DNA of 64,000 nucleotides from Alphaproteobacteria bacterium (GTDB lineage: Bacteria; Pseudomonadota; Alphaproteobacteria; Sphingomonadales; Kordiimonadaceae), in contig JAJFIU010000110.1 in the NCBI GenBank assembly GCA_021774695.1, forward strand, positions 1 to 64,000, written 5' to 3'. The notes below the pieces were generated by a model, which was given only the letters and a program-made list of their open reading frames with translations, was not told the DNA's origin and made no database searches. Positions 1 through 64,000 of the stretch are shown piece after piece (the stretch's first letter is position 1; each line of letters starts with the position of its first letter). A program made the position numbers and the translations under genes.

Positions 1-498
1 CTGGCGCTGATGCCGGCGATTGGCGGCGGTACTATCCGGGACCTGACGCTGGGGCAACCGGTATTCTGGATCGATAATACCATCCCTATCTGGGTTGCGC
101 TAGTCGCAGCAATAGCCTCGTTCTTTTTTGCCCGTTTCATCGAAAGCCGCTTGAAGTTCCTGACCTGGGCTGATGCGGTTGGCCTGTCGCTCTTCTGCGT
201 GATAGGTGCCGAGAAAGCGTTGGCGGTTTCAGGCAGCATGGTGGTGGCGGTGATTATGGGCGTGGTTACCGGTGTGGCAGGCGGCATTATCCGTGATGTT
301 ATTTGTAATGAAATTCCCATTGTGATGCGGCGCGGCGAGATATATGCCACCGCTGCCTTCATCGGCGCGGGAACCTTTTGTGCCCTAACCTATATGGGCG
401 TGCCCGAGCAGATTGTGATCTGGGTTGCTATGGGTAGCGCCTTTCTGGCGCGCGCTGGCGGCATCAAACGCGGCTGGTCCCTTCCTACAGCGCAATAA
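1..498 (+). CDS. TRIC-family (UPF0126) cation channel, 5'-truncated
   Basis: The reading frame is open from the first base, so the gene begins upstream of the window; the ATG at 10 is probably internal. The visible part carries the two family signatures, GGGTIRDL near its start and GVAGGIIRDV about 80 residues later, set in successive hydrophobic helices. This duplicated glycine/Arg-Asp pattern is typical of bacterial TRIC/YadS proteins, which form homotrimeric monovalent-cation channels in the inner membrane. The family is about 200 residues long, so roughly 40 N-terminal residues are missing. The physiological role in bacteria is not settled. The identification is firm; the true start cannot be seen. 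Confidence 0.88.
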   Translation: MALMPAIGGGTIRDLTLGQPVFWIDNTIPIWVALVAAIASFFFARFIESRLKFLTWADAVGLSLFCVIGAEKALAVSGSMVVAVIMGVVTGVAGGIIRDVICNEIPIVMRRGEIYATAAFIGAGTFCALTYMGVPEQIVIWVAMGSAFLARAGGIKRGWSLPTAQ

Positions 499-545
499 GG
501 GCCACTGCCCAATAGGCCAACCGCGCAATAATTTATGGCATTCTC

Positions 546-1628
546 TTAGAAGGATAGAACGTAACCCTTTTTAGGGCTTGCAGTGCCCTTGAGGGTGCTT
601 TGATACACCTCGGTAATGGCTGCTTCGCCGCTGTCTTCAACAACCTCTACCCAATCATTGGCCCGGCCGACAAAATCCACCCATGCAACAGCGATACGCT
701 GCTGCAGGCCCGCCGCGCCCCAATCGGCTGAGCGTTTCTGTGCTTGTGACGGTGCGAAAAACAGCGTTGGGCTCGGCCCTGCCAGTTCAGCGTTGCTGCC
801 CATCTGGTCCCAGTTGGTGGCGCCGACCGAACAGCTATATTTCAGCATCGCATCAAAGTGGCTGTGAATGGTGGCACGCACTTCGCCGTTGCCCGCCATA
901 TCAATGAACACAGTGGGTGCGGTGTTGTCGATTGTGTTGATGTCACCGTAGGCAATTGTTTCGTCATACAGACCGGTGCTTTTAACAAAATCCACATTGC
1001 CCGGTGATGTCAGGCCAATGGTTTTGATGCCGTCGCGCTTGGCCAGCTGGAACGCCAGCCCATACGCGGTTTTCGACGATGCGCTGGACAGGATAACCTG
1101 GGTTGCGCCGTAAAAATCATTGTCTTCCATAAAGTCATCAATCAGGAACGACGTGGTGAATAATGGCTTGAACAGCATCTGAATTTCTTCAAGGGCTTCG
1201 CTGTATCCCGGGTCTCCGGCGCAGCGGGTGTAATAATTGTAAACCGGGCTCAGCTCGGCGCGGTGCTCTTTACAGTCAAAGAAACCTGCAGGGCTGTTTT
1301 TTGCAGGCGATACGATCAGGTGGCTCGCCATTGGGAAATAGCCATAATATTTGTCGCCAACGCTGACACCGTCGGCGGCGCTTTCGGTTACAGTGGCAAA
1401 ACCCCATACTGGGACAAAACCGCCGCCGTCGCGGCCAGGGAAAAAGTTCCAGTATTTCATTGCCTCGCCGAAGGCCGCGTATGTAATATTGTTGGCAGTA
1501 AAGGCAAACCGCTCCAGCTCGAACCGAACTTCGCCCGCACTCAGTGGCTGATCAGCGGCCCTGCACCCTGCATTGTACCGTAGTTTACTGATGTCGGATT
1601 TATCGACTAGAAGCTCTGCCGCACTCAT
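546..1628 (-). CDS. DUF2855 family protein (MDR-like fold)
   Basis: This 360-residue soluble protein has no signal peptide. A GGGAGAG ribosome site lies just upstream of the ATG at 1628. The sequence follows the DUF2855 pattern: an N-terminal half resembling the GroES-like part of medium-chain dehydrogenases (FVPVWGFATV, DKYYGYFPM) and a Rossmann-like half with ILSSASSKTAYGLAF and a conserved VGATNWDQ stretch. No zinc-binding cysteine cluster of classical alcohol dehydrogenases is visible. The family is uncharacterised, so substrate and reaction are unknown. It stands alone, convergent with the TRIC gene and divergent from the MscS gene. Confidence 0.8.
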   Translation of the reverse strand: MSAAELLVDKSDISKLRYNAGCRAADQPLSAGEVRFELERFAFTANNITYAAFGEAMKYWNFFPGRDGGGFVPVWGFATVTESAADGVSVGDKYYGYFPMASHLIVSPAKNSPAGFFDCKEHRAELSPVYNYYTRCAGDPGYSEALEEIQMLFKPLFTTSFLIDDFMEDNDFYGATQVILSSASSKTAYGLAFQLAKRDGIKTIGLTSPGNVDFVKSTGLYDETIAYGDINTIDNTAPTVFIDMAGNGEVRATIHSHFDAMLKYSCSVGATNWDQMGSNAELAGPSPTLFFAPSQAQKRSADWGAAGLQQRIAVAWVDFVGRANDWVEVVEDSGEAAITEVYQSTLKGTASPKKGYVLSF

Positions 1629-1802
1629 ATCACTCTCCCGTTATATGGTTTAAACTAGAATGTAGCGCTGCACGGTTCAAAATCAAAATTAGTTGCTGCT
1701 AATTGGTTGGAAAAGTCGTAATGGGACCAGCGGTTTTGGTTGGTAATTCGTGTAAACATTTGCATAATGCCGCCACGGGGTTGTTTTTTAGGGAGCTATT
1801 TT

Positions 1803-2636
1803 ATGGAATTTCTTAATAGTGAATCGATCAACTGGGAAGAGTTGACGGCACAAGGTATCGACTTAGGCCTGCTCATTCTCGGTGCGTTGGCGGTTCTGTT
1901 TGTTGGTATGTGGTTGGCAGGGTTTGTTGAGCGCCGTCTGCTGAAGCTATTTGCCAAAAGCGATAAAATTGACGACACGGTTTCCTCTTTCATGGCAAGT
2001 TTGGGTAAATATCTGGTTGTTATCTTCACCGGCATTGCTCTTCTTGACCAGTTCGGCGTTGAAACCACCAGCGTTATTGCATTGCTGGGTGCTGCGGGTC
2101 TGGCTATTGGTTTGGCATTGCAGGGTACGCTTTCGAACTTGGCAGCGGGTGTGATGCTGTTGATTTTCCGTCCGTTCAAGGTCGGTCAATTTGTACAAGT
2201 TGGCGGCGAGGCCGGGGTTGTTAAAGCCATTTCACTGTTCACAACCATGATGGATACCGGTGACAACGTGCGAATCATGATCCCGAACGGGTCGGTTTGG
2301 GGTAGTTCAATCTCCAACTTTAATTTCCATGATACCCGCCGCCTGCAAATTGTATTTGGTATCGGCTACGACGATAATATTGACAATGCGATGAAGGCCA
2401 TCTCGGATATCATTGCAGCAGATGATCGCTGTTTGGTCGACCCCGAACCGTTGGTTGCAGTGACGGAACTGGGCGATAGTTCGGTCAACATCATGGTGCG
2501 GGTCTGGTGCTCGTCCGGTGACTATTGGGCGCTTAACTGGTCGCTTTTGAAAGCGGTTAAAGAAGGCTTTGATGCTAAAGGTGTCAACATTCCTTACCCG
2601 ACGCGCACTGTCTATAACCACAACGCGTCAGTGTAA
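1803..2636 (+). CDS. MscS-type small-conductance mechanosensitive channel
   Basis: I place the start at the ATG at 1803, preceded by AGGGAG; the frame stays open upstream to 1740 but that extension has no ribosome site. The 277-residue product has about three N-terminal membrane helices. The pore-lining third helix is glycine/alanine-rich (LLGAAGLAIGLALQGTLSN), followed by the FRPFKVGQFV motif and the soluble beta and alpha/beta C-terminal domain with MIPNG. These are hallmarks of minimal MscS channels, which release solutes on hypo-osmotic shock from the inner membrane. It is monocistronic, followed at once by a strong terminator. Confidence 0.93.
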   Translation: MEFLNSESINWEELTAQGIDLGLLILGALAVLFVGMWLAGFVERRLLKLFAKSDKIDDTVSSFMASLGKYLVVIFTGIALLDQFGVETTSVIALLGAAGLAIGLALQGTLSNLAAGVMLLIFRPFKVGQFVQVGGEAGVVKAISLFTTMMDTGDNVRIMIPNGSVWGSSISNFNFHDTRRLQIVFGIGYDDNIDNAMKAISDIIAADDRCLVDPEPLVAVTELGDSSVNIMVRVWCSSGDYWALNWSLLKAVKEGFDAKGVNIPYPTRTVYNHNASV

Positions 2637-2647
2637 TTAGCTGGCAG

Positions 2648-2684
2648 AAGTATAGCGGGTTCAAGTGGCCCGCTATACTTTTCT
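2648..2684 (+). terminator. Rho-independent terminator of the MscS gene
   Basis: Twelve-base perfect arms (AAGTATAGCGGG at 2648-2659 and its complement at 2669-2680) around a nine-base loop, followed by a short T run. The stem begins 11 bases after the mscS stop codon. Confidence 0.85.
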
Positions 2685-2694
2685 GGGCTATCCA

Positions 2695-2745
2695 CTAAAC
2701 TTTTCGGAGAGCTGACTAAACTTTCTGCACGTCTTTCTAAACTTT
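2695..2745 (+). repeat. Three CTAAACTTT direct repeats with exact 21-bp period
   Basis: CTAAACTTT occurs at 2695, 2716 and 2737, exactly 21 bp (two helical turns) apart, between the mscS terminator and the M13 peptidase gene. The repeats would all lie on one face of the helix, as expected for a cooperatively binding regulator. No regulator can be assigned. Confidence 0.6.
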
Positions 2746-2901
2746 AGTATCAAATCACACCAAATTGTTTTCACTATTATTGACTCGTGCCGCGGTTCTT
2801 ATACCGTGCCGTGCGGAGTGTCTTGTCAGGCTGGCCAGATGTCTCACCGGCGCGGCAGTAAATGCTGTGCCTCATCACAAATAATAAAATGGAGGGGACC
2901 G

Positions 2902-4989
2902 ATGAAATTTTTCCTGAATACGTCCGTTGCAGTTGCCGCGCTTATGATTGCCGGCTGCTCGGATGATCAGCAAGCAACTACCGACGCAAGCGACGCAACT
3001 GAAGTTGCAGGCGCGATGGCCAAACCTGAGCTGGGCGCATGGGGAGTTGACCTCACGGCGCGCAATGAAAGCGTGAAGCCTGGCGATAACTTCTTTCAGT
3101 ATGCGGCTGGTTCTTGGCACGACACATTTGAAATTCCGGCGGATAAAACCAGTTACGGCGCCTTTACCGTGCTCGGCGATCGCAGCCGTGATCGCACTAA
3201 GGTAATTATCGATGAATTGACGGCGGGCACCTTCGACGATGGCACGGTCGAACAGAAAATCGCCGATTACTATAACAGCTATATGGACGTAGAGGCGATC
3301 AACGCGCTTGGTATTGACCCGATCCGTCCGCTTTTGGCTGATATTGCCGCCGCTGAAAATGTGGCAGATATTACTGTCCTGTTTGGCCGCGCTGCGACTG
3401 ACAATCTAACATCTCCTATTACATTTGGTCTGGGGATCGACCGGCAAAATCCTGACCGCTATCAGTTTAACATGGGCATCGGCGGCATGAGCCTGCCAGA
3501 CCGTGATTACTATCTTGAAGATACGGATAAATTCAAGGAAACGCGGGCAGCTTATGTGGCGCATATTGTCGAGATGCTGGGTTTTGCCGGCATCGAAGGC
3601 GCTGAGGCGAAAGCCGAGGCTATTCTTGCTATTGAGACCAAACTGGCGGAAAAACAGTGGCCGCGTTCTGAACGGCGTAACCGGGACAAAACACTTAACC
3701 CTGCTGATTATGCTGATTTTAAAGCACAGTACGCCGGATTTGACTGGGACAGCTTCTTTGGCGCGCGTGGCATGGCCGGCATCGAACGGCTGAATGTCTC
3801 GTTTCCAGACTCTGTGGCTGCCACTATTGATATCATCAACGAAGTCTCGGTCGATGATTGGAAAGCTTACCTAACCTACAATGCACTCTCAAACCATGCG
3901 GGCATACTGAGCGAAGAGATTGACACCGCCAACTTCAATTTCTTCGGGAAAACTCTCCGTGGTCAACCGCAGCAACGAGAACGCTGGGAACGTGCAACAC
4001 GCCGCGTCGGGGCGCTCAACGCACTCGGTGAGGCCATTGGCCAGGTATATGTGAAGCGTTACTTCCCGGAATCATCCAAGCAACAAATGGTGCAGCTCGT
4101 GGAAAACCTGAGCATTGCTCTTGGTCAGCGTATCGATGGTCTGGACTGGATGGGCAGTGAGACCAAAGCCAAGGCGCGGACAAAACTGTCTACTTTTAAT
4201 CCGAAGATCGGTTACCCGGACAAATGGCGCGACGTATCTGCGATTAAAATTGTCAAAGGCGACCTGTTTGCCAATGCAAAAGCCATCGCAGCGGTTAATC
4301 ATCAGCGCTCAATTGACCGTCTAACCAGCAAAACAGACAAAGACGAATGGTTCATGCCGCCGCATCAGGTGAATGCTTACTATAACCCGCAGTTTAACGA
4401 GATCGTGTTCCCTGCGGCGATTTTGCAGGCACCTTTCTTTGATCCAGGCGCTGACTTGGCGGTGAATTACGGTGGCATCGGCGCGGTAATCGGTCATGAA
4501 ATGGGCCACGGCTTTGATGACCAGGGCTCCAAGTCCGATGAAAAAGGCATCCAGCGTAATTGGTGGACTGAAGACGACCGGGCTGCCTTCGAGGTGCGTA
4601 CCACCATGCTCGGTGAGCAATATAGTGGCTTCGAGGCACTACCGACCTATTTTGTCGACGGCAAGTTTACCATGGGCGAAAACATCGGCGATGTTGGTGG
4701 TTTGGCGATGGCGTATCATGCTTACAAGCTTGCGCTTGGTGGTGAGGAGGCTCCGATTATAGACGGTCTTACCGGCGATCAGCGTTTCTTCCTGGCGTGG
4801 GCGCAGGTGTGGCGGGTGAAGTACCGCGACGAGGCGCTTATCAATCGATTGAAATCCGACCCGCATTCTCCGGCTCAGTTCCGGGTCAACGGTGTCGTGC
4901 GCAATATGCAGGAATGGTATGACGCATTCAGCGTGAAAGAGGGTGATGCCCTGTATCTGCCGCCAGAGGAGCGTGTTTCCATCTGGTAG
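2902..4989 (+). CDS. pepO: M13 family zinc metallopeptidase (PepO/neprilysin-like) lipoprotein
   Basis: The start is set at ATG 2902, behind GGAGGGG; the frame extends to 2806 without a ribosome site. The 695-residue product begins with a lipoprotein signal (lipobox LMIAGC) and so is probably anchored on the periplasmic face. The M13 N-terminal domain follows, then the catalytic C-terminal part with NAYYNPQFNEIVFPA, the zinc motif HEMGH within VIGHEMGHGFDDQG, and ENIGDVGG supplying the third ligand. The C-terminus ends in Trp, as is usual in M13. These enzymes cleave peptides of limited size. Copies of its 3' end recur as fragments at 5848-5915 and 6697-6744. Confidence 0.94.
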   Translation: MKFFLNTSVAVAALMIAGCSDDQQATTDASDATEVAGAMAKPELGAWGVDLTARNESVKPGDNFFQYAAGSWHDTFEIPADKTSYGAFTVLGDRSRDRTKVIIDELTAGTFDDGTVEQKIADYYNSYMDVEAINALGIDPIRPLLADIAAAENVADITVLFGRAATDNLTSPITFGLGIDRQNPDRYQFNMGIGGMSLPDRDYYLEDTDKFKETRAAYVAHIVEMLGFAGIEGAEAKAEAILAIETKLAEKQWPRSERRNRDKTLNPADYADFKAQYAGFDWDSFFGARGMAGIERLNVSFPDSVAATIDIINEVSVDDWKAYLTYNALSNHAGILSEEIDTANFNFFGKTLRGQPQQRERWERATRRVGALNALGEAIGQVYVKRYFPESSKQQMVQLVENLSIALGQRIDGLDWMGSETKAKARTKLSTFNPKIGYPDKWRDVSAIKIVKGDLFANAKAIAAVNHQRSIDRLTSKTDKDEWFMPPHQVNAYYNPQFNEIVFPAAILQAPFFDPGADLAVNYGGIGAVIGHEMGHGFDDQGSKSDEKGIQRNWWTEDDRAAFEVRTTMLGEQYSGFEALPTYFVDGKFTMGENIGDVGGLAMAYHAYKLALGGEEAPIIDGLTGDQRFFLAWAQVWRVKYRDEALINRLKSDPHSPAQFRVNGVVRNMQEWYDAFSVKEGDALYLPPEERVSIW

Positions 4990-5008
4990 GATGGCTTCAA
5001 TAACATTT

Positions 5009-5048
5009 AAAAGGGCCGGTTACAGTTACTGTTTCCGACCTTTTTTTT
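5009..5048 (+). terminator. Terminator after pepO
   Basis: A stem of AAAAGGG-C-CGG against CCG-A-CCTTTTT with one internal mismatch and an eight-T run at 5041-5048. A degenerate copy of the same region lies at about 6745-6800 behind the second pepO fragment. Confidence 0.7.
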
Positions 5049-5124
5049 GAGGTTCTTCCTTGGAGTCCGACTAGGCTATCGGTTTTTTTAAGCTGCTTAA
5101 TTCGCGCTAGTTAACACGAATTTA

Positions 5125-5643
5125 CTATAGACTGATATTTAACTCCATCGGGCGGTGTTTAATGAAATTTGTTACCTGAAAAATCTTGTCTACATTTTGG
5201 TGGTCGTTGGCCATAGGAACAAGTAATACCGACACCGATTTGACTGAAACACTTGGGCCAATATAGGACAGAACTTCATACAGTGGCTTTTTCTTGTCGA
5301 CCACGGATTCAAGCAGCGCCCAACGCTTGCTGCCGGGGCCTTTGTCTGCCAGGTCGGACAGGTTTTTTCCGGTGTAATCTTGGTGAGTATAGTCTCGTAC
5401 CGCTGTACCAAACAGCCGAAAGTGGAAATCGAGAGGCGAACGCAATACATCAAAAACAATCACCTGTGACATCAGGCGTCCAAAACGGTGGGGCGGAAAG
5501 TTTTTCCGCGATGGGATGCCGCCATCGATATCGGCGCTGCGGTTAACCCACCGTGTAAGAAAAGCTTGCTGGTGATCGGACATTTTGGGCAAGGCGTTAT
5601 TTTGGGTATATTTTTGTTCCATAAAGGAAAATTGGTCTTTCAT
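5125..5643 (-). CDS. PAS-domain protein, copy 1 (PAS_5-like)
   Basis: A 172-residue cytoplasmic protein. After about 25 variable residues comes the conserved core (FLTRWVNRSADIDGG, FGRLMSQVIVFDVLRS, FHFRLFGTAVRDYT, TGKNLSDL), ending with the beta strands SVSVLLVPM and IFQVTNFI. This is the small single-domain PAS type (PAS_5-like) frequent in alphaproteobacteria, with no effector domain attached. The paralogue at 5988-6506 aligns along its whole length. The start is the ATG aligned to the copy-2 start; the GGAG ribosome site seen there has become GAAT here, so copy 1 may be poorly translated. The ligand is unknown. Confidence 0.8.
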   Translation of the reverse strand: MKDQFSFMEQKYTQNNALPKMSDHQQAFLTRWVNRSADIDGGIPSRKNFPPHRFGRLMSQVIVFDVLRSPLDFHFRLFGTAVRDYTHQDYTGKNLSDLADKGPGSKRWALLESVVDKKKPLYEVLSYIGPSVSVKSVSVLLVPMANDHQNVDKIFQVTNFIKHRPMELNISL

Positions 5644-5718
5644 TTTTACTGATTCAAACCCCTATCCTAAGATAATACGCCAGCCCTATTACATTGGATT
5701 TTCAAAGTCGAATATTAT

Positions 5719-5845
5719 TTAAACCAAAGTTAGTGTGCCCAGCAGCCGGCCCCGGAAAGCCGCCACTTTTTCTGCTTCCGCCAAATAATCCAGGTAAATC
5801 TGATAGTAAGCGCCCTGGCCACTTACCGGTACGCTGGTAAGCCAG
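5719..5845 (-). pseudogene. 3' remnant of a LysR-type regulator gene, copy 1
   Basis: The minus-strand frame encodes SGQGAYYQIYLDYLAEAEKV...FRGRLLG, matching the C-terminal residues of the intact LysR regulator at 8557-9444 (SQGAYYLVYPDHLAETEKV...FRNWLLG). Only the last ~40 codons survive; the DNA-binding domain is absent. Its upstream end abuts a fragment of pepO in the opposite orientation. It is not expected to make a functional protein. Confidence 0.75.
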
Positions 5846-5847
5846 TT

Positions 5848-5915
5848 AAAATCCGACCCGTATTCGACCGGCGAGTTTCGGGTGAACGGCGTGGCACATA
5901 ACATTGATGAATGAT
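5848..5915 (+). pseudogene. 3' fragment of the pepO gene, copy 1
   Basis: The plus-strand frame reads KSDPYSTGEFRVNGVAHNI followed by Asp-Glu and a stop, against KSDPHSPAQFRVNGVVRNM in the intact pepO at about 4851-4908. Weak nucleotide similarity seems to continue to about 5945. It begins where the LysR remnant ends, so the two genes were joined by rearrangement and then decayed. Confidence 0.72.
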
Positions 5916-5987
5916 ACTAGGCGTTTGGTACGGCGGGGGTAAATGTTTCTCGAAGTCACTTCACTTGCGGCAGTCAACGTGGATTTA

Positions 5988-6506
5988 CTACAGGCCAAGT
6001 TCTATGTTTATCGGACGGCGTTCGATGAATTGTGTTATCTGAAAAATCTTGTCTATATTTTGGTGGTCGCTGGCCAGCGGGACAAGTAGAACCGTCACCG
6101 ACTTGATTGAAACACTTGGGCCAATATAGGACAGCGTATCATACAGTGGCTTTTTCTTGTCGACCACGGTTTCAAGCTGTTCCCAGCGCTTGCTGGCTGG
6201 GCTTCGCTCTACCACATCGGACAGATTTTTGCCGGTATAATCGTGGCGATTGTAGTCCCGTATCACTGTACCAAATAGCCGGAACTGGAAATCAAGCGGC
6301 GAGCGCAACACGTCAAAAACGATCGCATGTGACATCAGGCGGCCAAAATGGTGGGGCGGAAAGTCAGCGCGTGATGGAATGCCGCCGTCGATATCGGCGC
6401 TCCGGCTTACCCACCGTGTAAGAAAGGCCTGTTGGTAATCCGACATTGCGGGCAAGTCGTCATTTTGAACGTATTTTCGTTCAAAAGGCGAGAAGCGGTT
6501 TTCCAT
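5988..6506 (-). CDS. PAS-domain protein, copy 2 (PAS_5-like)
   Basis: A 172-residue paralogue of the protein at 5125-5643, with the same blocks in the same order (FLTRWVSRSADIDGG, FGRLMSHAIVFDVLRS, FQFRLFGTVIRDYN, TGKNLSDV, PLYDTLSYIGPSVS, VTVLLVPL). The ATG at 6506 is preceded by GGAG at good spacing; in-frame ATGs up to 6542 lack one. No effector or membrane segment is present, so it may act as a separate sensory module. The flanks (a LysR remnant upstream and a pepO fragment beyond) repeat the arrangement around copy 1. Confidence 0.82.
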   Translation of the reverse strand: MENRFSPFERKYVQNDDLPAMSDYQQAFLTRWVSRSADIDGGIPSRADFPPHHFGRLMSHAIVFDVLRSPLDFQFRLFGTVIRDYNRHDYTGKNLSDVVERSPASKRWEQLETVVDKKKPLYDTLSYIGPSVSIKSVTVLLVPLASDHQNIDKIFQITQFIERRPINIELGL

Positions 6507-6577
6507 TTTTTGCTCCAGACCCCCCATCAAGATACCCATCAAACTTATTACATTGAGTGTGCGAAGTCGAAGACTTT

Positions 6578-6702
6578 TTAACCCGGCGGTATGGTGCCCA
6601 GCAGCCAGCCCCGGAAAGCAGCGACTTTTTCTGTCTCTGCCAAATGGTCGGGGTAAACCAGATAATAAGCACCCTGGCTATGTACGGGCGGATCGAAGGG
6701 TG
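6578..6702 (-). pseudogene. 3' remnant of a LysR-type regulator gene, copy 2
   Basis: The minus strand encodes YLVYPDHLAETEKVAAFRGW followed by LLGTIPPG and a stop. Bases 6621-6702 match 8606-8687 of the intact LysR gene with only two mismatches in 82 bases, much closer than copy 1. The match stops at AGGGTG, where the sequence switches to pepO. This indicates recent duplication or gene conversion followed by truncation. Confidence 0.8.
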
Positions 6703-6744
6703 ATGCTATGTATCTGCCCCGGACAACGAATGTCTATCTGGTAG
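6697..6744 (+). pseudogene. 3' fragment of the pepO gene, copy 2
   Basis: Starting in the AGGGTG shared with the LysR remnant, the plus strand reads GDAMYLPRTTNVYL, against GDALYLPPEERVSIW at the end of PepO, and then the same CTGGTAGGATGG string that holds the pepO stop codon. Similarity continues through the terminator region to about 6800 (TTTCAGTTGCTGTCTCCGGC against TTACAGTTACTGTTTCCGAC). Confidence 0.75.
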
Positions 6745-6829
6745 GATGGTTTTCAATAACGAAATGGCTGGTTTCAGTTGCTGTCTCCGGCCTTTCTTAT
6801 TCTGAACTATATACTTAACTGGCCATTGG

Positions 6830-7546
6830 CTATACTGAGGGCCAATAGCCAGCTATCATTTGGCAAGCAGACTCAATATCTTTTTGCCTTTTAGTGTTAG
6901 AAGTTGGAGCTTGGAAAGCTTCACCATGTTGAATATCTATCGACATACAAAGCTTATTTGCGACTGGCAAATCATCCTTCAAATTCTTGTCAATATGCAT
7001 TCTAATCAAGGTCGCCACATATAAACCAATATCGCGTCTTTTACTTTTGGCGGCATCTGTCTCTGTATTGTCTTGTGACATTTTTAGAATGGCCGCACCA
7101 ATATTTTTATCCCCTTTTATGACAGCCTCCACCATTAAGTCGGCATATACTGACACTTGGACACCAGCAACCATCAATTTAGCTTGCTTTTTAGGCGCTG
7201 ATAGAAAGTCAAACGGAACAAGCTGGTTGGACATGCCCTGTAGGCTATGCAAAACATCTACCGAATTGGACGCATCATTTTGCATGAGCGCCGAGTAAGC
7301 TGAATCTTCTGCGCGTTGTTCAAACATTTTTTCTACTTCTAATAGGGGATTCACATCTCTGGCTCGATCTGCTAAGAATGCCCTTATTACTGGCCTAACA
7401 TCTCGATATCGGATCATTGGCGGCGGTGTAGGATTTTTAGCTCGTTTGAGTATTCCGAGCCTTGCCGTGTCAGAAGATACCATATAGAGACCTAATTCGT
7501 TCGCCGATATACGCGGAGCTTTATGGACTTTGGGAGTTTTTACCAT
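6830..7546 (-). CDS. Hypothetical protein with KAPRIS motif
   Basis: I favour the ATG at 7546 (238 residues), which has GAGG nine bases upstream; the frame is open to 7621 but that extension lies inside the opposite gene. The protein is soluble, probably mostly helical, and rich in Lys and Ala. The N-terminus is basic (MVKTPKVHKAPRISANELGL), then RYRDVRPVIRAFLADRARDV and a region of predicted helices. I do not recognise a characterised domain; N-termini of the form KAPRISxNxLxxY occur, from memory, in uncharacterised accessory-region proteins. The start codon overlaps that of the divergent gene at 7545. The local base composition is AT-rich relative to the backbone, consistent with transfer. 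Confidence 0.65.
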   Translation of the reverse strand: MVKTPKVHKAPRISANELGLYMVSSDTARLGILKRAKNPTPPPMIRYRDVRPVIRAFLADRARDVNPLLEVEKMFEQRAEDSAYSALMQNDASNSVDVLHSLQGMSNQLVPFDFLSAPKKQAKLMVAGVQVSVYADLMVEAVIKGDKNIGAAILKMSQDNTETDAAKSKRRDIGLYVATLIRMHIDKNLKDDLPVANKLCMSIDIQHGEAFQAPTSNTKRQKDIESACQMIAGYWPSV

Positions 7547-7799
7547 GGATGATATCCTCGCTAGCTCAGTCTTAACAGATGGGTCTAACATACACGTTGC
7601 AACCCTTTCGCGCAAAACCATTATTAATGCGGGAGCCGAACATTTAGGGTTCGATGGTTATTTTCTTTTTGAAGCACTTGATAAGTCAGAGGTAAAAGGC
7701 CTTAACATACTCGGCAAAGCCACCTCTTTGGAAGCTGCGTTTCGGCTGATAGATTTGTGGAAAAATCGTGGCGAAATGGGCATACCAATGACTGCTTAA
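7545..7799 (+). CDS. Small hypothetical protein, divergent partner
   Basis: An 84-residue product starting at ATG 7545 with GGGAG at 7531-7535. The sequence looks protein-like, with balanced hydrophobic spacing (FDGYFLFEALDKSEVKG, LGKATSLEAAFRLIDLW), but I recognise no family. Its ATG shares two bases with the CAT of the minus-strand gene (CCATGG at 7543-7548), so each promoter must lie inside the other coding region. Divergent small/large pairs of this kind are sometimes toxin-antitoxin or defence modules, but nothing here proves that. Confidence 0.55.
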   Translation: MDDILASSVLTDGSNIHVATLSRKTIINAGAEHLGFDGYFLFEALDKSEVKGLNILGKATSLEAAFRLIDLWKNRGEMGIPMTA

Positions 7800-8044
7800 T
7801 TAGGACAGTTTCTTTTTATCATCCATATTTCTCCTGCCGGGATAGCTAGTAAGTAGTTGATATATAATCTGTTCAGTCAACAAGGGCGCAAAAAACCACC
7901 AAGGCATTGTCGGGATATCCGGGATGCGGCGATTGCATTAGGGGGCACTTGCCCCCGCCCGACGGCAGACACATGGTAGACATATACAGCAATCTCGCTG
8001 ACTTTAGCGGGTCAGTTATTACAGGCGGAAGTAGTTGTTAGCTA
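7800..8044. other. Intergenic stretch without a credible gene
   Basis: No coding frame I trust. One GC-rich hairpin (GGGGGC-ACTT-GCCCCC, 7941-7956) has no T run, so it is not a standard terminator. Otherwise nothing recognisable. Confidence 0.5.
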
Positions 8045-8281
8045 CTAAGTGTCGCCTGCCATATCGTCGAGGTTGTCGCCCGTTTTATTGTTCGGGTTTG
8101 TACGAAGGTGTACTTTCTTATCTCCAGCGTGGACAACATGAGCATTTTCCACATCACCACGTTCGGCTATAGGAATTGCCTGTTCAACAGGGGTAAAGTT
8201 GGTATTACCCTCGAACAGCACATGGGAAATATCGCCTTCTGAATCGGCTCTAGCGTCAACTATCTTACGTTTGTCACCCAT
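8045..8281 (-). CDS. DUF3892 domain protein
   Basis: A 78-residue hydrophilic protein starting at ATG 8281 behind AGGAG. It shows the DUF3892 pattern almost end to end: KRKIVDARAD, ISHVLFEGNTNFTPVEQAI, ERGDVENAHVVHAGDKK, LRTNPNNKTGDNLDDMAG. The family is small, widespread and uncharacterised. The ribosome site lies just downstream (on the minus strand) of an inverted repeat followed by TCTTTTT, so expression may be attenuated in the leader. Confidence 0.82.
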   Translation of the reverse strand: MGDKRKIVDARADSEGDISHVLFEGNTNFTPVEQAIPIAERGDVENAHVVHAGDKKVHLRTNPNNKTGDNLDDMAGDT

Positions 8282-8306
8282 CTTAAAACTCCTGATGGTA
8301 AAAAGA

Positions 8307-8377
8307 CGTCAGACTTGACCTAGGACCCGTTATGGAGGATACTCAATACACAAGTATTGAACTGCCTGCGTCTGACG
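8307..8377 (-). promoter_or_regulatory. Long-range inverted repeat in the DUF3892 leader (possible attenuator)
   Basis: CGTCAGAC at 8307-8314 pairs perfectly with GTCTGACG at 8370-8377. Inside lies TCAATAC-ACAA-GTATTGA (8343-8360), a seven-base perfect hairpin. Read on the minus strand, the closing arm is followed by TCTTTTT and then the AGGAG of the DUF3892 gene, the layout of an intrinsic attenuator. The 55-base loop is long for a simple terminator, so this is tentative. Confidence 0.45.
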
Positions 8378-8395
8378 ATCAATCAATTTGCAGGT

Positions 8396-8448
8396 GGTAA
8401 ATTTTGGCCGTCATGGGGTACCAGCCCGTGGCGGCTTTTTAATTTACC
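8396..8448 (+). terminator. Strong terminator-like hairpin without an obvious upstream gene
   Basis: Eleven paired bases (8407-8417 with 8425-8435, two G-T wobbles) around GTACCAG, then TTTTT at 8436-8440. An outer perfect eight-base stem, GGTAAATT (8396-8403) with AATTTACC (8441-8448), encloses it. The T run fits plus-strand transcription, yet no plus-strand gene precedes it; it may end a short RNA starting near 8280-8300. Confidence 0.55.
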
Positions 8449-8556
8449 TGTCAACCGCGAATTATAGTTAACAAAACGTTAAGAGTCGAGTTGTTTGTGG
8501 CTCAGCCCGAAGTAACCACAATATCTAGTGATTGGCGGAATTTAAACGCACCCATG

Positions 8557-9444
8557 TTATTGGGTGTTATCTGTTGCCTCACCGAGCAACCAATTACGAA
8601 ATACTGCGACTTTTTCTGTCTCTGCCAAATGGTCGGGGTAAACCAGATAATAAGCACCTTGGCTATGTACGGGCGGACCGAAGGGTGCAACCAATTGGCC
8701 ACTGTCCAGATCATCTCGCACATACATTTCTGGCAGCACCGCAACACCCAAGCCAGCGCGGACGGCTTCTATCATCATGGTGAAATTCTCAAACCGGGTT
8801 CCTGTGATGGTCCCGCCAATGCCATCCGAGGGCTCGCCCAGCCACTCGTTCCACGCCGTTGGTCGGGTGCGCATGGTTAGACGGTCAAAATCAAGAATGG
8901 GCGACTTGGCGTTGGCGTTGGCTAAGTCAGAGGAGACCACGGCTACAATTGTTTCATTCTGAATGTGGTGCGCCGTATATCCTGGCCATTGTCCGTCGCC
9001 GTATTGCACCGACACATCGGTGTTGGCGGCGACAAAATCATCGTGGGTTAGGCCGGTGACAATATTGATCTGAATATCCGGGTGGGCTGCAGTGAAGCCA
9101 CTGAGGCGCGGGATTAGCCAGCGGGAGCCGAATGTGGGCAGCAAGCCCAGCGTCAGCACTTTATCGTAAGCCCCCCAGGTGATCATTTTGAGGGTTTGTG
9201 CTTCCAGTTCGGCTAGCAGTGGGCCAACCGCCTCGGCGAACTGTTTGGCAGCCTCGGTGGGGATCAGGCGTTTGCGTTCTCGCCGGAACAGGGGTTGGCG
9301 AACAAATCCCTCCAGATTTTTGATCTGGCGGCTTACGGCGCTCTGCGTCATGTTCAGGCTTTCAGCCGCACGGGTTACGTGGCCACCGCGCATAACGGCT
9401 TCAAAGCATTCTAGAGCGGTTAATGAGGGTAGTCGGCGTTTCAT
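8557..9444 (-). CDS. LysR-type regulator (GcvA-like), likely of the glutarate operon
   Basis: A 295-residue protein. The N-terminal winged helix-turn-helix is clear (LPSLTALECFEAVMRGGHVT, AAESLNMTQSAVSRQIKNLE), followed by the periplasmic-binding-like effector domain with LLPTFGSRWLIPRL and the C-terminal SQGAYYLVYP. The spacing and LPSLTALECFEA start resemble the GcvA subgroup. It is divergent from gcdH, and a TTGAT-N11-ATCAA box lies between them, so it probably activates gcdH and the CoA-transferase in response to a glutarate- or lysine-derived effector. Its last ~85 bases are duplicated almost perfectly at 6621-6702 and more distantly near 5740-5815. Confidence 0.9.
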   Translation of the reverse strand: MKRRLPSLTALECFEAVMRGGHVTRAAESLNMTQSAVSRQIKNLEGFVRQPLFRRERKRLIPTEAAKQFAEAVGPLLAELEAQTLKMITWGAYDKVLTLGLLPTFGSRWLIPRLSGFTAAHPDIQINIVTGLTHDDFVAANTDVSVQYGDGQWPGYTAHHIQNETIVAVVSSDLANANAKSPILDFDRLTMRTRPTAWNEWLGEPSDGIGGTITGTRFENFTMMIEAVRAGLGVAVLPEMYVRDDLDSGQLVAPFGPPVHSQGAYYLVYPDHLAETEKVAVFRNWLLGEATDNTQ

Positions 9445-9450
9445 GGTTTA

Positions 9451-9471
9451 TTGATATCATTTTCTCATCAA
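9451..9471. promoter_or_regulatory. LysR-type T-N11-A box
   Basis: TTGAT (9451-9455) and ATCAA (9467-9471) are perfect complements separated by exactly 11 bases, in the gap between the divergent LysR gene and gcdH. This is the classic LysR recognition geometry. Confidence 0.6.
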
Positions 9472-9562
9472 AATATACAGAAATGTCGCTTTCAATGGTT
9501 TATTTATCCTATATACATGCAAACAAATCATTAATGGTCTCAAATCTAAAGGGCGCAAAAAC

Positions 9563-10759
9563 ATGTCCGGCAAACCAAATTTCACCAACAAACCTAGCTT
9601 CAAGTGGGAAGACCCATTTCTCCTCAGCGAACAGCTGACCGAGGAAGAGCGGATGATTCAGGCCAGCGCTCATGAATTTTGCCAGTCAAAATTGATGCCG
9701 CGCATTCTTGAAGCCAACCGTCACGAAGTGTTTGACCGCGATATTATGACCGAACTGGGCGAAGTTGGCTTGCTGGGTGCCACGATCCCCGAGGAGTACG
9801 GCGGGGCAGGCGTGAATCATGTGGCCTACGGCCTGATCGCACGCGAAGTGGAGCGGGTCGATAGCGGTTACCGTTCGGCCATGAGTGTGCAGTCCTCCCT
9901 GGTGATGCATCCGATCAATGCTTACGGCACCGACGAGCAAAGGCAAAAATATCTGCCCAAGCTGGCGTCGGGCGAATGGATTGGCTGTTTCGGCCTGACC
10001 GAACCGGACCACGGCTCTGACCCGGGCGGTATGCTGACACGGGCCGTTGAGGCCGACGGTGGATACCGCCTCAACGGCAGCAAGATGTGGATCACCAACA
10101 GCCCTATTGCCGATGTGGCAGTGGTGTGGGCCAAGCTGGACGGCACAATCCGTGGCTTCATCCTGGAGCGCGGTATGGAGGGTTTCGCCACACCTAAAAT
10201 TGAAGGCAAGCTTTCGCTGCGGGCCTCTATCACCGGCGAGATTGTTATGGACAATGTTTTTGTGCCAGCAGAAAATTTATTGCCAGGTGCGTTCGGCCTT
10301 GGTGGGCCGTTTGGCTGCTTGAACAAGGCGCGCTTTGGTATTGCCTGGGGCGCTTTGGGGGCGGCTGAATTTTGCTGGCACGCCGGGCGGCAATATACCC
10401 TTGACCGTCATCAGTTCGGCAAGCCGCTGGCGCAAACTCAGCTTGTGCAGAAAAAGCTGACCGATATGCAAACCGAGATCACGCTGGGGCTTCAGGCCTG
10501 CCTGCGGGTTGGGCGCATGCTCGATGAGGGCACTGCTGCACCAGAGAATATATCGATGATCAAGCGTAATAGCTGCGGCAAAGCGCTGGATATCGCCCGT
10601 ATGTCACGCGATATGCACGGCGGCAACGGTATCTCCGACGAGTATCATGTGATGCGCCATATGGTGAATTTGGAAACGGTGAACACTTATGAAGGCACCT
10701 ATGATATTCACACGCTGATCCTCGGGCGCGCTCAAACTGGCCTGCAGGCGTTTTTCTAG
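9563..10759 (+). CDS. gcdH: Glutaryl-CoA dehydrogenase
   Basis: A 398-residue FAD enzyme that oxidises and decarboxylates glutaryl-CoA to crotonyl-CoA in lysine/tryptophan/glutarate breakdown. Visible are the acyl-CoA dehydrogenase N-terminal helices, the middle-domain motif [16 protein letters not shown] with [10 protein letters not shown], and the C-terminal [20 protein letters not shown], in which the Glu of TYEGT is the catalytic base. The N-terminal FKWEDPFLL is also typical of GCDH rather than of other acyl-CoA dehydrogenases. The CoA-transferase gene follows after two bases, giving a glutarate activation/oxidation operon. Confidence 0.95.
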
Positions 10760-10761
10760 GC

Positions 10762-12030
10762 ATGACTGAGACTGTTCAAGCAGCGGGGCCCCAAGAAGGA
10801 CCCCAAGAGGGACCACTTGCAGGCATTCGCGTGCTCGACCTAAGCCGTGTGCTCGCTGGGCCGTGGGCGACCCAAACGCTGGGCGATTTGGGCGCGGACG
10901 TCATCAAGATTGAAAAACCGGGGACAGGCGACGACACGCGCAGTTGGGGTCCGCCGTTTTTCGAAAGCCGGGAAACACCGGGCGAAACCATGGCGGCTTA
11001 CTATATGTCGGCCAACCGCAACAAACGCTCGGTTGCGATTGATATGTCAACCGAGGACGGCCAGCAGTTGATCCGCCAACTGGCAGCTGAATGCGACATT
11101 GTGGTCGAGAACTTTAAAGTCGGCGGTCTGGCAAAATACGGGCTGGATTACGCTGGTCTGTCGGCGGTGAACCCGAGGCTTATCTATTGCTCGATAACCG
11201 GGTTTGGCCAGACCGGGCCTTACCGCGACCGGCCAGGCTATGATTTTCTGGTGCAGGGTGTTGGCGGCATGATGAGTGTGACCGGCGAGCGTGATGGCCT
11301 GCCAGGTGGCGGGCCGCAAAAAACCGGCATTGCCACGGCAGACTTGTTCACCGGGCTATACGGGGTGATTGGCATATTGGCTGCGCTGCATCACCGGGAT
11401 AAAACCGGCGAGGGCCAGCATATTGATATGTCATTGTTGGACACTCAGGTGGCGGTGATGGGCAACCAAGCGCTTGGTTATCTGATCTCGGGCAAGGAGC
11501 CCGTTCGTATGGGCAACGCCCACAATAGCATCGTGCCGTACCAGACCTTTGCGACCAAGGACGGACATATAATATTGGCGATCGGCAATGATGGTCAGTT
11601 CGAGCGTTTCTGTGCCGCTGTGGGCATGAACGATCTTTCGGAGGACGAGCGTTTCCGCACCAACCCGGCGCGAGTGACCAACCGCGAACTTCTGATCCCG
11701 GTGCTGGAGAAAATTATGCTTGCGCGCACCACCGACCAGTGGGTTGAACTGCTGGAGGATCACACAGTGCCGGGTGGTCCGATCAACGGTATGAAACGGG
11801 TGTTTGAAAACGAGCAGGTTGTCGCCCGCGCCGTTTCAAAAACCATCACCCGCGACAACGGTGAAGTTTTGCCAACAGTGGCAAGCCCGATGCAATTTTC
11901 GAAAACGCCGGTTGCTTATAATCGGCCGCCGCCAAAACTGGGCGAACACACCCAGGAAGTGCTCGATGAAATTCTCAAAATGGACCCGTCCGAGATTGGT
12001 CGATTGAAAGCCGTTTTGGGGCATTCATAA
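10762..12030 (+). CDS. Class III CoA-transferase (probable succinate/glutarate type)
   Basis: A 422-residue CaiB/BaiF family protein. Motifs: LAGIRVLDLSRVLAGPWATQ, LGADVIKIEKPGTGDDTR, SANRNKRSVAIDM, ENFKVGGLAKYGLDY, ITGFGQTGPYRDRPGYDFLV, and IATADLFTGLYGVIG with the Asp expected to form the acyl-enzyme anhydride. The two-base gap to gcdH suggests it activates free glutarate with CoA, as the homologous mitochondrial SUGCT does. The precise donor is inferred from context. The N-terminus carries a short Gly/Pro/Gln-rich extension with a repeated GPQEGP unit. Confidence 0.88.
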   Translation: MTETVQAAGPQEGPQEGPLAGIRVLDLSRVLAGPWATQTLGDLGADVIKIEKPGTGDDTRSWGPPFFESRETPGETMAAYYMSANRNKRSVAIDMSTEDGQQLIRQLAAECDIVVENFKVGGLAKYGLDYAGLSAVNPRLIYCSITGFGQTGPYRDRPGYDFLVQGVGGMMSVTGERDGLPGGGPQKTGIATADLFTGLYGVIGILAALHHRDKTGEGQHIDMSLLDTQVAVMGNQALGYLISGKEPVRMGNAHNSIVPYQTFATKDGHIILAIGNDGQFERFCAAVGMNDLSEDERFRTNPARVTNRELLIPVLEKIMLARTTDQWVELLEDHTVPGGPINGMKRVFENEQVVARAVSKTITRDNGEVLPTVASPMQFSKTPVAYNRPPPKLGEHTQEVLDEILKMDPSEIGRLKAVLGHS

Positions 12031-12143
12031 TCTGATTTCTGCGCTTTCGGTTCCCATTTTCCCGAGTTTGGCTCTGATTTTGGCGCGTTGAGTGCCCATT
12101 TTGAGCAGTTTATTCTCTGTTTTACACAAAAGATTTACCGAAC

Positions 12144-12209
12144 TTGAAGTGATCAGGGGTATATTTGCGCTTATATGCGAGACATCAATTCTTACAATTA
12201 TCACTTCAA
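12144..12209. promoter_or_regulatory. Inverted repeat upstream of the YHS gene
   Basis: TTGAAGTGAT (12144-12153) and ATCACTTCAA (12200-12209) are perfect 10-base complements 46 bases apart. The right arm lies about 17 bases before the GTG start of the YHS gene. It could be a paired operator or a large RNA stem; no regulator is adjacent. Confidence 0.4.
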
Positions 12210-12226
12210 CAGATAGGGCTAGTGTC

Positions 12227-12706
12227 GTGAACAAAATTTTTAAAACAATTATTTCCGCCGCATTTTTGGTGCTTGGCGGCGCTGTTACAGCCGGGGCGGC
12301 GGCTGCGGCGGACGATCCGATTTACACCGGTGTTTTCAGCAGTAACGCAGTTAGCGGTTATGATACAGTGGCTTACTTCACTGAGGGAAAACCGGTGAAG
12401 GGTAGCAAGAAATTCCAGACTGAATATATGGATACAAAATGGCGATTTTCCAGCCAGGAAAATCTGGACACATTTTTGGCGGACCCCGTAAAATACGCAC
12501 CGCAATACGGTGGTTATTGCGCGTGGGCGATGGCCGGTGGTTACAAAGCCAGCGGTGATCCTGACCAATGGAAAATAGTCGATGGCAAGCTGTATCTCAA
12601 CTATGACGCCAAAATTAAAGCCAAGTGGGAAGTTGATATTCCGGGCTTCATTATGAAAGCCGATGCGAGCTATCCTGAAGTGGTTGGCCTGAACGAAGAA
12701 GACTGA
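12227..12706 (+). CDS. Exported YHS-domain protein, copy 1
   Basis: The start is taken as GTG 12227, behind AGGGC, because it places a good Sec signal peptide (KIFKTIISAAFLVLGGAVTA then an Ala-rich cleavage region) at the N-terminus; the frame is open further up. The mature part is a YHS-like domain: SGYDTVAYF, KFQTEYMDTKWRFSSQENLD, YAPQYGGYCAWAMAGG, DPDQWKIVDGKLYLNYD. YHS domains are linked with metal binding, and the Tyr-Gly-Gly-Tyr-Cys core is kept. A paralogue is at 36376-36834. A terminator separates it from the next gene. Function unknown. Confidence 0.85.
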   Translation: MNKIFKTIISAAFLVLGGAVTAGAAAAADDPIYTGVFSSNAVSGYDTVAYFTEGKPVKGSKKFQTEYMDTKWRFSSQENLDTFLADPVKYAPQYGGYCAWAMAGGYKASGDPDQWKIVDGKLYLNYDAKIKAKWEVDIPGFIMKADASYPEVVGLNEED

Positions 12707-12717
12707 TCAATCCAAGG

Positions 12718-12741
12718 CTCCGCGGTGCGGGGTCTTTTTTT
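12718..12741 (+). terminator. Terminator after YHS gene copy 1
   Basis: CTCCGC (12718-12723) pairs with GCGGGG (12727-12732, one G-T wobble) around GGT; a T-rich tail follows (12733-12741). Confidence 0.65.
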
Positions 12742-12755
12742 AAGCGGGGAATAAC

Positions 12756-13301
12756 ATGAAGACTAACAAGCAGTCGATGCGGTCACTGGTAGCGGTCTTG
12801 ACGGGGGCGATGATGTTCTTGATGCCGCTGGCATCGTCAGCCGCGCAAGAAGATACAGCGGTGGTGACCGAAGGCATTAATCATCTGGGCTTGGCGGTCA
12901 AAGATCTGGATCGTTCGGTAGCATTTTTCACCGGGACTCTCGGTTGGCGCACCGCGGGCGGTGACCCTGATTATCCGGCGGTTTTTGTCACAGACGGCAA
13001 CGCATTTGTGACACTGTGGCAGGTGACTGACCCGGCGACAGTTGTTGAGTTCAACCGCAAAAATAATGTCGGGCTTCACCATCTAGCTTTTACGGTTAAA
13101 AGTTTGAAAGCACTGCACGAATTGCATCAGAAATTTCTGGCTGTTGAGGGCGTTCGCATCGAGTTTGCACCCGAATTTATGGGGCAGGGGCCGACGACCC
13201 ATATGATGATCAGGGAGCCTTCCGGCAACAGGCTAGAGTTTGTGGTGCCCGGCAGCCGCGTGCGCGCGGAAATGAAGGTAAACGAGCAAAAAGAAAACTA
13301 G
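12756..13301 (+). CDS. Secreted VOC (glyoxalase-like) protein
   Basis: A 181-residue protein with GGGG before the ATG and a Sec signal peptide ending near SSAAQED. The mature part is one VOC unit: GINHLGLAVKDLDRSVAFF, LGWRTAGGDPDYPAVFVTDG, VGLHHLAFTVKS, MMIREPSGNRLEFV. His in NHLGL, His in LHHLAF and Glu in RLEFV are the expected metal ligands of the beta-alpha-beta-beta-beta fold. Substrate unknown; an exported location is unusual for glyoxalase I itself, so that activity is unlikely. Confidence 0.83.
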   Translation: MKTNKQSMRSLVAVLTGAMMFLMPLASSAAQEDTAVVTEGINHLGLAVKDLDRSVAFFTGTLGWRTAGGDPDYPAVFVTDGNAFVTLWQVTDPATVVEFNRKNNVGLHHLAFTVKSLKALHELHQKFLAVEGVRIEFAPEFMGQGPTTHMMIREPSGNRLEFVVPGSRVRAEMKVNEQKEN

Positions 13302-13324
13302 CCTAATGACAGTATTGATTAAGA

Positions 13325-13352
13325 AAACACCGGGGCATGCCTCGGTGTTTTT
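13325..13352 (+). terminator. Terminator after the VOC gene
   Basis: AAACACCG (13325-13332) pairs with CGGTGTTT (13343-13350), with GGC/GCC pairing inside; a T run follows. Confidence 0.8.
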
Positions 13353-13374
13353 GTTTGTATAACCGCTTTGAAGC

Positions 13375-13500
13375 TTACGGCTTGTCTTCAAACTTCACAC
13401 CGGGCTGCGGCGCGGTGTTAATGCTTAACTCGAAAATATCCGGTCTGTAATAGCGAGTTGTCGCATCGATCATCTGCCGCTTTAACCGGTCGCCGTTTGA
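13375..13500 (-). pseudogene. 3' remnant of a second nitrilase gene
   Basis: The minus strand encodes YYRPDIFELSINTAPQPGVK followed by FEDKP and a stop, matching the nitrilase C-terminus at 16100-16170 (YSRPDIFELNVNTAPQPGVK then FEDKS). The bases 13381-13441 are close to identical to 16106-16166. Further in, the frame DRLKRQMIDATTR is diverged from LRKQREAWQTLDTDGH, so this is a paralogue and not a simple copy. The rest of the gene is missing. Together with the intact nitrilase it brackets the island at 13.5-16.1 kb. Confidence 0.75.
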
Positions 13501-13881
13501 TGTCGCTGAGCGGGCTAGAAGCTCTATTTTGTATCATGGCTTTAGTACTGAGGTAGGGTTGCTAATATGGACAGACATTGTACCTCGAATACAATGGTGC
13601 TTTTCCCGTCTTTCGACGGTGCCAGTTTTCTCCCGTAGGGTTGCAGGTTCATATGTCATCCTAAGTTATATTTTTTGCTTTAGCTGCGGTCAGGGGACAC
13701 TCCAATTCACCGGTTCATTTTATTATTTACTAAAACACAACAGCTATTTAATCAACCTATAGAGGTATAATGAGTCTATAAATTGTATTTATGGTTGATA
13801 TTCTGCTAATAGTTGTATATATAACATTAAGAGTAGTGAAACTATAGTCGATTCAACGCATGAATAATGGGGATTAAGATC
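13501..13881. other. AT-rich left flank of the Hint-protein island
   Basis: No credible coding frame. It joins the nitrilase remnant to the Hint gene. A TCAGGGGACACTCCAATTCA string near 13690-13709 resembles, from memory, leaders near small transposase genes, but no transposase frame is present. Confidence 0.4.
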
Positions 13882-15249
13882 ATGGTTAGAAATTGTTCCG
13901 GGGCGCACTGTAGCCAGGCAGACCCAGAAATTAATGCAGTATGTAAGAGCGAAGGGTGGGCGGTCGGGCACCCTGTTATCACACGAGATGCGAATGGCAT
14001 TTGTCTTTGCCATTGTTCGTGCATGGCGCTCGGAACACAGGTTAACGTGTCGCAAAATCAAACTTGGCCGGTAGAAAGCATTGAGGCTGGAGATTTGGTG
14101 TTAGCGGCGGGATCAAAGTTGGACTGGTCAGAGGTCGAGGTAAAATTTAGTGCCGGAACCACTGACGGCATACAGCCCTACACAATATATATAGTACATG
14201 AATTAGGTGACCTTATCGTTACTCCAGACCATTTACTGTTTCTGAAGTCCGGGAAACTGAAAAGAGCGTCACTGCTATCTACAACGGATGTTTTGCAGGA
14301 TAAAGATGGAAACGCCGTTGCTATAAAGAGTGTTACGACAGGCACTTACTATGGTGGCTTTCATCACATTGCTACGTCAAAAGATGACCCAAAGGGTAGT
14401 TTGCATAATCATTTGGTAGTAACAGCTGGCGTGATATCGGGAGACTATGCGCTTCAGCTATTCTATCCTGAAGGTGCTAAACCAAAAGAGTTATTTGATG
14501 AAACGCGGTCCGACGTGGTCGTGGGCACGGATGCATACGCAAAAAAACACGGTGCTTGCGCGGAGCCGAATTGCGGTGAGCATATTCACGGAAACGTATT
14601 GGTGGTGTCATCAATTGATCAATCACAAAATGAAAAGCAGTTTCAGCCAAGTAAGTTTGCGCGAGTATCCATACCCGATTTTGCACACTCATTTATAACC
14701 AAAGAAGACGCTAAAAAGCGCGCGAAAGTGGCAGTCTTTAGACCATTTTCAGACCCAGATGCGCTTGCATGGTCAGAGTATTTGGTGGAACAGCACAAAG
14801 TTTATTATCCTAACGTAGTATTTACCGTCGATTGGGAAAATGATGAAGTTAACGCGTATGCCTGGGTCCAGAACGGCGTCAGGCATGTGGCCATTTTGGG
14901 TGGCCTGATACGAGATAATTCGTTGGAACTTGAGGGTATTTCTGTGGTTGTGGCCCATGAGGTCGGACATTTGTTCGGTGGAAAACCATCCCACCCAGGA
15001 GGGCTGTCTTGCGAAGGGCAAGCAGACTATTATGGTGTCAGAACCGTGATGCGGAAGGTCTGGTTTGGGAAATTTTATGCTGATATGGCCCTACCAGGCA
15101 TTGATCAAATGGCAGAATTTTTCGGAGTTCCAAATAACAAGGGTTCAAATACTGGGCCAGGAGGATGTGCGCACCCACCAGGAGCTTGTCGTATTTTCAC
15201 CTATAATGCCGCTGTTGATTTACGATCTCGTCCAAGCTGTGCTGGATAG
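13882..15249 (+). CDS. Hint-domain / HEXXH metalloprotease fusion protein
   Basis: The preferred start is ATG 13882, nine bases after GGGG (455 residues); ATG 13867 is an in-frame alternative. Residues 1-46 form a cysteine-rich lead (C5, C10, C21, C41, C43, C45). A Hint (hedgehog/intein) domain begins at C47 (CMALGTQV) with AGDLVLAAG, the block-B motif TPDH at 114-117 and a GGFHHIATS segment. No intein-style C-terminal His-Asn is evident. The C-terminal half is a distinct domain with HEVGH at 359-363 and EGQADYYG from E378, the ligand pattern of M48-like zinc proteases. Hint domains often release an adjacent effector by self-cleavage, so this may be an autoprocessed protease or polymorphic-toxin-like effector. 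No signal peptide is seen. The gene is AT-rich and 10 bases precede its neighbour. Confidence 0.72.
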   Translation: MVRNCSGAHCSQADPEINAVCKSEGWAVGHPVITRDANGICLCHCSCMALGTQVNVSQNQTWPVESIEAGDLVLAAGSKLDWSEVEVKFSAGTTDGIQPYTIYIVHELGDLIVTPDHLLFLKSGKLKRASLLSTTDVLQDKDGNAVAIKSVTTGTYYGGFHHIATSKDDPKGSLHNHLVVTAGVISGDYALQLFYPEGAKPKELFDETRSDVVVGTDAYAKKHGACAEPNCGEHIHGNVLVVSSIDQSQNEKQFQPSKFARVSIPDFAHSFITKEDAKKRAKVAVFRPFSDPDALAWSEYLVEQHKVYYPNVVFTVDWENDEVNAYAWVQNGVRHVAILGGLIRDNSLELEGISVVVAHEVGHLFGGKPSHPGGLSCEGQADYYGVRTVMRKVWFGKFYADMALPGIDQMAEFFGVPNNKGSNTGPGGCAHPPGACRIFTYNAAVDLRSRPSCAG

Positions 15250-15259
15250 GGTTTAACAG

Positions 15260-15778
15260 ATGGAAGAAACAAAGCCGTCGTATAATGACACTGCTGTGCT
15301 GGAGGAACGCCTTGGCGTTTCTTTAGCTACAGCTGTGAAAGAAAGAGTGATCCAAGAGCCGTGGCTGGCTCACCACTTGTTGGTAGTTTCCGAGGATGCC
15401 GCGCTGTTGGAAAAACTGCTTGATAAACTGACGTTTGAAACGAACAAAGATAAAAAATCTAGATTTTCCGAAATCCCGCAAACATCTCTTTCTCCAGCAA
15501 AGGCATTGAATGCGATAAAAGCGGTTGCTGGGGCGGTTGCAACCAAATCCAAACGTGCCAGCGCAGAGTTGCGGCAAATAAGATTATCTGCTTGCCATTC
15601 CTGCCCCAATTTAAAGTCGGCGCTAGGGAGAGAGCTTTCGACAGGCATAGAAAAGATAAATCTATGTTCTCTCTGTGGCTGTGTCGTGGAGCTAAAAGTC
15701 AGAATTTTAGAAGAGAAATGCCCTGGAACCTCTTCGTTAGATAGCTCAAAAAACCGTTGGGGAGAGCCTCTTAAATAG
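15260..15778 (+). CDS. Cysteine-cluster protein, partner of the Hint protease
   Basis: A 172-residue protein beginning 10 bases after the Hint gene, so almost surely co-transcribed. The first ~105 residues look helical, with a Lys/Ala-rich stretch (KALNAIKAVAGAVATKSKRA). The C-terminus carries C111-x2-C114 and then C135-x2-C138-x-C140 with C153-Pro, in the context LCSLCGCVVELKVRILEEKC; this resembles small zinc-ribbon tails seen in phage and accessory proteins. Possible roles are an adaptor, an immunity partner or a protease substrate. I do not recognise a named family. Confidence 0.62.
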   Translation: MEETKPSYNDTAVLEERLGVSLATAVKERVIQEPWLAHHLLVVSEDAALLEKLLDKLTFETNKDKKSRFSEIPQTSLSPAKALNAIKAVAGAVATKSKRASAELRQIRLSACHSCPNLKSALGRELSTGIEKINLCSLCGCVVELKVRILEEKCPGTSSLDSSKNRWGEPLK

Positions 15779-15779
15779 C

Positions 15780-16061
15780 TTATAGTGTAATCTCATCATC
15801 AAGAATTCTGTCGACGGCAAGTGTTACATGTGAATCTGAGTGGGCTGATCGATGTCCTTCAATATGCCCTTCTACAAGCTTCGGTCTTGAGTAGCACAAA
15901 CTAATAAGCTCTTCATATGGTTCGGCGAAGTTACTGTCACTGAAGCTTATGCGAGAAACCTCCGTTAGAACTCCGGTATTAACATCTGTGACATTCCATG
16001 AAAAACATGGCGGCTTAAAACACCTAAGCCCATTATCTTCTAATAAATATAATTTCAACAT
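15780..16061 (-). CDS. Small hypothetical protein
   Basis: A 93-residue frame that ends one base from the preceding gene's stop, on the opposite strand. ATG 16061 has GGAG three bases upstream; ATG 16070 is the alternative. The sequence (KLYLLEDNGLRCFKPPCFSW, EVSRISFSDSNFAEPYEELI) is protein-like with beta-strand character but matches nothing I know. It completes the AT-rich island before the nitrilase gene. Confidence 0.45.
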   Translation of the reverse strand: MLKLYLLEDNGLRCFKPPCFSWNVTDVNTGVLTEVSRISFSDSNFAEPYEELISLCYSRPKLVEGHIEGHRSAHSDSHVTLAVDRILDDEITL

Positions 16062-16099
16062 GAACTCCATATACTAGATTTGTATTCCTGTGGGCCAGG

Positions 16100-17080
16100 T
16101 TAACTCTTGTCTTCAAACTTCACGCCGGGCTGCGGCGCGGTGTTAACATTTAACTCGAAAATATCGGGTCTGCTATAATGGCCGTCAGTGTCCAGTGTCT
16201 GCCAGGCTTCGCGCTGTTTGCGCAGGTCAATCGCTGCACTGACTATGCATGGTTTGTCAAAAACAGGGTCCGCCAGGTAACTGCCGTCTGCACTGACAAC
16301 GGCGCTGCCACCATTGTGGACAAAATCAGTTTCATCGCCGGGCATCGACGCCAGCATGGCGTGCGCCGCGGGTTCATCTGCACCCAATGAGTTGAAGCCC
16401 GCAACGATGTCGCCTTTGGTCATAATCGACCCGGCGGCAGCAACAGCGCAGCGTCCTTCAAAGGCATAATGGCGGCTTGCCACTTGGTGCATGTCTTTAA
16501 CAATTGGCCATTGGGCAATGTGCAAAAACTCATGCTGTGCGTGCATGGCAGCGCGGGCAAACGGCATCCAGTGCTCCCAGCAGATCAGGCTGCCGAGCAT
16601 GCCCCACGGCGTTTGAACCGTCTTCAGCATCGAGCCATCGCCGCGGCCCCACACCAACCGCTCGGTATAGGTGGGCACCAGTTTGCGGTGTGGGGTAGGA
16701 CTGTCTGCCCCCGGCGCGAAAGTGAATGTAGTGTTGTAGAGTGTTGCGCCAGCGCGTTCGTGGGTGCCCAGCACAATGTAGACGCCGAGATCAGTCGAAA
16801 GTTTCTGTATTCTAGCCAGATATTTATCGCCGGCAACAACGCTGTTGTCAGCCAGCAACCGGAACAGGGCTTTCGCGCCCGGGTCGTCCCACAAAGCGGC
16901 GTTCGGCGCAAAGTCTAACCACACCGGGTAACCGGGCAACCAGCACTCGGCGAAGGCCACGATATTGGCACCGGCTGCCGCCGCTTCAGTTATATGGGAA
17001 ATCGCCTTCTCGACGCTGGCTTCAAGGTTCAGAAAAACAGAGGCTTCCTGCACGATTGCGACGGTTGGGTTGTTGGTCAT
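16100..17080 (-). CDS. Nitrilase
   Basis: A 326-residue member of the carbon-nitrogen hydrolase superfamily, nitrilase branch. The catalytic triad is visible: Glu45 in FAECWLPGYP, Lys in HRKLVPTYTERLVWG, and Cys in GSLICWEHWMP. HYSRPDIFEL near the C-terminus is the conserved nitrilase tail. Such enzymes hydrolyse nitriles to carboxylic acids and ammonia in the cytoplasm; the substrate range cannot be read from sequence. It is divergent from the gamma-glutamyltransferase gene. Its 3' end is echoed by the decayed copy at 13375-13500. Confidence 0.92.
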   Translation of the reverse strand: MTNNPTVAIVQEASVFLNLEASVEKAISHITEAAAAGANIVAFAECWLPGYPVWLDFAPNAALWDDPGAKALFRLLADNSVVAGDKYLARIQKLSTDLGVYIVLGTHERAGATLYNTTFTFAPGADSPTPHRKLVPTYTERLVWGRGDGSMLKTVQTPWGMLGSLICWEHWMPFARAAMHAQHEFLHIAQWPIVKDMHQVASRHYAFEGRCAVAAAGSIMTKGDIVAGFNSLGADEPAAHAMLASMPGDETDFVHNGGSAVVSADGSYLADPVFDKPCIVSAAIDLRKQREAWQTLDTDGHYSRPDIFELNVNTAPQPGVKFEDKS

Positions 17081-17275
17081 ACGGGGTTCCCCGGCAAAAT
17101 ATCTGTTGTTTGGTTTTTGGGAGCCTAAAACCTATACCGGGACTGCACCAGTAACATTTTGGATAGCTAATATTTTGTATATCACTGTAGAAAAAAATAT
17201 TGAAAAGGATACAGTGCATTTACGTTAAACTATCCACATGTGATTGTTATCTATAAGCCTGACCGGAGCCTTTCT

Positions 17276-19027
17276 ATGCGTATTGTGTCGACCCTGTTTA
17301 TTTCCCTAATGCTGCTTGGCGGCATAGCCAGTAATCTTGCGGCGCAAACCGCAGCGCCGATCATCAGTTACAATTCGCAGTTTCACCCAACGCTGGCCCG
17401 CAAGGGCATGGTTGTCAGTCAGGACTATCAAGCTAGTGAAGCCGGACTGGAAATACTTAAACTGGGCGGTAACGCCATCGATGCAGCCGTGGCCACAGGC
17501 TTTGCGTTGGCTGTCACCCATCCGCAAGCAGGCAACCTTGGCGGTGGCGGTTTTATGATGATTTACCTGAAATCAGAAGACCGGGTTATCGCACTTGATT
17601 ACCGCGAAATGGCACCGCAGGCCGCCTCTCGCGATATGTTCTTAAATGCAAACGGTGATGTGGATAATCGGCGCGCGCGCTTTAGCATGCAATCTTCCGG
17701 CGTGCCGGGTACGGTTATGGGCTTGACCGACGCGCAGGCAAAATACGGCGCATTGCCGCTGGCTACAGTGATGGCACCAGCCATTCGGCTAGCCGAAGAG
17801 GGTTTGGTGGTAAATTGGGCGCTGTCCGGGTCCCTGTCACGCTACAAAACACGTTTGGGCGCAGACCCCGCCAGCCGTAAGAAGTTTTTCAAGGAAGACG
17901 GTAGCTCGTATCAGCAGGGTGATTTGCTTCGCCAACCTGATCTGGCCAAAACGTTAAGCGAAATTGCAGCCAAGGGCGCGGACGGATTTTACCAGGGCTG
18001 GGTCGCAGACCGAATTGTTGAAACAATGAAGGCGGATGGTGGCCTTATTCGTCACGAAGATCTGCTGAATTCTGTTGCCAAGGAACGCACAGCAATATCG
18101 GGGACTTTCCGCGATTATACAGTGGTTGCTATGCCGCCGCCGTCCTCAGGCGGGGTTCATGTTGTGCAGATGCTCAATGTGCTTGAGGGCTGGGACATGA
18201 AATCACTGGGCCACAATAGCGCCGCTTATATCCACCGTCTGACTGAAAGCATGAAATATGCTTATGCGGACCGGTCTAAATATCTGGGTGACCCGGACTT
18301 TTTCAATGTGCCTATAACCGCGCTGACCGACAAGGGTTATGCGGGTACTATTCGCGCCAAGATCAAACTGGATGCTGCAACGCCGTCAACCGAAATTGCA
18401 CCTGCGCCTGCGCTGCCGGATGAAAGCAAGGACACCACGCATTTTTCCACTATGGACGCAGCGGGCAACATGGTCTCCAATACCTATACGTTGAACTTTA
18501 GCTACGGTAACGGCCGCACCGTGGCCGGCGCGGGTTTTTTGCTCAACAATGAAATGGATGATTTTTCTGCCAAGCCGGGCACACCGAACGGGTTTGGCTT
18601 AATCGGCGGCATCGCCAATTCCATCGAACCGGGCAAACGACCACTTAGTTCCATGACGCCGGTGTTCCTGTTTAAAAATCGCCAGCCAATGATGGCAACG
18701 GGCAGCCCTGGTGGGTCCACCATCATTACGGCAGTGTTGCAAACGGTGTTGAATGTGATGGAATTTGATATGAACGCGGCAACCGCGACGGCGCGCCCGC
18801 GCATCCATCATCAGTGGTTTCCCGACCGTCTTATCCTTGAGCCGGGGCATTCGGTTGATACCCGCCAACTGCTTGCTCGGATGGGTCACAATGTTAGTGC
18901 GGTTGCCTCCTATAATGAAGGCGAGCGTGTGCTGGGGGCGACCATGACGATCATTCGCCGCCCTGACGGCTTGATTGCCGGGTCTGCCGATCCACGCCGA
19001 CCAGGCGCTCACGCTGCCGCCTACTAA
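17276..19027 (+). CDS. ggt: Gamma-glutamyltransferase (periplasmic)
   Basis: The start is ATG 17276, behind GGAGCC, giving a Sec signal peptide (RIVSTLFISLMLLGGIASNL). The 583-residue precursor has the family blocks: HPTLARKGMVVSQDYQASEA, GGNAIDAAVATGFALAV, LGGGGFMMIYL and, at the large/small subunit junction, KDTTHFSTMDAAGNMVSNTY. Autocleavage before the second Thr of DTTH would expose the N-terminal nucleophile. LSSMTPVFLFKNRQPMMATG and GSPGGSTII complete the active site. It cleaves glutathione and other gamma-glutamyl compounds in the periplasm. Confidence 0.94.
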   Translation: MRIVSTLFISLMLLGGIASNLAAQTAAPIISYNSQFHPTLARKGMVVSQDYQASEAGLEILKLGGNAIDAAVATGFALAVTHPQAGNLGGGGFMMIYLKSEDRVIALDYREMAPQAASRDMFLNANGDVDNRRARFSMQSSGVPGTVMGLTDAQAKYGALPLATVMAPAIRLAEEGLVVNWALSGSLSRYKTRLGADPASRKKFFKEDGSSYQQGDLLRQPDLAKTLSEIAAKGADGFYQGWVADRIVETMKADGGLIRHEDLLNSVAKERTAISGTFRDYTVVAMPPPSSGGVHVVQMLNVLEGWDMKSLGHNSAAYIHRLTESMKYAYADRSKYLGDPDFFNVPITALTDKGYAGTIRAKIKLDAATPSTEIAPAPALPDESKDTTHFSTMDAAGNMVSNTYTLNFSYGNGRTVAGAGFLLNNEMDDFSAKPGTPNGFGLIGGIANSIEPGKRPLSSMTPVFLFKNRQPMMATGSPGGSTIITAVLQTVLNVMEFDMNAATATARPRIHHQWFPDRLILEPGHSVDTRQLLARMGHNVSAVASYNEGERVLGATMTIIRRPDGLIAGSADPRRPGAHAAAY

Positions 19028-19055
19028 CGGGCGCACCCGGCGCCAACGGGAACCA

Positions 19056-19538
19056 TCAGTTCAAACTGATCGCATAAGTAAATAATAGGGCTGCCGCCGT
19101 GGATGCTGCAGTGCGCACGTGGTTCCAACGGGTCCAGTTGTGAAGGTAGCTGTGCCAGAACTCGCTAGATTCACGGGTGCCGGGGTTGAGGGCAGCTAGC
19201 TTGTTGTTCAGCGGCACATTGTAGACCATTGTGCAGCCGGTCATGCCGATCAGATAGAATGCACCGCCAACAGCTGCGTATAGCGTGCCCTCCGTGGTCC
19301 AATCAAATAGAGCTTGGCCAACAAGTATAAGGCTCGCGACTGTCGATCCTAAAAACAACGGCAAGAAGGTCGATGACACAATCACTTTGTTAATTGATTG
19401 CATGGCGGCAATCGCACTGGCAGCCGGAATTTTTGACAGAGACTTCATCACGAATGCTGAAAAGGCAAAATAGACCCCGGCCATAACACCGCAGCTGATG
19501 GCAGCGGTCCATAATAGTGCCGTGAACAAAGTCTCCAA
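19056..19538 (-). CDS. DUF1772 (anthrone-oxygenase-like) membrane protein
   Basis: A TTG at 19538 with GGAAG five bases upstream is the best start and yields 160 residues; upstream frame to 19703 would run through the operator and the TetR gene. Four hydrophobic helices are visible, including WTAAISCGVMAGVYFAFSAF and FLGSTVASLILVGQAL. FWHSYLHNWTRWNHVRTAAS near the C-terminus is the conserved DUF1772 signature. The family contains fungal anthrone oxygenase homologues, but bacterial roles are unknown. It is divergent from the TetR gene and shares the long inverted repeat with it, so it is the likely regulatory target. Confidence 0.8.
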   Translation of the reverse strand: METLFTALLWTAAISCGVMAGVYFAFSAFVMKSLSKIPAASAIAAMQSINKVIVSSTFLPLFLGSTVASLILVGQALFDWTTEGTLYAAVGGAFYLIGMTGCTMVYNVPLNNKLAALNPGTRESSEFWHSYLHNWTRWNHVRTAASTAAALLFTYAISLN

Positions 19539-19560
19539 GTTTACTTCCAATCGTTGTTTT

Positions 19561-19621
19561 ACTTGACAATATGTAAAGTTGACAAACAAGTATTTATGAA
19601 TTACTTTACATAGTGTCAAGT
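19561..19621. promoter_or_regulatory. 19-bp inverted repeat, probable TetR operator
   Basis: ACTTGACAATATGTAAAGT (19561-19579) and ACTTTACATAGTGTCAAGT (19603-19621) are complementary at 18 of 19 positions, 23 bases apart, in the gap between the DUF1772 and TetR genes. TTGACA hexamers lie within it on both strands (for example 19579-19584), so a bound protein would block both promoters. Confidence 0.75.
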
Positions 19622-19635
19622 AGCGAGTTACCATT

Positions 19636-20220
19636 ATGTCAAACCAAAGCACGAAAACCCGGAACCAAATCCTCAAAGCAGCATGGCAATTATTAGAGAG
19701 CAATCAGGGCAACGGCGTGCGCATGTCCGACATTGCCAAACAGGCATGCGTGTCCAGGCAGGCGCTGTATCTGCATTTTGAGACACGCTCTGACCTATTG
19801 CTTGCCACCACCTTGTATCTGGACGAAATGAAGGGCATTGAAGAGCGTCTGGCACCCAGTAGGGCTGCCACTGACGGCGTAACCCGCTTGACAGCCTTCA
19901 TTGATGCCTGGACCAGCTACATTCCGGAAATTTACGGTGTTGCCCGGGCGCTAATGATTTTGCAGGAAACGGACAGTGCTGCTGCAGAAGCATGGAATGG
20001 CCGCATGCTGGCGGTCCGCCATGGCTGTGCAGCGGCCATACATGCATTGGACCGCGACGGGCAATTGTCGGCCGCCTATACCGCCGAACAAGCAACCGAC
20101 ATGTTATGGATGTTGCTTTCAGTGCGCAGCTGGGAGCAGCTGACGCAGAACAGCAAATGGACCCAATCTGAGTATGTCAGTCATATTCAAAGCTTGGCCC
20201 ACCAGGCTTTTGTTCAATAA
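19636..20220 (+). CDS. TetR/AcrR family regulator
   Basis: A 194-residue protein with a standard N-terminal TetR helix-turn-helix (TRNQILKAAWQLLESNQGNG, MSDIAKQACVSRQALYLHFE, TRSDLLLATTLYLDE) and a helical ligand domain of the usual length. It is divergent from the DUF1772 gene over a 19-bp inverted repeat, implying autoregulation and control of that gene. It is convergent with the RND efflux pair, so control of the pump is possible but not shown by position. The inducer is unknown. Confidence 0.9.
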   Translation: MSNQSTKTRNQILKAAWQLLESNQGNGVRMSDIAKQACVSRQALYLHFETRSDLLLATTLYLDEMKGIEERLAPSRAATDGVTRLTAFIDAWTSYIPEIYGVARALMILQETDSAAAEAWNGRMLAVRHGCAAAIHALDRDGQLSAAYTAEQATDMLWMLLSVRSWEQLTQNSKWTQSEYVSHIQSLAHQAFVQ

Positions 20221-20238
20221 GCCGCATGAGATAAGTAA

Positions 20239-20267
20239 AAAGGCCGCCGGAATTGCCAGCGGCCTTT
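20239..20267. terminator. Bidirectional terminator between tetR and the RND operon
   Basis: AAAGGCCGC (20239-20247) pairs perfectly with GCGGCCTTT (20259-20267). A/T tracts on both sides suit termination of both convergent transcripts. Confidence 0.75.
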
Positions 20268-20302
20268 GATGTGTTTGCGTAAAGCATCTTTGTATTGAGC
20301 TT

Positions 20303-23300
20303 TTATTCTGCTTGTGTTGGCGAGGGTTTCTTGCCGCCGGTAAATATCTGGATGACAAAGCGTTTGCCGCGCCCTGCCAGTTTACCAATATCATCGCCGA
20401 TGGCATAAAGTGCCGGCACCATCAACAGCGTGACGAAGAAGGCGATTAACACCCCGGACGCCAGCGCAATAACGATGGGCTGCAGGAAGGCGGCTTGAAT
20501 AGACCGCTCAAACATCATGGGCATCAGACCAACAAAGGTAGTGACAGACGTCAGCAGGATGGGCCGGAAGCGAGCAACGCCTGCTTCGACAATGGCTTCT
20601 CGTATATCCATCCCGCGTTCACGCAGACGATTACAATAATCCACCAAAACAAGGTTGTCGTTGATCACCACACCCGCCGCGGCAGCGATGCCGAAATAGC
20701 TGAAGATCGCCATTGTCATATCAACAGCCATGTGGCCGAAGATTGCACCCACAAAGGCATATGGTATTGCCACCATGATTGCCAGCGGCTGCCAATAGCT
20801 TTTGAAAGCGATCGCCAGCAACATATACATGGCGAAAAATGCTGTCAGATACAGTCCCATGACTTGCTTGACAAAACGTGCCTGGCCCTCAGCTTGGCCA
20901 ATACTGCCCCGAATAAGACCCGGATAATTTCGTTCCCACTCATCAAAGAAATTCTCTTCCAGATCTTCCATAATGTCGGAGCGGACATTTTCTTTCATGT
21001 CAGCGCTAACACGGGCTGCACGGTTCATATTCCACCGGACAATACGGGTAATGCCAGGGGCATACTCCAAGTTAGCAATAGATGTTAGTGGTACTTCCCG
21101 GCCATCGGTTGTCCTGACGCGAAAATTTTTCAGGCTTTCGATAGAGCGGCGCGATGAAACTGGATAGCGCACCATGACTTTAACGTCCTGGCCTTCACGT
21201 GGCACCCGTTGAACTTCTTCCCCGAAATAAGCCTGGCGCACCTGACGGGATACGTCAGAAAGCGTAAGGCCTAATTTTTCGGCGCCGGGTTTCAGCGTCA
21301 GACGTATCTCTTCTGAAGCACTGTCCAGATTGTTGCGAACGTCATAAAGTGTATCATATTCGCGCAACTTTGTTTCAAGGTCGGCAACTGCATCGCGTAG
21401 AAGGTCAAGGTCAGGATGGCGAACCGAAAGTTCGAAGTCCGGGTCGTTGTTTCCGTCTTCATATTCCACGGTAATCAGTTTCGCATCCGGGATCTCGCCC
21501 ATCAGCTCGCGCAGTCGTATAGATGCGTCCTTGGTTGACATGTCACGCACTTCAGGCGGCGCAAGTTTGACAATAGCCAACACACTGTCGCGGCGCGACC
21601 GTGTGTACCAGTTTTCAATCAGTTGGCCTTCACCACCAGTACGGGCGTTCACTTCTTCGACTAAAGCTCTTTCAGCATCTTGCAATTGCGTAAGTACTTC
21701 CAGAGCTCGGCTGTAAGGCGACCCCTCGGGCATTTCGACGGTTACAGTGATCTCGTCCGATTCGAATTCGGGATTAAAGCTCTTCTTCACATATCCCAAA
21801 CTGAACATGCCAAAACCAATGATCAAAATCGCAACAAAGATCGAGAAAGTCAGGTACCGATTTTGGATAGCCCACTGGCCAATGCCGCGGTATTTGGTTT
21901 GTGCGAAATTGGTTATGCCGTCAGCAATGGATTTTTGAAAGCGACCAAAAGCTCCCAGGTTTTCCCTAGGCTTCAGCGATGACAAATGTGCAGGAAGGAT
22001 CAGGATCGATTCTACCAGTGAGAAAGCCAACGCCGTTATGACAACCCAGGTAATATTGCGGGTAAATTCGCTGGTGGAGCCGTCGATGAATACCCAAGGC
22101 AGAAACGCGATGATTGTGGTCAGAACGGCAAAGATAACCGGTTTGGCAACCAACTGGGTGCCAAACACAGCAGCCGTTATACCGCCGCCGGTCTTCTGGC
22201 TTTCGGTATGGATACTTTCGCCGACAACAATTGCGTCATCCACCACGATTCCGAGCACGAGCAAGAAGGCAAAGGTGGATAGCATGTTGAGCGAAACACC
22301 GAGGCTTGGCAAAAGGATAAAGGCGCCTGCGTATGCCGTTGCAATGCCGACAGCCACCCAAAAAGCGACTTTGGGCCGTAGGGTGAGCAGCAGAACGATC
22401 AATACCAAAATCAGGCCCCAAAAGGCAGCGCTGCCGATGGTCTTCATGCGGCCTTCAAAGGCTTCGTTATTATCGGTCCACAAGGTCAATTGAACGCCAG
22501 CGGGTAATGTCTCCCGGCGTTCTTCGATCCATTTAGTGACTGATTCAGACGCCGTTACAATGTCCATGATTTCGGTGGTCATAACTTGCAACAGAACAGC
22601 CTGTTCACCGTTCAGTGTGGCGAGTATTTCATTGTCTTCAAAACCATCGACAACCGTTGCAACATCCTTCACCCGGATGGTTGCTCCATCAGAGTTTTGA
22701 CGTACAATAATATTGCCGAATTCTTTTTCAGTGTCGGCCATTGCGCGGGTTGCAATTGTAATTTCACCGGCTTCTGTTCTCACCTTACCGCCGGATGAAT
22801 TAAAAGAACTATTGCGCATGGCGATTGCCACTTCAGCGAAGCTCATATTATAGCGTTGTAGCGATTCCTCGCTGACTTCAATTGATACTTCTTCGCGGCG
22901 CACACCAAACAGTTCAACGATTGATACTGCAGGTAATTGTGCTGCTTCACGTCGCAGTTGTTCCGACAGGCGCTTTAGCGCGCGCTCGCCGACGTCACCG
23001 TGGACAGCAATGCGAATAAACTCGTTGCGGTTTACCCATTGTTGCACCCGCGGCGGTTCTATGTCGCGTGGCAGCGAAGATATACCGTCCACTCGAATTT
23101 TCACGTCGTTCATAAACTGCGTGAAATCGACGCTTTGTTCGGCCAGAATATATATTTCACCGACGCCTTCAGCTGCGAACGAACGCACCCACTCAATATT
23201 ATCGAGGTCACGCACCGATTCTTCAATTTTGGAGACGACCTGTTCTTCAATTTCCTGCGGACCAGCACCAGGCCAAGCCACAACAATTTGAAGACCAGGG

Positions 23301-23428
23301 AAGCGGACCTGCGGGAACATTTCACGTTCCATGGAGGTCAGGCCGATAACGCCTGCCATGAAGATGCCAAACATCAACAAGTTGGCGGCGACTTTATTAC
23401 GAGCCCACCATTCAATAATGCCGTTCAT
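20303..23428 (-). CDS. RND efflux permease (AcrB/HAE1-like)
   Basis: A 1041-residue inner-membrane pump with the expected two-fold repeat of six helices each and two large periplasmic loops. The first helix is ANLLMFGIFMAGVIGL. The proton-relay Asp-Asp pair is kept in LGIVVDDAIVVGE, and the second half has AAAAGVVINDNLVLVDYCNR. It begins eight bases after the membrane-fusion gene and is co-transcribed with it. Substrates may be drugs, lipids or metabolites. No TolC-type outer-membrane gene is present in the window, so it must borrow one. Confidence 0.93.
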   Translation of the reverse strand: MNGIIEWWARNKVAANLLMFGIFMAGVIGLTSMEREMFPQVRFPGLQIVVAWPGAGPQEIEEQVVSKIEESVRDLDNIEWVRSFAAEGVGEIYILAEQSVDFTQFMNDVKIRVDGISSLPRDIEPPRVQQWVNRNEFIRIAVHGDVGERALKRLSEQLRREAAQLPAVSIVELFGVRREEVSIEVSEESLQRYNMSFAEVAIAMRNSSFNSSGGKVRTEAGEITIATRAMADTEKEFGNIIVRQNSDGATIRVKDVATVVDGFEDNEILATLNGEQAVLLQVMTTEIMDIVTASESVTKWIEERRETLPAGVQLTLWTDNNEAFEGRMKTIGSAAFWGLILVLIVLLLTLRPKVAFWVAVGIATAYAGAFILLPSLGVSLNMLSTFAFLLVLGIVVDDAIVVGESIHTESQKTGGGITAAVFGTQLVAKPVIFAVLTTIIAFLPWVFIDGSTSEFTRNITWVVITALAFSLVESILILPAHLSSLKPRENLGAFGRFQKSIADGITNFAQTKYRGIGQWAIQNRYLTFSIFVAILIIGFGMFSLGYVKKSFNPEFESDEITVTVEMPEGSPYSRALEVLTQLQDAERALVEEVNARTGGEGQLIENWYTRSRRDSVLAIVKLAPPEVRDMSTKDASIRLRELMGEIPDAKLITVEYEDGNNDPDFELSVRHPDLDLLRDAVADLETKLREYDTLYDVRNNLDSASEEIRLTLKPGAEKLGLTLSDVSRQVRQAYFGEEVQRVPREGQDVKVMVRYPVSSRRSIESLKNFRVRTTDGREVPLTSIANLEYAPGITRIVRWNMNRAARVSADMKENVRSDIMEDLEENFFDEWERNYPGLIRGSIGQAEGQARFVKQVMGLYLTAFFAMYMLLAIAFKSYWQPLAIMVAIPYAFVGAIFGHMAVDMTMAIFSYFGIAAAAGVVINDNLVLVDYCNRLRERGMDIREAIVEAGVARFRPILLTSVTTFVGLMPMMFERSIQAAFLQPIVIALASGVLIAFFVTLLMVPALYAIGDDIGKLAGRGKRFVIQIFTGGKKPSPTQAE

Positions 23429-23436
23429 AATGCCCC

Positions 23437-24630
23437 CTACCGTGATGCTGGTGCTGATGTGGATTGCCCAGCCGTACGCTCAATCGGCAGCGCCGGCATG
23501 CCATCAAACGCACTGCGAACTGGCGACGTGACAACCCTTTCGCCGGTAGCCAAACCACTGATTACCATTACCTGGGTGGCCGAGGTGGACAAAACGTTAA
23601 CCGTGCGTATCTGTAATTTATTGTCATCACTGATCACATAAACACGGTCGTCACCGCGCAAAGCGGTTCTAGGGATCACCATCGTATCATGCGGTGTCAC
23701 ACCTTGAATTTCAGCAGTAACGAATAACCCAACAGCAAGCGGCATTCCTCTATCGGCAGCTGCGCCGTAGGGGTCTTCAACTTCTGCGATGGCGTAGACA
23801 AGACGTGTCTGGCTATCAACAGAGGCGTTTACACGCTTTATTTTTCCGGTCCAGGACCGTTTCTCACTACCGATATTGGCTGAAAATGTAACGTTAGGTG
23901 CTTGCCCTGGTTGCGCTACAAAGCCGATTGGCAGGGCCAGTTCGCCCAGTTGCGCATCAGTAAGGGGCAGTCGCACTTCAACAGTATTGGTGGCAAACAC
24001 ACGGCCGAGCGTAGTGCCGACGGAAACAAATTGGCCAACGCCGATATTGCGTTCCAGCACACGGCCCTCAAAGGGCACTTGAATTTTGGTGCGCGCTAGA
24101 TCAAGCTTGGCGTTCTCCAAGTCCGCTTCAGCGGCCCGTAATTTAGCCTGAGCTTCCGCAACTTGCGGCTTGTTCAATGCAAGCGGCGTAGGTTCACCGT
24201 CAACAACCCAGTCTTTCCACTGTTTTGCCTTGATGCTGGCATCAGCCAGCTCCTGCTCGACGCGAACCGCAGCTTCGGCAACACGTGCTTCACTGCTTGT
24301 TACTGCAAGAAGATAATCTGCATCTTCAATTTGGATAAGGATTTCGCCCGGCGAAAACCTGCCGCCTTCCGCGAAAGAATTTGAGACTTTCACGATACGG
24401 CCGCTTACTTGTGGCACCAGACTGATGTTTGTTTTGGCGCGCACTTCCCCTTGCGTGCCTACAGACACAGTAATGCGTTCAGAACGCACTTTGTCCACAT
24501 GCAGCGACACTGGGCGCGGCTCTTCGATTGTTTTTTCAGGGGCTTCTTTTGCTTGCGCCAGTACCATAACAGAACCGACACCCGCAGCTATGACCGCAAG
24601 CGGCATAACAACTTTGAGTATTTTCCTCAC
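23437..24630 (-). CDS. RND periplasmic membrane-fusion subunit
   Basis: A 397-residue HlyD/AcrA-type adaptor. An N-terminal hydrophobic anchor (VVMPLAVIAAGVGSVMVLA) is followed by the lipoyl-like half RTQGEVRAKTNISLVPQVSG pattern (seen as VGTQGEVRAKTNISLVPQ), a helical hairpin rich in Ala/Glu/Lys, the matching half (VPFEGRVLERNIGVGQFVSV) and a beta-barrel domain ending near TSPVRSAFDGMPALP. It links the permease to an outer-membrane channel. It is the first gene of the operon. Confidence 0.92.
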   Translation of the reverse strand: MRKILKVVMPLAVIAAGVGSVMVLAQAKEAPEKTIEEPRPVSLHVDKVRSERITVSVGTQGEVRAKTNISLVPQVSGRIVKVSNSFAEGGRFSPGEILIQIEDADYLLAVTSSEARVAEAAVRVEQELADASIKAKQWKDWVVDGEPTPLALNKPQVAEAQAKLRAAEADLENAKLDLARTKIQVPFEGRVLERNIGVGQFVSVGTTLGRVFATNTVEVRLPLTDAQLGELALPIGFVAQPGQAPNVTFSANIGSEKRSWTGKIKRVNASVDSQTRLVYAIAEVEDPYGAAADRGMPLAVGLFVTAEIQGVTPHDTMVIPRTALRGDDRVYVISDDNKLQIRTVNVLSTSATQVMVISGLATGERVVTSPVRSAFDGMPALPIERTAGQSTSAPASR

Positions 24631-24664
24631 TTTGTCCTCGCAATTTTTTTGTCGTTTTTTATAT

Positions 24665-24680
24665 AGTGACTTTTGTCACT
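24665..24680. promoter_or_regulatory. Small palindrome upstream of the RND operon
   Basis: AGTGAC-TTTT-GTCACT, a perfect six-base inverted repeat 35 bases before the fusion-subunit start. GAGTCACTGACAAAAA about 40 bases further up repeats its core. It is a candidate operator; the cognate regulator is unknown. Confidence 0.4.
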
Positions 24681-24904
24681 CTTATTTATCTTCTTAGATA
24701 TATATCAATATTATATGGGAGTCACTGACAAAAATTGAAGTCCTTTGCGACCAATCGAGTAAAAAAAATAATCAACGATTAAAATAGCCAATGCTGGAAA
24801 TCTGCTTATTTTTGCTCATCAGGCGCTTAATTTATTCACGATTTGTGAAGATTTAAAGCTTATTATGCGGCTGAAACCGTATTCAAATAGGACATAAATT
24901 TTCC

Positions 24905-26452
24905 GTGTCAGGCCACCTTAATCCATACACCAACCACACTAAAGCTGATGTACAGGCGCAGGCAATGTTGCTGGACAACATCAACGAGGGTGTTGTTGTT
25001 CGCTGCGGTAACGAAGTGCTCTTTGCCAACAGTGCAATATTCAGGCTTCTTGGCGCGGAGCCTGATGATACATCTCAACTTGAAAAACGGATGGAAGAAT
25101 GGATCCATCCCGACGACCTTCAGAAAATCAACGAGATGTACGATCAGAGAATGGCGGGAAAAGATGTTCCCACCACCTATGAATTCAGGTTGGTTCGTCT
25201 TGATGGCAGCTATATTTGGGTGTCCAGCCGCGCGATGCGTGCACAGTGGGCCGGAGAACCATGCCTCGTCGGATACCTGAATGATATTACTGACGAGATT
25301 GAAATCCGAAACAAACAAAAACTCAGCAGTGATTTGTTCAAAAATATATTCAACATAACGCCCGAGTTTATGTTGTTGTTTAGTTTAACAGACAACGAAG
25401 TGATCGACGTTAACCCGGCCTTTCTGAATATATTTGGCCATCGCAAAGACAAGGTTTTGGGGCATAGGGTCAGCGAACTTGGTATGTGGTCTGAGCCAAC
25501 TTTTTTCGAACGGTTCATCGAGGAATTGAAAACAACCGCCTCCCTGACAGATATTCCGGCAGCGCTGGAAACCCGAGGTGGTATCATTCGACATTTTCGT
25601 TTGTTCGCCCGCCGCATCGACGGTGTGGCTGAACCATTGTTGCTGATGACTGGCCGTGATGTGACGGATGAGATGTCCCATGCCCGTGAACTTCAAAGAA
25701 CCCGCGATGCCGCTGAACTATCAAATAGAACAAAGTCTGAATTTTTAGCCAACATGAGCCATGAACTGCGCACACCGCTGAATGCCATACTGGGCTTTTC
25801 GGAACTGATCCGGGACGGCGTTGGCGGAAACGCGCTGGCATCAAAATACCCGGAGTACGCCAGCGATATTCATAAAAGCGGCACTCACTTGTTGTCGATC
25901 ATTAATGATATTCTGGATCTGTCGAAAGTGGAGGCCGGGAGACTGGAAGCACAAATCAGCGTACTTGATCCGATTCCGTGTCTGGAACTTTGCATGCGGT
26001 TGGTTCAACAGCGTGCAGTTGCAGCCCAGATCATGATCAGCAGCGAGCTGGATTTCCAAATTATGCTAAAAGCCGATGAACGGTTGTTGAAGCAAATCGG
26101 GTTAAACCTGCTGTCGAACGCGGTGAAATTTACCGATGCCGGGGGCAAGGTGTCTCTGACCCTAGCCAAAACCGCGGATGGCGGCGCCTGCCTGTCGGTT
26201 GAAGACACGGGCATAGGAATGACGGCAGTTGAAATTTCCGTTGCCAAAAGACCGTTCGGGCAGGTCGATTCGAGCCTTAGCCGTCGCCATGAGGGCTCTG
26301 GTCTTGGTTTGCCCTTGGTTGTTGCCTTTGTAGATAAATTGGGCGGCACCGTTTCGATTGAAAGCCGACCCGGTGTAGGCACCCGCGTAGCAGTCTACTT
26401 CCCTGCCAATAGTGTCTGTCACAGGACAGCGACGCTAGCGGAATCGGCCTGA
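24905..26452 (+). CDS. PAS sensor histidine kinase (PleC/DivJ-like H-box)
   Basis: A 515-residue cytoplasmic kinase with a GTG start and no membrane helix. Two PAS domains come first (about 15-140, with EWIHPDDLQ and SYIWVSSRAMRA; about 145-265). Then follow the HisKA box FLANMSHELRTPLNAILGFS, the N-box (GLNLLSNAVKFTDAGG), the G1 box EDTGIGM and the G2 box GSGLGLPLVV. The H-box wording is the type found in alphaproteobacterial PleC, DivJ and PdhS kinases. No response regulator is adjacent, so the partner is elsewhere. It is convergent with purD. Confidence 0.9.
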   Translation: MSGHLNPYTNHTKADVQAQAMLLDNINEGVVVRCGNEVLFANSAIFRLLGAEPDDTSQLEKRMEEWIHPDDLQKINEMYDQRMAGKDVPTTYEFRLVRLDGSYIWVSSRAMRAQWAGEPCLVGYLNDITDEIEIRNKQKLSSDLFKNIFNITPEFMLLFSLTDNEVIDVNPAFLNIFGHRKDKVLGHRVSELGMWSEPTFFERFIEELKTTASLTDIPAALETRGGIIRHFRLFARRIDGVAEPLLLMTGRDVTDEMSHARELQRTRDAAELSNRTKSEFLANMSHELRTPLNAILGFSELIRDGVGGNALASKYPEYASDIHKSGTHLLSIINDILDLSKVEAGRLEAQISVLDPIPCLELCMRLVQQRAVAAQIMISSELDFQIMLKADERLLKQIGLNLLSNAVKFTDAGGKVSLTLAKTADGGACLSVEDTGIGMTAVEISVAKRPFGQVDSSLSRRHEGSGLGLPLVVAFVDKLGGTVSIESRPGVGTRVAVYFPANSVCHRTATLAESA

Positions 26453-26470
26453 ATATAATGATGCACCGTA

Positions 26471-27742
26471 TTAACTGCGGTTGATCGCACGCCACCCAAT
26501 ATCACTGCGACAAAAACCATCAGGCCATTCGATTTTTGAGACTGCTGAATAGGCCAGGTTTTTGGCTTCAACTACCGAAGGGGCCTGTGCAGTTACGTTC
26601 AAAACCCTGCCGCCGACAGCAATGATATTGCCGTTTTCTCGTTTGGTGCCAGCATGGAATATTTCAACATTTTCGTCGCTTGCCGCAATGTCGGTATTTT
26701 TAATCACCGAGCCTTTCGAGTATGAGCCGGGGTAGCCTTTGGCCGCCAGTACCACCGCCAACGCAGTATCCTCAGTCCAGCTGGCAGTTTGCGCTGCGAG
26801 TGAACCGTCAGCGGTGGCCATTAGAAGGGGAACAATGTCGCAGGTCATACGCATCATAAGTACTTGGCATTCAGGATCGCCGAACCTGCAATTATATTCG
26901 ATGAGCTTGGGGCCGGTGTCTGTAATCATCAACCCGGCAAAGAGAACACCTTTGTAGGTGCATCCCATGTCAGCCATCGCAGCCGCTGTAGGTTCGATAA
27001 TCTCTGCCATAACACGGTCAACCATTTGCTCGGTCATGACCGGTGCAGGTGAATAGGCCCCCATACCGCCGGTGTTTGGCCCTGTGTCGCCTTCACCCAC
27101 TGCTTTGTGGTCTTGCGCGGTCGCTAGCGGCAGAGTTGTTTTTCCGTCCGCGAGGGCAAAGAAGCTGGCTTCTTCTCCGACCATAAACTCCTCGACCACC
27201 ACTTCGCCTCCCGCTTCACCAAACCCGCCGTCGAACATCATATCGACTGCATCGTTTGCTTCCGGGATGGTAGCGGCAATGATAACGCCTTTACCGGCGG
27301 CAAGACCGTCAGCTTTCACCACAATGGGTGTGCCGCATTCGGCAATATATTGTTTGGCAGAATCCGGGTCGCTGAAGCGCCCGTACGCGGCAGTTGGAAT
27401 ATTGTAGCGGGCGCACATGTCTTTGGTGAAGCCTTTGGAACCTTCCAGCTGCGCCGCCGCTGCACTGGGGCCAAAAACCGGGATTCCCGCGGCGTTGAGA
27501 GCGTCAGCTATGCCGTCCACAAGCGGCGCTTCGGGGCCAACTACCACCAAGCCCACCTTCTGCTTCCGACAAAAATCAATCACAGCATCATGGTCGGTCG
27601 CATCAAGGTCAACGCAGGATGCGATGGTCTCGATACCGCCGTTTCCAGGCGCACAAAAAAGAGTTTCGACCAAGGGGCTTTGGCCAATTTTCCATGCCAA
27701 TGCGTGTTCGCGGCCGCCTGACCCAATCAACAGTATATTCAT
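26471..27742 (-). CDS. purD: Phosphoribosylamine-glycine ligase
   Basis: A 423-residue ATP-grasp enzyme that joins glycine to phosphoribosylamine in purine synthesis. Signatures: [66 protein letters not shown] and the PurD motif [13 protein letters not shown]. Length is standard. It is divergent from xseA, an arrangement common in alphaproteobacteria. Confidence 0.97.
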
Positions 27743-27846
27743 TATTTACCCTTATTTGTCCTTTGTGGGGGCTCACTTCTTGAAAGCTTGCTTCTTGTAT
27801 CATAGGTTTGGCACCACTCAAGTCTATAAGCGGCGAGGCATATAAT

Positions 27847-29331
27847 TTGACCGAAGAATGGCCGGTATCGAACCTGCAAGAATATAGCGTATCTGATCTA
27901 TCATCGGCGCTCAAACGGTCTGTTGAAGATCAGTTTGGTCTGGTGCGCGTTCGCGCTGAGCTTTCCGGGGTTAAGCCTGCGGCGTCCGGTCATCTGTATT
28001 TTGCCTTAAAGGATGACAAATCGGTTTTGGACGGTGTTTGTTGGCGTGGCAATGCCCAAAAATTGTCGTTTCGCCCTGAGGATGGCCTGGAAGTTATTTG
28101 CACCGGCAAACTGACCACCTATGCCGCACGGTCCAAATACCAGATGGTTGTCGAATCGATGGAGCCTGCGGGCGCTGGCGCGTTGATGGCACTCTTGGAT
28201 GAACGGCGGAAAAAACTGGCTGCCGAGGGTCTGTTTGACGATGCCAGTAAACAGCCAATTCCATTTTTGCCGTCGGTGATCGGTGTTGTTACGTCGCCGA
28301 CCGGCGCGGTTATTCGAGATATTCTCCACAGGTTAAACGACCGCTTTCCAAGGCGCGTGATTGTCTGGCCGGTGATGGTGCAGGGGCAGGCGGCAGCTGA
28401 TCAGATCGCGGGTGCCATTGAAGGCTTCAATAGCCTGAAGCCGGGTAGCGGCGTGCCCAAACCAGATGTTTTGATCGTGGCGCGCGGTGGCGGCTCGATT
28501 GAAGACTTATGGGCTTTCAATGAAGAAGTGGTCGTGCGCGCCGCTGCGGCCAGCAAAATTCCGTTGATATCGGCAGTAGGCCACGAAACCGATACTACGC
28601 TGATTGATTTTGCCTCGGACCTGCGCGCGCCGACGCCGACGGGTGCCGCCGAGTTCGCCGTGCCGGTTCGGGAAGATTTATTGTTTTCCATCACAGATAC
28701 CGGGCGGAGGCTGGCACTTCAAAAACAAAGTCTGGTTCAAGGCAGGCGCGACAAGCTGGACGCATTGGGCCGGGCTTTGCCGAGCCCATCTGATTTATTG
28801 GGCATGGTGCAACAGCGGTTCGATGATCTGTGCGACCGCCTACCGCGAGCACTTTCTTATATCGCTCGCAGTAAAGAAAGCACGCTTAACCGTGTTAGTG
28901 GTGCCCTGACCCCAGGAAGACTGAAACAAGCGGTGACATTTCATGGCAATGGGCTAGGTGTACTTAGCGGGCGGTTGCGCCCGGCTATTGATCGATTTTT
29001 GCGTGCAAAGAATGACGGACTTATGTCCACTGCGCGGGTACTGGACAGTTTATCGTTCGAGAGGATTCTAGACCGTGGGTTTGCTCTGGTTGAAAATGCC
29101 GACGGGTTGCCTGTTTCGCGGGCAGGCGCTCTAAGCGATGAGGACATGGTTTCTTTGCGATTTGCGGATGGTGCTCTGAAGGCTCAAATCGTCGGCGCGC
29201 CACTTGAAGGTGACGGCAAAAACCAACAACCGCAGCCGATCCGAAAAAAAACCAGACAGCAAGCGACCAAGTCCAAGAAATCAAAAAATACTCCCTCAAA
29301 GGATGACCTGTCACAGGGAAAACTTTTCTGA
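27847..29331 (+). CDS. xseA: Exodeoxyribonuclease VII large subunit
   Basis: TTG 27847, with GAGG at 27835-27838, is the best start (494 residues); another TTG at 27808 lacks useful spacing. The N-terminal OB domain (EYSVSDLSSALKRSVEDQFG, GHLYFALKDDKSVLDGVCWR) is followed by the catalytic core with VITSPTGAVIRDILHRL-type sequence (VVTSPTGAVIRDILHRLNDR), ARGGGSIEDLWAFNEE and SAVGHETDTTLIDFASDLRA, then a helical region. A Lys-rich tail ends the protein. With the small subunit XseB (not in the window) it degrades single-stranded DNA. Confidence 0.95.
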   Translation: MTEEWPVSNLQEYSVSDLSSALKRSVEDQFGLVRVRAELSGVKPAASGHLYFALKDDKSVLDGVCWRGNAQKLSFRPEDGLEVICTGKLTTYAARSKYQMVVESMEPAGAGALMALLDERRKKLAAEGLFDDASKQPIPFLPSVIGVVTSPTGAVIRDILHRLNDRFPRRVIVWPVMVQGQAAADQIAGAIEGFNSLKPGSGVPKPDVLIVARGGGSIEDLWAFNEEVVVRAAAASKIPLISAVGHETDTTLIDFASDLRAPTPTGAAEFAVPVREDLLFSITDTGRRLALQKQSLVQGRRDKLDALGRALPSPSDLLGMVQQRFDDLCDRLPRALSYIARSKESTLNRVSGALTPGRLKQAVTFHGNGLGVLSGRLRPAIDRFLRAKNDGLMSTARVLDSLSFERILDRGFALVENADGLPVSRAGALSDEDMVSLRFADGALKAQIVGAPLEGDGKNQQPQPIRKKTRQQATKSKKSKNTPSKDDLSQGKLF

Positions 29332-29385
29332 GCGACAAAGTGCGTGTGCCGTGATTTAGCCTTTTTTTTAGGAATGATACGACTG

Positions 29386-30207
29386 ATGAGAAAAATACTG
29401 ACCCTGTGTTTTGCGTTTAACTTTGTGTCCGTGCTGTTTGCAACCAGCGTGGCGGCAGCCCCCCAATTGAAAGGCGGTGCAACACAGGGCGGCATGCTTT
29501 GGGGAAAAGTGGAGCCGGGCACCAGTGTTCTGTTAGACGGCAACCTCGTCGATGTTCATGAAAGCGGTGTTTTTGTCATCGGGTTTGGTCGAGACCATAT
29601 TGCGTCAGCCGAATTGGAATACAGGTACCGCGGCGGCGAAACAGACTCTCAAACTATAGCTATTGAACCGCGCGAATTTGATATTGAACGGGTTAACGGA
29701 TTACCGCCGAAAACCGTTACACCGCCTCCGGAATGGACCGCGCGGCGTAAAATTGAAAATGGTCGCGTGCGATCTGCACGAGCGGTTATGATGCCAGAAA
29801 CTCAGTGGGTTGCAGGCTTTCTAAAGCCGGCCGAGGGTAGATTTTCGGGATATTACGGCAGCCAGCGCATTCTTAACGGCGAGCCGCGCAGCCCCCATTA
29901 CGGGCTTGATATCGCGGCCGATGTGGGCACGCCCATATGGGCCCCGGCTGGCGGTGTGGTCCGGTTGGCAGCGTCTGACTTTTTGCTTGAAGGCGGAATT
30001 GTTATTATCGATCACGGCATGGGTATCACCTCAACCCTGTTTCATATGAATTCTGTAACTGTTAAGGAAGGTGCCCGCGTTGAACAGGGCGACGAGATAG
30101 GCACTGTCGGTGCCAAAGGGCGCGCCAACGGACCCCATGTGGATTGGCGAGTGAATTGGAAGAATGTGAGGCTAGACCCCATGTTGGTGTTGGAAGAGGG
30201 AAAATGA
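29386..30207 (+). CDS. M23 (LytM-type) peptidase, exported
   Basis: The start at ATG 29386 gives a clean signal peptide (RKILTLCFAFNFVSVLFATS); two earlier in-frame ATGs fit less well. The 273-residue product has the M23 core in its C-terminal third: HYGLDIAADVGTPIWAPAGG with His and Asp ligands, GGIVIIDHGMG and GPHVDWRVNW. The last motif has Asp where LytM enzymes usually have the second His (GPHLHW); this variant is, as I recall, frequent in a proteobacterial subgroup, so activity is likely but less certain. It would cut peptidoglycan cross-links. The porin gene follows after one base. Confidence 0.87.
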   Translation: MRKILTLCFAFNFVSVLFATSVAAAPQLKGGATQGGMLWGKVEPGTSVLLDGNLVDVHESGVFVIGFGRDHIASAELEYRYRGGETDSQTIAIEPREFDIERVNGLPPKTVTPPPEWTARRKIENGRVRSARAVMMPETQWVAGFLKPAEGRFSGYYGSQRILNGEPRSPHYGLDIAADVGTPIWAPAGGVVRLAASDFLLEGGIVIIDHGMGITSTLFHMNSVTVKEGARVEQGDEIGTVGAKGRANGPHVDWRVNWKNVRLDPMLVLEEGK

Positions 30208-30208
30208 C

Positions 30209-30913
30209 GTGAAAATATTCTGGGCCGCTACTGCAATGGCGCCGTTTTTTCTAAGTGGCGGCGCGCTTTATGCGCAAGACGCTGACTCTGCTTTTTCTAT
30301 CGAGGGATATGTGGGAGCGGTTACCGATTTCCGCGACCGAGGCCTTTCTCTGTCGGACGGGGATGTCGCGGTTATGGCGTCTGTTGGTGCGTTCCATGAG
30401 AGCGGCTTTTATTTTGGACTGGATGCCGCTAAAATTGATACTGCCAATATCGGGCCGGGCAACGGCGGCAATTTCCGCACCGAGTTTTTTGCGGGCTACT
30501 CACTTGATCGCGGCGACTATGTGTATGATCTCTCGGTTGAATTTGATAGTATTTACGGTGATACCACCCAGTATTATCCAGAATTCAAAGCCTCAATTTC
30601 CCGGGATTTTGGCATCGCTTTTACCCGTGTGGGCGCAGCCTATGCACCCGGTGGGCGCTGGAACAATCCGCAAAATCAAAGCTTTTATACCTATGCTGAT
30701 TTGGAATTACCGGTGCCGACACTGCCTGCGCTGACGGTGGTTAGCCATGTGGGTCGCGACTTCCGCAGCGACGTTGGAAATATATGGGACTGGTCGGTTG
30801 GCTTGTCGCTGTTTGTTGGCGACGTTGAACTTAGTTTGTCTTACGACGATGCTTCACTTGACCAGCGGGCGGGCAACGGCGAAGTAATCTTCGGAGCGCG
30901 CTTTTACTTCTGA
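30209..30913 (+). CDS. TorF-family putative porin
   Basis: A 234-residue outer-membrane protein starting at GTG 30209, one base after the M23 stop. The signal peptide ends near GGALYAQD. The rest is alternating beta strands with many aromatic residues, beginning FSIEGYVGAVTDFRDRGLSL and ending in Phe (VIFGARFYF), the usual outer-membrane C-terminal signature. YRDRGLS-like openings mark the TorF/TIGR02001 group. Substrate unknown. Its 3' end overlaps the convergent kinase gene by 10 bases. Confidence 0.85.
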   Translation: MKIFWAATAMAPFFLSGGALYAQDADSAFSIEGYVGAVTDFRDRGLSLSDGDVAVMASVGAFHESGFYFGLDAAKIDTANIGPGNGGNFRTEFFAGYSLDRGDYVYDLSVEFDSIYGDTTQYYPEFKASISRDFGIAFTRVGAAYAPGGRWNNPQNQSFYTYADLELPVPTLPALTVVSHVGRDFRSDVGNIWDWSVGLSLFVGDVELSLSYDDASLDQRAGNGEVIFGARFYF

Positions 30914-33063
30914 TGCGCCAGCTGCGGCGCCTGGCCGATGTTTTCGTTTGCAGCAGCGGACGGTTTCACCCCACGCTCAACAGGGAAAATCATCTGAACA
31001 GACGTGCCAATATTTTTTTCAGATTTTATCTTTAATATACCACTATGTAGCTGCATAAGCGTACTGGCGAGCGGCAAACCAAGGCCGGTCCCCTCATGGG
31101 CGCGGGTAAGTGTAGTGCCCGCCTGACCAAAGGGTGTTAATGCAATCGCCAACTCCTGCTCATTCATGCCAACGCCGTCATCCTCAACTATAATTTCCAG
31201 ACCGCCTTCCCGGTTTTTTCGAGACGACACGGTGATATGCCCACTTGCAGGTGTAAATTTCACTGCGTTGCTGAGAAGATTAAGCAATATTTGTTTGACC
31301 AGCCGCTGGTCACCGTACAAAAGCCGAGCTTTTTCCTGTACGGATGACTTCAGAGTAACCTTGCCAGCAATTGCTTTATTGTTCACCAGGGAACATGTGT
31401 CACTGATCAGCAGTTCCAGGTCGATAAATTCTTCCGTCAGTTGAAGTTGGCCCGATTCCACCTTCGACAGGTCAAGAATGTCATTGATAATATCCAGCAG
31501 CAACCTACCACTGTCGTTAATATGATTGGCATATTCGTCATATTGTCTGGCACCCAGATCGCCGAATAACCGGTGGGTCATGATTTCAGAGAAGCCCAAA
31601 ATGGCATTGAGCGGCGTGCGCAGTTCGTGGCTCATGTTGGCCAGAAAATCGGATTTTGCTTTATTGGCCTGCTCGGCATTTAGGCGGGATTGAACCAGCG
31701 CTTTGTTGTGCTTGGTTTGCATAAATAGTGCGCCTGCGAGCATTAAGATAAAGACCACAGAGAAAATCAAAATAAGGTTGGAATTGGCTGATCGGGCATC
31801 GGTTAGTGCCAACTCGGCCTTTTGCTGTGCGACAACCGAATCCAGGCTATTGTGAAAGTGAGAAACACTTTCTGTAAATTCTTCGGATTGCTGATCAAGC
31901 TGAAGACGCCTGGTTTTATTTAGTTGGCGGAAGGCTTCATTTAATTTGCCTTCAGCACGCAGAATGTAGGCGTTTGTCAACATCGCGATTTCGCTGGTAT
32001 CATAGTCAAGTTGAAGCGCCTTGAATATTTCCTGCGACCGGCTGAGATATTGCTTTGCTGCCACGGGATCATCCAGCTCGGCATGGCTTACTGCTGCCAG
32101 ATCAAAAAGATGGGCTTTGGTAGTGGGGTCAATGTTGGCGTCAGATGTCGCCAGATTGATCAGTGCAAGTGTGCCCTTAAAGTCCCGTTGTTCGTATTTC
32201 AGCCACGCCAGGCCTTCGTATGCATAATAAAGCGTTTCAGGGTGGTCGTTCTGTTCAGCCACATCGAACAAAGCCCGGAAATATTTCTCGGCCGCTTCAA
32301 ACTGGCGAGCATCCTGAAGGGTTATCGCCATATTATACAAAATAGACTCGCGGTCGAACGCGATACCGGTTTTTCTGGAAAGCTCAAGCGCCTGACTATA
32401 ATATTCGGTTATATGATCCACATCGCCGATGCCGGCATATGTATATCCGAGCGTAGAGTATGCCAGCATCCGCATCCAGTTTCCGCGCAAGGTGTCTGGT
32501 AATGTCAGTGTGCTTGTGGTGAGTGCCGTCAACCCTTTGAGTGCATTTCCCTTGTCCATGCCGACAATTGCATCCAGCGAATCGACAAAAAACAAACTGT
32601 TCTCATTGCCGATTGAGTGGGCGAATTCTCTAACTGAAGCGATTTTCTTTTCAGCGTCTTCCAGCTGGCCATTTACCTGAGAGATGGAGGCAAATGCCAG
32701 GTCACTATATACTTTCAACTCATTGTCACCGGCCTCTACGGCGAGGGAACGGCCTATGGTGCCGTATTTTTCGAGACGTTCCACATTGCCGGAATCGATA
32801 GACAGATAGATCATTTCCTTGAGGACTTCGCACTGTTCCAGCGTTGAACTGGAACGGGCAAACAGGTCTTCCAGACTATTCATCCGCAGATGACTATCGG
32901 AGGACTCGGCCGCCAGCGTTGCGGTTAACAGTGTATCTACTGTGTCGGGTGTGTGGTGCTCCGCCGACAGGGTCGCTGGGGCAAACGGGGCGGTAGCTAT
33001 CCAGATAAGCGCAGCCAGAGCTTTCAAGATTGGATAACTAAATTGATATAGTGTCTTCGACAT
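30904..33063 (-). CDS. TPR-containing membrane sensor histidine kinase
   Basis: A 719-residue protein: N-terminal signal/anchor (ILKALAALIWIATAPFAPAT), a periplasmic region of TPR-like helical repeats (about residues 60-410, e.g. YYAYEGLAWLKYEQRDFKGT), one membrane helix (LILIFSVVFILMLAGALFM), then the kinase core. The H-box FLANMSHELRTPLNAILGFS is identical to that of the kinase at 24905; N-box LLNLLSNAVKFTPASG and GTGLGLPLA follow. The TPR sensor suggests binding of a protein or peptide in the periplasm. No adjacent response regulator. Confidence 0.88.
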   Translation of the reverse strand: MSKTLYQFSYPILKALAALIWIATAPFAPATLSAEHHTPDTVDTLLTATLAAESSDSHLRMNSLEDLFARSSSTLEQCEVLKEMIYLSIDSGNVERLEKYGTIGRSLAVEAGDNELKVYSDLAFASISQVNGQLEDAEKKIASVREFAHSIGNENSLFFVDSLDAIVGMDKGNALKGLTALTTSTLTLPDTLRGNWMRMLAYSTLGYTYAGIGDVDHITEYYSQALELSRKTGIAFDRESILYNMAITLQDARQFEAAEKYFRALFDVAEQNDHPETLYYAYEGLAWLKYEQRDFKGTLALINLATSDANIDPTTKAHLFDLAAVSHAELDDPVAAKQYLSRSQEIFKALQLDYDTSEIAMLTNAYILRAEGKLNEAFRQLNKTRRLQLDQQSEEFTESVSHFHNSLDSVVAQQKAELALTDARSANSNLILIFSVVFILMLAGALFMQTKHNKALVQSRLNAEQANKAKSDFLANMSHELRTPLNAILGFSEIMTHRLFGDLGARQYDEYANHINDSGRLLLDIINDILDLSKVESGQLQLTEEFIDLELLISDTCSLVNNKAIAGKVTLKSSVQEKARLLYGDQRLVKQILLNLLSNAVKFTPASGHITVSSRKNREGGLEIIVEDDGVGMNEQELAIALTPFGQAGTTLTRAHEGTGLGLPLASTLMQLHSGILKIKSEKNIGTSVQMIFPVERGVKPSAAANENIGQAPQLAHQK

Positions 33064-33130
33064 TCACGCGCCGCCCATAAAGTCCGTTCCTCACAACCTA
33101 CGAGAGTAGCACTGAAGTGCGAAAATAGGG

Positions 33131-34009
33131 TTAACGGGGTTGGTTTTTCTGGCGGTCGCGCCATTGTTCAAGTGCAGGTTTCACTCTTTCCATCAATGCG
33201 GGAATTATTGGTGTTGTGCCAGCAACAATATGCTCGTGAAGTGGTTTTTTGCGGTTGAATACGAGGCCGACTCCGTCGCCGGTGGTTAATTTCCCCCCGG
33301 CTTCTGACAGTATCAAATCGGCGGCCGCTACATCCCAGTCATTTTTAGGGCGCAGCGTCACACAGCAATCGAACTGTCCATCAGCGATCTGGCAAATTCT
33401 CAGTGCAATCGAGTTTGCCTGTTTAGCCACCATGCTCTCAGGCCAGGGCACAGGCCAAAATTTGCTGCTTTTGAACGCTGATGGATCACCCATCATTTTC
33501 GCTGACGCCAAATCGGTGCAACGCGATGTTGAAATGGGTGCGCCGTTTTTAGTGGCCCCTTTTCCAGTTTCAGCAAAATAAAAGGCTTCTTTCACCGGTG
33601 CATAGAAAGCGGCTAAGATTGGCTGTTGGTCTTGAACAAGCGAAACCGAAATGCCCCAGTCATCGCGCCCCGCCAGATAGGCGCGGGTTCCGTCGATGGG
33701 GTCGACAATCCATAACCGGCCACAACGCAGCCTCTCAGGTTGGTCTTCGGTTTCCTCAGATAGCCAACCGTATCCCGTTCGGTTTTGCATCAATGTTGTT
33801 CGCAAAAAATCGTCAACCGCAATGTCTGCCTCAGACACCGGATTGTCGGGGGATTTTTCCCAGACCTTAATATCGCGGGTGAAATAGGAAAGGGCAATAC
33901 GGCCAGCTTCGCGGGTGACTTGTTTGATGAGCTTGACGTCGTCAACACGTTTCCAGGGGCAGCTATCTTCGTCGAAAATACTGTCAGCTTCTGAAGCGGC
34001 CACCGTCAT
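33131..34009 (-). CDS. cysQ: 3'(2'),5'-bisphosphate nucleotidase, CysQ-like
   Basis: A 292-residue inositol-monophosphatase superfamily enzyme. Metal-site motifs are present: GWLSEETED, WIVDPIDGTRAYLAGRDDWG and KNDWDVAAADLILSEAGGKL. The Asp-rich DPIDGT box and the WDVAAA box are diagnostic. CysQ removes phosphate from PAP(S), relieving inhibition of sulfur assimilation; an inositol phosphatase role is possible. It lies 44 bases after pmbA in the same direction, a pairing common in alphaproteobacteria. Confidence 0.88.
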   Translation of the reverse strand: MTVAASEADSIFDEDSCPWKRVDDVKLIKQVTREAGRIALSYFTRDIKVWEKSPDNPVSEADIAVDDFLRTTLMQNRTGYGWLSEETEDQPERLRCGRLWIVDPIDGTRAYLAGRDDWGISVSLVQDQQPILAAFYAPVKEAFYFAETGKGATKNGAPISTSRCTDLASAKMMGDPSAFKSSKFWPVPWPESMVAKQANSIALRICQIADGQFDCCVTLRPKNDWDVAAADLILSEAGGKLTTGDGVGLVFNRKKPLHEHIVAGTTPIIPALMERVKPALEQWRDRQKNQPR

Positions 34010-34053
34010 GGCATTATCGCCTTTACTTCAAGGTAAACGGAACGGAAAGCCCA

Positions 34054-35394
34054 TTAAGCGCCTGCGATCATCATGCCGTCTACGCGCACAGTTGGTGCGT
34101 TGGTTCCATATTTAAATTCAAGGTCTGATGCTGGCACAAGGGCCATAAACATATCCTTAAGATTGCCCGCAATAGTAATTTCGCTGACAGCTTCCGCCAG
34201 CTCGCCGTTCCTGATCCTGAAGCCTGCCGCGCCGCGGCTATAGTCGCCGGTTACACCGTTGACACCCATGCCGATCAGCTCGGTCACATAAAGCCCGTCT
34301 TTGATGTCAGCATAAAGCTCCGCCGGAGCCAGACTGCCCGCTGCCATATAAAGATTGCTGCTTGATATACCAGGCGCAGACGACGTGCCGCGAGAACCGT
34401 GCCCTGTAACCGGCAGGCCAAGTTGCCGTGCCGTTGCGCTGTTTAAAAGCCAGCTTTTTAAAGTACCGTTTTCCACCAGATTTGAGGCTTGTACCGCGAC
34501 ACCCTCGCCGTCGAAAAGCTTTGACGACAGGCCGCGCACGATCAGCGGATCATCAGTGATAGTAACGCCGTCTGCAAATATAGGTTTGCCCATCAGGTCT
34601 TTTAGAAAACTGGTACCACGTGCGACACTTGTGCCGGAAATGGCGCCAGAAAAATGTCCGACCAAGCTTTTGGCTTCGCGCGGATCAAATACCACCGGAT
34701 ACTGGCCGCTTTCAATTTTTGACGGGTTCAGTCGGTTGACCGCTTTTTCGCCGGCTGCGCGGCCTACATCCGTCGGTGATGCCAGGTCTTCAAAATGGCG
34801 CTTGCTGGAAAATTCATAGTCGCGCTCCATGCCGGTGCCGGTGCCAGCCACTGCCGAAACAGAGGTTGAGAAGCTGCTGCCACGGTAGTGCCCCGAGAAG
34901 CCATGACTGGTGACCAGTGAGATGGCCCAGGTTGAGGCGCTGGCTCCGGCGCCGTCTGAATTGGTGACACCGTCTACCGCCCGAGCCGCATCTTCCGCTT
35001 CGGCGGCAAGTTGCCGCAAGGTGTCAGCGGAAACTTCGGTGTCGTCGTATAGATCAAGCTCAGCGAACGGGCCGCTGTGCAGTCGGTCTTGAGGTGCCAA
35101 GCCACAATATTCGTCCTCAGGAACGGCTCTCGCCATTGCAAAGGTGCGGTCAACCAACTGGCTCAAGCTGTCGGGACGGCGGTCTGACGTGGATACCATC
35201 GCCTGCTGTTTACCGATGAGAATACGCAAACCAATGTCTTCGCCCTCGGAGCCTTCCACGTCTTCCAATTGTCCCTCGCGCCAACTTACGCCGCGGCTTC
35301 GGGCATCAACGGCGACAGCATCGGCCGCATCGGCGCCTTTTTTTCGGGCAGCTTTTACAAGGTCTTCGAGGATGGAGAGGGTTTGGTCAGCCAT
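34054..35394 (-). CDS. pmbA: TldE/PmbA-type protease subunit
   Basis: ATG 35394 has AGG at good distance; an ATG nine bases up is less favoured. The 446-residue protein has the TldD/PmbA fold: N-terminal RKKGADAADAVAVDARSRGV, WREGQLEDVEGSEGEDIGLR, the middle EYCGLAPQD and the C-terminal domain with YPVVFDPREAKSLVGHFSGA and GVNGVTGDYSRGAAGFRI. The HExxxH zinc motif of TldD is absent, as expected for the PmbA (TldE) partner. TldD/E process small peptides such as microcins and help degrade unfolded proteins. TldD itself is not in the window. Confidence 0.93.
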   Translation of the reverse strand: MADQTLSILEDLVKAARKKGADAADAVAVDARSRGVSWREGQLEDVEGSEGEDIGLRILIGKQQAMVSTSDRRPDSLSQLVDRTFAMARAVPEDEYCGLAPQDRLHSGPFAELDLYDDTEVSADTLRQLAAEAEDAARAVDGVTNSDGAGASASTWAISLVTSHGFSGHYRGSSFSTSVSAVAGTGTGMERDYEFSSKRHFEDLASPTDVGRAAGEKAVNRLNPSKIESGQYPVVFDPREAKSLVGHFSGAISGTSVARGTSFLKDLMGKPIFADGVTITDDPLIVRGLSSKLFDGEGVAVQASNLVENGTLKSWLLNSATARQLGLPVTGHGSRGTSSAPGISSSNLYMAAGSLAPAELYADIKDGLYVTELIGMGVNGVTGDYSRGAAGFRIRNGELAEAVSEITIAGNLKDMFMALVPASDLEFKYGTNAPTVRVDGMMIAGA

Positions 35395-35518
35395 AAAGCG
35401 CACCTACTAAACGAACAGCATTGGTTAAACGAACAATATTGGCGCCAATAAGCCATAAAGGGCGGGTTCGTGCAATGGCGTTCACCCTATTTGATGGGAT
35501 TTCAGCCTGCTCTGTAAT

Positions 35519-36115
35519 TTAGTCTGTCGCTGTGCCTGTTGTGCCGGGTGCAGCAAGGTCTGCCACTAACAATTGTGCAGCTACATCTTTTGCTACGCCT
35601 GCACTGACTGCTGTTCCATTAATTTGCGCGGTGACGATGGCGCCTTCAAATAGTAATGCCAGCTGATTGGCCAGTGTTTCGGGGTTGTTAGCGCCTGCAT
35701 CGACACACAAGCTGCGTATATAGCGCCATATCATTTTTTTGAAGCTTTTGCTGACGCCTCTCATTGGGGAATTGGTGTCTGAGTATTCGCCCACCACATT
35801 GACAAACATGCAACCAAAGAAGTTTTGGTCCGAGAACCATTTCTCCGCCGCATCAAAAACCGCAAGCACCCGGCCCTGGGGCGAATTTGAAAGTTGTTCT
35901 ACGTCTCTCATGAACTCGTTTCGGAAAACGCTATCATGTTGCTGCAGGGCGGCAAGGATCAGTTCGTCTTTGGACCTAAAATGATTGTAGAGGGTTTTTT
36001 TGGAGACTTTAGCTTCACGCATGATCCGGTCCACACCCGTCGCATGGAAGCCGTGTTTGCAAAAAAGTTTTATGGCGACTTCGATAATATGGTCGCGCCG
36101 GCCCTGGATTGACAT
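35519..36115 (-). CDS. TetR family regulator controlling the YHS gene
   Basis: A 198-residue protein with the N-terminal helix-turn-helix (RRDHIIEVAIKLFCKHGFHA, VDRIMREAKVSKKTLYNHFR, SKDELILAALQQHD) and the C-terminal QNFFGCMFVNVVGEYSD region typical of TetR_C subgroups. GGAGTGAGCG precedes the ATG. The palindrome GAAACAGATTAGTTTC lies 15 bases before its own start, and two near-identical copies sit in the promoter of the divergent YHS gene, so it probably represses both. Pro/Thr-rich C-terminal tail. Confidence 0.9.
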   Translation of the reverse strand: MSIQGRRDHIIEVAIKLFCKHGFHATGVDRIMREAKVSKKTLYNHFRSKDELILAALQQHDSVFRNEFMRDVEQLSNSPQGRVLAVFDAAEKWFSDQNFFGCMFVNVVGEYSDTNSPMRGVSKSFKKMIWRYIRSLCVDAGANNPETLANQLALLFEGAIVTAQINGTAVSAGVAKDVAAQLLVADLAAPGTTGTATD

Positions 36116-36129
36116 CGCTCACTCCATGA

Positions 36130-36145
36130 GAAACAGATTAGTTTC
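36130..36145. promoter_or_regulatory. TetR operator, autoregulatory copy
   Basis: GAAACAGATTAGTTTC, differing in two bases from the operators at 36306 (identical outer GAAAC/GTTTC arms). It lies 15-30 bases upstream of the tetR start codon. Confidence 0.7.
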
Positions 36146-36265
36146 GTTAAATTGCATTATATACATAGCCTCAAAGATATATGATTGCCAGCGCTATTAT
36201 TTATAAAGGCTGTTACAGCCACATACCGGCGATATCACGTTAATGAGAGCAGGCAATTTTTAGGA

Positions 36266-36321
36266 TTGTCAAAGGAAACAGATCGGTTTACTTAGATAGG
36301 CAAGAGAAACAGATCGGTTTC
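36266..36321 (+). promoter_or_regulatory. YHS promoter with two TetR operators
   Basis: GAAACAGATCGGTTTA (36275-36290) and GAAACAGATCGGTTTC (36306-36321), start-to-start 31 bp, about three helical turns. A -35-like TTGTCA (36266-36271) and a -10-like TACTTA (36289-36294), 17 bp apart, bracket the first operator. Binding would therefore cover the RNA polymerase site. Confidence 0.72.
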
Positions 36322-36375
36322 CTTTGAGAGACTTAATCGCTCAATATTTAACAAACCTTCAAAGGGGTACTCCAA

Positions 36376-36834
36376 ATGAAAAACTTTCTTATCGCAATCG
36401 CGACGTTCTTTTCCTTCACTGTAGCCGGAGCAACTGTTGTTTCTGCAGACAGCGTAACAAACAGCGTTGTTGGCATGCAGGGTTACGACCTTGTTTCATA
36501 CCATAACAGCGAAAAGCCATTGCAAGGCAACGGCAATCATCTTGTGACCATCGACGGTGTGAATTATCTGTTCACTAATGAAGATAATAAAAAGAAATTC
36601 GCGGCTAACCCTAAAAAATATCTTCCAGCTTACGGCGGTTACTGCGCTTACGGTGCGTCTGTTGGTAAGAAATTTATCGGCGATCCTACTGTATGGAAAG
36701 TAGTTGGCGGCAAGCTTTATCTTAACCTGGACAACAACGTGAAAAGCATCTGGGTAAAAGACATTCCCGGCAACATCAGAAAAGCCAACGGCAAATGGAA
36801 TAAAATCAAAGACGTTCCAGCTGGCGACCTTTAA
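36376..36834 (+). CDS. Exported YHS-domain protein, copy 2
   Basis: A 152-residue protein with AGGGG before the ATG and a Sec signal peptide (KNFLIAIATFFSFTVAGATV). The mature domain (QGYDLVSYH, YLPAYGGYCAYGASVGKKFI, DPTVWKVVGGKLYLNLDNNV) aligns with the copy at 12227-12706, including Tyr-Gly-Gly-Tyr-Cys. Codon use looks more regular than in neighbours, which may mean high expression when derepressed. It is controlled by the divergent TetR. Likely a periplasmic metal- or ligand-binding stress protein; not proven. Confidence 0.87.
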   Translation: MKNFLIAIATFFSFTVAGATVVSADSVTNSVVGMQGYDLVSYHNSEKPLQGNGNHLVTIDGVNYLFTNEDNKKKFAANPKKYLPAYGGYCAYGASVGKKFIGDPTVWKVVGGKLYLNLDNNVKSIWVKDIPGNIRKANGKWNKIKDVPAGDL

Positions 36835-36920
36835 TCCCCCACTAGTTTGGGATCACTAACAGGCTTGTTGCCGCCGATTTCTCCACCGTGAGCGGCTGCA
36901 GGTTTTGAGTTTTGAGTACG

Positions 36921-36952
36921 AAAATGGCAGCCTCCCCCGGCTGCCATTTTTT
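36921..36952 (+). terminator. Terminator after YHS gene copy 2
   Basis: AAAATGGCAGCC (36921-36932) pairs perfectly with GGCTGCCATTTT around a six-base C-rich loop, with further T's after it. The A tract also allows use by the convergent TIR-TPR gene. Confidence 0.85.
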
Positions 36953-37022
36953 ATGCTGCTATGGGTGCGTGTCGGTAAATCTATATCAGATCACTATGTC
37001 AAGTTGCAGCGCCTGTATATGA

Positions 37023-39203
37023 CTATCGTTTCAGAGGCGGCGTGTCATAGCTGAAACCCGCTTCTTCAAGTTCGGCGACCAGTGCCTCGGATTTTTCCAT
37101 TTGCCCCAGTCCCCGGTAGGCCCTCGCCAAATTGTTTTTCGCTTTTAGGCTAATAGTACCTAATGCGCTCGTCAGGATTTCAACGACAGCTTCGCCATGT
37201 TTGCGCGCCGAGACGCCGCTGCGATCATCAGCTATGATATCTCCAAGCAAAAGATATATTTCGGAAATGTGGCTCAGGACACCATTACCGATTTTGAAAG
37301 CGTCGCTCTCATCGCTGTAGGCGACAATTAAGTTCCGCAAATTAGACCGTGCCAAATCGCTTTCCCCGTTCAAGTGGGACAAACGGGCTTCCAGGAGCTT
37401 CAGGCGATGCGAGGTTAGTCGACGGCCGGGTCTTGTATTATCTCGGGCCAGCGACACATCGATTTGACTGCGGGCCTTTTTAGCGGCGGCTTTCGCCACC
37501 GAGATTTGCCCTGTGCGGAACGCCAATTCGCCGTAATGTGTATAAGTCTGCGCAGAATCAGATAGCCAGAGTGTGTTTTTGGGATCCTTTGCCACAAGTA
37601 AGTCAAACCCGGCGGTTATCTTTTCATACAGTGTAAGAGTTGGCGAAATATTGCCCCGGACAGCATGTAATTTGGCCATGTTGGCCCACGATAAAAACAA
37701 CCGCCGCTGCACGCGGTAATTGTTGGGTTCTTTGCTGATTAACGTCTCAAAAATGGCGAGTCGTTTGGTGTAATTCTCGCGCGCTTCTGCAAGCATTCCG
37801 GCCCGCAAATAAGCGTCCCCCAAATATTGATAACTACTGCCAAGATTGATAAACGCTTGTTTGTTATCGTTACTGCGGGCCGCAAGCAGCTCCCGCATCG
37901 CCACACTGGATTTACCGTATCTAATGGCCTGTTCCGGCTTTCTTCGTGGTCCAGCCATTAATCGGGTTAAGGTTGCTTCAGAGTCAGCGATTTTTTCCTG
38001 CCAAAATACCTGCGGGTTATCCTGCCAGTGCGGTTTCCAGTCCGCGCGCACAAAAGGCGGCTTTATGCGCATGTCCATGGCTGAACGGACGAGCTTTAGC
38101 CGCTCTCGGTAGTCAGTCTCGGCGCGGTCCAGCCGCCCCTGACGGTCGGCTAGATAGCCGGTAAAAAACAGATTGGTGGACAAGCGGTGCATGGCGAAGC
38201 CACTTTCGGGTTGACGCGCATAAAAACCGCGCGACAATTTAAGGGTTTCCTCGAATATTCTTTCGGCCCGTTCGCTGTCGCCTCGGCGATCCAGCATTTG
38301 GCCTAATCGCAGACGCGCGCCGGTGAGCGACGTCATTTGTTTTTCATTCAGTGAGGCAATGTCCCGCTTTTGATAGTAGGCCAGAATTTCATTGGTTATG
38401 ACTTCCAGGCTGTCCAGGCTACCAATGGCCAATAATTCTTCGTAGACATTGTTCATCATGAAATGGGTAAGCTGTTCATTTTCAACCAGCCGTTGCTCTG
38501 CCTCAGTACTTTTGGCTTGTGCGGTTTGTGCTGCCTGTTCGGCGGCCTCCCGTGCATCAATTGCGTTAAATGTCAGTCCGCCCATAACCAGTAAACTGGC
38601 CATGGCAGCCAACGAGCCAATTGCCAGTCTTTGCTGTCGGCGTTTTTCATCGCGCTGGACAAGGTCATTGAGGCCAACACCCAGCATACCAGCAATGATT
38701 TTCATCAGGCCCATGCGTTTGCCGTCTGCCTCCGGTCGGATATCTGCGGCCAATCCCTCTGCCGACAGGCCTGCTTTTACTCCGTCTGTGTGAAAGTTGT
38801 GTAGCAGTGCATCGGGGAAGCATTCCCGCGACGGGTCGTCAGAAAACGGTATGCCATCGACGATAAGGCCCAATATATGGCCATCATCGCGCTTGCTTTT
38901 AAATTCGGCAATTTCGCGGTTTACAAGTTTGGATTGGGCGGCTTTCGGCGAGCATAATACGATCATAAACTCTGAAGAGTGTAGTGCGTCAAACAGGCGT
39001 TCGGTCATCCGGCCTGCGGCGGGCAGCTCGTCGCGGTCCCGAAATATTGGTGCTAATCGTTCGGGTACTGGGCCGTGTTCGGTGGCGCGGCCAATCAGGT
39101 TTGACGGGATTTTGTAAGCTTCCAACGACTTCAGCAGCCATTCAGCGCGCGCGCTATCGGCATGGCTGTAACTGATAAAAGCCTTATATTTGAAATTGCT
39201 CAC
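37023..39203 (-). CDS. TIR-domain protein with membrane helix and TPR repeats
   Basis: I favour GTG 39203 (726 residues), which puts the TIR domain at the N-terminus; an upstream GTG at 39257 has no ribosome site. The TIR domain (about 5-150) begins FKYKAFISYSHADSARAEWL and contains FRDRDEL and IVLCSPKAAQSKLVNREIAE, with the Glu expected to be catalytic in NAD-cleaving TIRs. A single helix (LAIGSLAAMASLLVMGGLTF) follows near residue 215, then a coiled-coil stretch and a long TPR-like region. Proteins of this layout are common in alphaproteobacteria and planctomycetes; roles in signalling or defence are suspected. No defence genes adjoin it. Confidence 0.83.
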   Translation of the reverse strand: MSNFKYKAFISYSHADSARAEWLLKSLEAYKIPSNLIGRATEHGPVPERLAPIFRDRDELPAAGRMTERLFDALHSSEFMIVLCSPKAAQSKLVNREIAEFKSKRDDGHILGLIVDGIPFSDDPSRECFPDALLHNFHTDGVKAGLSAEGLAADIRPEADGKRMGLMKIIAGMLGVGLNDLVQRDEKRRQQRLAIGSLAAMASLLVMGGLTFNAIDAREAAEQAAQTAQAKSTEAEQRLVENEQLTHFMMNNVYEELLAIGSLDSLEVITNEILAYYQKRDIASLNEKQMTSLTGARLRLGQMLDRRGDSERAERIFEETLKLSRGFYARQPESGFAMHRLSTNLFFTGYLADRQGRLDRAETDYRERLKLVRSAMDMRIKPPFVRADWKPHWQDNPQVFWQEKIADSEATLTRLMAGPRRKPEQAIRYGKSSVAMRELLAARSNDNKQAFINLGSSYQYLGDAYLRAGMLAEARENYTKRLAIFETLISKEPNNYRVQRRLFLSWANMAKLHAVRGNISPTLTLYEKITAGFDLLVAKDPKNTLWLSDSAQTYTHYGELAFRTGQISVAKAAAKKARSQIDVSLARDNTRPGRRLTSHRLKLLEARLSHLNGESDLARSNLRNLIVAYSDESDAFKIGNGVLSHISEIYLLLGDIIADDRSGVSARKHGEAVVEILTSALGTISLKAKNNLARAYRGLGQMEKSEALVAELEEAGFSYDTPPLKR

Positions 39204-39332
39204 GGACTTGTTTGACCCCCGCCATTCCAACCGTTGGATAGTGATCGTATCGTGCACGCTATGGCTGTCAAGCCAATCCGGAAATTGTGATGAACGCGGG
39301 TAATATGGCCAAACAATGCACCAGAAGTTTCT

Positions 39333-40361
39333 CTAGCTGGTTTCACCCGCCAACTCCCGGCGCCACGCCTCAAAGGCAGTTTCGTAGTAGCGCGGGTTAA
39401 ACAGTTGCCAGGTGCCCAGTGATGCCGGGACGACAAAGCCTTTCGCGCCCTCTGCGGGCGTTTTTCCGGTACTGAATGACGCGCGCGCCTTTTCTTCCAC
39501 AAAGTGCAGCAAATTCAAATAGTTCTCCAGATCACCCGCACGGGCGATCGCCCCGTGGCCGGTTACGATGGTGCGCTTCGGGTCGCTCAGCAAATGTTCC
39601 ACCGATGTTGTTAGATGGCTTGGGATTGCATCCATATAATTGTGAAACAGGCCCGCCCACACCAAATCGCCTGCAAAAATCACCGAGGCATCATCCACAA
39701 CAATAGCAAGATCGCTGGGCGTATGGCCCTTGAGCGGATGTAGCCTGATGGTGCGCCCGCCAAGGTCCATGGTTAAAATCGCGGTTTCATCGGTGATAAT
39801 CCGGGTTGGCATCACCGGGCGAATGACGGGACGGGCAAACTGCGCGCCGTCTGGCGTTTGCCTGGCACCGGCATAGCGGTCAAAAATAAGCTGGTTGGTG
39901 GTGGCGGTGGCGATAATCTCGGGGCCGGTTGATCCCTGCTGGTATCCGGCCAATCCGCCGGTGTGGTCAGCATGGAAATGGGTGACGATCACATCGGTTA
40001 CTGGCCTACCTGTCAGGCGCAGGGCTTGTGCCGCCAGCCACGCCGCCCCTTCGGGCCGGAACGAGCCGTCAATGGCAACAACTTTGTCCTCGCCCGCGAT
40101 GATGCCGCCGTTGCACAGGGTGGCCATAGCCGCAGGGTTAAAGCTGCCGTCTGGGTTGAGGGGCGTGGAGACCACACCCCAAACGCCGGGTCCAACCTCT
40201 TCGATACGGGCGAAGGGTTGCTCTTCAACTATTTTGCCGAAGGCTGGGAAGCTTCGCGCGTTTGAGGCTGATGACATAACGGCTGTACCAAGCACTGCGC
40301 CGGTCGCTGCCATGCCAGTCATTACGCCGCGCCGCGAGAAACTGCCTTTATGATGTTTCAT
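39333..40361 (-). CDS. Tat-exported metallo-beta-lactamase-fold hydrolase
   Basis: The start at ATG 40361 follows GGGG and gives a twin-arginine signal (FSRRGVMTGMAATGAVLGTA). The 342-residue protein has HFHADHTGG (first metal motif), GHTPSD and FAGDLVW. The active site is complete, so it is a zinc hydrolase. Substrate unknown; it is not an obvious class B antibiotic lactamase. It lies 11 bases after the aminotransferase and shares its export route, so the two probably work together in the periplasm. Confidence 0.85.
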   Translation of the reverse strand: MKHHKGSFSRRGVMTGMAATGAVLGTAVMSSASNARSFPAFGKIVEEQPFARIEEVGPGVWGVVSTPLNPDGSFNPAAMATLCNGGIIAGEDKVVAIDGSFRPEGAAWLAAQALRLTGRPVTDVIVTHFHADHTGGLAGYQQGSTGPEIIATATTNQLIFDRYAGARQTPDGAQFARPVIRPVMPTRIITDETAILTMDLGGRTIRLHPLKGHTPSDLAIVVDDASVIFAGDLVWAGLFHNYMDAIPSHLTTSVEHLLSDPKRTIVTGHGAIARAGDLENYLNLLHFVEEKARASFSTGKTPAEGAKGFVVPASLGTWQLFNPRYYETAFEAWRRELAGETS

Positions 40362-40372
40362 TTGATATCCCC

Positions 40373-41536
40373 TTAAACCCAACCACGATTGCGGAAAGCG
40401 TCTAGTGTTCGCACAAATTCCGTCATTTCTGCGGGTGTTCCTATGGAAAGCCGGTTCCAGCCGTCCTCGCTGGTCATGCGCCTGCCGACCAGAATGTTAT
40501 TTTCCTTCATACGTCGCTGGTAACTGGCCAAATCGCTGCCGATGCGGTGCAGCAGGAAATTGGTGTGGCTGGGAATATAACCCAGGTCCAACCGGTCCAG
40601 CGCGTCGATCAAAATGGCCTTTCCCCGTGCGTTAGAGGCCAGGCTTTTGCCGTAATATGTTTTGTCCTTCAATGACGTGATGGCGGCCGCGACACCTGCG
40701 GCGCTGAGGTTATAAGTCGCAGCAAACGGGTTGATGCGTTTTGCGGTCTCGGGCGCGGCGATCCCGTAGCCAACCCGCATGCCTGCCATGCCGTATATTT
40801 TTGAAAAGGTGCGGGCGACGACAATATTCTCGCGGCCTGCTGCAACGTCCGCCGCAAGGCTCGCATAGCCATCGCTGTTCACCGCGTAATCATAGTATGC
40901 CTCGTCGATCAGGAACAAATGCGTGGGTGGTGCGCTTGTTATCCAGTCGCGAAGGGCGGCTTGGTCTACAATGGTGCCGGTGGGGTTGTTGGGGTTGCAT
41001 ATGTTAATCAGCAGCGGTCCGGGCGTGGCCTCGGCCTTCGCTCTCATGGCATTGATGTCAGTGACAAAACCTTTGCCCACAGGCACCGTGACAACAGCCA
41101 TACCCTCTGCTTTGGCATAGCGCTGAACATCACCGAATGTGGGGTCGGGTTCAATAACCGCCGCGTTCACTTGTGCTGCAGCAGTAACAACCGCACGGAT
41201 AACCCCGGTGGAGCCGTTGCCGAGCATAACCTGATCGGTGGGCACACCGTGATCGGCGGCAATCATGCTGCGTAGTTCAGCGATGGCATCATCGGCGTAG
41301 CGGTTGGCTTTGTTTTTAACCGCCAGGCGCGCACTTTCGGTTGCCAGCGGCGACATGCCCAGCGAATTTTCGTTATAATGCAACATCAGTTGCGGGGCAT
41401 CGCGGCGGAACGGCAGCGTGTCGCCTTCTAGTGCCCTAAATGCCAACGCCGGACTTGCAAGCCCAGCAAGCAAAGCGCCTGCGCCGATGCCGCCAAGCAG
41501 TTTCCTGCGAGACAGGTTTTTAACGTTCATGCCCAT
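40373..41536 (-). CDS. Tat-exported histidinol-phosphate-aminotransferase-like enzyme
   Basis: ATG 41536 is preceded by AGGGG at eight bases; the frame extends further up without support. The 387-residue product starts with a twin-arginine signal (LSRRKLLGGIGAGALLAGLA). The fold-type I aminotransferase core follows: LMLHYNENSLGMSPLA, MLGNGSTGVIRAVV, NICNPNNPTGTIVD, FLIDEAYYDYA and the PLP-lysine box ARTFSKIYGMAGMRVGYGIA. HisC-like enzymes are normally cytoplasmic; Tat export would carry a folded PLP holoenzyme to the periplasm. The amino substrate is unknown. Confidence 0.87.
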   Translation of the reverse strand: MGMNVKNLSRRKLLGGIGAGALLAGLASPALAFRALEGDTLPFRRDAPQLMLHYNENSLGMSPLATESARLAVKNKANRYADDAIAELRSMIAADHGVPTDQVMLGNGSTGVIRAVVTAAAQVNAAVIEPDPTFGDVQRYAKAEGMAVVTVPVGKGFVTDINAMRAKAEATPGPLLINICNPNNPTGTIVDQAALRDWITSAPPTHLFLIDEAYYDYAVNSDGYASLAADVAAGRENIVVARTFSKIYGMAGMRVGYGIAAPETAKRINPFAATYNLSAAGVAAAITSLKDKTYYGKSLASNARGKAILIDALDRLDLGYIPSHTNFLLHRIGSDLASYQRRMKENNILVGRRMTSEDGWNRLSIGTPAEMTEFVRTLDAFRNRGWV

Positions 41537-41660
41537 GATGTTGCCCCTGTGTTGCCCCGGTGAATTGTGAATTTCAACTATGACAGAGCAAGGGGGTCTT
41601 CTCAAAGGCAATTTATCGGCTAGCAAAAACGCCCAAAATGAGGAACGATCTTTGCGACGG

Positions 41661-42485
41661 CTAATCCAAATAGTCAGGGAACTTGGGCAGGGAGTCGAAG
41701 TCGGCTTTCTCATGCTGAATGATCACGCGCGCCTGTTCCTTCTCCGCCATTTCGGCAAATAGGCGCAGTGAGGGAACCGTTGCCTCTGCGTCAAAATTGA
41801 AAGTGGGGATTGCATCCATTTTCCGGCCTTCCGCGAATATATGAAGGTCGCCGGAAAACAAGAGTGCGCCCGCCTTATCCAATTTGAGTGTCAATACCGA
41901 ATGGCCCGGTGTGTGGCCGGGCAGGGATGTGATCACCGCGCTGCCGTCGCCGAATACGTCATAATTGTCGTCGAACTGAAGGGTCTTTGCGTCCTTGAGG
42001 GCGATATAGTCCTCATGGCCTTGTGGCTTTTCCTCGGCAAACATGAAGGCGCGCTCAGTGCGGTTAACGATCCATGTTGAGGCAGCGAAAAGCCCCGCGT
42101 TACCGCTATGATCCGGGTGCCAGTGCGAGATCGACAGAAAGTCAATATCGGCGGTGGCAAGCCCCAAGTCAGCCAGCTGGTCGGTCAGTTTTCGTTTCAT
42201 CGTGAAATGAAAATTGTCGCCTATTCCTTCCGGCGTGTCAGCAAGTGACTGCTCCATTCCCGTATCCCACAATAAGTCACCTTTTGGGTGGCGAATGAGA
42301 AAGCAGGGATTCGCCAAGACGATGCTTTGGCCGTCAAACCGGCCTTTGTTGTCAAAGGGTGCCATGTCGGCAACATCAACGGCGCCGCAGTCCAGTGTAT
42401 AAAGCTTGATGCTGTCATCTGCCGATGCTGCATGCGTTGTCACGGCCAGTAGCGCCGTAGATATGTATGAGAATATTTTTTTCAT
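41661..42485 (-). CDS. Exported lactonase-like metallo-beta-lactamase-fold hydrolase
   Basis: A 274-residue protein with a Sec signal peptide (KKIFSYISTALLAVTTHAAS). The catalytic motif HWHPDHSGN, then PGHTPGHSVL and FSGDLHIF, follow the N-acyl-homoserine-lactonase (AttM/AiiA-like) branch. The N-terminal IKLYTLDCGAVDVADM is also typical of that branch. Quorum quenching is possible, but periplasmic location and distance from any signalling genes leave the substrate open. It is upstream of the Tat-exported pair in the same direction. Confidence 0.84.
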   Translation of the reverse strand: MKKIFSYISTALLAVTTHAASADDSIKLYTLDCGAVDVADMAPFDNKGRFDGQSIVLANPCFLIRHPKGDLLWDTGMEQSLADTPEGIGDNFHFTMKRKLTDQLADLGLATADIDFLSISHWHPDHSGNAGLFAASTWIVNRTERAFMFAEEKPQGHEDYIALKDAKTLQFDDNYDVFGDGSAVITSLPGHTPGHSVLTLKLDKAGALLFSGDLHIFAEGRKMDAIPTFNFDAEATVPSLRLFAEMAEKEQARVIIQHEKADFDSLPKFPDYLD

Positions 42486-42534
42486 CTGTTTCTGCTAGAT
42501 TGTTTAAGTTGATTTGCAAATAGAAAACTTTTTC

Positions 42535-43521
42535 TTATAGGCGAACAGGAATATCTGAAGAATAAACTTTGCCTGTAGGGTTTTTTGCTCCTGCTTCCTC
42601 CAATTCTTTCACAAACATATCAACCAAATCAGAAGGTTTATCAGTTGGGCCAATGATAACTCTTTCTATTAAATCGCCTATACCAGCCTCATAATCTTGA
42701 TCAGGTTGACTCTCTAGCGGTAGTTTATAAACCGGTTGAGGTACTCCAGAAATAACTTCTGTTTCAGGCTTTAAGTCTTGTGGGGTAAAAATAGTAGGGC
42801 AAAGCGCAACGCGCCATTCACGTTCATCGTAAAAGGCTTGATGCTTTAAGCATAAGGATAGCGATAGAAACGAGAGCATTAAATTGTTTAGCGTTGCACC
42901 ATAGCCGATTTTTCTTAGAAATTCGTGATTTTCAATCGCATTTCCCACAACTGTTTTGAAACTATGATCTATCTCATCGTTTGATAGGTAAAGTGAAGGG
43001 TAGGTATTAGTTTGGTATAATTGTGAATGCTGGAGAATTGGGTCACTTTTAAAAACCAGGGCTACACCTGCTCTAGAACTATATCCTCGCCACATTGACA
43101 GCCGCCCATGATGGTCATCATTTATATCATGTTCAGAAACGCAAGTTAGATATGTGTTGTCTGCCAAATTTACGAAGTATCTGTTATACAGGTCGCGCAT
43201 AAATTTACTTGAAGCTATAGGTGTTTCAGTCTTTTCGGCGGCAATTGCTGAAATTATTGGCCAGAATTCGTGAGTCAGCTGATCATTTGATGCATCAAAA
43301 AAGAATTGTTTAGTACGAGTTTCTCCATGTTTTATCTCTGAAACATCATTCATAAGGGATGCTTTTCGCATCCACATTTGCTTGTTTCGAATGATGGATA
43401 AGGCAGCTGTAGCATCAGTGTAATGAGCGAAGTGAATATTTTGACCGTCCAGTCGTTCTCTTTCTTTTTCAATATGAGGAAAGAAAATATTGCTGATCAG
43501 CTTTAAATGCTCATCGTTCAT
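42535..43521 (-). CDS. DUF2971 domain protein, coupled to ubiD
   Basis: The ATG at 43521 overlaps the ubiD TGA as ATGA, so translation is likely coupled. The 328-residue protein has the DUF2971 pattern: [82 protein letters not shown] and [19 protein letters not shown]. The domain is scattered among accessory and suspected defence loci. The gene is clearly richer in A+T than ubiD and has different codon use, suggesting acquisition, yet it fits the upstream stop exactly. Function unknown. Confidence 0.83.
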
Positions 43522-45026
43522 TTCCAAATTTTGTCGCCGCTGCCGGGGATGCCGAGGCTTTCCCACATCTTGTCCACTCGCTCGACCACACCGTCGTCCA
43601 TCTTGATTTTTTTGCCCCATTCGCGGTGGGTTTCGTTGCCAATTTTGTTGGTGGCGTCCAGCCCCAGCTTGCCGCCAAGGCCACTTTCAGGGCTGGCGAA
43701 ATCCAGGTAATCGATCGGGGTGTTTTCAACTGTCACGATGTCGCGCACCGGGTCCATGCGGGTGCTGATCGCCCACATCACGTCTTTCCAGTCACGGCAA
43801 TCAATGTCGTCGTCCACCACAATGACAAATTTGGTGTAAACAAACTGCCGCAGGTATGACCACACCCCGGTCATGATGCGTTTGGCGTGGCCTGCGTAGG
43901 CCTTTTTGATGCTGACAACCGCGATGCGGTAGCTGCAGCCCTCCGGCGGCAACCAAAAATCCACCACTTCGGGGTATTGCTGTTGCAACAGCGGAATGAA
44001 AACCTCGTTTAAGGCTTCACCCAGCACGCTGGGCTCGTCCGGCGGGCGGCCGGTATAGGTGCTCAGGTAAATCGGGTCTTTGCGCATGGTAATGGCGGTG
44101 ACAGTGAAAACCGGGAATTTCTCGACGCTGTTATAATAGCCGGTATGGTCGCCGTAAGGCCCTTCGGCGCCGTATTCATCAAGGCTGACATAGCCCTCCA
44201 GCACAATCTCTGCGGTGGCAGGCACCTGCAGGGGTACGGTTTTACAGTCCACCAGCGGCACTTTTTTGCCTCTGAGCAGCCCGGCAAACTGATATTCGCT
44301 CAGGGTGTCGGGCACAGGCGTAACAGCCGCCAATATAGTGCCGGGGTCAGCGCCGATAACCACAGCGGCGGGCACAGGCTCGCGGCTAATCTCTTTCCAG
44401 CGCTCATATTGCTGGGCACCGCCCCGATGCTTTAGCCAGCGCATCAGGGTTTTGTTCTTGCCCAAGCGCTGCATCCGGTAGATGCCCAGATTGTAATTAT
44501 CTTCGGCTTTGTCGGTCGGGCCTTTTGTTACCACAAGCGGCCAGGTGATCAGCGGCGCGGGTTCGCCGGGCCAGCAGGTTTGTATGGGCAGGTTATAGAG
44601 GTCGATGTCATCGCCGGTGAGCACCACATCCTGCACCGGGCCTTTTTTCACCCGTTTAGGGCGCATGGATAGTACCTGTTTGGCCAGCGGCAACATGCTG
44701 AGGGCATCTTTCACCCCGCGCGGGGGTTCGGGTTGCCTGAGAAACGCCAGTGTTTCACCGACTTCGCGCAGCTCACCCGGTTCGCGGTTCATGCCCCAGG
44801 CCACACGCTCAACAGTGCCGAACAGGTTCACCAGCACCGGCATGGACGATTTTTCACCGCGCTCGTTGATCACATTCTCAAACAGGATCGCCGGGCCGCC
44901 TTCAGCCAGCACCCGGGTTTGAATTTCGGTCATCTCCAACTCGGTGGAAACGGGTTCGGTTACCCGGACCAGCCGTCCTTCGGCCTCCAGCCGGTCGATA
45001 AACTCTCTGAGGGAATCATATGCCAT
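43518..45026 (-). CDS. ubiD: UbiD family prenylated-FMN decarboxylase
   Basis: A 502-residue protein very like 4-hydroxy-3-polyprenylbenzoate decarboxylase of ubiquinone synthesis. Visible blocks: [34 protein letters not shown]-type sequence ([20 protein letters not shown]), [60 protein letters not shown] and [20 protein letters not shown]. It needs prenyl-FMN made by UbiX, which is not in the window. The DUF2971 gene starts in its stop codon. Confidence 0.94.
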
Positions 45027-45103
45027 ATCACGCTTATAAATCAGCTTATCACCTTGTGCTAGCGCAGAAATCTATTCACTATAGGTAAAATTGATGGGAG
45101 CAA

Positions 45104-45661
45104 ATGATGGCTGAAACTATGGGAACGCCGATAACCAAAGGCGTTGGTTTTATAATCCGGGTTGGTTGGGAGGCAAAAGCCTACCGCGTAAGCCACGCCG
45201 TATACCGCCGTTACCGGATTTATAGTGCCCTCTTGTTTATGCTGGCAATCATAGTAGGCGTGATAGTCTCGTATGGGGCCGAATTCGTTTTGTTCGAATA
45301 TATTGTGCCATTGGTCAACAAGATTAATACCATTATTAAGGATCACCCTCAAATTTTTCGGTTAATGGTATACCTGAGCACGTTGGTTCTGGGCGGGCTT
45401 ATCTATTTGCATTTGCGCGGGAAAGTCGGCGCGAAGCTTGTGGCGGACAGCGCCCCCTTGGACGAGGGTGCCAGCTTTATGGAACAGCGCCGCCGGAGCG
45501 CGTTGGTGCGCAAACGAGCGTGGACCCTTGTTGTGCTGTTGCTGGCGGTTATTCTTTTTGCGCCCATAGATATGAGCCTGTCATTACAGGCATTTCTTGC
45601 CATCATTCCGGCATATCTTTTGGCGGAGGGGATTTATTTCAAGGTCACAAAATCCGGGTAA
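45104..45661 (+). CDS. Hypothetical four-helix membrane protein
   Basis: A 185-residue protein with GGGAG before the ATG. Hydrophobic helices are visible near IYSALLFMLAIIVGVIVSYG, LMVYLSTLVLGGLIYLHL, AWTLVVLLLAVILFAPIDM and LQAFLAIIPAYLLAEGIYF. Basic residues between helices suggest two cytoplasmic loops. I do not recognise a family. It is divergent from ubiD. Confidence 0.65.
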   Translation: MMAETMGTPITKGVGFIIRVGWEAKAYRVSHAVYRRYRIYSALLFMLAIIVGVIVSYGAEFVLFEYIVPLVNKINTIIKDHPQIFRLMVYLSTLVLGGLIYLHLRGKVGAKLVADSAPLDEGASFMEQRRRSALVRKRAWTLVVLLLAVILFAPIDMSLSLQAFLAIIPAYLLAEGIYFKVTKSG

Positions 45662-45726
45662 AACCAGCATGTTTTATTGGTAACAAGATACTGAAAACAT
45701 CACTAGAGGTTTGAAAATACAACGCT

Positions 45727-46152
45727 TTATTTGGCGAACAGCTGGCTTGGGTCTTTGAAGGCTTTAAATTCCAGCGCATTGCCCGCCGGGTCCCGGAAAA
45801 ACATAGTGGCCTGCTCGCCAACTTCGCCTTTGAAACGGATTTTTGGTTTGATCACAAACACCGTGTTAGCCGCTTCCAGTTTGGTGGCCAATTTTTGCCA
45901 ATCACCCCAATCCAGCACACATCCATAGTGAAAGCTGGGCACCGCATCACCGTCAACGCCGTTGCTGTCTGGCTGTCCAACTGGCGTACCCAGATGCACC
46001 ACAAACTGGTGGCCAAACAGGTCAAAATCGACCCATTTGTTCGATGATCGCCCTTCAGGGCAACCCAGCAGGCCGCCGTAAAAGGCCCGGGCTGCTGCGA
46101 GGTCATCGACCGGAACAGCCAGATGAAACGGTGTAAGCGCGTGGGTGGTCAC
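45727..46152 (-). CDS. VOC family protein (glyoxalase/dioxygenase superfamily)
   Basis: A 141-residue cytoplasmic protein, one VOC unit: [55 protein letters not shown] and [15 protein letters not shown]. Two His and a Glu (in ALEFK) are placed as metal ligands. Proteins of this exact layout are often annotated as glyoxalase-like or dioxygenase-like; substrate unknown. It is downstream of the M20 gene in the same direction (36 bases). Confidence 0.86.
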
Positions 46153-46188
46153 GGCGGGTTCTCCTGTTTTTTGGCCTATTTTTATGGC

Positions 46189-47523
46189 CTACTTTTTGGG
46201 CATCAGTTCCAACACCGCCAGCGTCATGGCGCGCACACCTGCTTTAATCGATGGTTCCGGCTCAATTTTAAAGAAGGGCGAATGATGACCCGCAACCCGC
46301 GGCCCGCCGTTTTTCTCTGCGTCAAGGTCGGCCTGCGATGTGCCGCCAACGGCGAAATAAAACCCGGGGACGGGCGGTTCAACATTGGTGAAATAGGGGA
46401 AGTCCTCGGCCCCCATGCCGCGCTGGATTGCTGGTGCGGTGCGGTCTTCGCCGAATGCGCGCTCAAACACCGGGCCCAAACGGGCAGCAAGCGCTTCATC
46501 ATTGTAGGTTGTCGGTGTTGCCTCCACCGACAGGTCAACTTTTGGCAGGCGGTCTTCAGGCAGTCCGGCAACTCGGCCCATGTTTTCGGCGATGCGCTTG
46601 ATGCCTTGCAACAGTTTTTCCCGAACCGCCTCATCGTTCGAGCGCACGGTTAGCTGCAGGTCAGCATGGTCTGAAATGATATTATGCTTGCGGCCCGCGT
46701 GGAAGGAACCAACGGTCACCACACCGGGCTCAAGCGGGGAAATTTCTCGCGAAACCAGGGTTTGCAGCGCGCCTACAATCTGCGACGCCAACACAATAGG
46801 GTCGTTACCCAAATGCGGCGATGCGCCGTGTGTGCCGGTGCCGTACACCCGGATATCGACGCTGTCGGAACTGGAGTAGGTAAGCCCCGAACCATATATG
46901 ATGGTTCCGGCTGGCTCGCCTGCCGCAACATGCAGTGCCAGCGCATAATCGGGCCTGCCAAATCGCTGGTATAGATTGTCTTCAACCATCGCCTTGGCGC
47001 CGCCGATGCGTTCTTCTGCTGGTTGGCCGATTAGCATCAACGTTCCTGACCATTGGTCGCGCATCGCCGCCAACCTGCGGGCAGTGCCCACTAGCGAGGT
47101 CATATGCATATCGTGGCCGCAGGCATGCATAACAGGCATTTCTATGCCGTTGATGTTGGTTTGGGTAACTTTTGATGGGTAAGCAACGCCGCTGTTTTCC
47201 TCAACAGGCAGGCCGTCCATGTCGGCGCGCACCAGCACTTGCGGGCCGTCGCCGTTTTTCATCATGGCAACAATGCCTGTGCCGCCAACCCCGGGGGTTA
47301 CGGTGAAACCAAGCGACGTTAGCTCTTGGGCCAGCCGCGCTGCAGTTTTGGTTTCAACATAAGAAAGTTCAGGATTTTGATGAAAATGGGTAAACAGGGG
47401 CTCAAGGTACGCATAGTCGCTGGTGATCGCATCGGTCAGGTCGTCGGCTTGCGCTGTGGTTGTCATGACCGCCGCAACCAGTGCGCTGCTCGCCAGTAAG
47501 TTTTTAAGCGTTGATTGAAGCAT
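46189..47523 (-). CDS. Exported M20 amidohydrolase
   Basis: A 444-residue enzyme with a signal peptide (LKNLLASSALVAAVMTTTAQ). M20D (hippurate/IAA-amino acid hydrolase-like) motifs: HFHQNPELSYVETKTAARLA, VRADMDGLPVEE, MHACGHDMHMTSLVGTARRL, GQPAEERIGGAKAMV, GTHGASPHLGNDPIVLASQI and MGAEDFPYF. The Cys/His/Glu/His metal set is complete. It releases carboxylates from N-acyl amino acids or peptides, here in the periplasm. It precedes the VOC gene. Confidence 0.9.
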   Translation of the reverse strand: MLQSTLKNLLASSALVAAVMTTTAQADDLTDAITSDYAYLEPLFTHFHQNPELSYVETKTAARLAQELTSLGFTVTPGVGGTGIVAMMKNGDGPQVLVRADMDGLPVEENSGVAYPSKVTQTNINGIEMPVMHACGHDMHMTSLVGTARRLAAMRDQWSGTLMLIGQPAEERIGGAKAMVEDNLYQRFGRPDYALALHVAAGEPAGTIIYGSGLTYSSSDSVDIRVYGTGTHGASPHLGNDPIVLASQIVGALQTLVSREISPLEPGVVTVGSFHAGRKHNIISDHADLQLTVRSNDEAVREKLLQGIKRIAENMGRVAGLPEDRLPKVDLSVEATPTTYNDEALAARLGPVFERAFGEDRTAPAIQRGMGAEDFPYFTNVEPPVPGFYFAVGGTSQADLDAEKNGGPRVAGHHSPFFKIEPEPSIKAGVRAMTLAVLELMPKK

Positions 47524-47574
47524 TATTGTTTCCCCGTTAATTCTGTTTGTTCGACTATATCATCTGATATCGGA

Positions 47575-48474
47575 TTAGGCGATATCACCGAAATGTTTGA
47601 GTGCTGCTGGCGCGATAATATCGCCCCACTCCTGGACAAAATGACCAGCTTCCGCCAGCTCCAGTGGTTCAGGGCAATTTTTGATAAGCTTTCGCAGCAT
47701 GTGCATGGCAGGTGGGCCCAAAACCGGGTCTTGCATGCCGATGGCCATGAAGCTTTCACCTGCCCATTCGGCTGACCAAAAAGCCGCTGCGCGCTTGGAT
47801 GTATTCACGCCCTCCATATCCGGTTCGGTCATCACAAGGGCCGGGAATTTGCGAGCACCGGCTTTATACAGGTCGTCAGGGAACGGTGCATCATAGGCGG
47901 CCACCTCGGCCTCGGAAAGAGGGGGCGTTGCCCGCTTCATGATGGCGCCGATGGGCAGGTTCGGCGTGTTGGCCACATAGTCGCGCCATGCTTTGAAACC
48001 GTCGCTGGAGCCCATGCCCACAGCAAGCCCTGTGTTCATAACAATCAGGCGTGTGAAACGGGTTTTCATATCCATTGGCAGGGTAAGACCCAAAAGCCCG
48101 CCCCAATCCTGGCACACCAGGGTTATGTTTTGCAGGTCCAGCCTCTCGATAAAGCGCAGCAGATAGTTGCGGTGGAAGTGGAAGGTGTAATCACTGTCTT
48201 TCACCGGTTTGTCGGACCGGCCGAACCCGACAAGATCGGGGGCGATAACCCGCGCGCCAGAGCTGGTGAAATGCGGGATCATATGGCGGTAAAGATAAGA
48301 CCAACTGGGTTCGCCGTGCAGACACAGGAACACTCTATCTGCATCTTTGGGGCCTTCATCCACATAGGCGATGCGGATATCTGCGTAACCATCCAGCCCT
48401 TCTATATAGTTGGCATCATACGGCCAATCGGGCAAATTTTCGAAACGCTCATCGGGCGTGCGGACGGTTTCCAT
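47575..48474 (-). CDS. Haloalkane dehalogenase, DhlA-like (HLD-I)
   Basis: A 299-residue alpha/beta hydrolase that resembles Xanthobacter DhlA along its length. The nucleophile is Asp123 in VCQDWGG with halide-binding Trp124; a second Trp (FKAWRDY) sits where DhlA has Trp175. The acid is in GMQDPVLGP and the base His in EAGHFVQEWG. The oxyanion segment is LHGEPSWSYLYR. These residues fit hydrolytic dehalogenation of haloalkanes; the natural substrate in a marine organism may be a brominated or chlorinated metabolite. Upstream of the M20 gene by about 50 bases. Confidence 0.9.
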   Translation of the reverse strand: METVRTPDERFENLPDWPYDANYIEGLDGYADIRIAYVDEGPKDADRVFLCLHGEPSWSYLYRHMIPHFTSSGARVIAPDLVGFGRSDKPVKDSDYTFHFHRNYLLRFIERLDLQNITLVCQDWGGLLGLTLPMDMKTRFTRLIVMNTGLAVGMGSSDGFKAWRDYVANTPNLPIGAIMKRATPPLSEAEVAAYDAPFPDDLYKAGARKFPALVMTEPDMEGVNTSKRAAAFWSAEWAGESFMAIGMQDPVLGPPAMHMLRKLIKNCPEPLELAEAGHFVQEWGDIIAPAALKHFGDIA

Positions 48475-48574
48475 TGGATTTCCTCTCTATATGTCAGCAA
48501 AAGCTTCATTTAGAGCGTGAATTAGACTGTGGCCGGGCGCAAGCAACTTTTTTTACAAGTTTGGAATTGTGTCG

Positions 48575-48603
48575 TTGACTCGTGCAGGGCGCTTCGGTAT
48601 TCA
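48575..48603 (+). promoter_or_regulatory. tRNA-Ser promoter
   Basis: TTGACT (48575-48580), a 17-base spacer and TATTCA (48598-48603), ending seven bases before the tRNA. Good sigma-70-type match in the right place. Confidence 0.65.
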
Positions 48604-48610
48604 CGGCGAC

Positions 48611-48700
48611 GGAGAGGTGGCTGAGTGGCTGAAAGCGCTCCCCTGCTAAGGGAGTATACTGGAAACGGTATCGTGGGTTCGAATCCCATCCTCTCCGCCA
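48611..48700 (+). tRNA. tRNA-Ser (anticodon GCT)
   Basis: Ninety bases with encoded CCA. The acceptor GGAGAGG pairs with CCTCTCC, the anticodon stem CTCCC/GGGAG encloses CTGCTAA (anticodon GCT), a long variable arm (TATAC/GGTAT) marks a class II serine tRNA, and the T arm has TTCGAAT. It reads AGC/AGT codons. The alginate locus begins about 650 bases downstream. Confidence 0.97.
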
Positions 48701-49233
48701 TATCAATTTTATTGTTTAAACTCAATGACTTACTGGATTTGCAAGATATTGCTTCTAAGGTTGGCTCGTTGGGTTTGACGTTGCCTTGCGAATTGAGGCG
48801 CCGCTCATCGGTTTATCGGGCATCCAAAGTGCCTTCGATAATATTCCATTATCGAAAGTCACTCTATGGTGCACAACTCTTTAGCCCAATTTAATATGGC
48901 CCACTTTTGGCCAAAAGCGGGCATAAGCCAAGCGACTTTAAATTGCCCTAAACGGTCACACAGGTACTGAAGTAGCCCCCAAATTAATTGGTTTCTAGCG
49001 GGAATTCTATGGCCCTCACTGAACAAAGGGGTAATGTGTTGGATCCAGCAGCGATATAGTTGATCAGCGCTTTGATCCGTCGGTTTGGTTTGAGCTGCAA
49101 CCAAGATCGACTATTTCGGCTCTGTCGCCGCCAAACAACGCATTACAAATTAGCCCATGATGTCGACATTGTTTCGCGCCAGTGTCATGCGTTTGATAAG
49201 TGTGGCTCGATTGCTCCGAATAAAAATATTACT
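48701..49233. other. Non-coding spacer between tRNA-Ser and the alginate locus
   Basis: More than 500 bases with no convincing gene. Short frames exist on both strands (for example 48859-49104 minus, 81 codons) but lack ribosome sites and recognisable motifs. It may hold decayed sequence from an integration event next to the tRNA; no integrase remnant can be identified. Confidence 0.5.
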
Positions 49234-49299
49234 AAATTGGTAATACCAATTTTATGTAATTGGTCAATTATAAGGGTTGACAATATATAAAAAATTGGT
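49234..49299. promoter_or_regulatory. GntR operator and promoter region of the TonB receptor gene
   Basis: AAATTGGTAATACCAATTT (49234-49252) is a perfect palindrome with nine-base arms about one central base. Further AATTGGT half-sites lie at 49258-49264 and 49293-49299, and a TTGACA -35-like hexamer at 49277-49282. The palindrome closely resembles, from memory, the ExuR/UxuR hexuronate box. Confidence 0.7.
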
Positions 49300-49348
49300 T
49301 CTCTATGTCAGCATGTCATAATTAGATTGATATCAGAGGGGAAGTTAC

Positions 49349-52300
49349 ATGCGTGCAGATCAAGAAATACTTCAAACAAGCTCACTTAAACAATTTCGGC
49401 TTGCGAAACCATTACTGTTGTTAGGAACGGCTATTTCAATCATGGCTGTGCCGTCACTGGCATCTGCACAAGATGCTGAAGATGGTGAAGATATCGAAGA
49501 GATTGTAGTTACTGGTATCATAGGATCTCTTAGAAGTGCGCTCGCGGAAAAACGGTCTGCAGCCAGTTTGGTTGAAGTTATCCAGGCCCACGATATCGGA
49601 AAGTTGCCTGACCAAAATCTCGCCGAAGTACTTGAGAATATCACGGGCATTCAAATTACGAGAACGGCTGGTGTTGGAACAGGGGTTCAAATTCGTGGCA
49701 CTAATGCAAACCGTACGGAGATCAACGGTGTTTCCACCGTGGGCTCTGGTTCTGGCCGTGGCGGCATCAGCTTCGAAGATGTTTCTGCATCAATCATTTC
49801 AGCTGTTGAAGTCATTAAAGCATCAGAGGCAAAAACGATTGAAGGTTCAGTGGGTGGCACCATCAACCTTAGAACAATTCGCCCTCTTGATTTGAGCGAG
49901 CCGTTGTTGGCTTTTCGCGCTCAAGGCGAAAATAGCAATCTTGCCGATACTGTAACACCAAGATTTTCCGGTACAGTTGGTAATAGTTGGGACACAAATA
50001 TCGGCAAATTCGGCGCCGTTGTTAGCGTAAGCTACGCTGAACAAGAAGCGGTTTCATTCCGTCCCCGTGTTGACCGCGACGGCGGCCTGGTCGAAAATGT
50101 GAATGCCGATGTTATTAGGGGCGGCAATTTACAAGATCCAGCCGACCGACCCGCGGCTCAAGCCTTCGATTTTCTCGGCATCCAATTCCTTAACCAGGAA
50201 CTAGAGAATTTTGAATATGAGACCTTGAACATCGCTGGCTCGTTAGAGTGGGCGCCAAATGATAACGTGAAATTTTATTTTGATGCGATTATCAATGACC
50301 AAGAACGCAGACAAGACAGTTCAAGAATTCAGGGATCCGGTGTCAGCAGTGTGCGGGACATAAACGTTCCGGACACCTTTGAAACAGTCAACTTTGGTTC
50401 GCTAGACGGTGTAGACTTGGGCAGTATTCAAGTGGCCACTAGTGGAACAATTCAGCCAGATTTATCGGTTGACGATGACGATCCAAATTTACGTTTCTCG
50501 AGCGATACAGGTGCGCGTATCACTGACAGCAGAGTCTTCAGGTTGGGCACAGATTGGTCTACCGGAAGGTTCTCAGGTCGAGTAGAAGGGTCAATTTCAA
50601 CGTCTGACACAGTCAACCCTAACCTAAGCACTACATTGAACTTTATTAACCCAAATCCTCTTACGCCTCTTGACGGCTCTAGTAATGATAACAGCGTTCC
50701 GTTCATTTATGATTTTACTGACGGCGCGTTAGCTTTTGGGGTGGATTTTGATTCACCGTTCGCACCAACGGTGGCGGATTTAACTAATCCCAACAACGTT
50801 GTACTGGATGCGGTAACTGTAGGTCGTAACAGCACAGAAAACGAAGAAATCGCATTTCGTGCAGATTTTTCTTACGACATGGAGGACAATAGCTTCTTCG
50901 ACAATACGATTACCTCGGTTGATTTTGGTTATCGTTATAACAAGACTTCAAGTATTTTTGACCGAGTTCGTTCAAGCATTGGCTTAAGCCGAATAGGGGA
51001 TAGCCCTAATGGCTCACTATTCTCGGAGCTTCTTGTTCCCGGTCCGTCTAACTTTGGTGATGCCGATGGCAGAGAACTGGCGTTTACAGATTTTCTTGTC
51101 ATCGACCCGGATCTAGCTTTTTCTGATCCAGACGGAACGTTGAACATCCTGCAAGCTGCCCTTGCATCACAGCCTGGCGCGAGATCTTTATCAGACCCTT
51201 CGTCTGATAATTCTGCCTTCTTTGATATCGAGGAAAAAACCCACGCCGCTTATGCGCAGGTTAACTTTGAGTTCGGTATCCTGCGCGGGAATTTTGGTCT
51301 ACGTTACGTAGACACAAAAATTGATTCGCTAGGTAACTCTATTATCGGCAATGCGGTAAATCAGGTTGTGACAAGCGGCGGTTATAAAGAATGGTTGCCG
51401 CGTCTTAACTTGGCTGCAGACCTACGCGAAGATGTACAAATTCGCGCAAGTTGGGGTGAAGATATCAGGCGTCCTGATTTTAACGATTTGTCGACCTCAG
51501 TGGTGTTTCCTACCGGACCGAACAATGCCGTGGAAATTGGTAACCCAAACTTGGCACCAGAAACAGTAACGTCATTTGATGTTTCAGCGGAATGGTATTT
51601 CGCACCTGCTTCGGTATTGAGTGTCGGGTTTTTCCACAAGGAGCGTTCAAACCTATTTGTTACCCAATTGGAAGATGTTCCAGTGGACGGAAATGGTTTC
51701 CGTGACATCACCGACCCCTGTGAAGGCGGCGGCATCTTCAACCCAATTCCTGATCGTAATGTTTTGTCTGATCAACCTGGAAATGGATTATGTGTTCCAA
51801 TTGAGACAATTATTAATGACTCTGGAAAAACGACACAAACAGGTTTTGAATTTTCATTCCAGTACAGCCTTACGGAATGGGAAGACAGGCTTGGTAGTTT
51901 TGGTTGGATGTCAGGCTTCGGTGTTATAGCCAACTATACTATCCAGGATTTCGATGGCGGTGATGCCACTAACAGCTCTGCGTCTCGCGGAACAGATGTC
52001 TTTAACGCGATAAACGGTATTTATGACGACGCTAATTTTGTACCGGTTACGGCGGTACAAGGTCTTCTTGATCTCTCTGAAAATGCATACAACGCCACTC
52101 TGTTCTATGAGAAGTATGGCATTTCAGCCAGAGCTCGCTACACGTGGCGCGAAGCATTCCGCACCGATGACACAGCTGCTGGTGCATCTCGCAACAGTAC
52201 GTTAGGATTTCCGGTTACTACAGCGAGTAGGGGGCAGTTAAATGCCAGCATTAATTATGCTGTTACTGAGCAGCTAAGTGTTGGAATTGAAGCCGTAAAC

Positions 52301-52408
52301 CTCACTAAATCCAGTATTCGGCAGTTTTGTGTAAATGATGACGCGCTCTTGTGCTTCCAGGGTCTGCCGGACCGGAGAATTACTTTTGGCGCGAGCTACA
52401 GGTTTTAG
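49349..52408 (+). CDS. TonB-dependent receptor, probable alginate-oligosaccharide importer
   Basis: A 1019-residue outer-membrane receptor with GAGGGG before the ATG and a signal peptide ending near SLASAQDA. A TonB box (EEIVVTG) comes right after, then the plug domain (KLPDQNLAEVLENITGIQIT, VQIRGTNANRTEING, SVGGTINLRT) and a 22-strand-sized barrel ending in Phe (RRITFGASYRF). This is the Caulobacter/Xanthomonas-type carbohydrate receptor. Position before the PL6/PL17 genes and the shared operator motif point to uptake of alginate fragments. There is no SusD-like partner, as expected in Proteobacteria. The first gene of the locus; a terminator follows. Confidence 0.92.
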   Translation: MRADQEILQTSSLKQFRLAKPLLLLGTAISIMAVPSLASAQDAEDGEDIEEIVVTGIIGSLRSALAEKRSAASLVEVIQAHDIGKLPDQNLAEVLENITGIQITRTAGVGTGVQIRGTNANRTEINGVSTVGSGSGRGGISFEDVSASIISAVEVIKASEAKTIEGSVGGTINLRTIRPLDLSEPLLAFRAQGENSNLADTVTPRFSGTVGNSWDTNIGKFGAVVSVSYAEQEAVSFRPRVDRDGGLVENVNADVIRGGNLQDPADRPAAQAFDFLGIQFLNQELENFEYETLNIAGSLEWAPNDNVKFYFDAIINDQERRQDSSRIQGSGVSSVRDINVPDTFETVNFGSLDGVDLGSIQVATSGTIQPDLSVDDDDPNLRFSSDTGARITDSRVFRLGTDWSTGRFSGRVEGSISTSDTVNPNLSTTLNFINPNPLTPLDGSSNDNSVPFIYDFTDGALAFGVDFDSPFAPTVADLTNPNNVVLDAVTVGRNSTENEEIAFRADFSYDMEDNSFFDNTITSVDFGYRYNKTSSIFDRVRSSIGLSRIGDSPNGSLFSELLVPGPSNFGDADGRELAFTDFLVIDPDLAFSDPDGTLNILQAALASQPGARSLSDPSSDNSAFFDIEEKTHAAYAQVNFEFGILRGNFGLRYVDTKIDSLGNSIIGNAVNQVVTSGGYKEWLPRLNLAADLREDVQIRASWGEDIRRPDFNDLSTSVVFPTGPNNAVEIGNPNLAPETVTSFDVSAEWYFAPASVLSVGFFHKERSNLFVTQLEDVPVDGNGFRDITDPCEGGGIFNPIPDRNVLSDQPGNGLCVPIETIINDSGKTTQTGFEFSFQYSLTEWEDRLGSFGWMSGFGVIANYTIQDFDGGDATNSSASRGTDVFNAINGIYDDANFVPVTAVQGLLDLSENAYNATLFYEKYGISARARYTWREAFRTDDTAAGASRNSTLGFPVTTASRGQLNASINYAVTEQLSVGIEAVNLTKSSIRQFCVNDDALLCFQGLPDRRITFGASYRF

Positions 52409-52428
52409 AAAGCTCTTCAGTCATTATG

Positions 52429-52464
52429 GTAAAGCACAGTGCTCACTCGAGCGCTGTGCTTTAC
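52429..52464 (+). terminator. Terminator after the TonB receptor gene
   Basis: Sixteen-base arms (52429-52444 and 52449-52464, one T-G pair) around ACTC. The stem is long and ends in TTTAC-TTGTTT. It separates the receptor transcript from gntR. Confidence 0.8.
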
Positions 52465-52478
52465 TTGTTTGATCCGAA

Positions 52479-52518
52479 AATTGGTGTGGACAATAAGACT
52501 AGTTTGCCTACAATTGGT
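52479..52518. promoter_or_regulatory. AATTGGT half-sites upstream of gntR
   Basis: AATTGGT occurs at 52479-52485 and 52512-52518, in the 75 bases before gntR; neither has a full inverted partner. They suggest weak autoregulation by the same regulator. Confidence 0.45.
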
Positions 52519-52540
52519 ATAGATTAAAGCTGGGGACACC

Positions 52541-53287
52541 ATGGCCGATAAACGATTATACCATAAAGTAGCAAATCAATTGCTTGAACTTATAGACTCG
52601 GGTGTTTTTCCGCCCGGAAGCCGGTTGCCAGGGGAACGCGATCTCGCCGAAAAATTTGGAGTTAGCCGTGTATCCATTCGCGAGGCAGAGATTGCATTGC
52701 AAGCACAGGGCCGCCTGGAAATCAAAGTTGGTTCTGGCGCATATGTCCTTGATGGTAGTGATCAACCGTTCAATGGGCTACCAAAGGTGGGGCCGTTCGA
52801 GCTAACCGAGGCACGTGCCCTTTTTGAAGCCGAGTCCGCGGCTCTTGCCGCACCTATTATATCCGACGAAGCTATTGAAGAATTAGAAGGTTATATCAAG
52901 ATAATGTCCGGCAATACTTCTGCGGACATGTCACCGGAAGAGGCTGATGAAGCTTTTCATATGACCATTGCGCGGGCCACTAATAACCACGCCATCAATT
53001 TTGTGATTAGCAGTATGTGGAAAATGCGGGCCGAGGCCGCACAGCTTCAAACAGTGTATCGCTCGGTGTGCGACAAGGACAGTAGTCACCGCGAGCAAGA
53101 GCATCAGGCTATACTTGACGCTCTAAAAAATAGGGATTCTTCACAGGCGCGGACGGCAATGCGGGCTCACTTTACTCGTATGATTGAAGCTTTGCTAGTC
53201 GCATCGGAAGAGGAAGCTTATCAAGAAGTAAAGCGCAAATCGTCCGAAAGCCGGTCTCGGTTCCTGCTGTCAGCCCAATTGGACTAA
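52541..53287 (+). CDS. GntR (FadR subfamily) regulator of alginate/hexuronate use
   Basis: A 248-residue protein. The N-terminal winged helix is clear (LYHKVANQLLELIDSGVFPP, GSRLPGERDLAEKFGVSRVS, LEIKVGSGAYV), followed by a helical FCD ligand domain with Asp/His metal-site residues (FELTEARALFEAESAALAAP, DEAFHMTIARATNNHAINFV, HREQEHQAILDALKNRDSSQ). This is the ExuR/UxuR-like architecture. The gene lies inside the locus, and AATTGGT/ACCAATT elements before the receptor, gntR and PL6 genes suggest it is their repressor, released by a uronate intermediate such as KDG or DEH. Confidence 0.9.
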   Translation: MADKRLYHKVANQLLELIDSGVFPPGSRLPGERDLAEKFGVSRVSIREAEIALQAQGRLEIKVGSGAYVLDGSDQPFNGLPKVGPFELTEARALFEAESAALAAPIISDEAIEELEGYIKIMSGNTSADMSPEEADEAFHMTIARATNNHAINFVISSMWKMRAEAAQLQTVYRSVCDKDSSHREQEHQAILDALKNRDSSQARTAMRAHFTRMIEALLVASEEEAYQEVKRKSSESRSRFLLSAQLD

Positions 53288-53314
53288 TTTTCTTCTCCTA
53301 ATATTTATTTGCAT

Positions 53315-53374
53315 ACCAATTACTAAAATTGGTCAACATAATTGGTTGACAATTTTGGTAATGTTGGTGATACT
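53315..53374 (+). promoter_or_regulatory. Promoter and GntR operator of the alginate lyase operon
   Basis: ACCAATT-ACTAA-AATTGGT (53315-53333) is a perfect seven-base inverted repeat. Another AATTGGT (53340-53346) abuts a TTGACA -35 element (53346-53351), which has GATACT 17 bases later (53369-53374). A repressor on these sites would occlude the -35 region. Confidence 0.7.
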
Positions 53375-53421
53375 TCAATCAAATAAATCACCTGTCCGGT
53401 TAGACAGGCGGGGGGAGTGAA

Positions 53422-55686
53422 ATGTCGAAACAAGTTGCTAAAGTCAGCGCAATGGGTGCCCTGCTCGTCATGGCTCTTACACTCTTTGGGTGCGCGACAA
53501 GCGCCGACGAAATATTGGTTGAAGACCAGAAAGCCTACAATGAAGCCCTTAAAAATATAAAGCCCGGTGATACCATTAAACTTGCGGATGGTGTTTGGCG
53601 CGATTTTGAGATTATTTTCACAGGGAATGGATCGGCTGAAAAGCCAATTACGTTAACTGCGCAAACCAAAGGCCGGGTCATCCTGTCCGGACAATCAAAC
53701 TTGCGGCTTGCTGGTGAGTATCTGGTCGTGTCGGGTCTGGTTTTTAAAAATGGGTTCACGCCGACCAGTGAGGTTGTTTCGTTCCGCCGAAGTAAAGACG
53801 ATTTAGCAAATAATTCTAGGGTCACTGAGATCGTGATCGATAATTACAATCAACCTGAACGATATGAAGTCGATTTCTGGGTGATGATGTACGGAAAGAA
53901 CAACCGGTTCGACCACAACCACCTCGTAGGGAAACGCAACAAAGGCGTCACTATGGCGGTGCGCCTCAACACAACAGACAGCCAGGAAAATCACCACCGT
54001 ATTGACCATAATTATTTCGGTCCCAGGCCTATTCTAGGGTCAAATGGCGGCGAAACCCTTCGGATCGGCACAAGCCATTACTCGCGGACCAATTCTTTCA
54101 CAATTGTCGAGAACAACTATTTTGATCGTTGCGACGGCGAGCTGGAAATTATTTCCAATAAATCCGGCAAAAACATTTTTCGCAGCAACACATTTTACCA
54201 ATCGCGCGGCACGCTCACCATGCGGCACGGCAATAATAACCTTGTCGAAGGCAATATATTTTTCGGGAATGGAGCAGATCATACCGGCGGTATCCGCGTG
54301 ATTAATGGCGGTCAAACCATTCGCAATAATTATATGGAAGGTTTGAAAGGCACGCGTTTTGGTGGTGCATTTGTTGTCATGAACGGCGTCCCTAATTCAC
54401 CTATTAACCGCTACGATCAAGTTAAGGATGCGGACATATTCGGTAATACGATCGTTGACAGTGACAATATCCAACTTGCGGCCGGGAGTGACGCTGAACG
54501 AAGTGCGGCTCCTGTTGACAGTCGGTTCGCCAACAATTTGATCTACAATGAAGATGGCCGCGATACTTTCACAATATATGACGACGTGTCCGGCATCGAC
54601 TTTACAGATAACGTTATCGGTCGTGCACCACCACAAAGTCTGGCGTCCGGGTTCCAGATGATGGACATCAAAATGACACGGGCGGAAAACGGCCTCCTAT
54701 ATGCGGACGGCGATGGATTGGAAAACATTGGAGTCGCCAAAGATTTGCAGCCCACTTCTAAGGATATGACTGGTGTATCCTGGTTTCTCAAAGCTGAGCC
54801 TCTTATCGCTTTTGCTTCGGGAAAGACGATTGAGGTTAAACCCGAAGACAACGCTCTTTTTAACGCCGTTAACGCTGCCGAGGCTGGCGATGTTTTGCTT
54901 CTTCTTCCTGGAAGTTACGTGGTTGGCAAATTCTTAAAGCTGGACAAGCCGCTGACATTCAAGGGTGAGGGGGATGTTAATCTAACATTCGAGCGCTCGG
55001 CCTTGTTCGAAATCCTGGATGGCGGCAGTCTTCAACTTATCAATCTAAATATTTCAGGCGCTGACGCACCGGATAATGCCGGAAATTCCGTCATTCGCAC
55101 CAGTCCCTACGCCATGCTGCAAAATTACCGGTTGGAAATTATCGAAATGAATTTCATCGATTTAGATGTGAACCATTCCTTCAATGTTGTGACAGCGGCC
55201 AAGGGCACATTTGCTGATCATATTCTTATTCAGAATTCAACCTTCAAAGACGTTACGGGCGCTGTGTTTAAACTCGACAAAGAGAGCGACGACTTCGGCA
55301 TTTACAATGCAGAATATCTCACGATCGAGAATTCAAATTTCGACAATGTCCAAGGAGCGCTGGTCGATTTTTATCGTGGTGGCACGGACGAAAGCACCTT
55401 CGGACCTCACTTTTCGCTCCAGAATTCCACCCTTTCGCATGTGGGAAGCGGTAAGCGCAATAAATCCAAATCTTCTTTGCAGCTTCACGGCGTACAAGTG
55501 ACGGATATGTCAGGGAATACGTTTAAAAACAGCCAGCCGTTTTTAATTAATCACACGGTTGGGGAACCCAAAACACGAATCATAAAGAACAAATTCATCG
55601 CAACACCTGCCCCGTTGGTAAGCGAGCTAAATAGTGGCTTGGAGCCGACCGCAATCCTTCAAGATAACGAAGGGATAGATCCGTAA
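53422..55686 (+). CDS. PL6 family alginate lyase, lipoprotein
   Basis: A 754-residue protein with a lipoprotein signal (lipobox LFGC). The N-terminal right-handed beta-helix of chondroitinase-B type runs from about residue 30 to 400: LKNIKPGDTIKLADGVWRDF, KPITLTAQTKGRVILSG, FDHNHLVGKRNKGVTMAVRL. The catalytic Lys lies in CDGELEIISNKSGKN and the Arg in TLTMRHGNNN. A second beta-helix-like region follows to the C-terminus, as in two-domain PL6 enzymes such as AlyGC. It depolymerises alginate by beta-elimination. Alginate, not dermatan, is inferred from the linked PL17, KdgF and DEH reductase genes. Its TAA overlaps the next ATG by one base. Confidence 0.92.
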   Translation: MSKQVAKVSAMGALLVMALTLFGCATSADEILVEDQKAYNEALKNIKPGDTIKLADGVWRDFEIIFTGNGSAEKPITLTAQTKGRVILSGQSNLRLAGEYLVVSGLVFKNGFTPTSEVVSFRRSKDDLANNSRVTEIVIDNYNQPERYEVDFWVMMYGKNNRFDHNHLVGKRNKGVTMAVRLNTTDSQENHHRIDHNYFGPRPILGSNGGETLRIGTSHYSRTNSFTIVENNYFDRCDGELEIISNKSGKNIFRSNTFYQSRGTLTMRHGNNNLVEGNIFFGNGADHTGGIRVINGGQTIRNNYMEGLKGTRFGGAFVVMNGVPNSPINRYDQVKDADIFGNTIVDSDNIQLAAGSDAERSAAPVDSRFANNLIYNEDGRDTFTIYDDVSGIDFTDNVIGRAPPQSLASGFQMMDIKMTRAENGLLYADGDGLENIGVAKDLQPTSKDMTGVSWFLKAEPLIAFASGKTIEVKPEDNALFNAVNAAEAGDVLLLLPGSYVVGKFLKLDKPLTFKGEGDVNLTFERSALFEILDGGSLQLINLNISGADAPDNAGNSVIRTSPYAMLQNYRLEIIEMNFIDLDVNHSFNVVTAAKGTFADHILIQNSTFKDVTGAVFKLDKESDDFGIYNAEYLTIENSNFDNVQGALVDFYRGGTDESTFGPHFSLQNSTLSHVGSGKRNKSKSSLQLHGVQVTDMSGNTFKNSQPFLINHTVGEPKTRIIKNKFIATPAPLVSELNSGLEPTAILQDNEGIDP

Positions 55687-57890
55687 TGCGTGTGTTCGCC
55701 AATATAATCCTGGCATCCCTGCTGGGGATTTTCGCAGTGGCTTGCCAAGAAACTGAACAGGGGAGGACGCTTGCCAGCACGCCCCGCGTTTCTGGATTTG
55801 ATGCGACCCTTAAAAGCGCCGAAAAAAAGATAACTGCGCAAATGATGCTGCCGATGACCATTCCGGTCCCGAAAGATGCCGGCGGTGGGTATACCCATGA
55901 AAAGCATAAAGAGAATGCGAAGCTAATTTATGATGCGGGGCAACTATTCAAGCTGACGGGCGAGCAAAAGTTTGCGGACTATGCTGGCAAGTTGATGACG
56001 GCTTACGCAGATGTTTATCCCGACTGGGGCTTGCACCCTGCTAAAAAAGAACAATCCCCGGGAAGAATGTTCTGGCAAAATCTGAACGAAAGCTGGTGGC
56101 TGCTGCATGTCTCCCAAGGCTACGGCTCAGTAAAGGACGTTTTATCCCCTGAACAACGTTCCAAAATCGAAACCGACTTGTTGAGAAATATGGCAGAATT
56201 TCTCTCGGATGGGTCTCCGGAGACCTTTGACAAGATCCACAATCACGGTACGTGGGCGACGGCGGCGGTCGGGCTGACGGGGTATGCGATTGGTGATGAT
56301 GATTATGTTCAACAGGCGCTACTTGGGCTTGATAAGTCGGGCGACGCTGGCTTTTTAAAGCAGATGGAAAAACTGTTCTCTCCCGACGGATATTACAATG
56401 AAGGCCCTTACTATCAACGTTTTGCGTTGATGCCGTTTGTCGTGTTTGCCCAGGCAGTGGAGCAAAATGATCCTGAACAGAAAATATTTGAGCAGCGCGC
56501 TGGCATCTTGCAAAAAGCCATCTACACGACCATCCAGCAAAGCTACGGCGGTCTATTTTTCCCCATTAACGATGCTATTAAAGACAAGGGAATTGCGACA
56601 ACCGAACTTCTTTACGGTGTGGCAATCGCCTATGACTTAACAGGTGATAGAGGGCTGCTTTCGATTGCCGAAGCGCAGGACAAATTTGTACTCACGCCCG
56701 AAAGCCGAAAGATTTCGGAAGACCTGGCAGCTGGCAAAGCCGAGCCTTTTGACTATAAAACCATGCGCCTGCGCGACGGGGAAAATGGAACCGAAGGCGC
56801 GCTCGACATTATCAGGGCCTCAAGCGACCCGAACGATTTAACGCTCGTTGCGAAAAACACATCACAAGGTCTTGGCCACGGACACTTCGATAAGCTTGGT
56901 TTTCTACTTTATGACGCGGGCCACGAAATTATTCGGGACTATGGCGCGGCACGTTTTCTCAATGTTGAAGCAAAATACGGCGGGCATTACCTTGCTGAAA
57001 ACAATAGTTTTGCAAAGCAGACGATTGCCCACAATGCTCTTGTTATAGACGAGACCAGCCACTTTGGCGGCGATACAGAAACGGGTAATAAATACGCACC
57101 GAAACTCGGCGAATTCGCCGACAGCGGTGATCTGAAAATTACAACGGCTGAAATCGACACTGCATACCCGGATGTTACAATAGAACGAACGATGGCCTTG
57201 GTGCGCGATGCTGCATTTTCGCGTCCGATCGTGATCGATTTGGTGGAAGCCCATTCAGAGGCGCCCCATCAATATGACCTACCATTTTACTATAACGGTC
57301 AACTTACCGAGACGAATTTTGAGCTGAGCGCGTATGCGACATCTCGCAAACCGCTTGGTAAAGATAATGGTTATCAATATTTGTGGGAAGTTGGCCAAGC
57401 AAAAGCGGCAGCTGGGCTATCGCAAATCACATGGTTGTTGGACCGGAAGTTTTATACCGTCACGTCGTCAGTTCCCGAAAGCACCGATATCATATTTGCC
57501 GAGATCGGCGCCAATGACCCCAATTTCAACCTGCGTCGGGAACCCGCCTTTATTTTGCGTACCGCCTCAGATGACGGCGTATCACTAGCTTCCGTCATAG
57601 AGCCACACGGTGAATATAATCCAATTGTCGAATTTACCGTCAACAGTCATCCCAATGTGAAGTCTGTCCAACATTATGAATTTGGCGCCGACGACTATAT
57701 CCAGGTCCAAACCAAAGACGGACAAACAGTTGGTCTCGCGCTTGCGGGCGAAATGTCCAAAACAGCGGAGCATTCCATCAAGATTGATGTGGCAGACGTA
57801 ACGTGGACTGGGCCATACAAATTATTTCATTCCCAAAAACACATCGAAGCCCAAAACACAAGGAAGAAGGGGAATAGCCATGCAAAGTGA
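55686..57890 (+). CDS. PL17 family oligoalginate lyase, lipoprotein
   Basis: A 734-residue protein with lipobox FAVAC. The N-terminal (alpha/alpha) toroid has NHGTWATAAVGLTGYAIGDD, whose Asn-His are catalytic-site residues, and GYYNEGPYYQRFALMPF with the catalytic Tyr. The heparinase II/III-like C-terminal beta-sheet domain begins near GHGHFDKLGFLLYDAGHEII and contains FAKQTIAHNALVID. PL17 enzymes are exolytic, releasing unsaturated monouronate (DEH) from oligoalginate. It is probably anchored in the periplasm, completing the work of PL6. The next gene overlaps by 11 bases. Confidence 0.94.
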   Translation: MRVFANIILASLLGIFAVACQETEQGRTLASTPRVSGFDATLKSAEKKITAQMMLPMTIPVPKDAGGGYTHEKHKENAKLIYDAGQLFKLTGEQKFADYAGKLMTAYADVYPDWGLHPAKKEQSPGRMFWQNLNESWWLLHVSQGYGSVKDVLSPEQRSKIETDLLRNMAEFLSDGSPETFDKIHNHGTWATAAVGLTGYAIGDDDYVQQALLGLDKSGDAGFLKQMEKLFSPDGYYNEGPYYQRFALMPFVVFAQAVEQNDPEQKIFEQRAGILQKAIYTTIQQSYGGLFFPINDAIKDKGIATTELLYGVAIAYDLTGDRGLLSIAEAQDKFVLTPESRKISEDLAAGKAEPFDYKTMRLRDGENGTEGALDIIRASSDPNDLTLVAKNTSQGLGHGHFDKLGFLLYDAGHEIIRDYGAARFLNVEAKYGGHYLAENNSFAKQTIAHNALVIDETSHFGGDTETGNKYAPKLGEFADSGDLKITTAEIDTAYPDVTIERTMALVRDAAFSRPIVIDLVEAHSEAPHQYDLPFYYNGQLTETNFELSAYATSRKPLGKDNGYQYLWEVGQAKAAAGLSQITWLLDRKFYTVTSSVPESTDIIFAEIGANDPNFNLRREPAFILRTASDDGVSLASVIEPHGEYNPIVEFTVNSHPNVKSVQHYEFGADDYIQVQTKDGQTVGLALAGEMSKTAEHSIKIDVADVTWTGPYKLFHSQKHIEAQNTRKKGNSHAK

Positions 57891-58239
57891 ACGTTTCCTG
57901 TTTGGCAAAGATGTGCCTATCGAAGATATGGGCGGAGGGATTAAACGCCAAATTCTTGGGCACAACGATGGGTTGATGTTGGTGAAGGCTATTTTTGAAG
58001 ATGGCGCTGAAGGCTATCAACACCAGCACCATCATTCGCAAGTGACTTATGTTGAAAGCGGCGTTTTTGACGTGACAATCGACGGTGTCACCAAGCAACA
58101 ATCTGCTGGGGACAGCTTTTTTATTCCGCCTAACCTAATGCACGGGGCCATCTGTTTGGAGGCCGGGGTTCTGCTCGATATGTTTTCACCGATCCGTGAG
58201 GACTTCTTCGAAAATTATGAAAAAGGGGATGTTTCGTGA
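57880..58239 (+). CDS. kdgF: KdgF-type cupin, unsaturated uronate ring opening
   Basis: A 119-residue single cupin. The metal-binding motif is visible as HQHHHSQVTYVESGVFDV and, in the second cupin box, AGDSFFIPPNLMHGA. KdgF converts the cyclic unsaturated monomers made by alginate and pectin lyases to the linear keto form. It overlaps PL17 by 11 bases and the transporter by four, so expression is tightly coupled. No signal peptide, hence cytoplasmic. Confidence 0.92.
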   Translation: MQSERFLFGKDVPIEDMGGGIKRQILGHNDGLMLVKAIFEDGAEGYQHQHHHSQVTYVESGVFDVTIDGVTKQQSAGDSFFIPPNLMHGAICLEAGVLLDMFSPIREDFFENYEKGDVS

Positions 58240-59516
58240 AGCGGAATTTTCGCTGGGCAATTGTTACGCTCGTCGCACTGGCGACCATCATCAATTATAT
58301 TGATCGTGGTGCGCTGGGTTTCCTTTGGCCTGAGATATCGAAGGACTTGGGCCTGACCAAAACAGACTATGCGATCATCCTGAATGTATTCACCTTTGCC
58401 TATGCCTTTGGGCAGACGCTTTTTGGCAAGATCTTTGATTGGCTCGGCACCCGAATGGGCTTTATTCTATCGATCACCTTTTGGTCGTTGGCGACGATGT
58501 TACATGCGGTCGCTGCCGGTTTGGCGAGCTTTGCTGCTTTCCGGGCGCTACTGGGTTTGTCTGAGGCAGGGAACTGGCCCGGTGCCACCAAAGCCAATGC
58601 GGAATGGTTCCCGATCAAGGAACGCGCTTTGGCCCAAGGTATCTTTAATTCGGGCGCGGCTATTGGCGGGGTAATTTCTGCGCCGATCATTGGTTATTTA
58701 TTTGTATTTTTGGGAACCTGGCAGGCGACATTCATCGCTGTTGGCCTCTTGGGTTTTCTTTGGCTGGTCCCTTGGTTGATCATTTATAAATCAGGCCCTG
58801 ATACACATCCGTGGCTGTCAGCGGAAGAGCGTGACTATATCCTTTCAGGGCAGAAGAACACCGAGACCAATTCAGAAGCAACTTATGCGCCGTCTTCGGG
58901 CGAAATTCTTACACGCAAGGAAAGCTGGGGCGTTATTCTTGGCTCATTTTTCTTGGATCCTATTTGGTGGTTATTTATCGGATGGTTGCCGCTCTATCTA
59001 TTCGAGACCTATGGCTTTGGTGTAAAGGACATCGCGGCTTACGCATGGATACCGTATGTCGGTGCGATGTTCGGGGCTTGGTTTGGCGGCTTGCTGGCGC
59101 AGAACCGGATTAGTGCAGGATGGACGGTGAATAAAACCCGGAAATCCATTATCGGGCTCGGTGGCTTGATTATGTTGGTCTCCCTCCTGCTAACCACAAA
59201 TGCCTCGTCTCCCTTGGTTGCGGTAATGTTGATGGCGGCTATCTTGTTTGGGTTTCAAACCGTTGTCGGCAACATGCAAACGCTACCAAGTGATTTCTAC
59301 AGCGGAAGTTCCGTTGCAACACTGGCGGGCTATGCCGGGACGGCGGCCAAGCTTGCCGTGGTAGGGCTGAACTTCCTAATACCCATCATCACCGTTAACA
59401 GCTATGCACCAGCCTTTGTCGTTGGTGCTGCGCTTGCTGTCTTAACCGTGCTGTCGGTGTGGGTGCTCTGCGGCCACATACAACCCCTTAAACCTCGCGC
59501 TTCGAATGTGACGTAA
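58236..59516 (+). CDS. MFS hexuronate-type transporter
   Basis: A 426-residue 12-helix permease starting at GTG 58236 (GTGA overlap with kdgF). The first helix RWAIVTLVALATIINYIDRG with the IDRG motif and the loop KIFDWLGTRMGFILSITFWS are typical of the ExuT/anion:cation symporter family. EAGNWPGATKANAEWFP is a strong family signature. It should import DEH or unsaturated uronates across the inner membrane. Confidence 0.93.
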   Translation: MKRNFRWAIVTLVALATIINYIDRGALGFLWPEISKDLGLTKTDYAIILNVFTFAYAFGQTLFGKIFDWLGTRMGFILSITFWSLATMLHAVAAGLASFAAFRALLGLSEAGNWPGATKANAEWFPIKERALAQGIFNSGAAIGGVISAPIIGYLFVFLGTWQATFIAVGLLGFLWLVPWLIIYKSGPDTHPWLSAEERDYILSGQKNTETNSEATYAPSSGEILTRKESWGVILGSFFLDPIWWLFIGWLPLYLFETYGFGVKDIAAYAWIPYVGAMFGAWFGGLLAQNRISAGWTVNKTRKSIIGLGGLIMLVSLLLTTNASSPLVAVMLMAAILFGFQTVVGNMQTLPSDFYSGSSVATLAGYAGTAAKLAVVGLNFLIPIITVNSYAPAFVVGAALAVLTVLSVWVLCGHIQPLKPRASNVT

Positions 59517-59542
59517 GTCAATAAGTAACTTAGGAACTTGAT

Positions 59543-60298
59543 ATGAAAAACCTTAATGGAAAAGTAGCAATTGTCACAGGTGGTACCCGCGATATCGGCC
59601 GCTCTTGTTCAATTAAATTGGCGAAACAAGGCGCGAAAGTTGTTGTAAATTTTCACAGCAATAAAAAAGCAGGTGAGGAAACCGTAGCCGCAATAGAAAA
59701 AGCGGGCGGAACAGCCATTCTCGTTAAAGGCGATATGACTAAAAAAGCTGATGTTGATAATCTGGTTGCGGAAACCCGGAAAGCATTTGGCGGCGATATC
59801 CATATTTTGGTCAACAATGTTGGCGGCCTCGTTGCGCGCAAAAAACTGGCAGAAATGGATGAAGAATTTTTCAACCATGTAATGTCGTTGAACATGAACT
59901 CCACGTTTCTGGCGACCCAAGCTGTCGTTCCTCACATGCCTCATGGCAGTTCTATTATAAACCTAGCGTCATTGGCTGGTCGTGACGGTGGTGGCGGCGG
60001 TGCCTCGGCTTATGCCACCTCAAAGGGTGCGGTGGTTACGTTCACACGCTCAATGGCCAAAGAGCTCGGCCCGGACGGTATTCGTGTAAATGCGCTGTGT
60101 CCCGGCATGATCGACACCACGTTCCACGACACCTTTACGCCGGATGCAGCACGCCGCGGCGTTGAAGCGTCCGTGCCGCTTCGTCGCCAAGGACACCCAG
60201 ACGATTGCGCAGATACGGTGGTCTATCTGGCTTCTGACAGTTCATCCTATATTACTGGCACGAATATAGACATTAACGGCGGCATGGCCTTCTCATGA
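59543..60298 (+). CDS. SDR oxidoreductase, probable DEH reductase
   Basis: A 251-residue classical short-chain dehydrogenase: cofactor motif VTGGTRDIG, NNVGG, catalytic Ser in IINLASLAG, SAYATSKGA with the Tyr and Lys, and the C-terminal SSYITGTNIDINGGMAFS. In the alginate pathway an SDR reduces 4-deoxy-L-erythro-5-hexoseulose uronate (DEH) to 2-keto-3-deoxygluconate; this gene occupies that place. Absence of an acidic residue after the second strand (VVVNFHSNKK) hints at NADPH preference. Sequence alone would also allow a FabG-like role. Confidence 0.88.
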   Translation: MKNLNGKVAIVTGGTRDIGRSCSIKLAKQGAKVVVNFHSNKKAGEETVAAIEKAGGTAILVKGDMTKKADVDNLVAETRKAFGGDIHILVNNVGGLVARKKLAEMDEEFFNHVMSLNMNSTFLATQAVVPHMPHGSSIINLASLAGRDGGGGGASAYATSKGAVVTFTRSMAKELGPDGIRVNALCPGMIDTTFHDTFTPDAARRGVEASVPLRRQGHPDDCADTVVYLASDSSSYITGTNIDINGGMAFS

Positions 60299-60305
60299 GC
60301 CTGAA

Positions 60306-60944
60306 ATGACTGAAAAATTATCAAAACTGTTATCACGGGCGCCAGTTGTGCCGTTAGTGCAATCCAACGACCGCAATGAAGCAGTCGCTATTGCAGAAGC
60401 TTTGCTTGACGGTGGAATGCTGGTTCTTGAAGTCGTGCTTAGGACTGATGCAGCTTATGAATGCTTGCAGGCGATCACAGAAGCGTTTCCGGAAGTGGAG
60501 GTTGGGGCTGGAACGGTATTGTCAGGGGCGCACGCTGAGAAAGCGACTGCGCACGGTGCAAAATTCATTGTCTCGCCCGGCCTGCATGAAAGTGTAGTGC
60601 GCGTCGCACAAGATAACGACATACCTGTCTTGCCCGGTATTGCCACAGCAACCGAGCTACAACAGGCCTGGAATATGGGATTGCGCATTGTTAAATTTTT
60701 CCCAGCAGGCCTCTCAGGTGGCCCGAAAATGCTCAAAGCCTTGTCGTCAGTATTTCGCGATGTGGCGTTTATGCCAACTGGTGGGGTGAATAAAGATAAT
60801 CTCCTAGAGTTTCTTAATATCCCGTCTGTTGTTGCGTGCGGGGGCAGTTGGTTGACGCCCAAGGCAGCGATTGAGGCGCAGAACTTTCAAGCCATAGAAA
60901 AATTATCATGTCAGGCGTTGGAAATCGCCGAGAGTAGAGGGTAG
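60306..60944 (+). CDS. eda: KDPG aldolase
   Basis: A 212-residue class I aldolase with the KDPG/KHG pattern: VVPLVQSNDRNEAVAIAEAL, LDGGMLVLEVVLRTDAAYEC, VGAGTVLSGAHAEKA, FIVSPGLHESVV, and RIVKFFPAGLSGGPKMLKAL with the Schiff-base Lys. FMPTGGVNKDNLLEFL closes the phosphate site. It splits KDPG to pyruvate and glyceraldehyde-3-phosphate. It lies 7 bases after the SDR and 6 before kdgK. Confidence 0.94.
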   Translation: MTEKLSKLLSRAPVVPLVQSNDRNEAVAIAEALLDGGMLVLEVVLRTDAAYECLQAITEAFPEVEVGAGTVLSGAHAEKATAHGAKFIVSPGLHESVVRVAQDNDIPVLPGIATATELQQAWNMGLRIVKFFPAGLSGGPKMLKALSSVFRDVAFMPTGGVNKDNLLEFLNIPSVVACGGSWLTPKAAIEAQNFQAIEKLSCQALEIAESRG

Positions 60945-60950
60945 GAAGCC

Positions 60951-61880
60951 ATGGTGGGTATACGGATCGCACTCATGGGTGAACCCATGTTGGAGTTATC
61001 TCATCCGGCCGGGCAAGGTGCTAAACTGTCATACGGCGGCGATGTCCTTAACACATCTATATATCTCGCAAGGTTGGGTGTTTTACCCAATTTGGTGACT
61101 GCATTGGGAACGGATCCCTATTCCGACGGTTTGTTGAAAGACTGGGAGCGTGAATGCGTACAAACACCTCATGTTTTACGGGACCCAGAACGTTTGCCTG
61201 GGCTCTATGCAATTCAAACCGATCATCAAGGCGAGCGTTCTTTTTACTATTGGCGAAGTAACAGTGCTGCACGTAATTTTTTTAATCTGGCCGGTTGCGC
61301 AAAATCTGTCAACTTTATGAAAAAGGTTGACTGGCTGTACATGTCCGGCATCACTTTGTCGATTTTCACGGATGAAGAACGCGAGCAATTAGTGGAAATC
61401 GCTAAAAACGTAAAGGCGAGGGGCGGGCAGGTTGCCTTCGATCCAAATTACAGGCCAAATGGTTGGGCTAGCCACGAGGCCGCTCGAGAAGCAATTGAAA
61501 AGTTTGCCGTGCACACAACTCTAATGCTGGCGACCATAGATGATGAAAACCTCCTTTATGGTCAAATGCCAGGCGAAAAGCATGCTGCACGGTGGCATTA
61601 TCTGGGGGTCGACACCGTCGTTCTAAAATGCGGCCCCGGAGGCGCTATAATCTACGAGAAGGGGAAAACCGTCCATCGAGTACCCGTTTCTGTTTGCGAG
61701 CAGCCAGTTGATACAACAGGTGCAGGGGACAGTTTCAACGCAGCATTTATTGCCATGAAGTGTAGAGGGCAATCGACATTAAAAGCGGCCGAAGCTGGAA
61801 ACCTTCTGGCCAGCCATGTCATTCGCCATTCCGGCGCAATTATGCCGTTAACTGAAATGCCCGATATCTATTTCGGTTAG
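60951..61880 (+). CDS. kdgK: 2-keto-3-deoxygluconate kinase (PfkB family)
   Basis: A 309-residue ribokinase-type enzyme. LSYGGDVLNTSIYLARLG forms the sugar site, FYYWRSNSAARNFF is typical of KDG kinases, and DTTGAGDSFNAAFIA holds the catalytic Asp and anion hole. It phosphorylates KDG to KDPG for Eda. Last gene of the alginate operon. Confidence 0.93.
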   Translation: MVGIRIALMGEPMLELSHPAGQGAKLSYGGDVLNTSIYLARLGVLPNLVTALGTDPYSDGLLKDWERECVQTPHVLRDPERLPGLYAIQTDHQGERSFYYWRSNSAARNFFNLAGCAKSVNFMKKVDWLYMSGITLSIFTDEEREQLVEIAKNVKARGGQVAFDPNYRPNGWASHEAAREAIEKFAVHTTLMLATIDDENLLYGQMPGEKHAARWHYLGVDTVVLKCGPGGAIIYEKGKTVHRVPVSVCEQPVDTTGAGDSFNAAFIAMKCRGQSTLKAAEAGNLLASHVIRHSGAIMPLTEMPDIYFG

Positions 61881-61892
61881 CCCAAGCCGCAA

Positions 61893-61926
61893 TACCTGTA
61901 TCTGTGATTTTTGTGATCTACAGGTA
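61893..61926. promoter_or_regulatory. Inverted repeat between kdgK and uxuA
   Basis: TACCTGTA (61893-61900) and TACAGGTA (61919-61926) are perfect complements 18 bases apart. There is no T run, so it is either a weak terminator stem or an operator for uxuA. Confidence 0.4.
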
Positions 61927-62012
61927 AAGTCGCCGATTTCACCGCAGTATCGATGAACTCAGCGTAGAGCAGGAACTGGATTCTTTTTTACACCCAGATA
62001 AGAGAGACAGCT

Positions 62013-63230
62013 ATGCGCGAATCTTGGAGATGGTTTGGACCCGACGACCCCGTGACCATAAACGATATTCGGCAGACAGGCGCGACAGATATTGTTAGCG
62101 CGCTGCATTCTATACCCACAGGTGAGGTTTGGTCGCTGGAGGCAATTCGCCAGCATCAGGCGTTGATAGAGGGTTGCGACCTCTACCTCTCGCCGCTTAA
62201 GTGGACAGTGGTAGAAAGTATTCCGGTTCATGAGGACATCAAACTGGCCCGGCCTGGCCATCAGAAATATGTCGCAAACTGGATAGTGTCGATGGAAAAT
62301 CTGGCGCAGTGCGGCATTAAAACCATTTGCTACAATTTTATGCCGGTCATCGACTGGACTCGCACCGACCTCAAGTACAAGTTGCCGAGCGGCGCTTACG
62401 CGTTGCGCTTTGACCAGAAAAAATTTGCAGCGTTTGACCTCTATATTCTCCAACGTGTGAATGCAAAAACAGAGTACAGCACGCAGGAAATCGCTGAAGC
62501 AAAACAAATCTTCGAGGCTATGTCCGACGCCGAGCAAACGGAACTCACCAACAACATTATTGCTGGCCTCCCGGGCAAGATGACAGAGAGCTACGACCTG
62601 GACGATTTCCGCTCAATGCTGGCCAATTACAAGGACGTTAGCCGCGATACCCTGCGTAAAAACCTGTTTGCGTTCCTGTCGCAGATATTGCCCCGCGCCG
62701 ATGCACAGGGGGTTAAACTGGCTATTCATCCAGATGACCCTCCGCGCGACATGCTTGGGCTGCCACGAGTTATCTGCACCGCAGATGACTTAGAGCTATT
62801 GTTTGAGGCCCAGCCCAGCCCGTCAAACGGCATTACGCTGTGCGTCGGCACATACGGCAGCCGCCCGGACAACGATCTGCCAGCTATGGCCCGGCAATTT
62901 GGCCCCCGCATTCATTTTTCCCACCTGCGCGGTGTCAGCCGAGACCCCGGTGAACAGCGCTCGTTCTACGAGGCCAGCCACCTTGATAGCGACATCGATA
63001 TGATTGGTGTGGTCAAGGAATTGTTGAACGAGGAGACACGGCGCTCACAAAAAGAGCCTGAGCGGCAGGAGATCTTTATTCGCCCCGACCACGGCCATCA
63101 GATGATGGACGATATCGGCAAAACCGTAAACCCGGGTTACTCGGGTATCGGGCGCCTGAAGGGTCTTGCTGAAGTGCGAGGCGTAATCCGGGCGCTGTCC
63201 GCAAAGGATAGGGGCCGCCATCATGACTGA
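62013..63230 (+). CDS. uxuA: Mannonate dehydratase
   Basis: A 405-residue protein, full length for UxuA: MRESWRWFGPDDPVTINDIR, GATDIVSALHSIPTGEVW, WIVSMENLAQCGIKTICYNF, MPVIDWTRTDLKY, LAIHPDDPPRDMLGLPRVIC, LCVGTYGSRPDNDL with the metal-ligand Cys, HFSHLRGVSRD and RPDHGHQMMDD. It dehydrates D-mannonate to KDG, so glucuronate feeds the KdgK/Eda steps encoded just upstream. GAGAG precedes the ATG. The 3' end overlaps the next gene by eight bases. Confidence 0.95.
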   Translation: MRESWRWFGPDDPVTINDIRQTGATDIVSALHSIPTGEVWSLEAIRQHQALIEGCDLYLSPLKWTVVESIPVHEDIKLARPGHQKYVANWIVSMENLAQCGIKTICYNFMPVIDWTRTDLKYKLPSGAYALRFDQKKFAAFDLYILQRVNAKTEYSTQEIAEAKQIFEAMSDAEQTELTNNIIAGLPGKMTESYDLDDFRSMLANYKDVSRDTLRKNLFAFLSQILPRADAQGVKLAIHPDDPPRDMLGLPRVICTADDLELLFEAQPSPSNGITLCVGTYGSRPDNDLPAMARQFGPRIHFSHLRGVSRDPGEQRSFYEASHLDSDIDMIGVVKELLNEETRRSQKEPERQEIFIRPDHGHQMMDDIGKTVNPGYSGIGRLKGLAEVRGVIRALSAKDRGRHHD

Positions 63231-64000
63231 GGCAACGGAGCTGGATAGCGCAGTAAAAGACACCTTCCGCCGGAAATTCGCCAGAGGGTTGGCGTTATTT
63301 CTTCCAGGCATTTTTTTACTGGGCTTCAACTTGGGCACGGGCAGCGTAACTGCAATGGCCAAAGCAGGGGCGGAATACGGCATGTCTTTGTTGTGGACGA
63401 GTGTCGCGTCCTGCCTGTGCACTTTCTTTCTAATTAACCTATATGGCCGGTACACATTAATTACTGGTGAAACAGCTCTTGAGGCATTTAGAAAACATAT
63501 TCACCCCACAGTCGGCATTTATTTTATCGTTGCTTTGACCCTTGGTGTCGGCGGCAGTGTGATGGGGGTGATGGGTATCGTCGCCGAGATCTGCTATGAG
63601 TGGTCCAAGACCATGGTGGATGGTGGAATAGCGCCGGTTTATTTTGCTGCCACCTTTTCTGCGCTAGTTTTTTTCATATTCTGGAATGGTAAAACACAAT
63701 TTTTTGAACGCAGCCTGGCTGTGATTGTCGCCGTTATGTCGGCAAGTTTTTTAATTAACTTTTTCATCATGATGCCGCCGCCAATCGAAATCATTAAGGG
63801 GCTGATTCCGAGTTTGCCACAAGTTGGTTCCGATTCTGGAGAGGGTCCGCTACTGGTGGTTGCCTCGATGGTGGGGACCACCGTTTTTTCGGGCTTATTT
63901 ATCATACGCACCACGCTGGTTAAAGAAGCGGGCTGGACGCTAAAGCATGAGAAAACTCAGCGGAATGATGCCATTGTTTCAGTCGGACTGATGTTTGTCA
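63223..64000 (+). CDS. Nramp-like transporter, 3'-truncated by the window
   Basis: The frame starts at ATG 63223, inside the uxuA end, and is still open at 64000 (259 codons seen). At least six hydrophobic helices are visible, e.g. LALFLPGIFLLGFNLGTGSV, SLLWTSVASCLCTFFLI, VGIYFIVALTLGVGGSVMG. Overall layout is Nramp (first helix PG...G, sixth helix MVGTTV). However, the metal-binding DPGN of helix 1 is GTGS, and the Met-Pro-His-Asn of helix 6 is replaced (VGTTVFSGLFIIRTTLV). It thus belongs to a divergent Nramp-related group and may not carry classical Mn/Fe. Overlap with uxuA suggests a job in hexuronate use. Confidence 0.8.
   Translation, partial: MTEATELDSAVKDTFRRKFARGLALFLPGIFLLGFNLGTGSVTAMAKAGAEYGMSLLWTSVASCLCTFFLINLYGRYTLITGETALEAFRKHIHPTVGIYFIVALTLGVGGSVMGVMGIVAEICYEWSKTMVDGGIAPVYFAATFSALVFFIFWNGKTQFFERSLAVIVAVMSASFLINFFIMMPPPIEIIKGLIPSLPQVGSDSGEGPLLVVASMVGTTVFSGLFIIRTTLVKEAGWTLKHEKTQRNDAIVSVGLMFV

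What the first reader, a model, noticed from the sequence alone, without database searches (positions are those of the whole stretch)
13882..15778. Hint-domain protein fused to a zinc protease, with a cysteine-cluster partner
A cysteine-rich leader, a Hint domain starting at Cys47 with TPDH, and an M48-like HEVGH...EGQAD protease domain occur in one polypeptide, 10 bp from a gene whose product ends in a CxxC...CxxCxC cluster. Hint domains usually drive self-cleavage. A self-processing protease with a small dedicated partner in an AT-rich island looks like an undescribed effector or defence module.
Basis: partly seen in the sequence, partly recalled or inferred. Interest (0 to 1): 0.72.

Follow-up and report, generated by a model that had tools for sequence, protein, structure and literature searches.

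The report
Self-cutting enzyme with dedicated zinc-ribbon partner
Two neighbouring genes encode an intein-like (Hint) protein fused to a protease-like domain and a small cysteine-cluster partner; the pair travels as a unit across distant bacteria, often inside gene clusters for protein-injection machines, and appears not to have been described.

Summary
ORF A (13882-15249) has a six-Cys leader, a Hint domain starting at Cys47 and a C-terminal HEVGH..EGQAD domain. ORF B (15260-15778) ends in a CxxC..CxxCxC..C cluster. The model of A aligns from Cys47 to solved Hint/intein structures (best Z 15.1). The protease label rests on the motif and a marginal Pfam M48 score; the model does not resolve that half.

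The link between the genes is real. B lies directly downstream of 14 of 15 full-length A genes found. A scan seeded with B alone confirmed 5 loci, all with A. In a sample of 397 genomes, full-length A and B were found in the same 3. Ten of the 15 A genes lie beside Tc-toxin, contractile-tail-like or RHS genes; the window's copy lies alone on a 2.6-kb insert, in a genome with no match to four marker families of such machines.

Hint Cys1 is invariant (14 of 14 aligned A proteins); HEXXH survives in 4 of 14. So the constant core is leader, Hint and B, not protease activity. 'Self-processing effector-like protein with dedicated partner' is supported; 'defence module' is not. Cleavage itself is inferred, not shown.

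The parts
13882..15249 (+). ORF A: Cys-rich leader + Hint domain + HEXXH protease-like domain (455 aa)
13882..14019 (+). Cys-rich leader, residues 1-46 (C5, C10, C21, C41, C43, C45); predicted N-terminal fragment if Hint cleaves
   Evidence: C10, C41, C43, C45 in 12 of 12 aligned rows, C5 and C21 in over 90%; 6-12 Cys, an even number, in 14 of 14 leaders
14020..14445 (+). Hint domain, residues 47-188: Cys1 = C47, block B T114-x-x-H117, Asp188 where inteins end in Asn (the latter recalled)
   Evidence: fold match Z 15.1 to 2lwy over 130 residues; conservation
14806..15246 (+). C-terminal domain with HEVGH (359-363) and EGQAD (378-382), M48-like by Pfam
   Evidence: stretch 314-370 in the 460-aa numbering, profile 22-77 of 186
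15260..15778 (+). ORF B: partner, N-terminal helical part + C-terminal CxxC..CxxCxC..C zinc-ribbon-like cluster (172 aa)
   Evidence: (phrog_13558 E 9.8e-9)
13453..16096 (.). 2.6-kb insert holding A, B and a DUF6748-like fragment, absent between the VOC and nitrilase genes in four same-genus genomes
13372..13452 (-). left copy of the nitrilase gene 3' end, 86% identical to 16097-16177
16097..16177 (-). right copy of the nitrilase 3' end, the end of the intact nitrilase gene 16100-17080

Best explanation
A and B form a two-gene effector-type accessory module. Shown: the two genes occur together, A carries a Hint fold whose Cys1 is invariant, the leader's Cys cluster is conserved, and many copies sit in operon-like order beside Tc-toxin, contractile-tail-like or RHS genes. 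Inferred: A is made as a precursor; the Hint domain converts the Ser46-Cys47 bond to a thioester and cuts (or transfers) the Cys-rich leader, freeing the Hint-protease part; the leader, probably metal-bound or disulfide-paired, is the part that recognises B or a carrier; B is a general adaptor or chaperone rather than an immunity protein, because B relatives also follow an unrelated phosphoesterase gene. In A proteins with intact HEXXH, the window's among them, the C-terminal domain is probably an active zinc protease that acts as the cargo; in most relatives that activity has decayed and only the fold is kept. In this genome the module is a gained orphan without a recognised Tc or contractile machine.
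For: B directly downstream in 14 of 15 full-length A genes. Partner-seeded scan of genome contigs: 5 of 5 confirmed loci carry A directly upstream. Full-length A and B found in the same 3 of 397 phylum genomes (same n and completeness setting, and the handles that both lists print agree). A and B distances correlate, Mantel r 0.88, reached by none of 9,999 permutations. Hint: Z 15.1; Cys1, T52 and H177 14 of 14, block-B His 8 of 14. Context: TcA-type gene upstream in Burkholderia pyrrocinia, B. stagnalis, Mycetohabitans, Paenibacillus and two Chitinophaga loci, TcB-type gene downstream in four of these; order baseplate J, LamG, small protein, A, B, AHH in Streptomyces canus NBC_01585, S. fumanus and Nonomuraea; RHS-repeat protein beside A in G271. 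B relatives without A directly follow genes annotated 'alkaline phosphatase family' in Sinorhizobium and Azospirillum (the Sinorhizobium one is PF04185). In S. canus NBC_01002 two A copies differ at 12 of 1407 nt, all within the leader codons, which marks the leader/Hint border as a module border.
Against: HEXXH is lost in 10 of 14. Block-B His is lost in 6 of 14, one of them (second Chitinophaga locus) a member with intact HEXXH, so Hint chemistry may also have decayed in some. The window's genome has no match to SpvB, Baseplate_J, TcA_TcB_BD or Phage_sheath_1, so no delivery machine is at hand, although the assembly is 90.7% complete. S. canus NBC_01002 copy 1 has no B beside it. I ran no signal-peptide predictor; by eye the leader has no Sec-type signal. 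The C-terminal half of the model has no usable confidence over most of its length, so the zincin fold is untested.
Confidence: 0.5

Rival explanations
1. A is not cargo but a structural or assembly factor of injection particles: the Hint domain covalently attaches the Cys-rich leader to another component, and the protease-like domain is a binding fold whose activity is dispensable.
For: HEXXH lost in 10 of 14 while Hint Cys1 is kept in 14 of 14; repeated gene position between TcA and TcB types or between LamG and AHH genes; an extra C-terminal stretch of about 90 residues or more in 6 of the 12 rows and, by profile coverage, in two further members, annotated as Ig-like in B. pyrrocinia.
Against: Four of 14 members keep HEXXH plus ExxAD, in two parts of the tree, which argues for retained catalysis; the window's genome has no match to four marker families of such particles.
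Confidence: 0.27
2. Toxin-immunity pair: A is a protease toxin released by Hint cleavage and B is its specific inhibitor.
For: Small gene directly behind a toxin-like gene, near-constant pairing; Hint/BIL domains occur in polymorphic toxins such as class I CdiA (PMC4725963, passages seen).
Against: B is kept where HEXXH is gone (10 of 14) and B relatives follow a phosphoesterase-type gene instead of A; the C-terminal domain is not variable across the family as in polymorphic toxins.
Confidence: 0.12
3. Anti-phage defence module.
For: Orphan insert in a low-GC island.
Against: PADLOC best E 0.055 for A, none for B; relatives lie mostly in injection-machine clusters.
Confidence: 0.05

Closest known systems
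Bacterial intein-like (BIL) domains and PT-HINT pre-toxin domains of polymorphic toxins (for example class I CdiA)
   Same: Hint fold with catalytic Cys1 in front of an effector-like C-terminal domain; PMC4725963 (passages) says the BIL domain of one P. syringae CdiA is active in autoproteolysis, citing earlier work
   Different: Hint sits near the N-terminus behind a Cys-rich leader, Asp at the place of the terminal Asn, C-terminal domain conserved rather than variable, partner conserved across the family and not immunity-like
Hedgehog C-terminal autoprocessing domain (1at0, 6tyy)
   Same: Hint fold, Z 14.6 and 14.7; N-terminal fragment in front of Cys1, no terminal Asn needed (recalled)
   Different: different N-terminal domain, bacterial, with a protease-like C-terminal domain; a sterol-binding part was not looked for
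Peptidase family M48 (PF01435)
   Same: HEXXH and a following ExxAD motif; Pfam score just over the cut-off
   Different: match covers 56 of 186 profile positions; only 14 residues between HEXXH and the Glu; motif lost in 10 of 14 aligned members; zincin fold not tested
Tc toxin complexes and contractile-tail-like injection clusters
   Same: A and B lie inside such clusters in 9 of 15 full-length A genes
   Different: A and B are not TcA, TcB, TcC or known tail proteins, and the window's genome has no match to four of their marker families
phrog_13558 / DUF6171-type zinc-ribbon proteins
   Same: C-terminal Cys cluster of B (phrog_13558 E 9.8e-9; DUF6171 E 0.035, below cut-off)
   Different: B has an added conserved helical N-terminal half and is tied to A
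HINT-like C-terminal domains of bacterial teneurin-like proteins (PMC13018210, passages)
   Same: Hint-type fold in a toxin setting
   Different: there the Hint-like part is the C-terminal toxin domain; no Cys-rich leader or partner was mentioned in the passages seen

Membership tests
Hint (Hedgehog/intein) superfamily | Hint fold | tested here: met
   residues 47-188 align to 2lwy at Z 15.1, rmsd 2.4, 130 residues
Hint (Hedgehog/intein) superfamily | catalytic Cys1 at domain start | tested here: met
   Cys47 pairs with residue 1 of several inteins; 14 of 14
Hint (Hedgehog/intein) superfamily | block B TxxH | tested here: met
   TPDH in the window protein; His kept in 8 of 14
Splicing intein / A-type BIL | C-terminal Asn preceded by His (recalled) | tested here: not met
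   SGD in the window; Asp in 13 of 14, Gly in 1; residue 188 pairs with the end of many intein chains
Hint (Hedgehog/intein) superfamily | self-cleavage | not testable with these tools
   needs expression and mass spectrometry
Peptidase M48 | HEXXH and ExxAD | tested here: met
   HEVGH and EGQAD in the window; 4 of 14 in the family
Peptidase M48 | whole-domain profile match | tested here: inconclusive
   21.1 bits against 20.3, profile 22-77 of 186
Peptidase M48 | zincin fold | tested here: inconclusive
   pLDDT under 50 over residues 206-348, partial elsewhere; one search's list was filled by the Hint domain
Polymorphic toxin with immunity | variable C-terminal toxin domain | tested here: not met
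   same C-terminal domain in all 12 rows
Polymorphic toxin with immunity | immunity gene specific to the toxin | tested here: inconclusive
   B relatives also follow phosphoesterase-type genes; no assay
Tc / contractile injection system component | encoded with the machine | tested here: not met
   seen for 9 of 15 A genes (and context calls), not in the window's genome
Known anti-phage system | match to a PADLOC model | tested here: not met
   best E 0.055 for A, none for B

The most novel reading that the evidence does not exclude
An undescribed two-gene module shared by unrelated protein-delivery machines (Tc complexes, contractile tails, RHS proteins) and also able to stand alone, in which a Hint domain cuts or covalently transfers a swappable Cys-rich leader and a zinc-ribbon protein serves as common adaptor for it and for at least one other enzyme class.
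Probability: 0.35. Interest if true: 0.78.

Novelty: new variant of a known kind. Interest (0 to 1): 0.62.

Why it matters
Hint domains are known in toxins, but a family in which the Hint Cys, a Cys-cluster leader and a near-constant partner persist while the protease site decays repeatedly would point to Hint chemistry, not proteolysis, as the shared function. Its place beside Tc, contractile-tail-like and RHS genes suggests a common accessory step in protein delivery that could be tested with one purified pair.

Tried and rejected
Scans with A alone found no relative in viral contigs or genome contigs (10 pattern matches, none confirmed); a three-row A alignment found none in viral contigs (131 pattern matches, none confirmed); tblastn of A in phages found nothing (for the window's A, for Chitinophaga's). 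The G041 hit (E 7.1e-4) lies in a 657-aa ORF that I recognise as HtpG-like and was dropped. In one search, 12 of 397 genomes passed E 0.001; 9 of these matched only the Hint part or the C-terminal tail in other proteins and were not counted as A. In one search, 6 of 395 passed: G571 (two A genes) and G950 hold full-length A, G857 and G951 Hint-only proteins, G925 and G684 tail-only matches. In one search, 2 of 396 passed: G570 holds A, G1094 a partial Hint match. The first look of these searches scores only the best candidates of each genome, so absences are not absolute.

Anti-phage defence was considered and rejected for lack of support. A phage origin was not supported for A; phage and viral-contig matches of B are short or weak and cover parts of its C-terminal two thirds only. 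Fold search of B gave nothing (best E 7.4). That no zincin appears is no evidence, since one domain filled that list.

A link between intact HEXXH and standing outside machine clusters was considered: window, S. canus NBC_01002 and G415 fit, but the second Chitinophaga member is intact beside a TcA gene and G950 has lost it without such genes in the stretch seen, so the link is not clean. The 'contractile' label of the S. canus NBC_01585 cluster is only partly backed: baseplate J, wedge and hub matches are clear, but the candidate sheath matches a sheath family at E 0.0035 and matches phrog_9590 (unknown) and phrog_511 (internal virion protein) better. An integrase-driven insertion was considered for the duplicated nitrilase end; apart from A, B and the 96-aa ORF no ORF in the insert exceeds 92 aa, so the mechanism stays open.

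Literature: nine searches in the open PMC library with Hint, intein, Tc toxin, contractile injection, metallopeptidase, polymorphic toxin and like terms listed no title or abstract start that describes this pair; two papers were opened, by passages only. This does not cover subscription journals or preprints.

Full report
What is in the sequence. ORF A runs from 13867 or, better, 13882 to 15249 on the + strand, and ORF B from 15260 to 15778. A has a 46-residue leader with six Cys, a Hint-like stretch beginning at Cys47 with TPDH at 114-117, and HEVGH and EGQAD near the C-terminus. B has six Cys, all between residues 112 and 154. Pfam gives M48 at 21.1 bits (cut-off 20.3) and Hint families below cut-off; B matches phrog_13558 at E 9.8e-9 and DUF6171 weakly.

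The Hint fold is supported. Structure prediction used the window protein with five relatives from the search for related loci. The model is poor overall (mean pLDDT 50.1, pTM 0.36), but residues 47-188 match Hint domains: Foldseek best E 3.9e-8, VIA-align Z 15.1 with the Clostridium thermocellum BIL domain, 14.7 and 14.6 with hedgehog, 14.4 with the RecA intein. In many rows residue 47 pairs with residue 1 of the intein and residue 188 with its end. Residue 188 is Asp; that inteins end in Asn there is recalled. So splicing is unlikely, while cleavage or transfer at the N-terminal junction stays possible.

The protease half is less certain. The motif is right and Pfam just accepts it, but the match covers profile positions 22-77 of 186, and the model is under pLDDT 50 over residues 206-348. 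Across 14 aligned A proteins HEXXH is intact in 4 (window, Streptomyces canus NBC_01002, G415, second Chitinophaga locus) and degenerate in 10. The four fall in two parts of the FastTree tree, which fits an active ancestor with repeated loss; with 14 sequences this is only suggestive.

The pair is conserved. tblastn in plasmids matched 9 records, 6 of them over at least 80% of the query, 26-46% identical, from Streptomyces, Burkholderia, Mycetohabitans and Paenibacillus. Each of the six has a B gene behind an A gene. Adding genomes gave 15 distinct full-length A genes, counting B. stagnalis and Paenibacillus once although seen in two records each; 14 have B directly downstream, and S. canus NBC_01002 copy 1 does not. 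A genome scan seeded with B alone matched 19 stretches and confirmed 5 loci, all with A upstream; two of the five were species already seen. In the same phylum sample, full-length A and B were found in the same 3 of 397 genomes, the window's own among them. Mantel correlation of A and B distances is 0.88, as expected if they travel together.

Context. TcA-type genes lie upstream of A in B. pyrrocinia, B. stagnalis, Mycetohabitans, Paenibacillus and two Chitinophaga loci, with TcB-type genes downstream in four of them. In S. canus NBC_01585, S. fumanus and Nonomuraea the order is baseplate J, LamG, small protein, A, B, AHH protein; for the S. canus cluster, baseplate wedge and hub matches are clear and the sheath match is weak, so 'contractile-tail-like' is as far as I go. 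G271 has an RHS-repeat protein next to A and G415 LamG proteins upstream; G950 has a LysM protein, a collagen/kelch protein and a glycosyltransferase upstream. S. canus NBC_01002 has two A copies near genes with LysM-like and BNR/sortilin-like matches. The window's genome (90.7% complete) has no match at E 1 or better to SpvB, Baseplate_J, TcA_TcB_BD or Phage_sheath_1.

B beyond A. Of 9 plasmid records with B relatives, 6 are the records that also carry A. In Sinorhizobium and Azospirillum B directly follows a gene annotated as alkaline phosphatase family; the Sinorhizobium protein is PF04185, the Azospirillum one was not run. In the Isosphaeraceae record the zinc-ribbon part ends a protein annotated as TPR. 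A partner that serves two unrelated enzymes is more easily an adaptor or chaperone than a specific immunity protein; this is inference.

The leader. C10, C41, C43 and C45 are in all 12 rows; C5 and C21 each miss one row, Paenibacillus, whose leader is much longer. The leader of each of 14 A proteins has an even number of Cys, 6 to 12, while counts after Cys1 range from 2 to 8 without such a rule; the rows are related, so this is a hint of paired Cys or metal sites and no more. In S. canus NBC_01002 the two A copies differ at 12 of 1407 nt, all between nt 22 and 129, that is in the leader; from the Hint Cys to the stop they are identical, and their flanks are unrelated.

Origin of the window's copy. 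The nitrilase gene was found in 14 of 26 genomes searched (own genome counted); I fetched its surroundings in 7. In G015, G003, G006 and G014 the VOC and nitrilase genes are neighbours without A and B; in G007 and G004 the CoA-transferase and nitrilase genes are neighbours, and in G013 VOC and nitrilase lie a few kb apart in another order; A and B gave no hit in any of the seven stretches. The single-protein search of 196 genomes found A only in the window's own, apart from the dropped G041 hit. The insert is flanked by an 81-nt direct duplicate of the nitrilase 3' end at 86% identity; the left copy continues as a short degenerate nitrilase end. No integrase-sized ORF is present in the insert besides A, which is none.

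Verdict. A conserved, apparently undescribed Hint-protein/zinc-ribbon pair with effector-like context. What is shown is fold, pairing, context and insertion; what is inferred is cleavage, adaptor role and delivery. Interest is moderate to high because one purified pair would settle the main question.

Noticed in passing
window 15780-16070 (-): 96-aa ORF between B and the nitrilase gene matches positions 105-148 of 196 of DUF6748 (E 1.3e-5, 25.4 bits, below the cut-off of 27); looks like a fragment.
   Followed up: no
window 13372-13452 and 16097-16177: Direct duplicate of a nitrilase gene 3' end bracketing the insert; the left copy is a remnant whose last bases resemble the native gene end of relative G015.
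   Followed up: partly
L003 2296-3702, 6010-7416, 8694-9359: S. canus NBC_01002 plasmid holds two A copies identical from the Hint Cys onward but with different leaders, plus a leader+Hint-only ORF.
   Followed up: partly
L056 9471-10070 and L057 9577-10059: Stand-alone Hint-type proteins of 199 and 160 aa related to A's Hint domain, without the Cys-rich leader or protease part.
   Followed up: no
L055 8455-10443: A protein with an extra stretch of roughly 75 residues (by eye) inserted in the Hint domain before block B.
   Followed up: no
L075 6472-8456 and L076 6442-8528: B relative directly behind an alkaline-phosphatase-family gene (PF04185 in L075), without A.
   Followed up: partly
L026 6296-8635: 779-aa protein upstream of A in G415 with a LamG stretch and a long part without Pfam match.
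   Followed up: no
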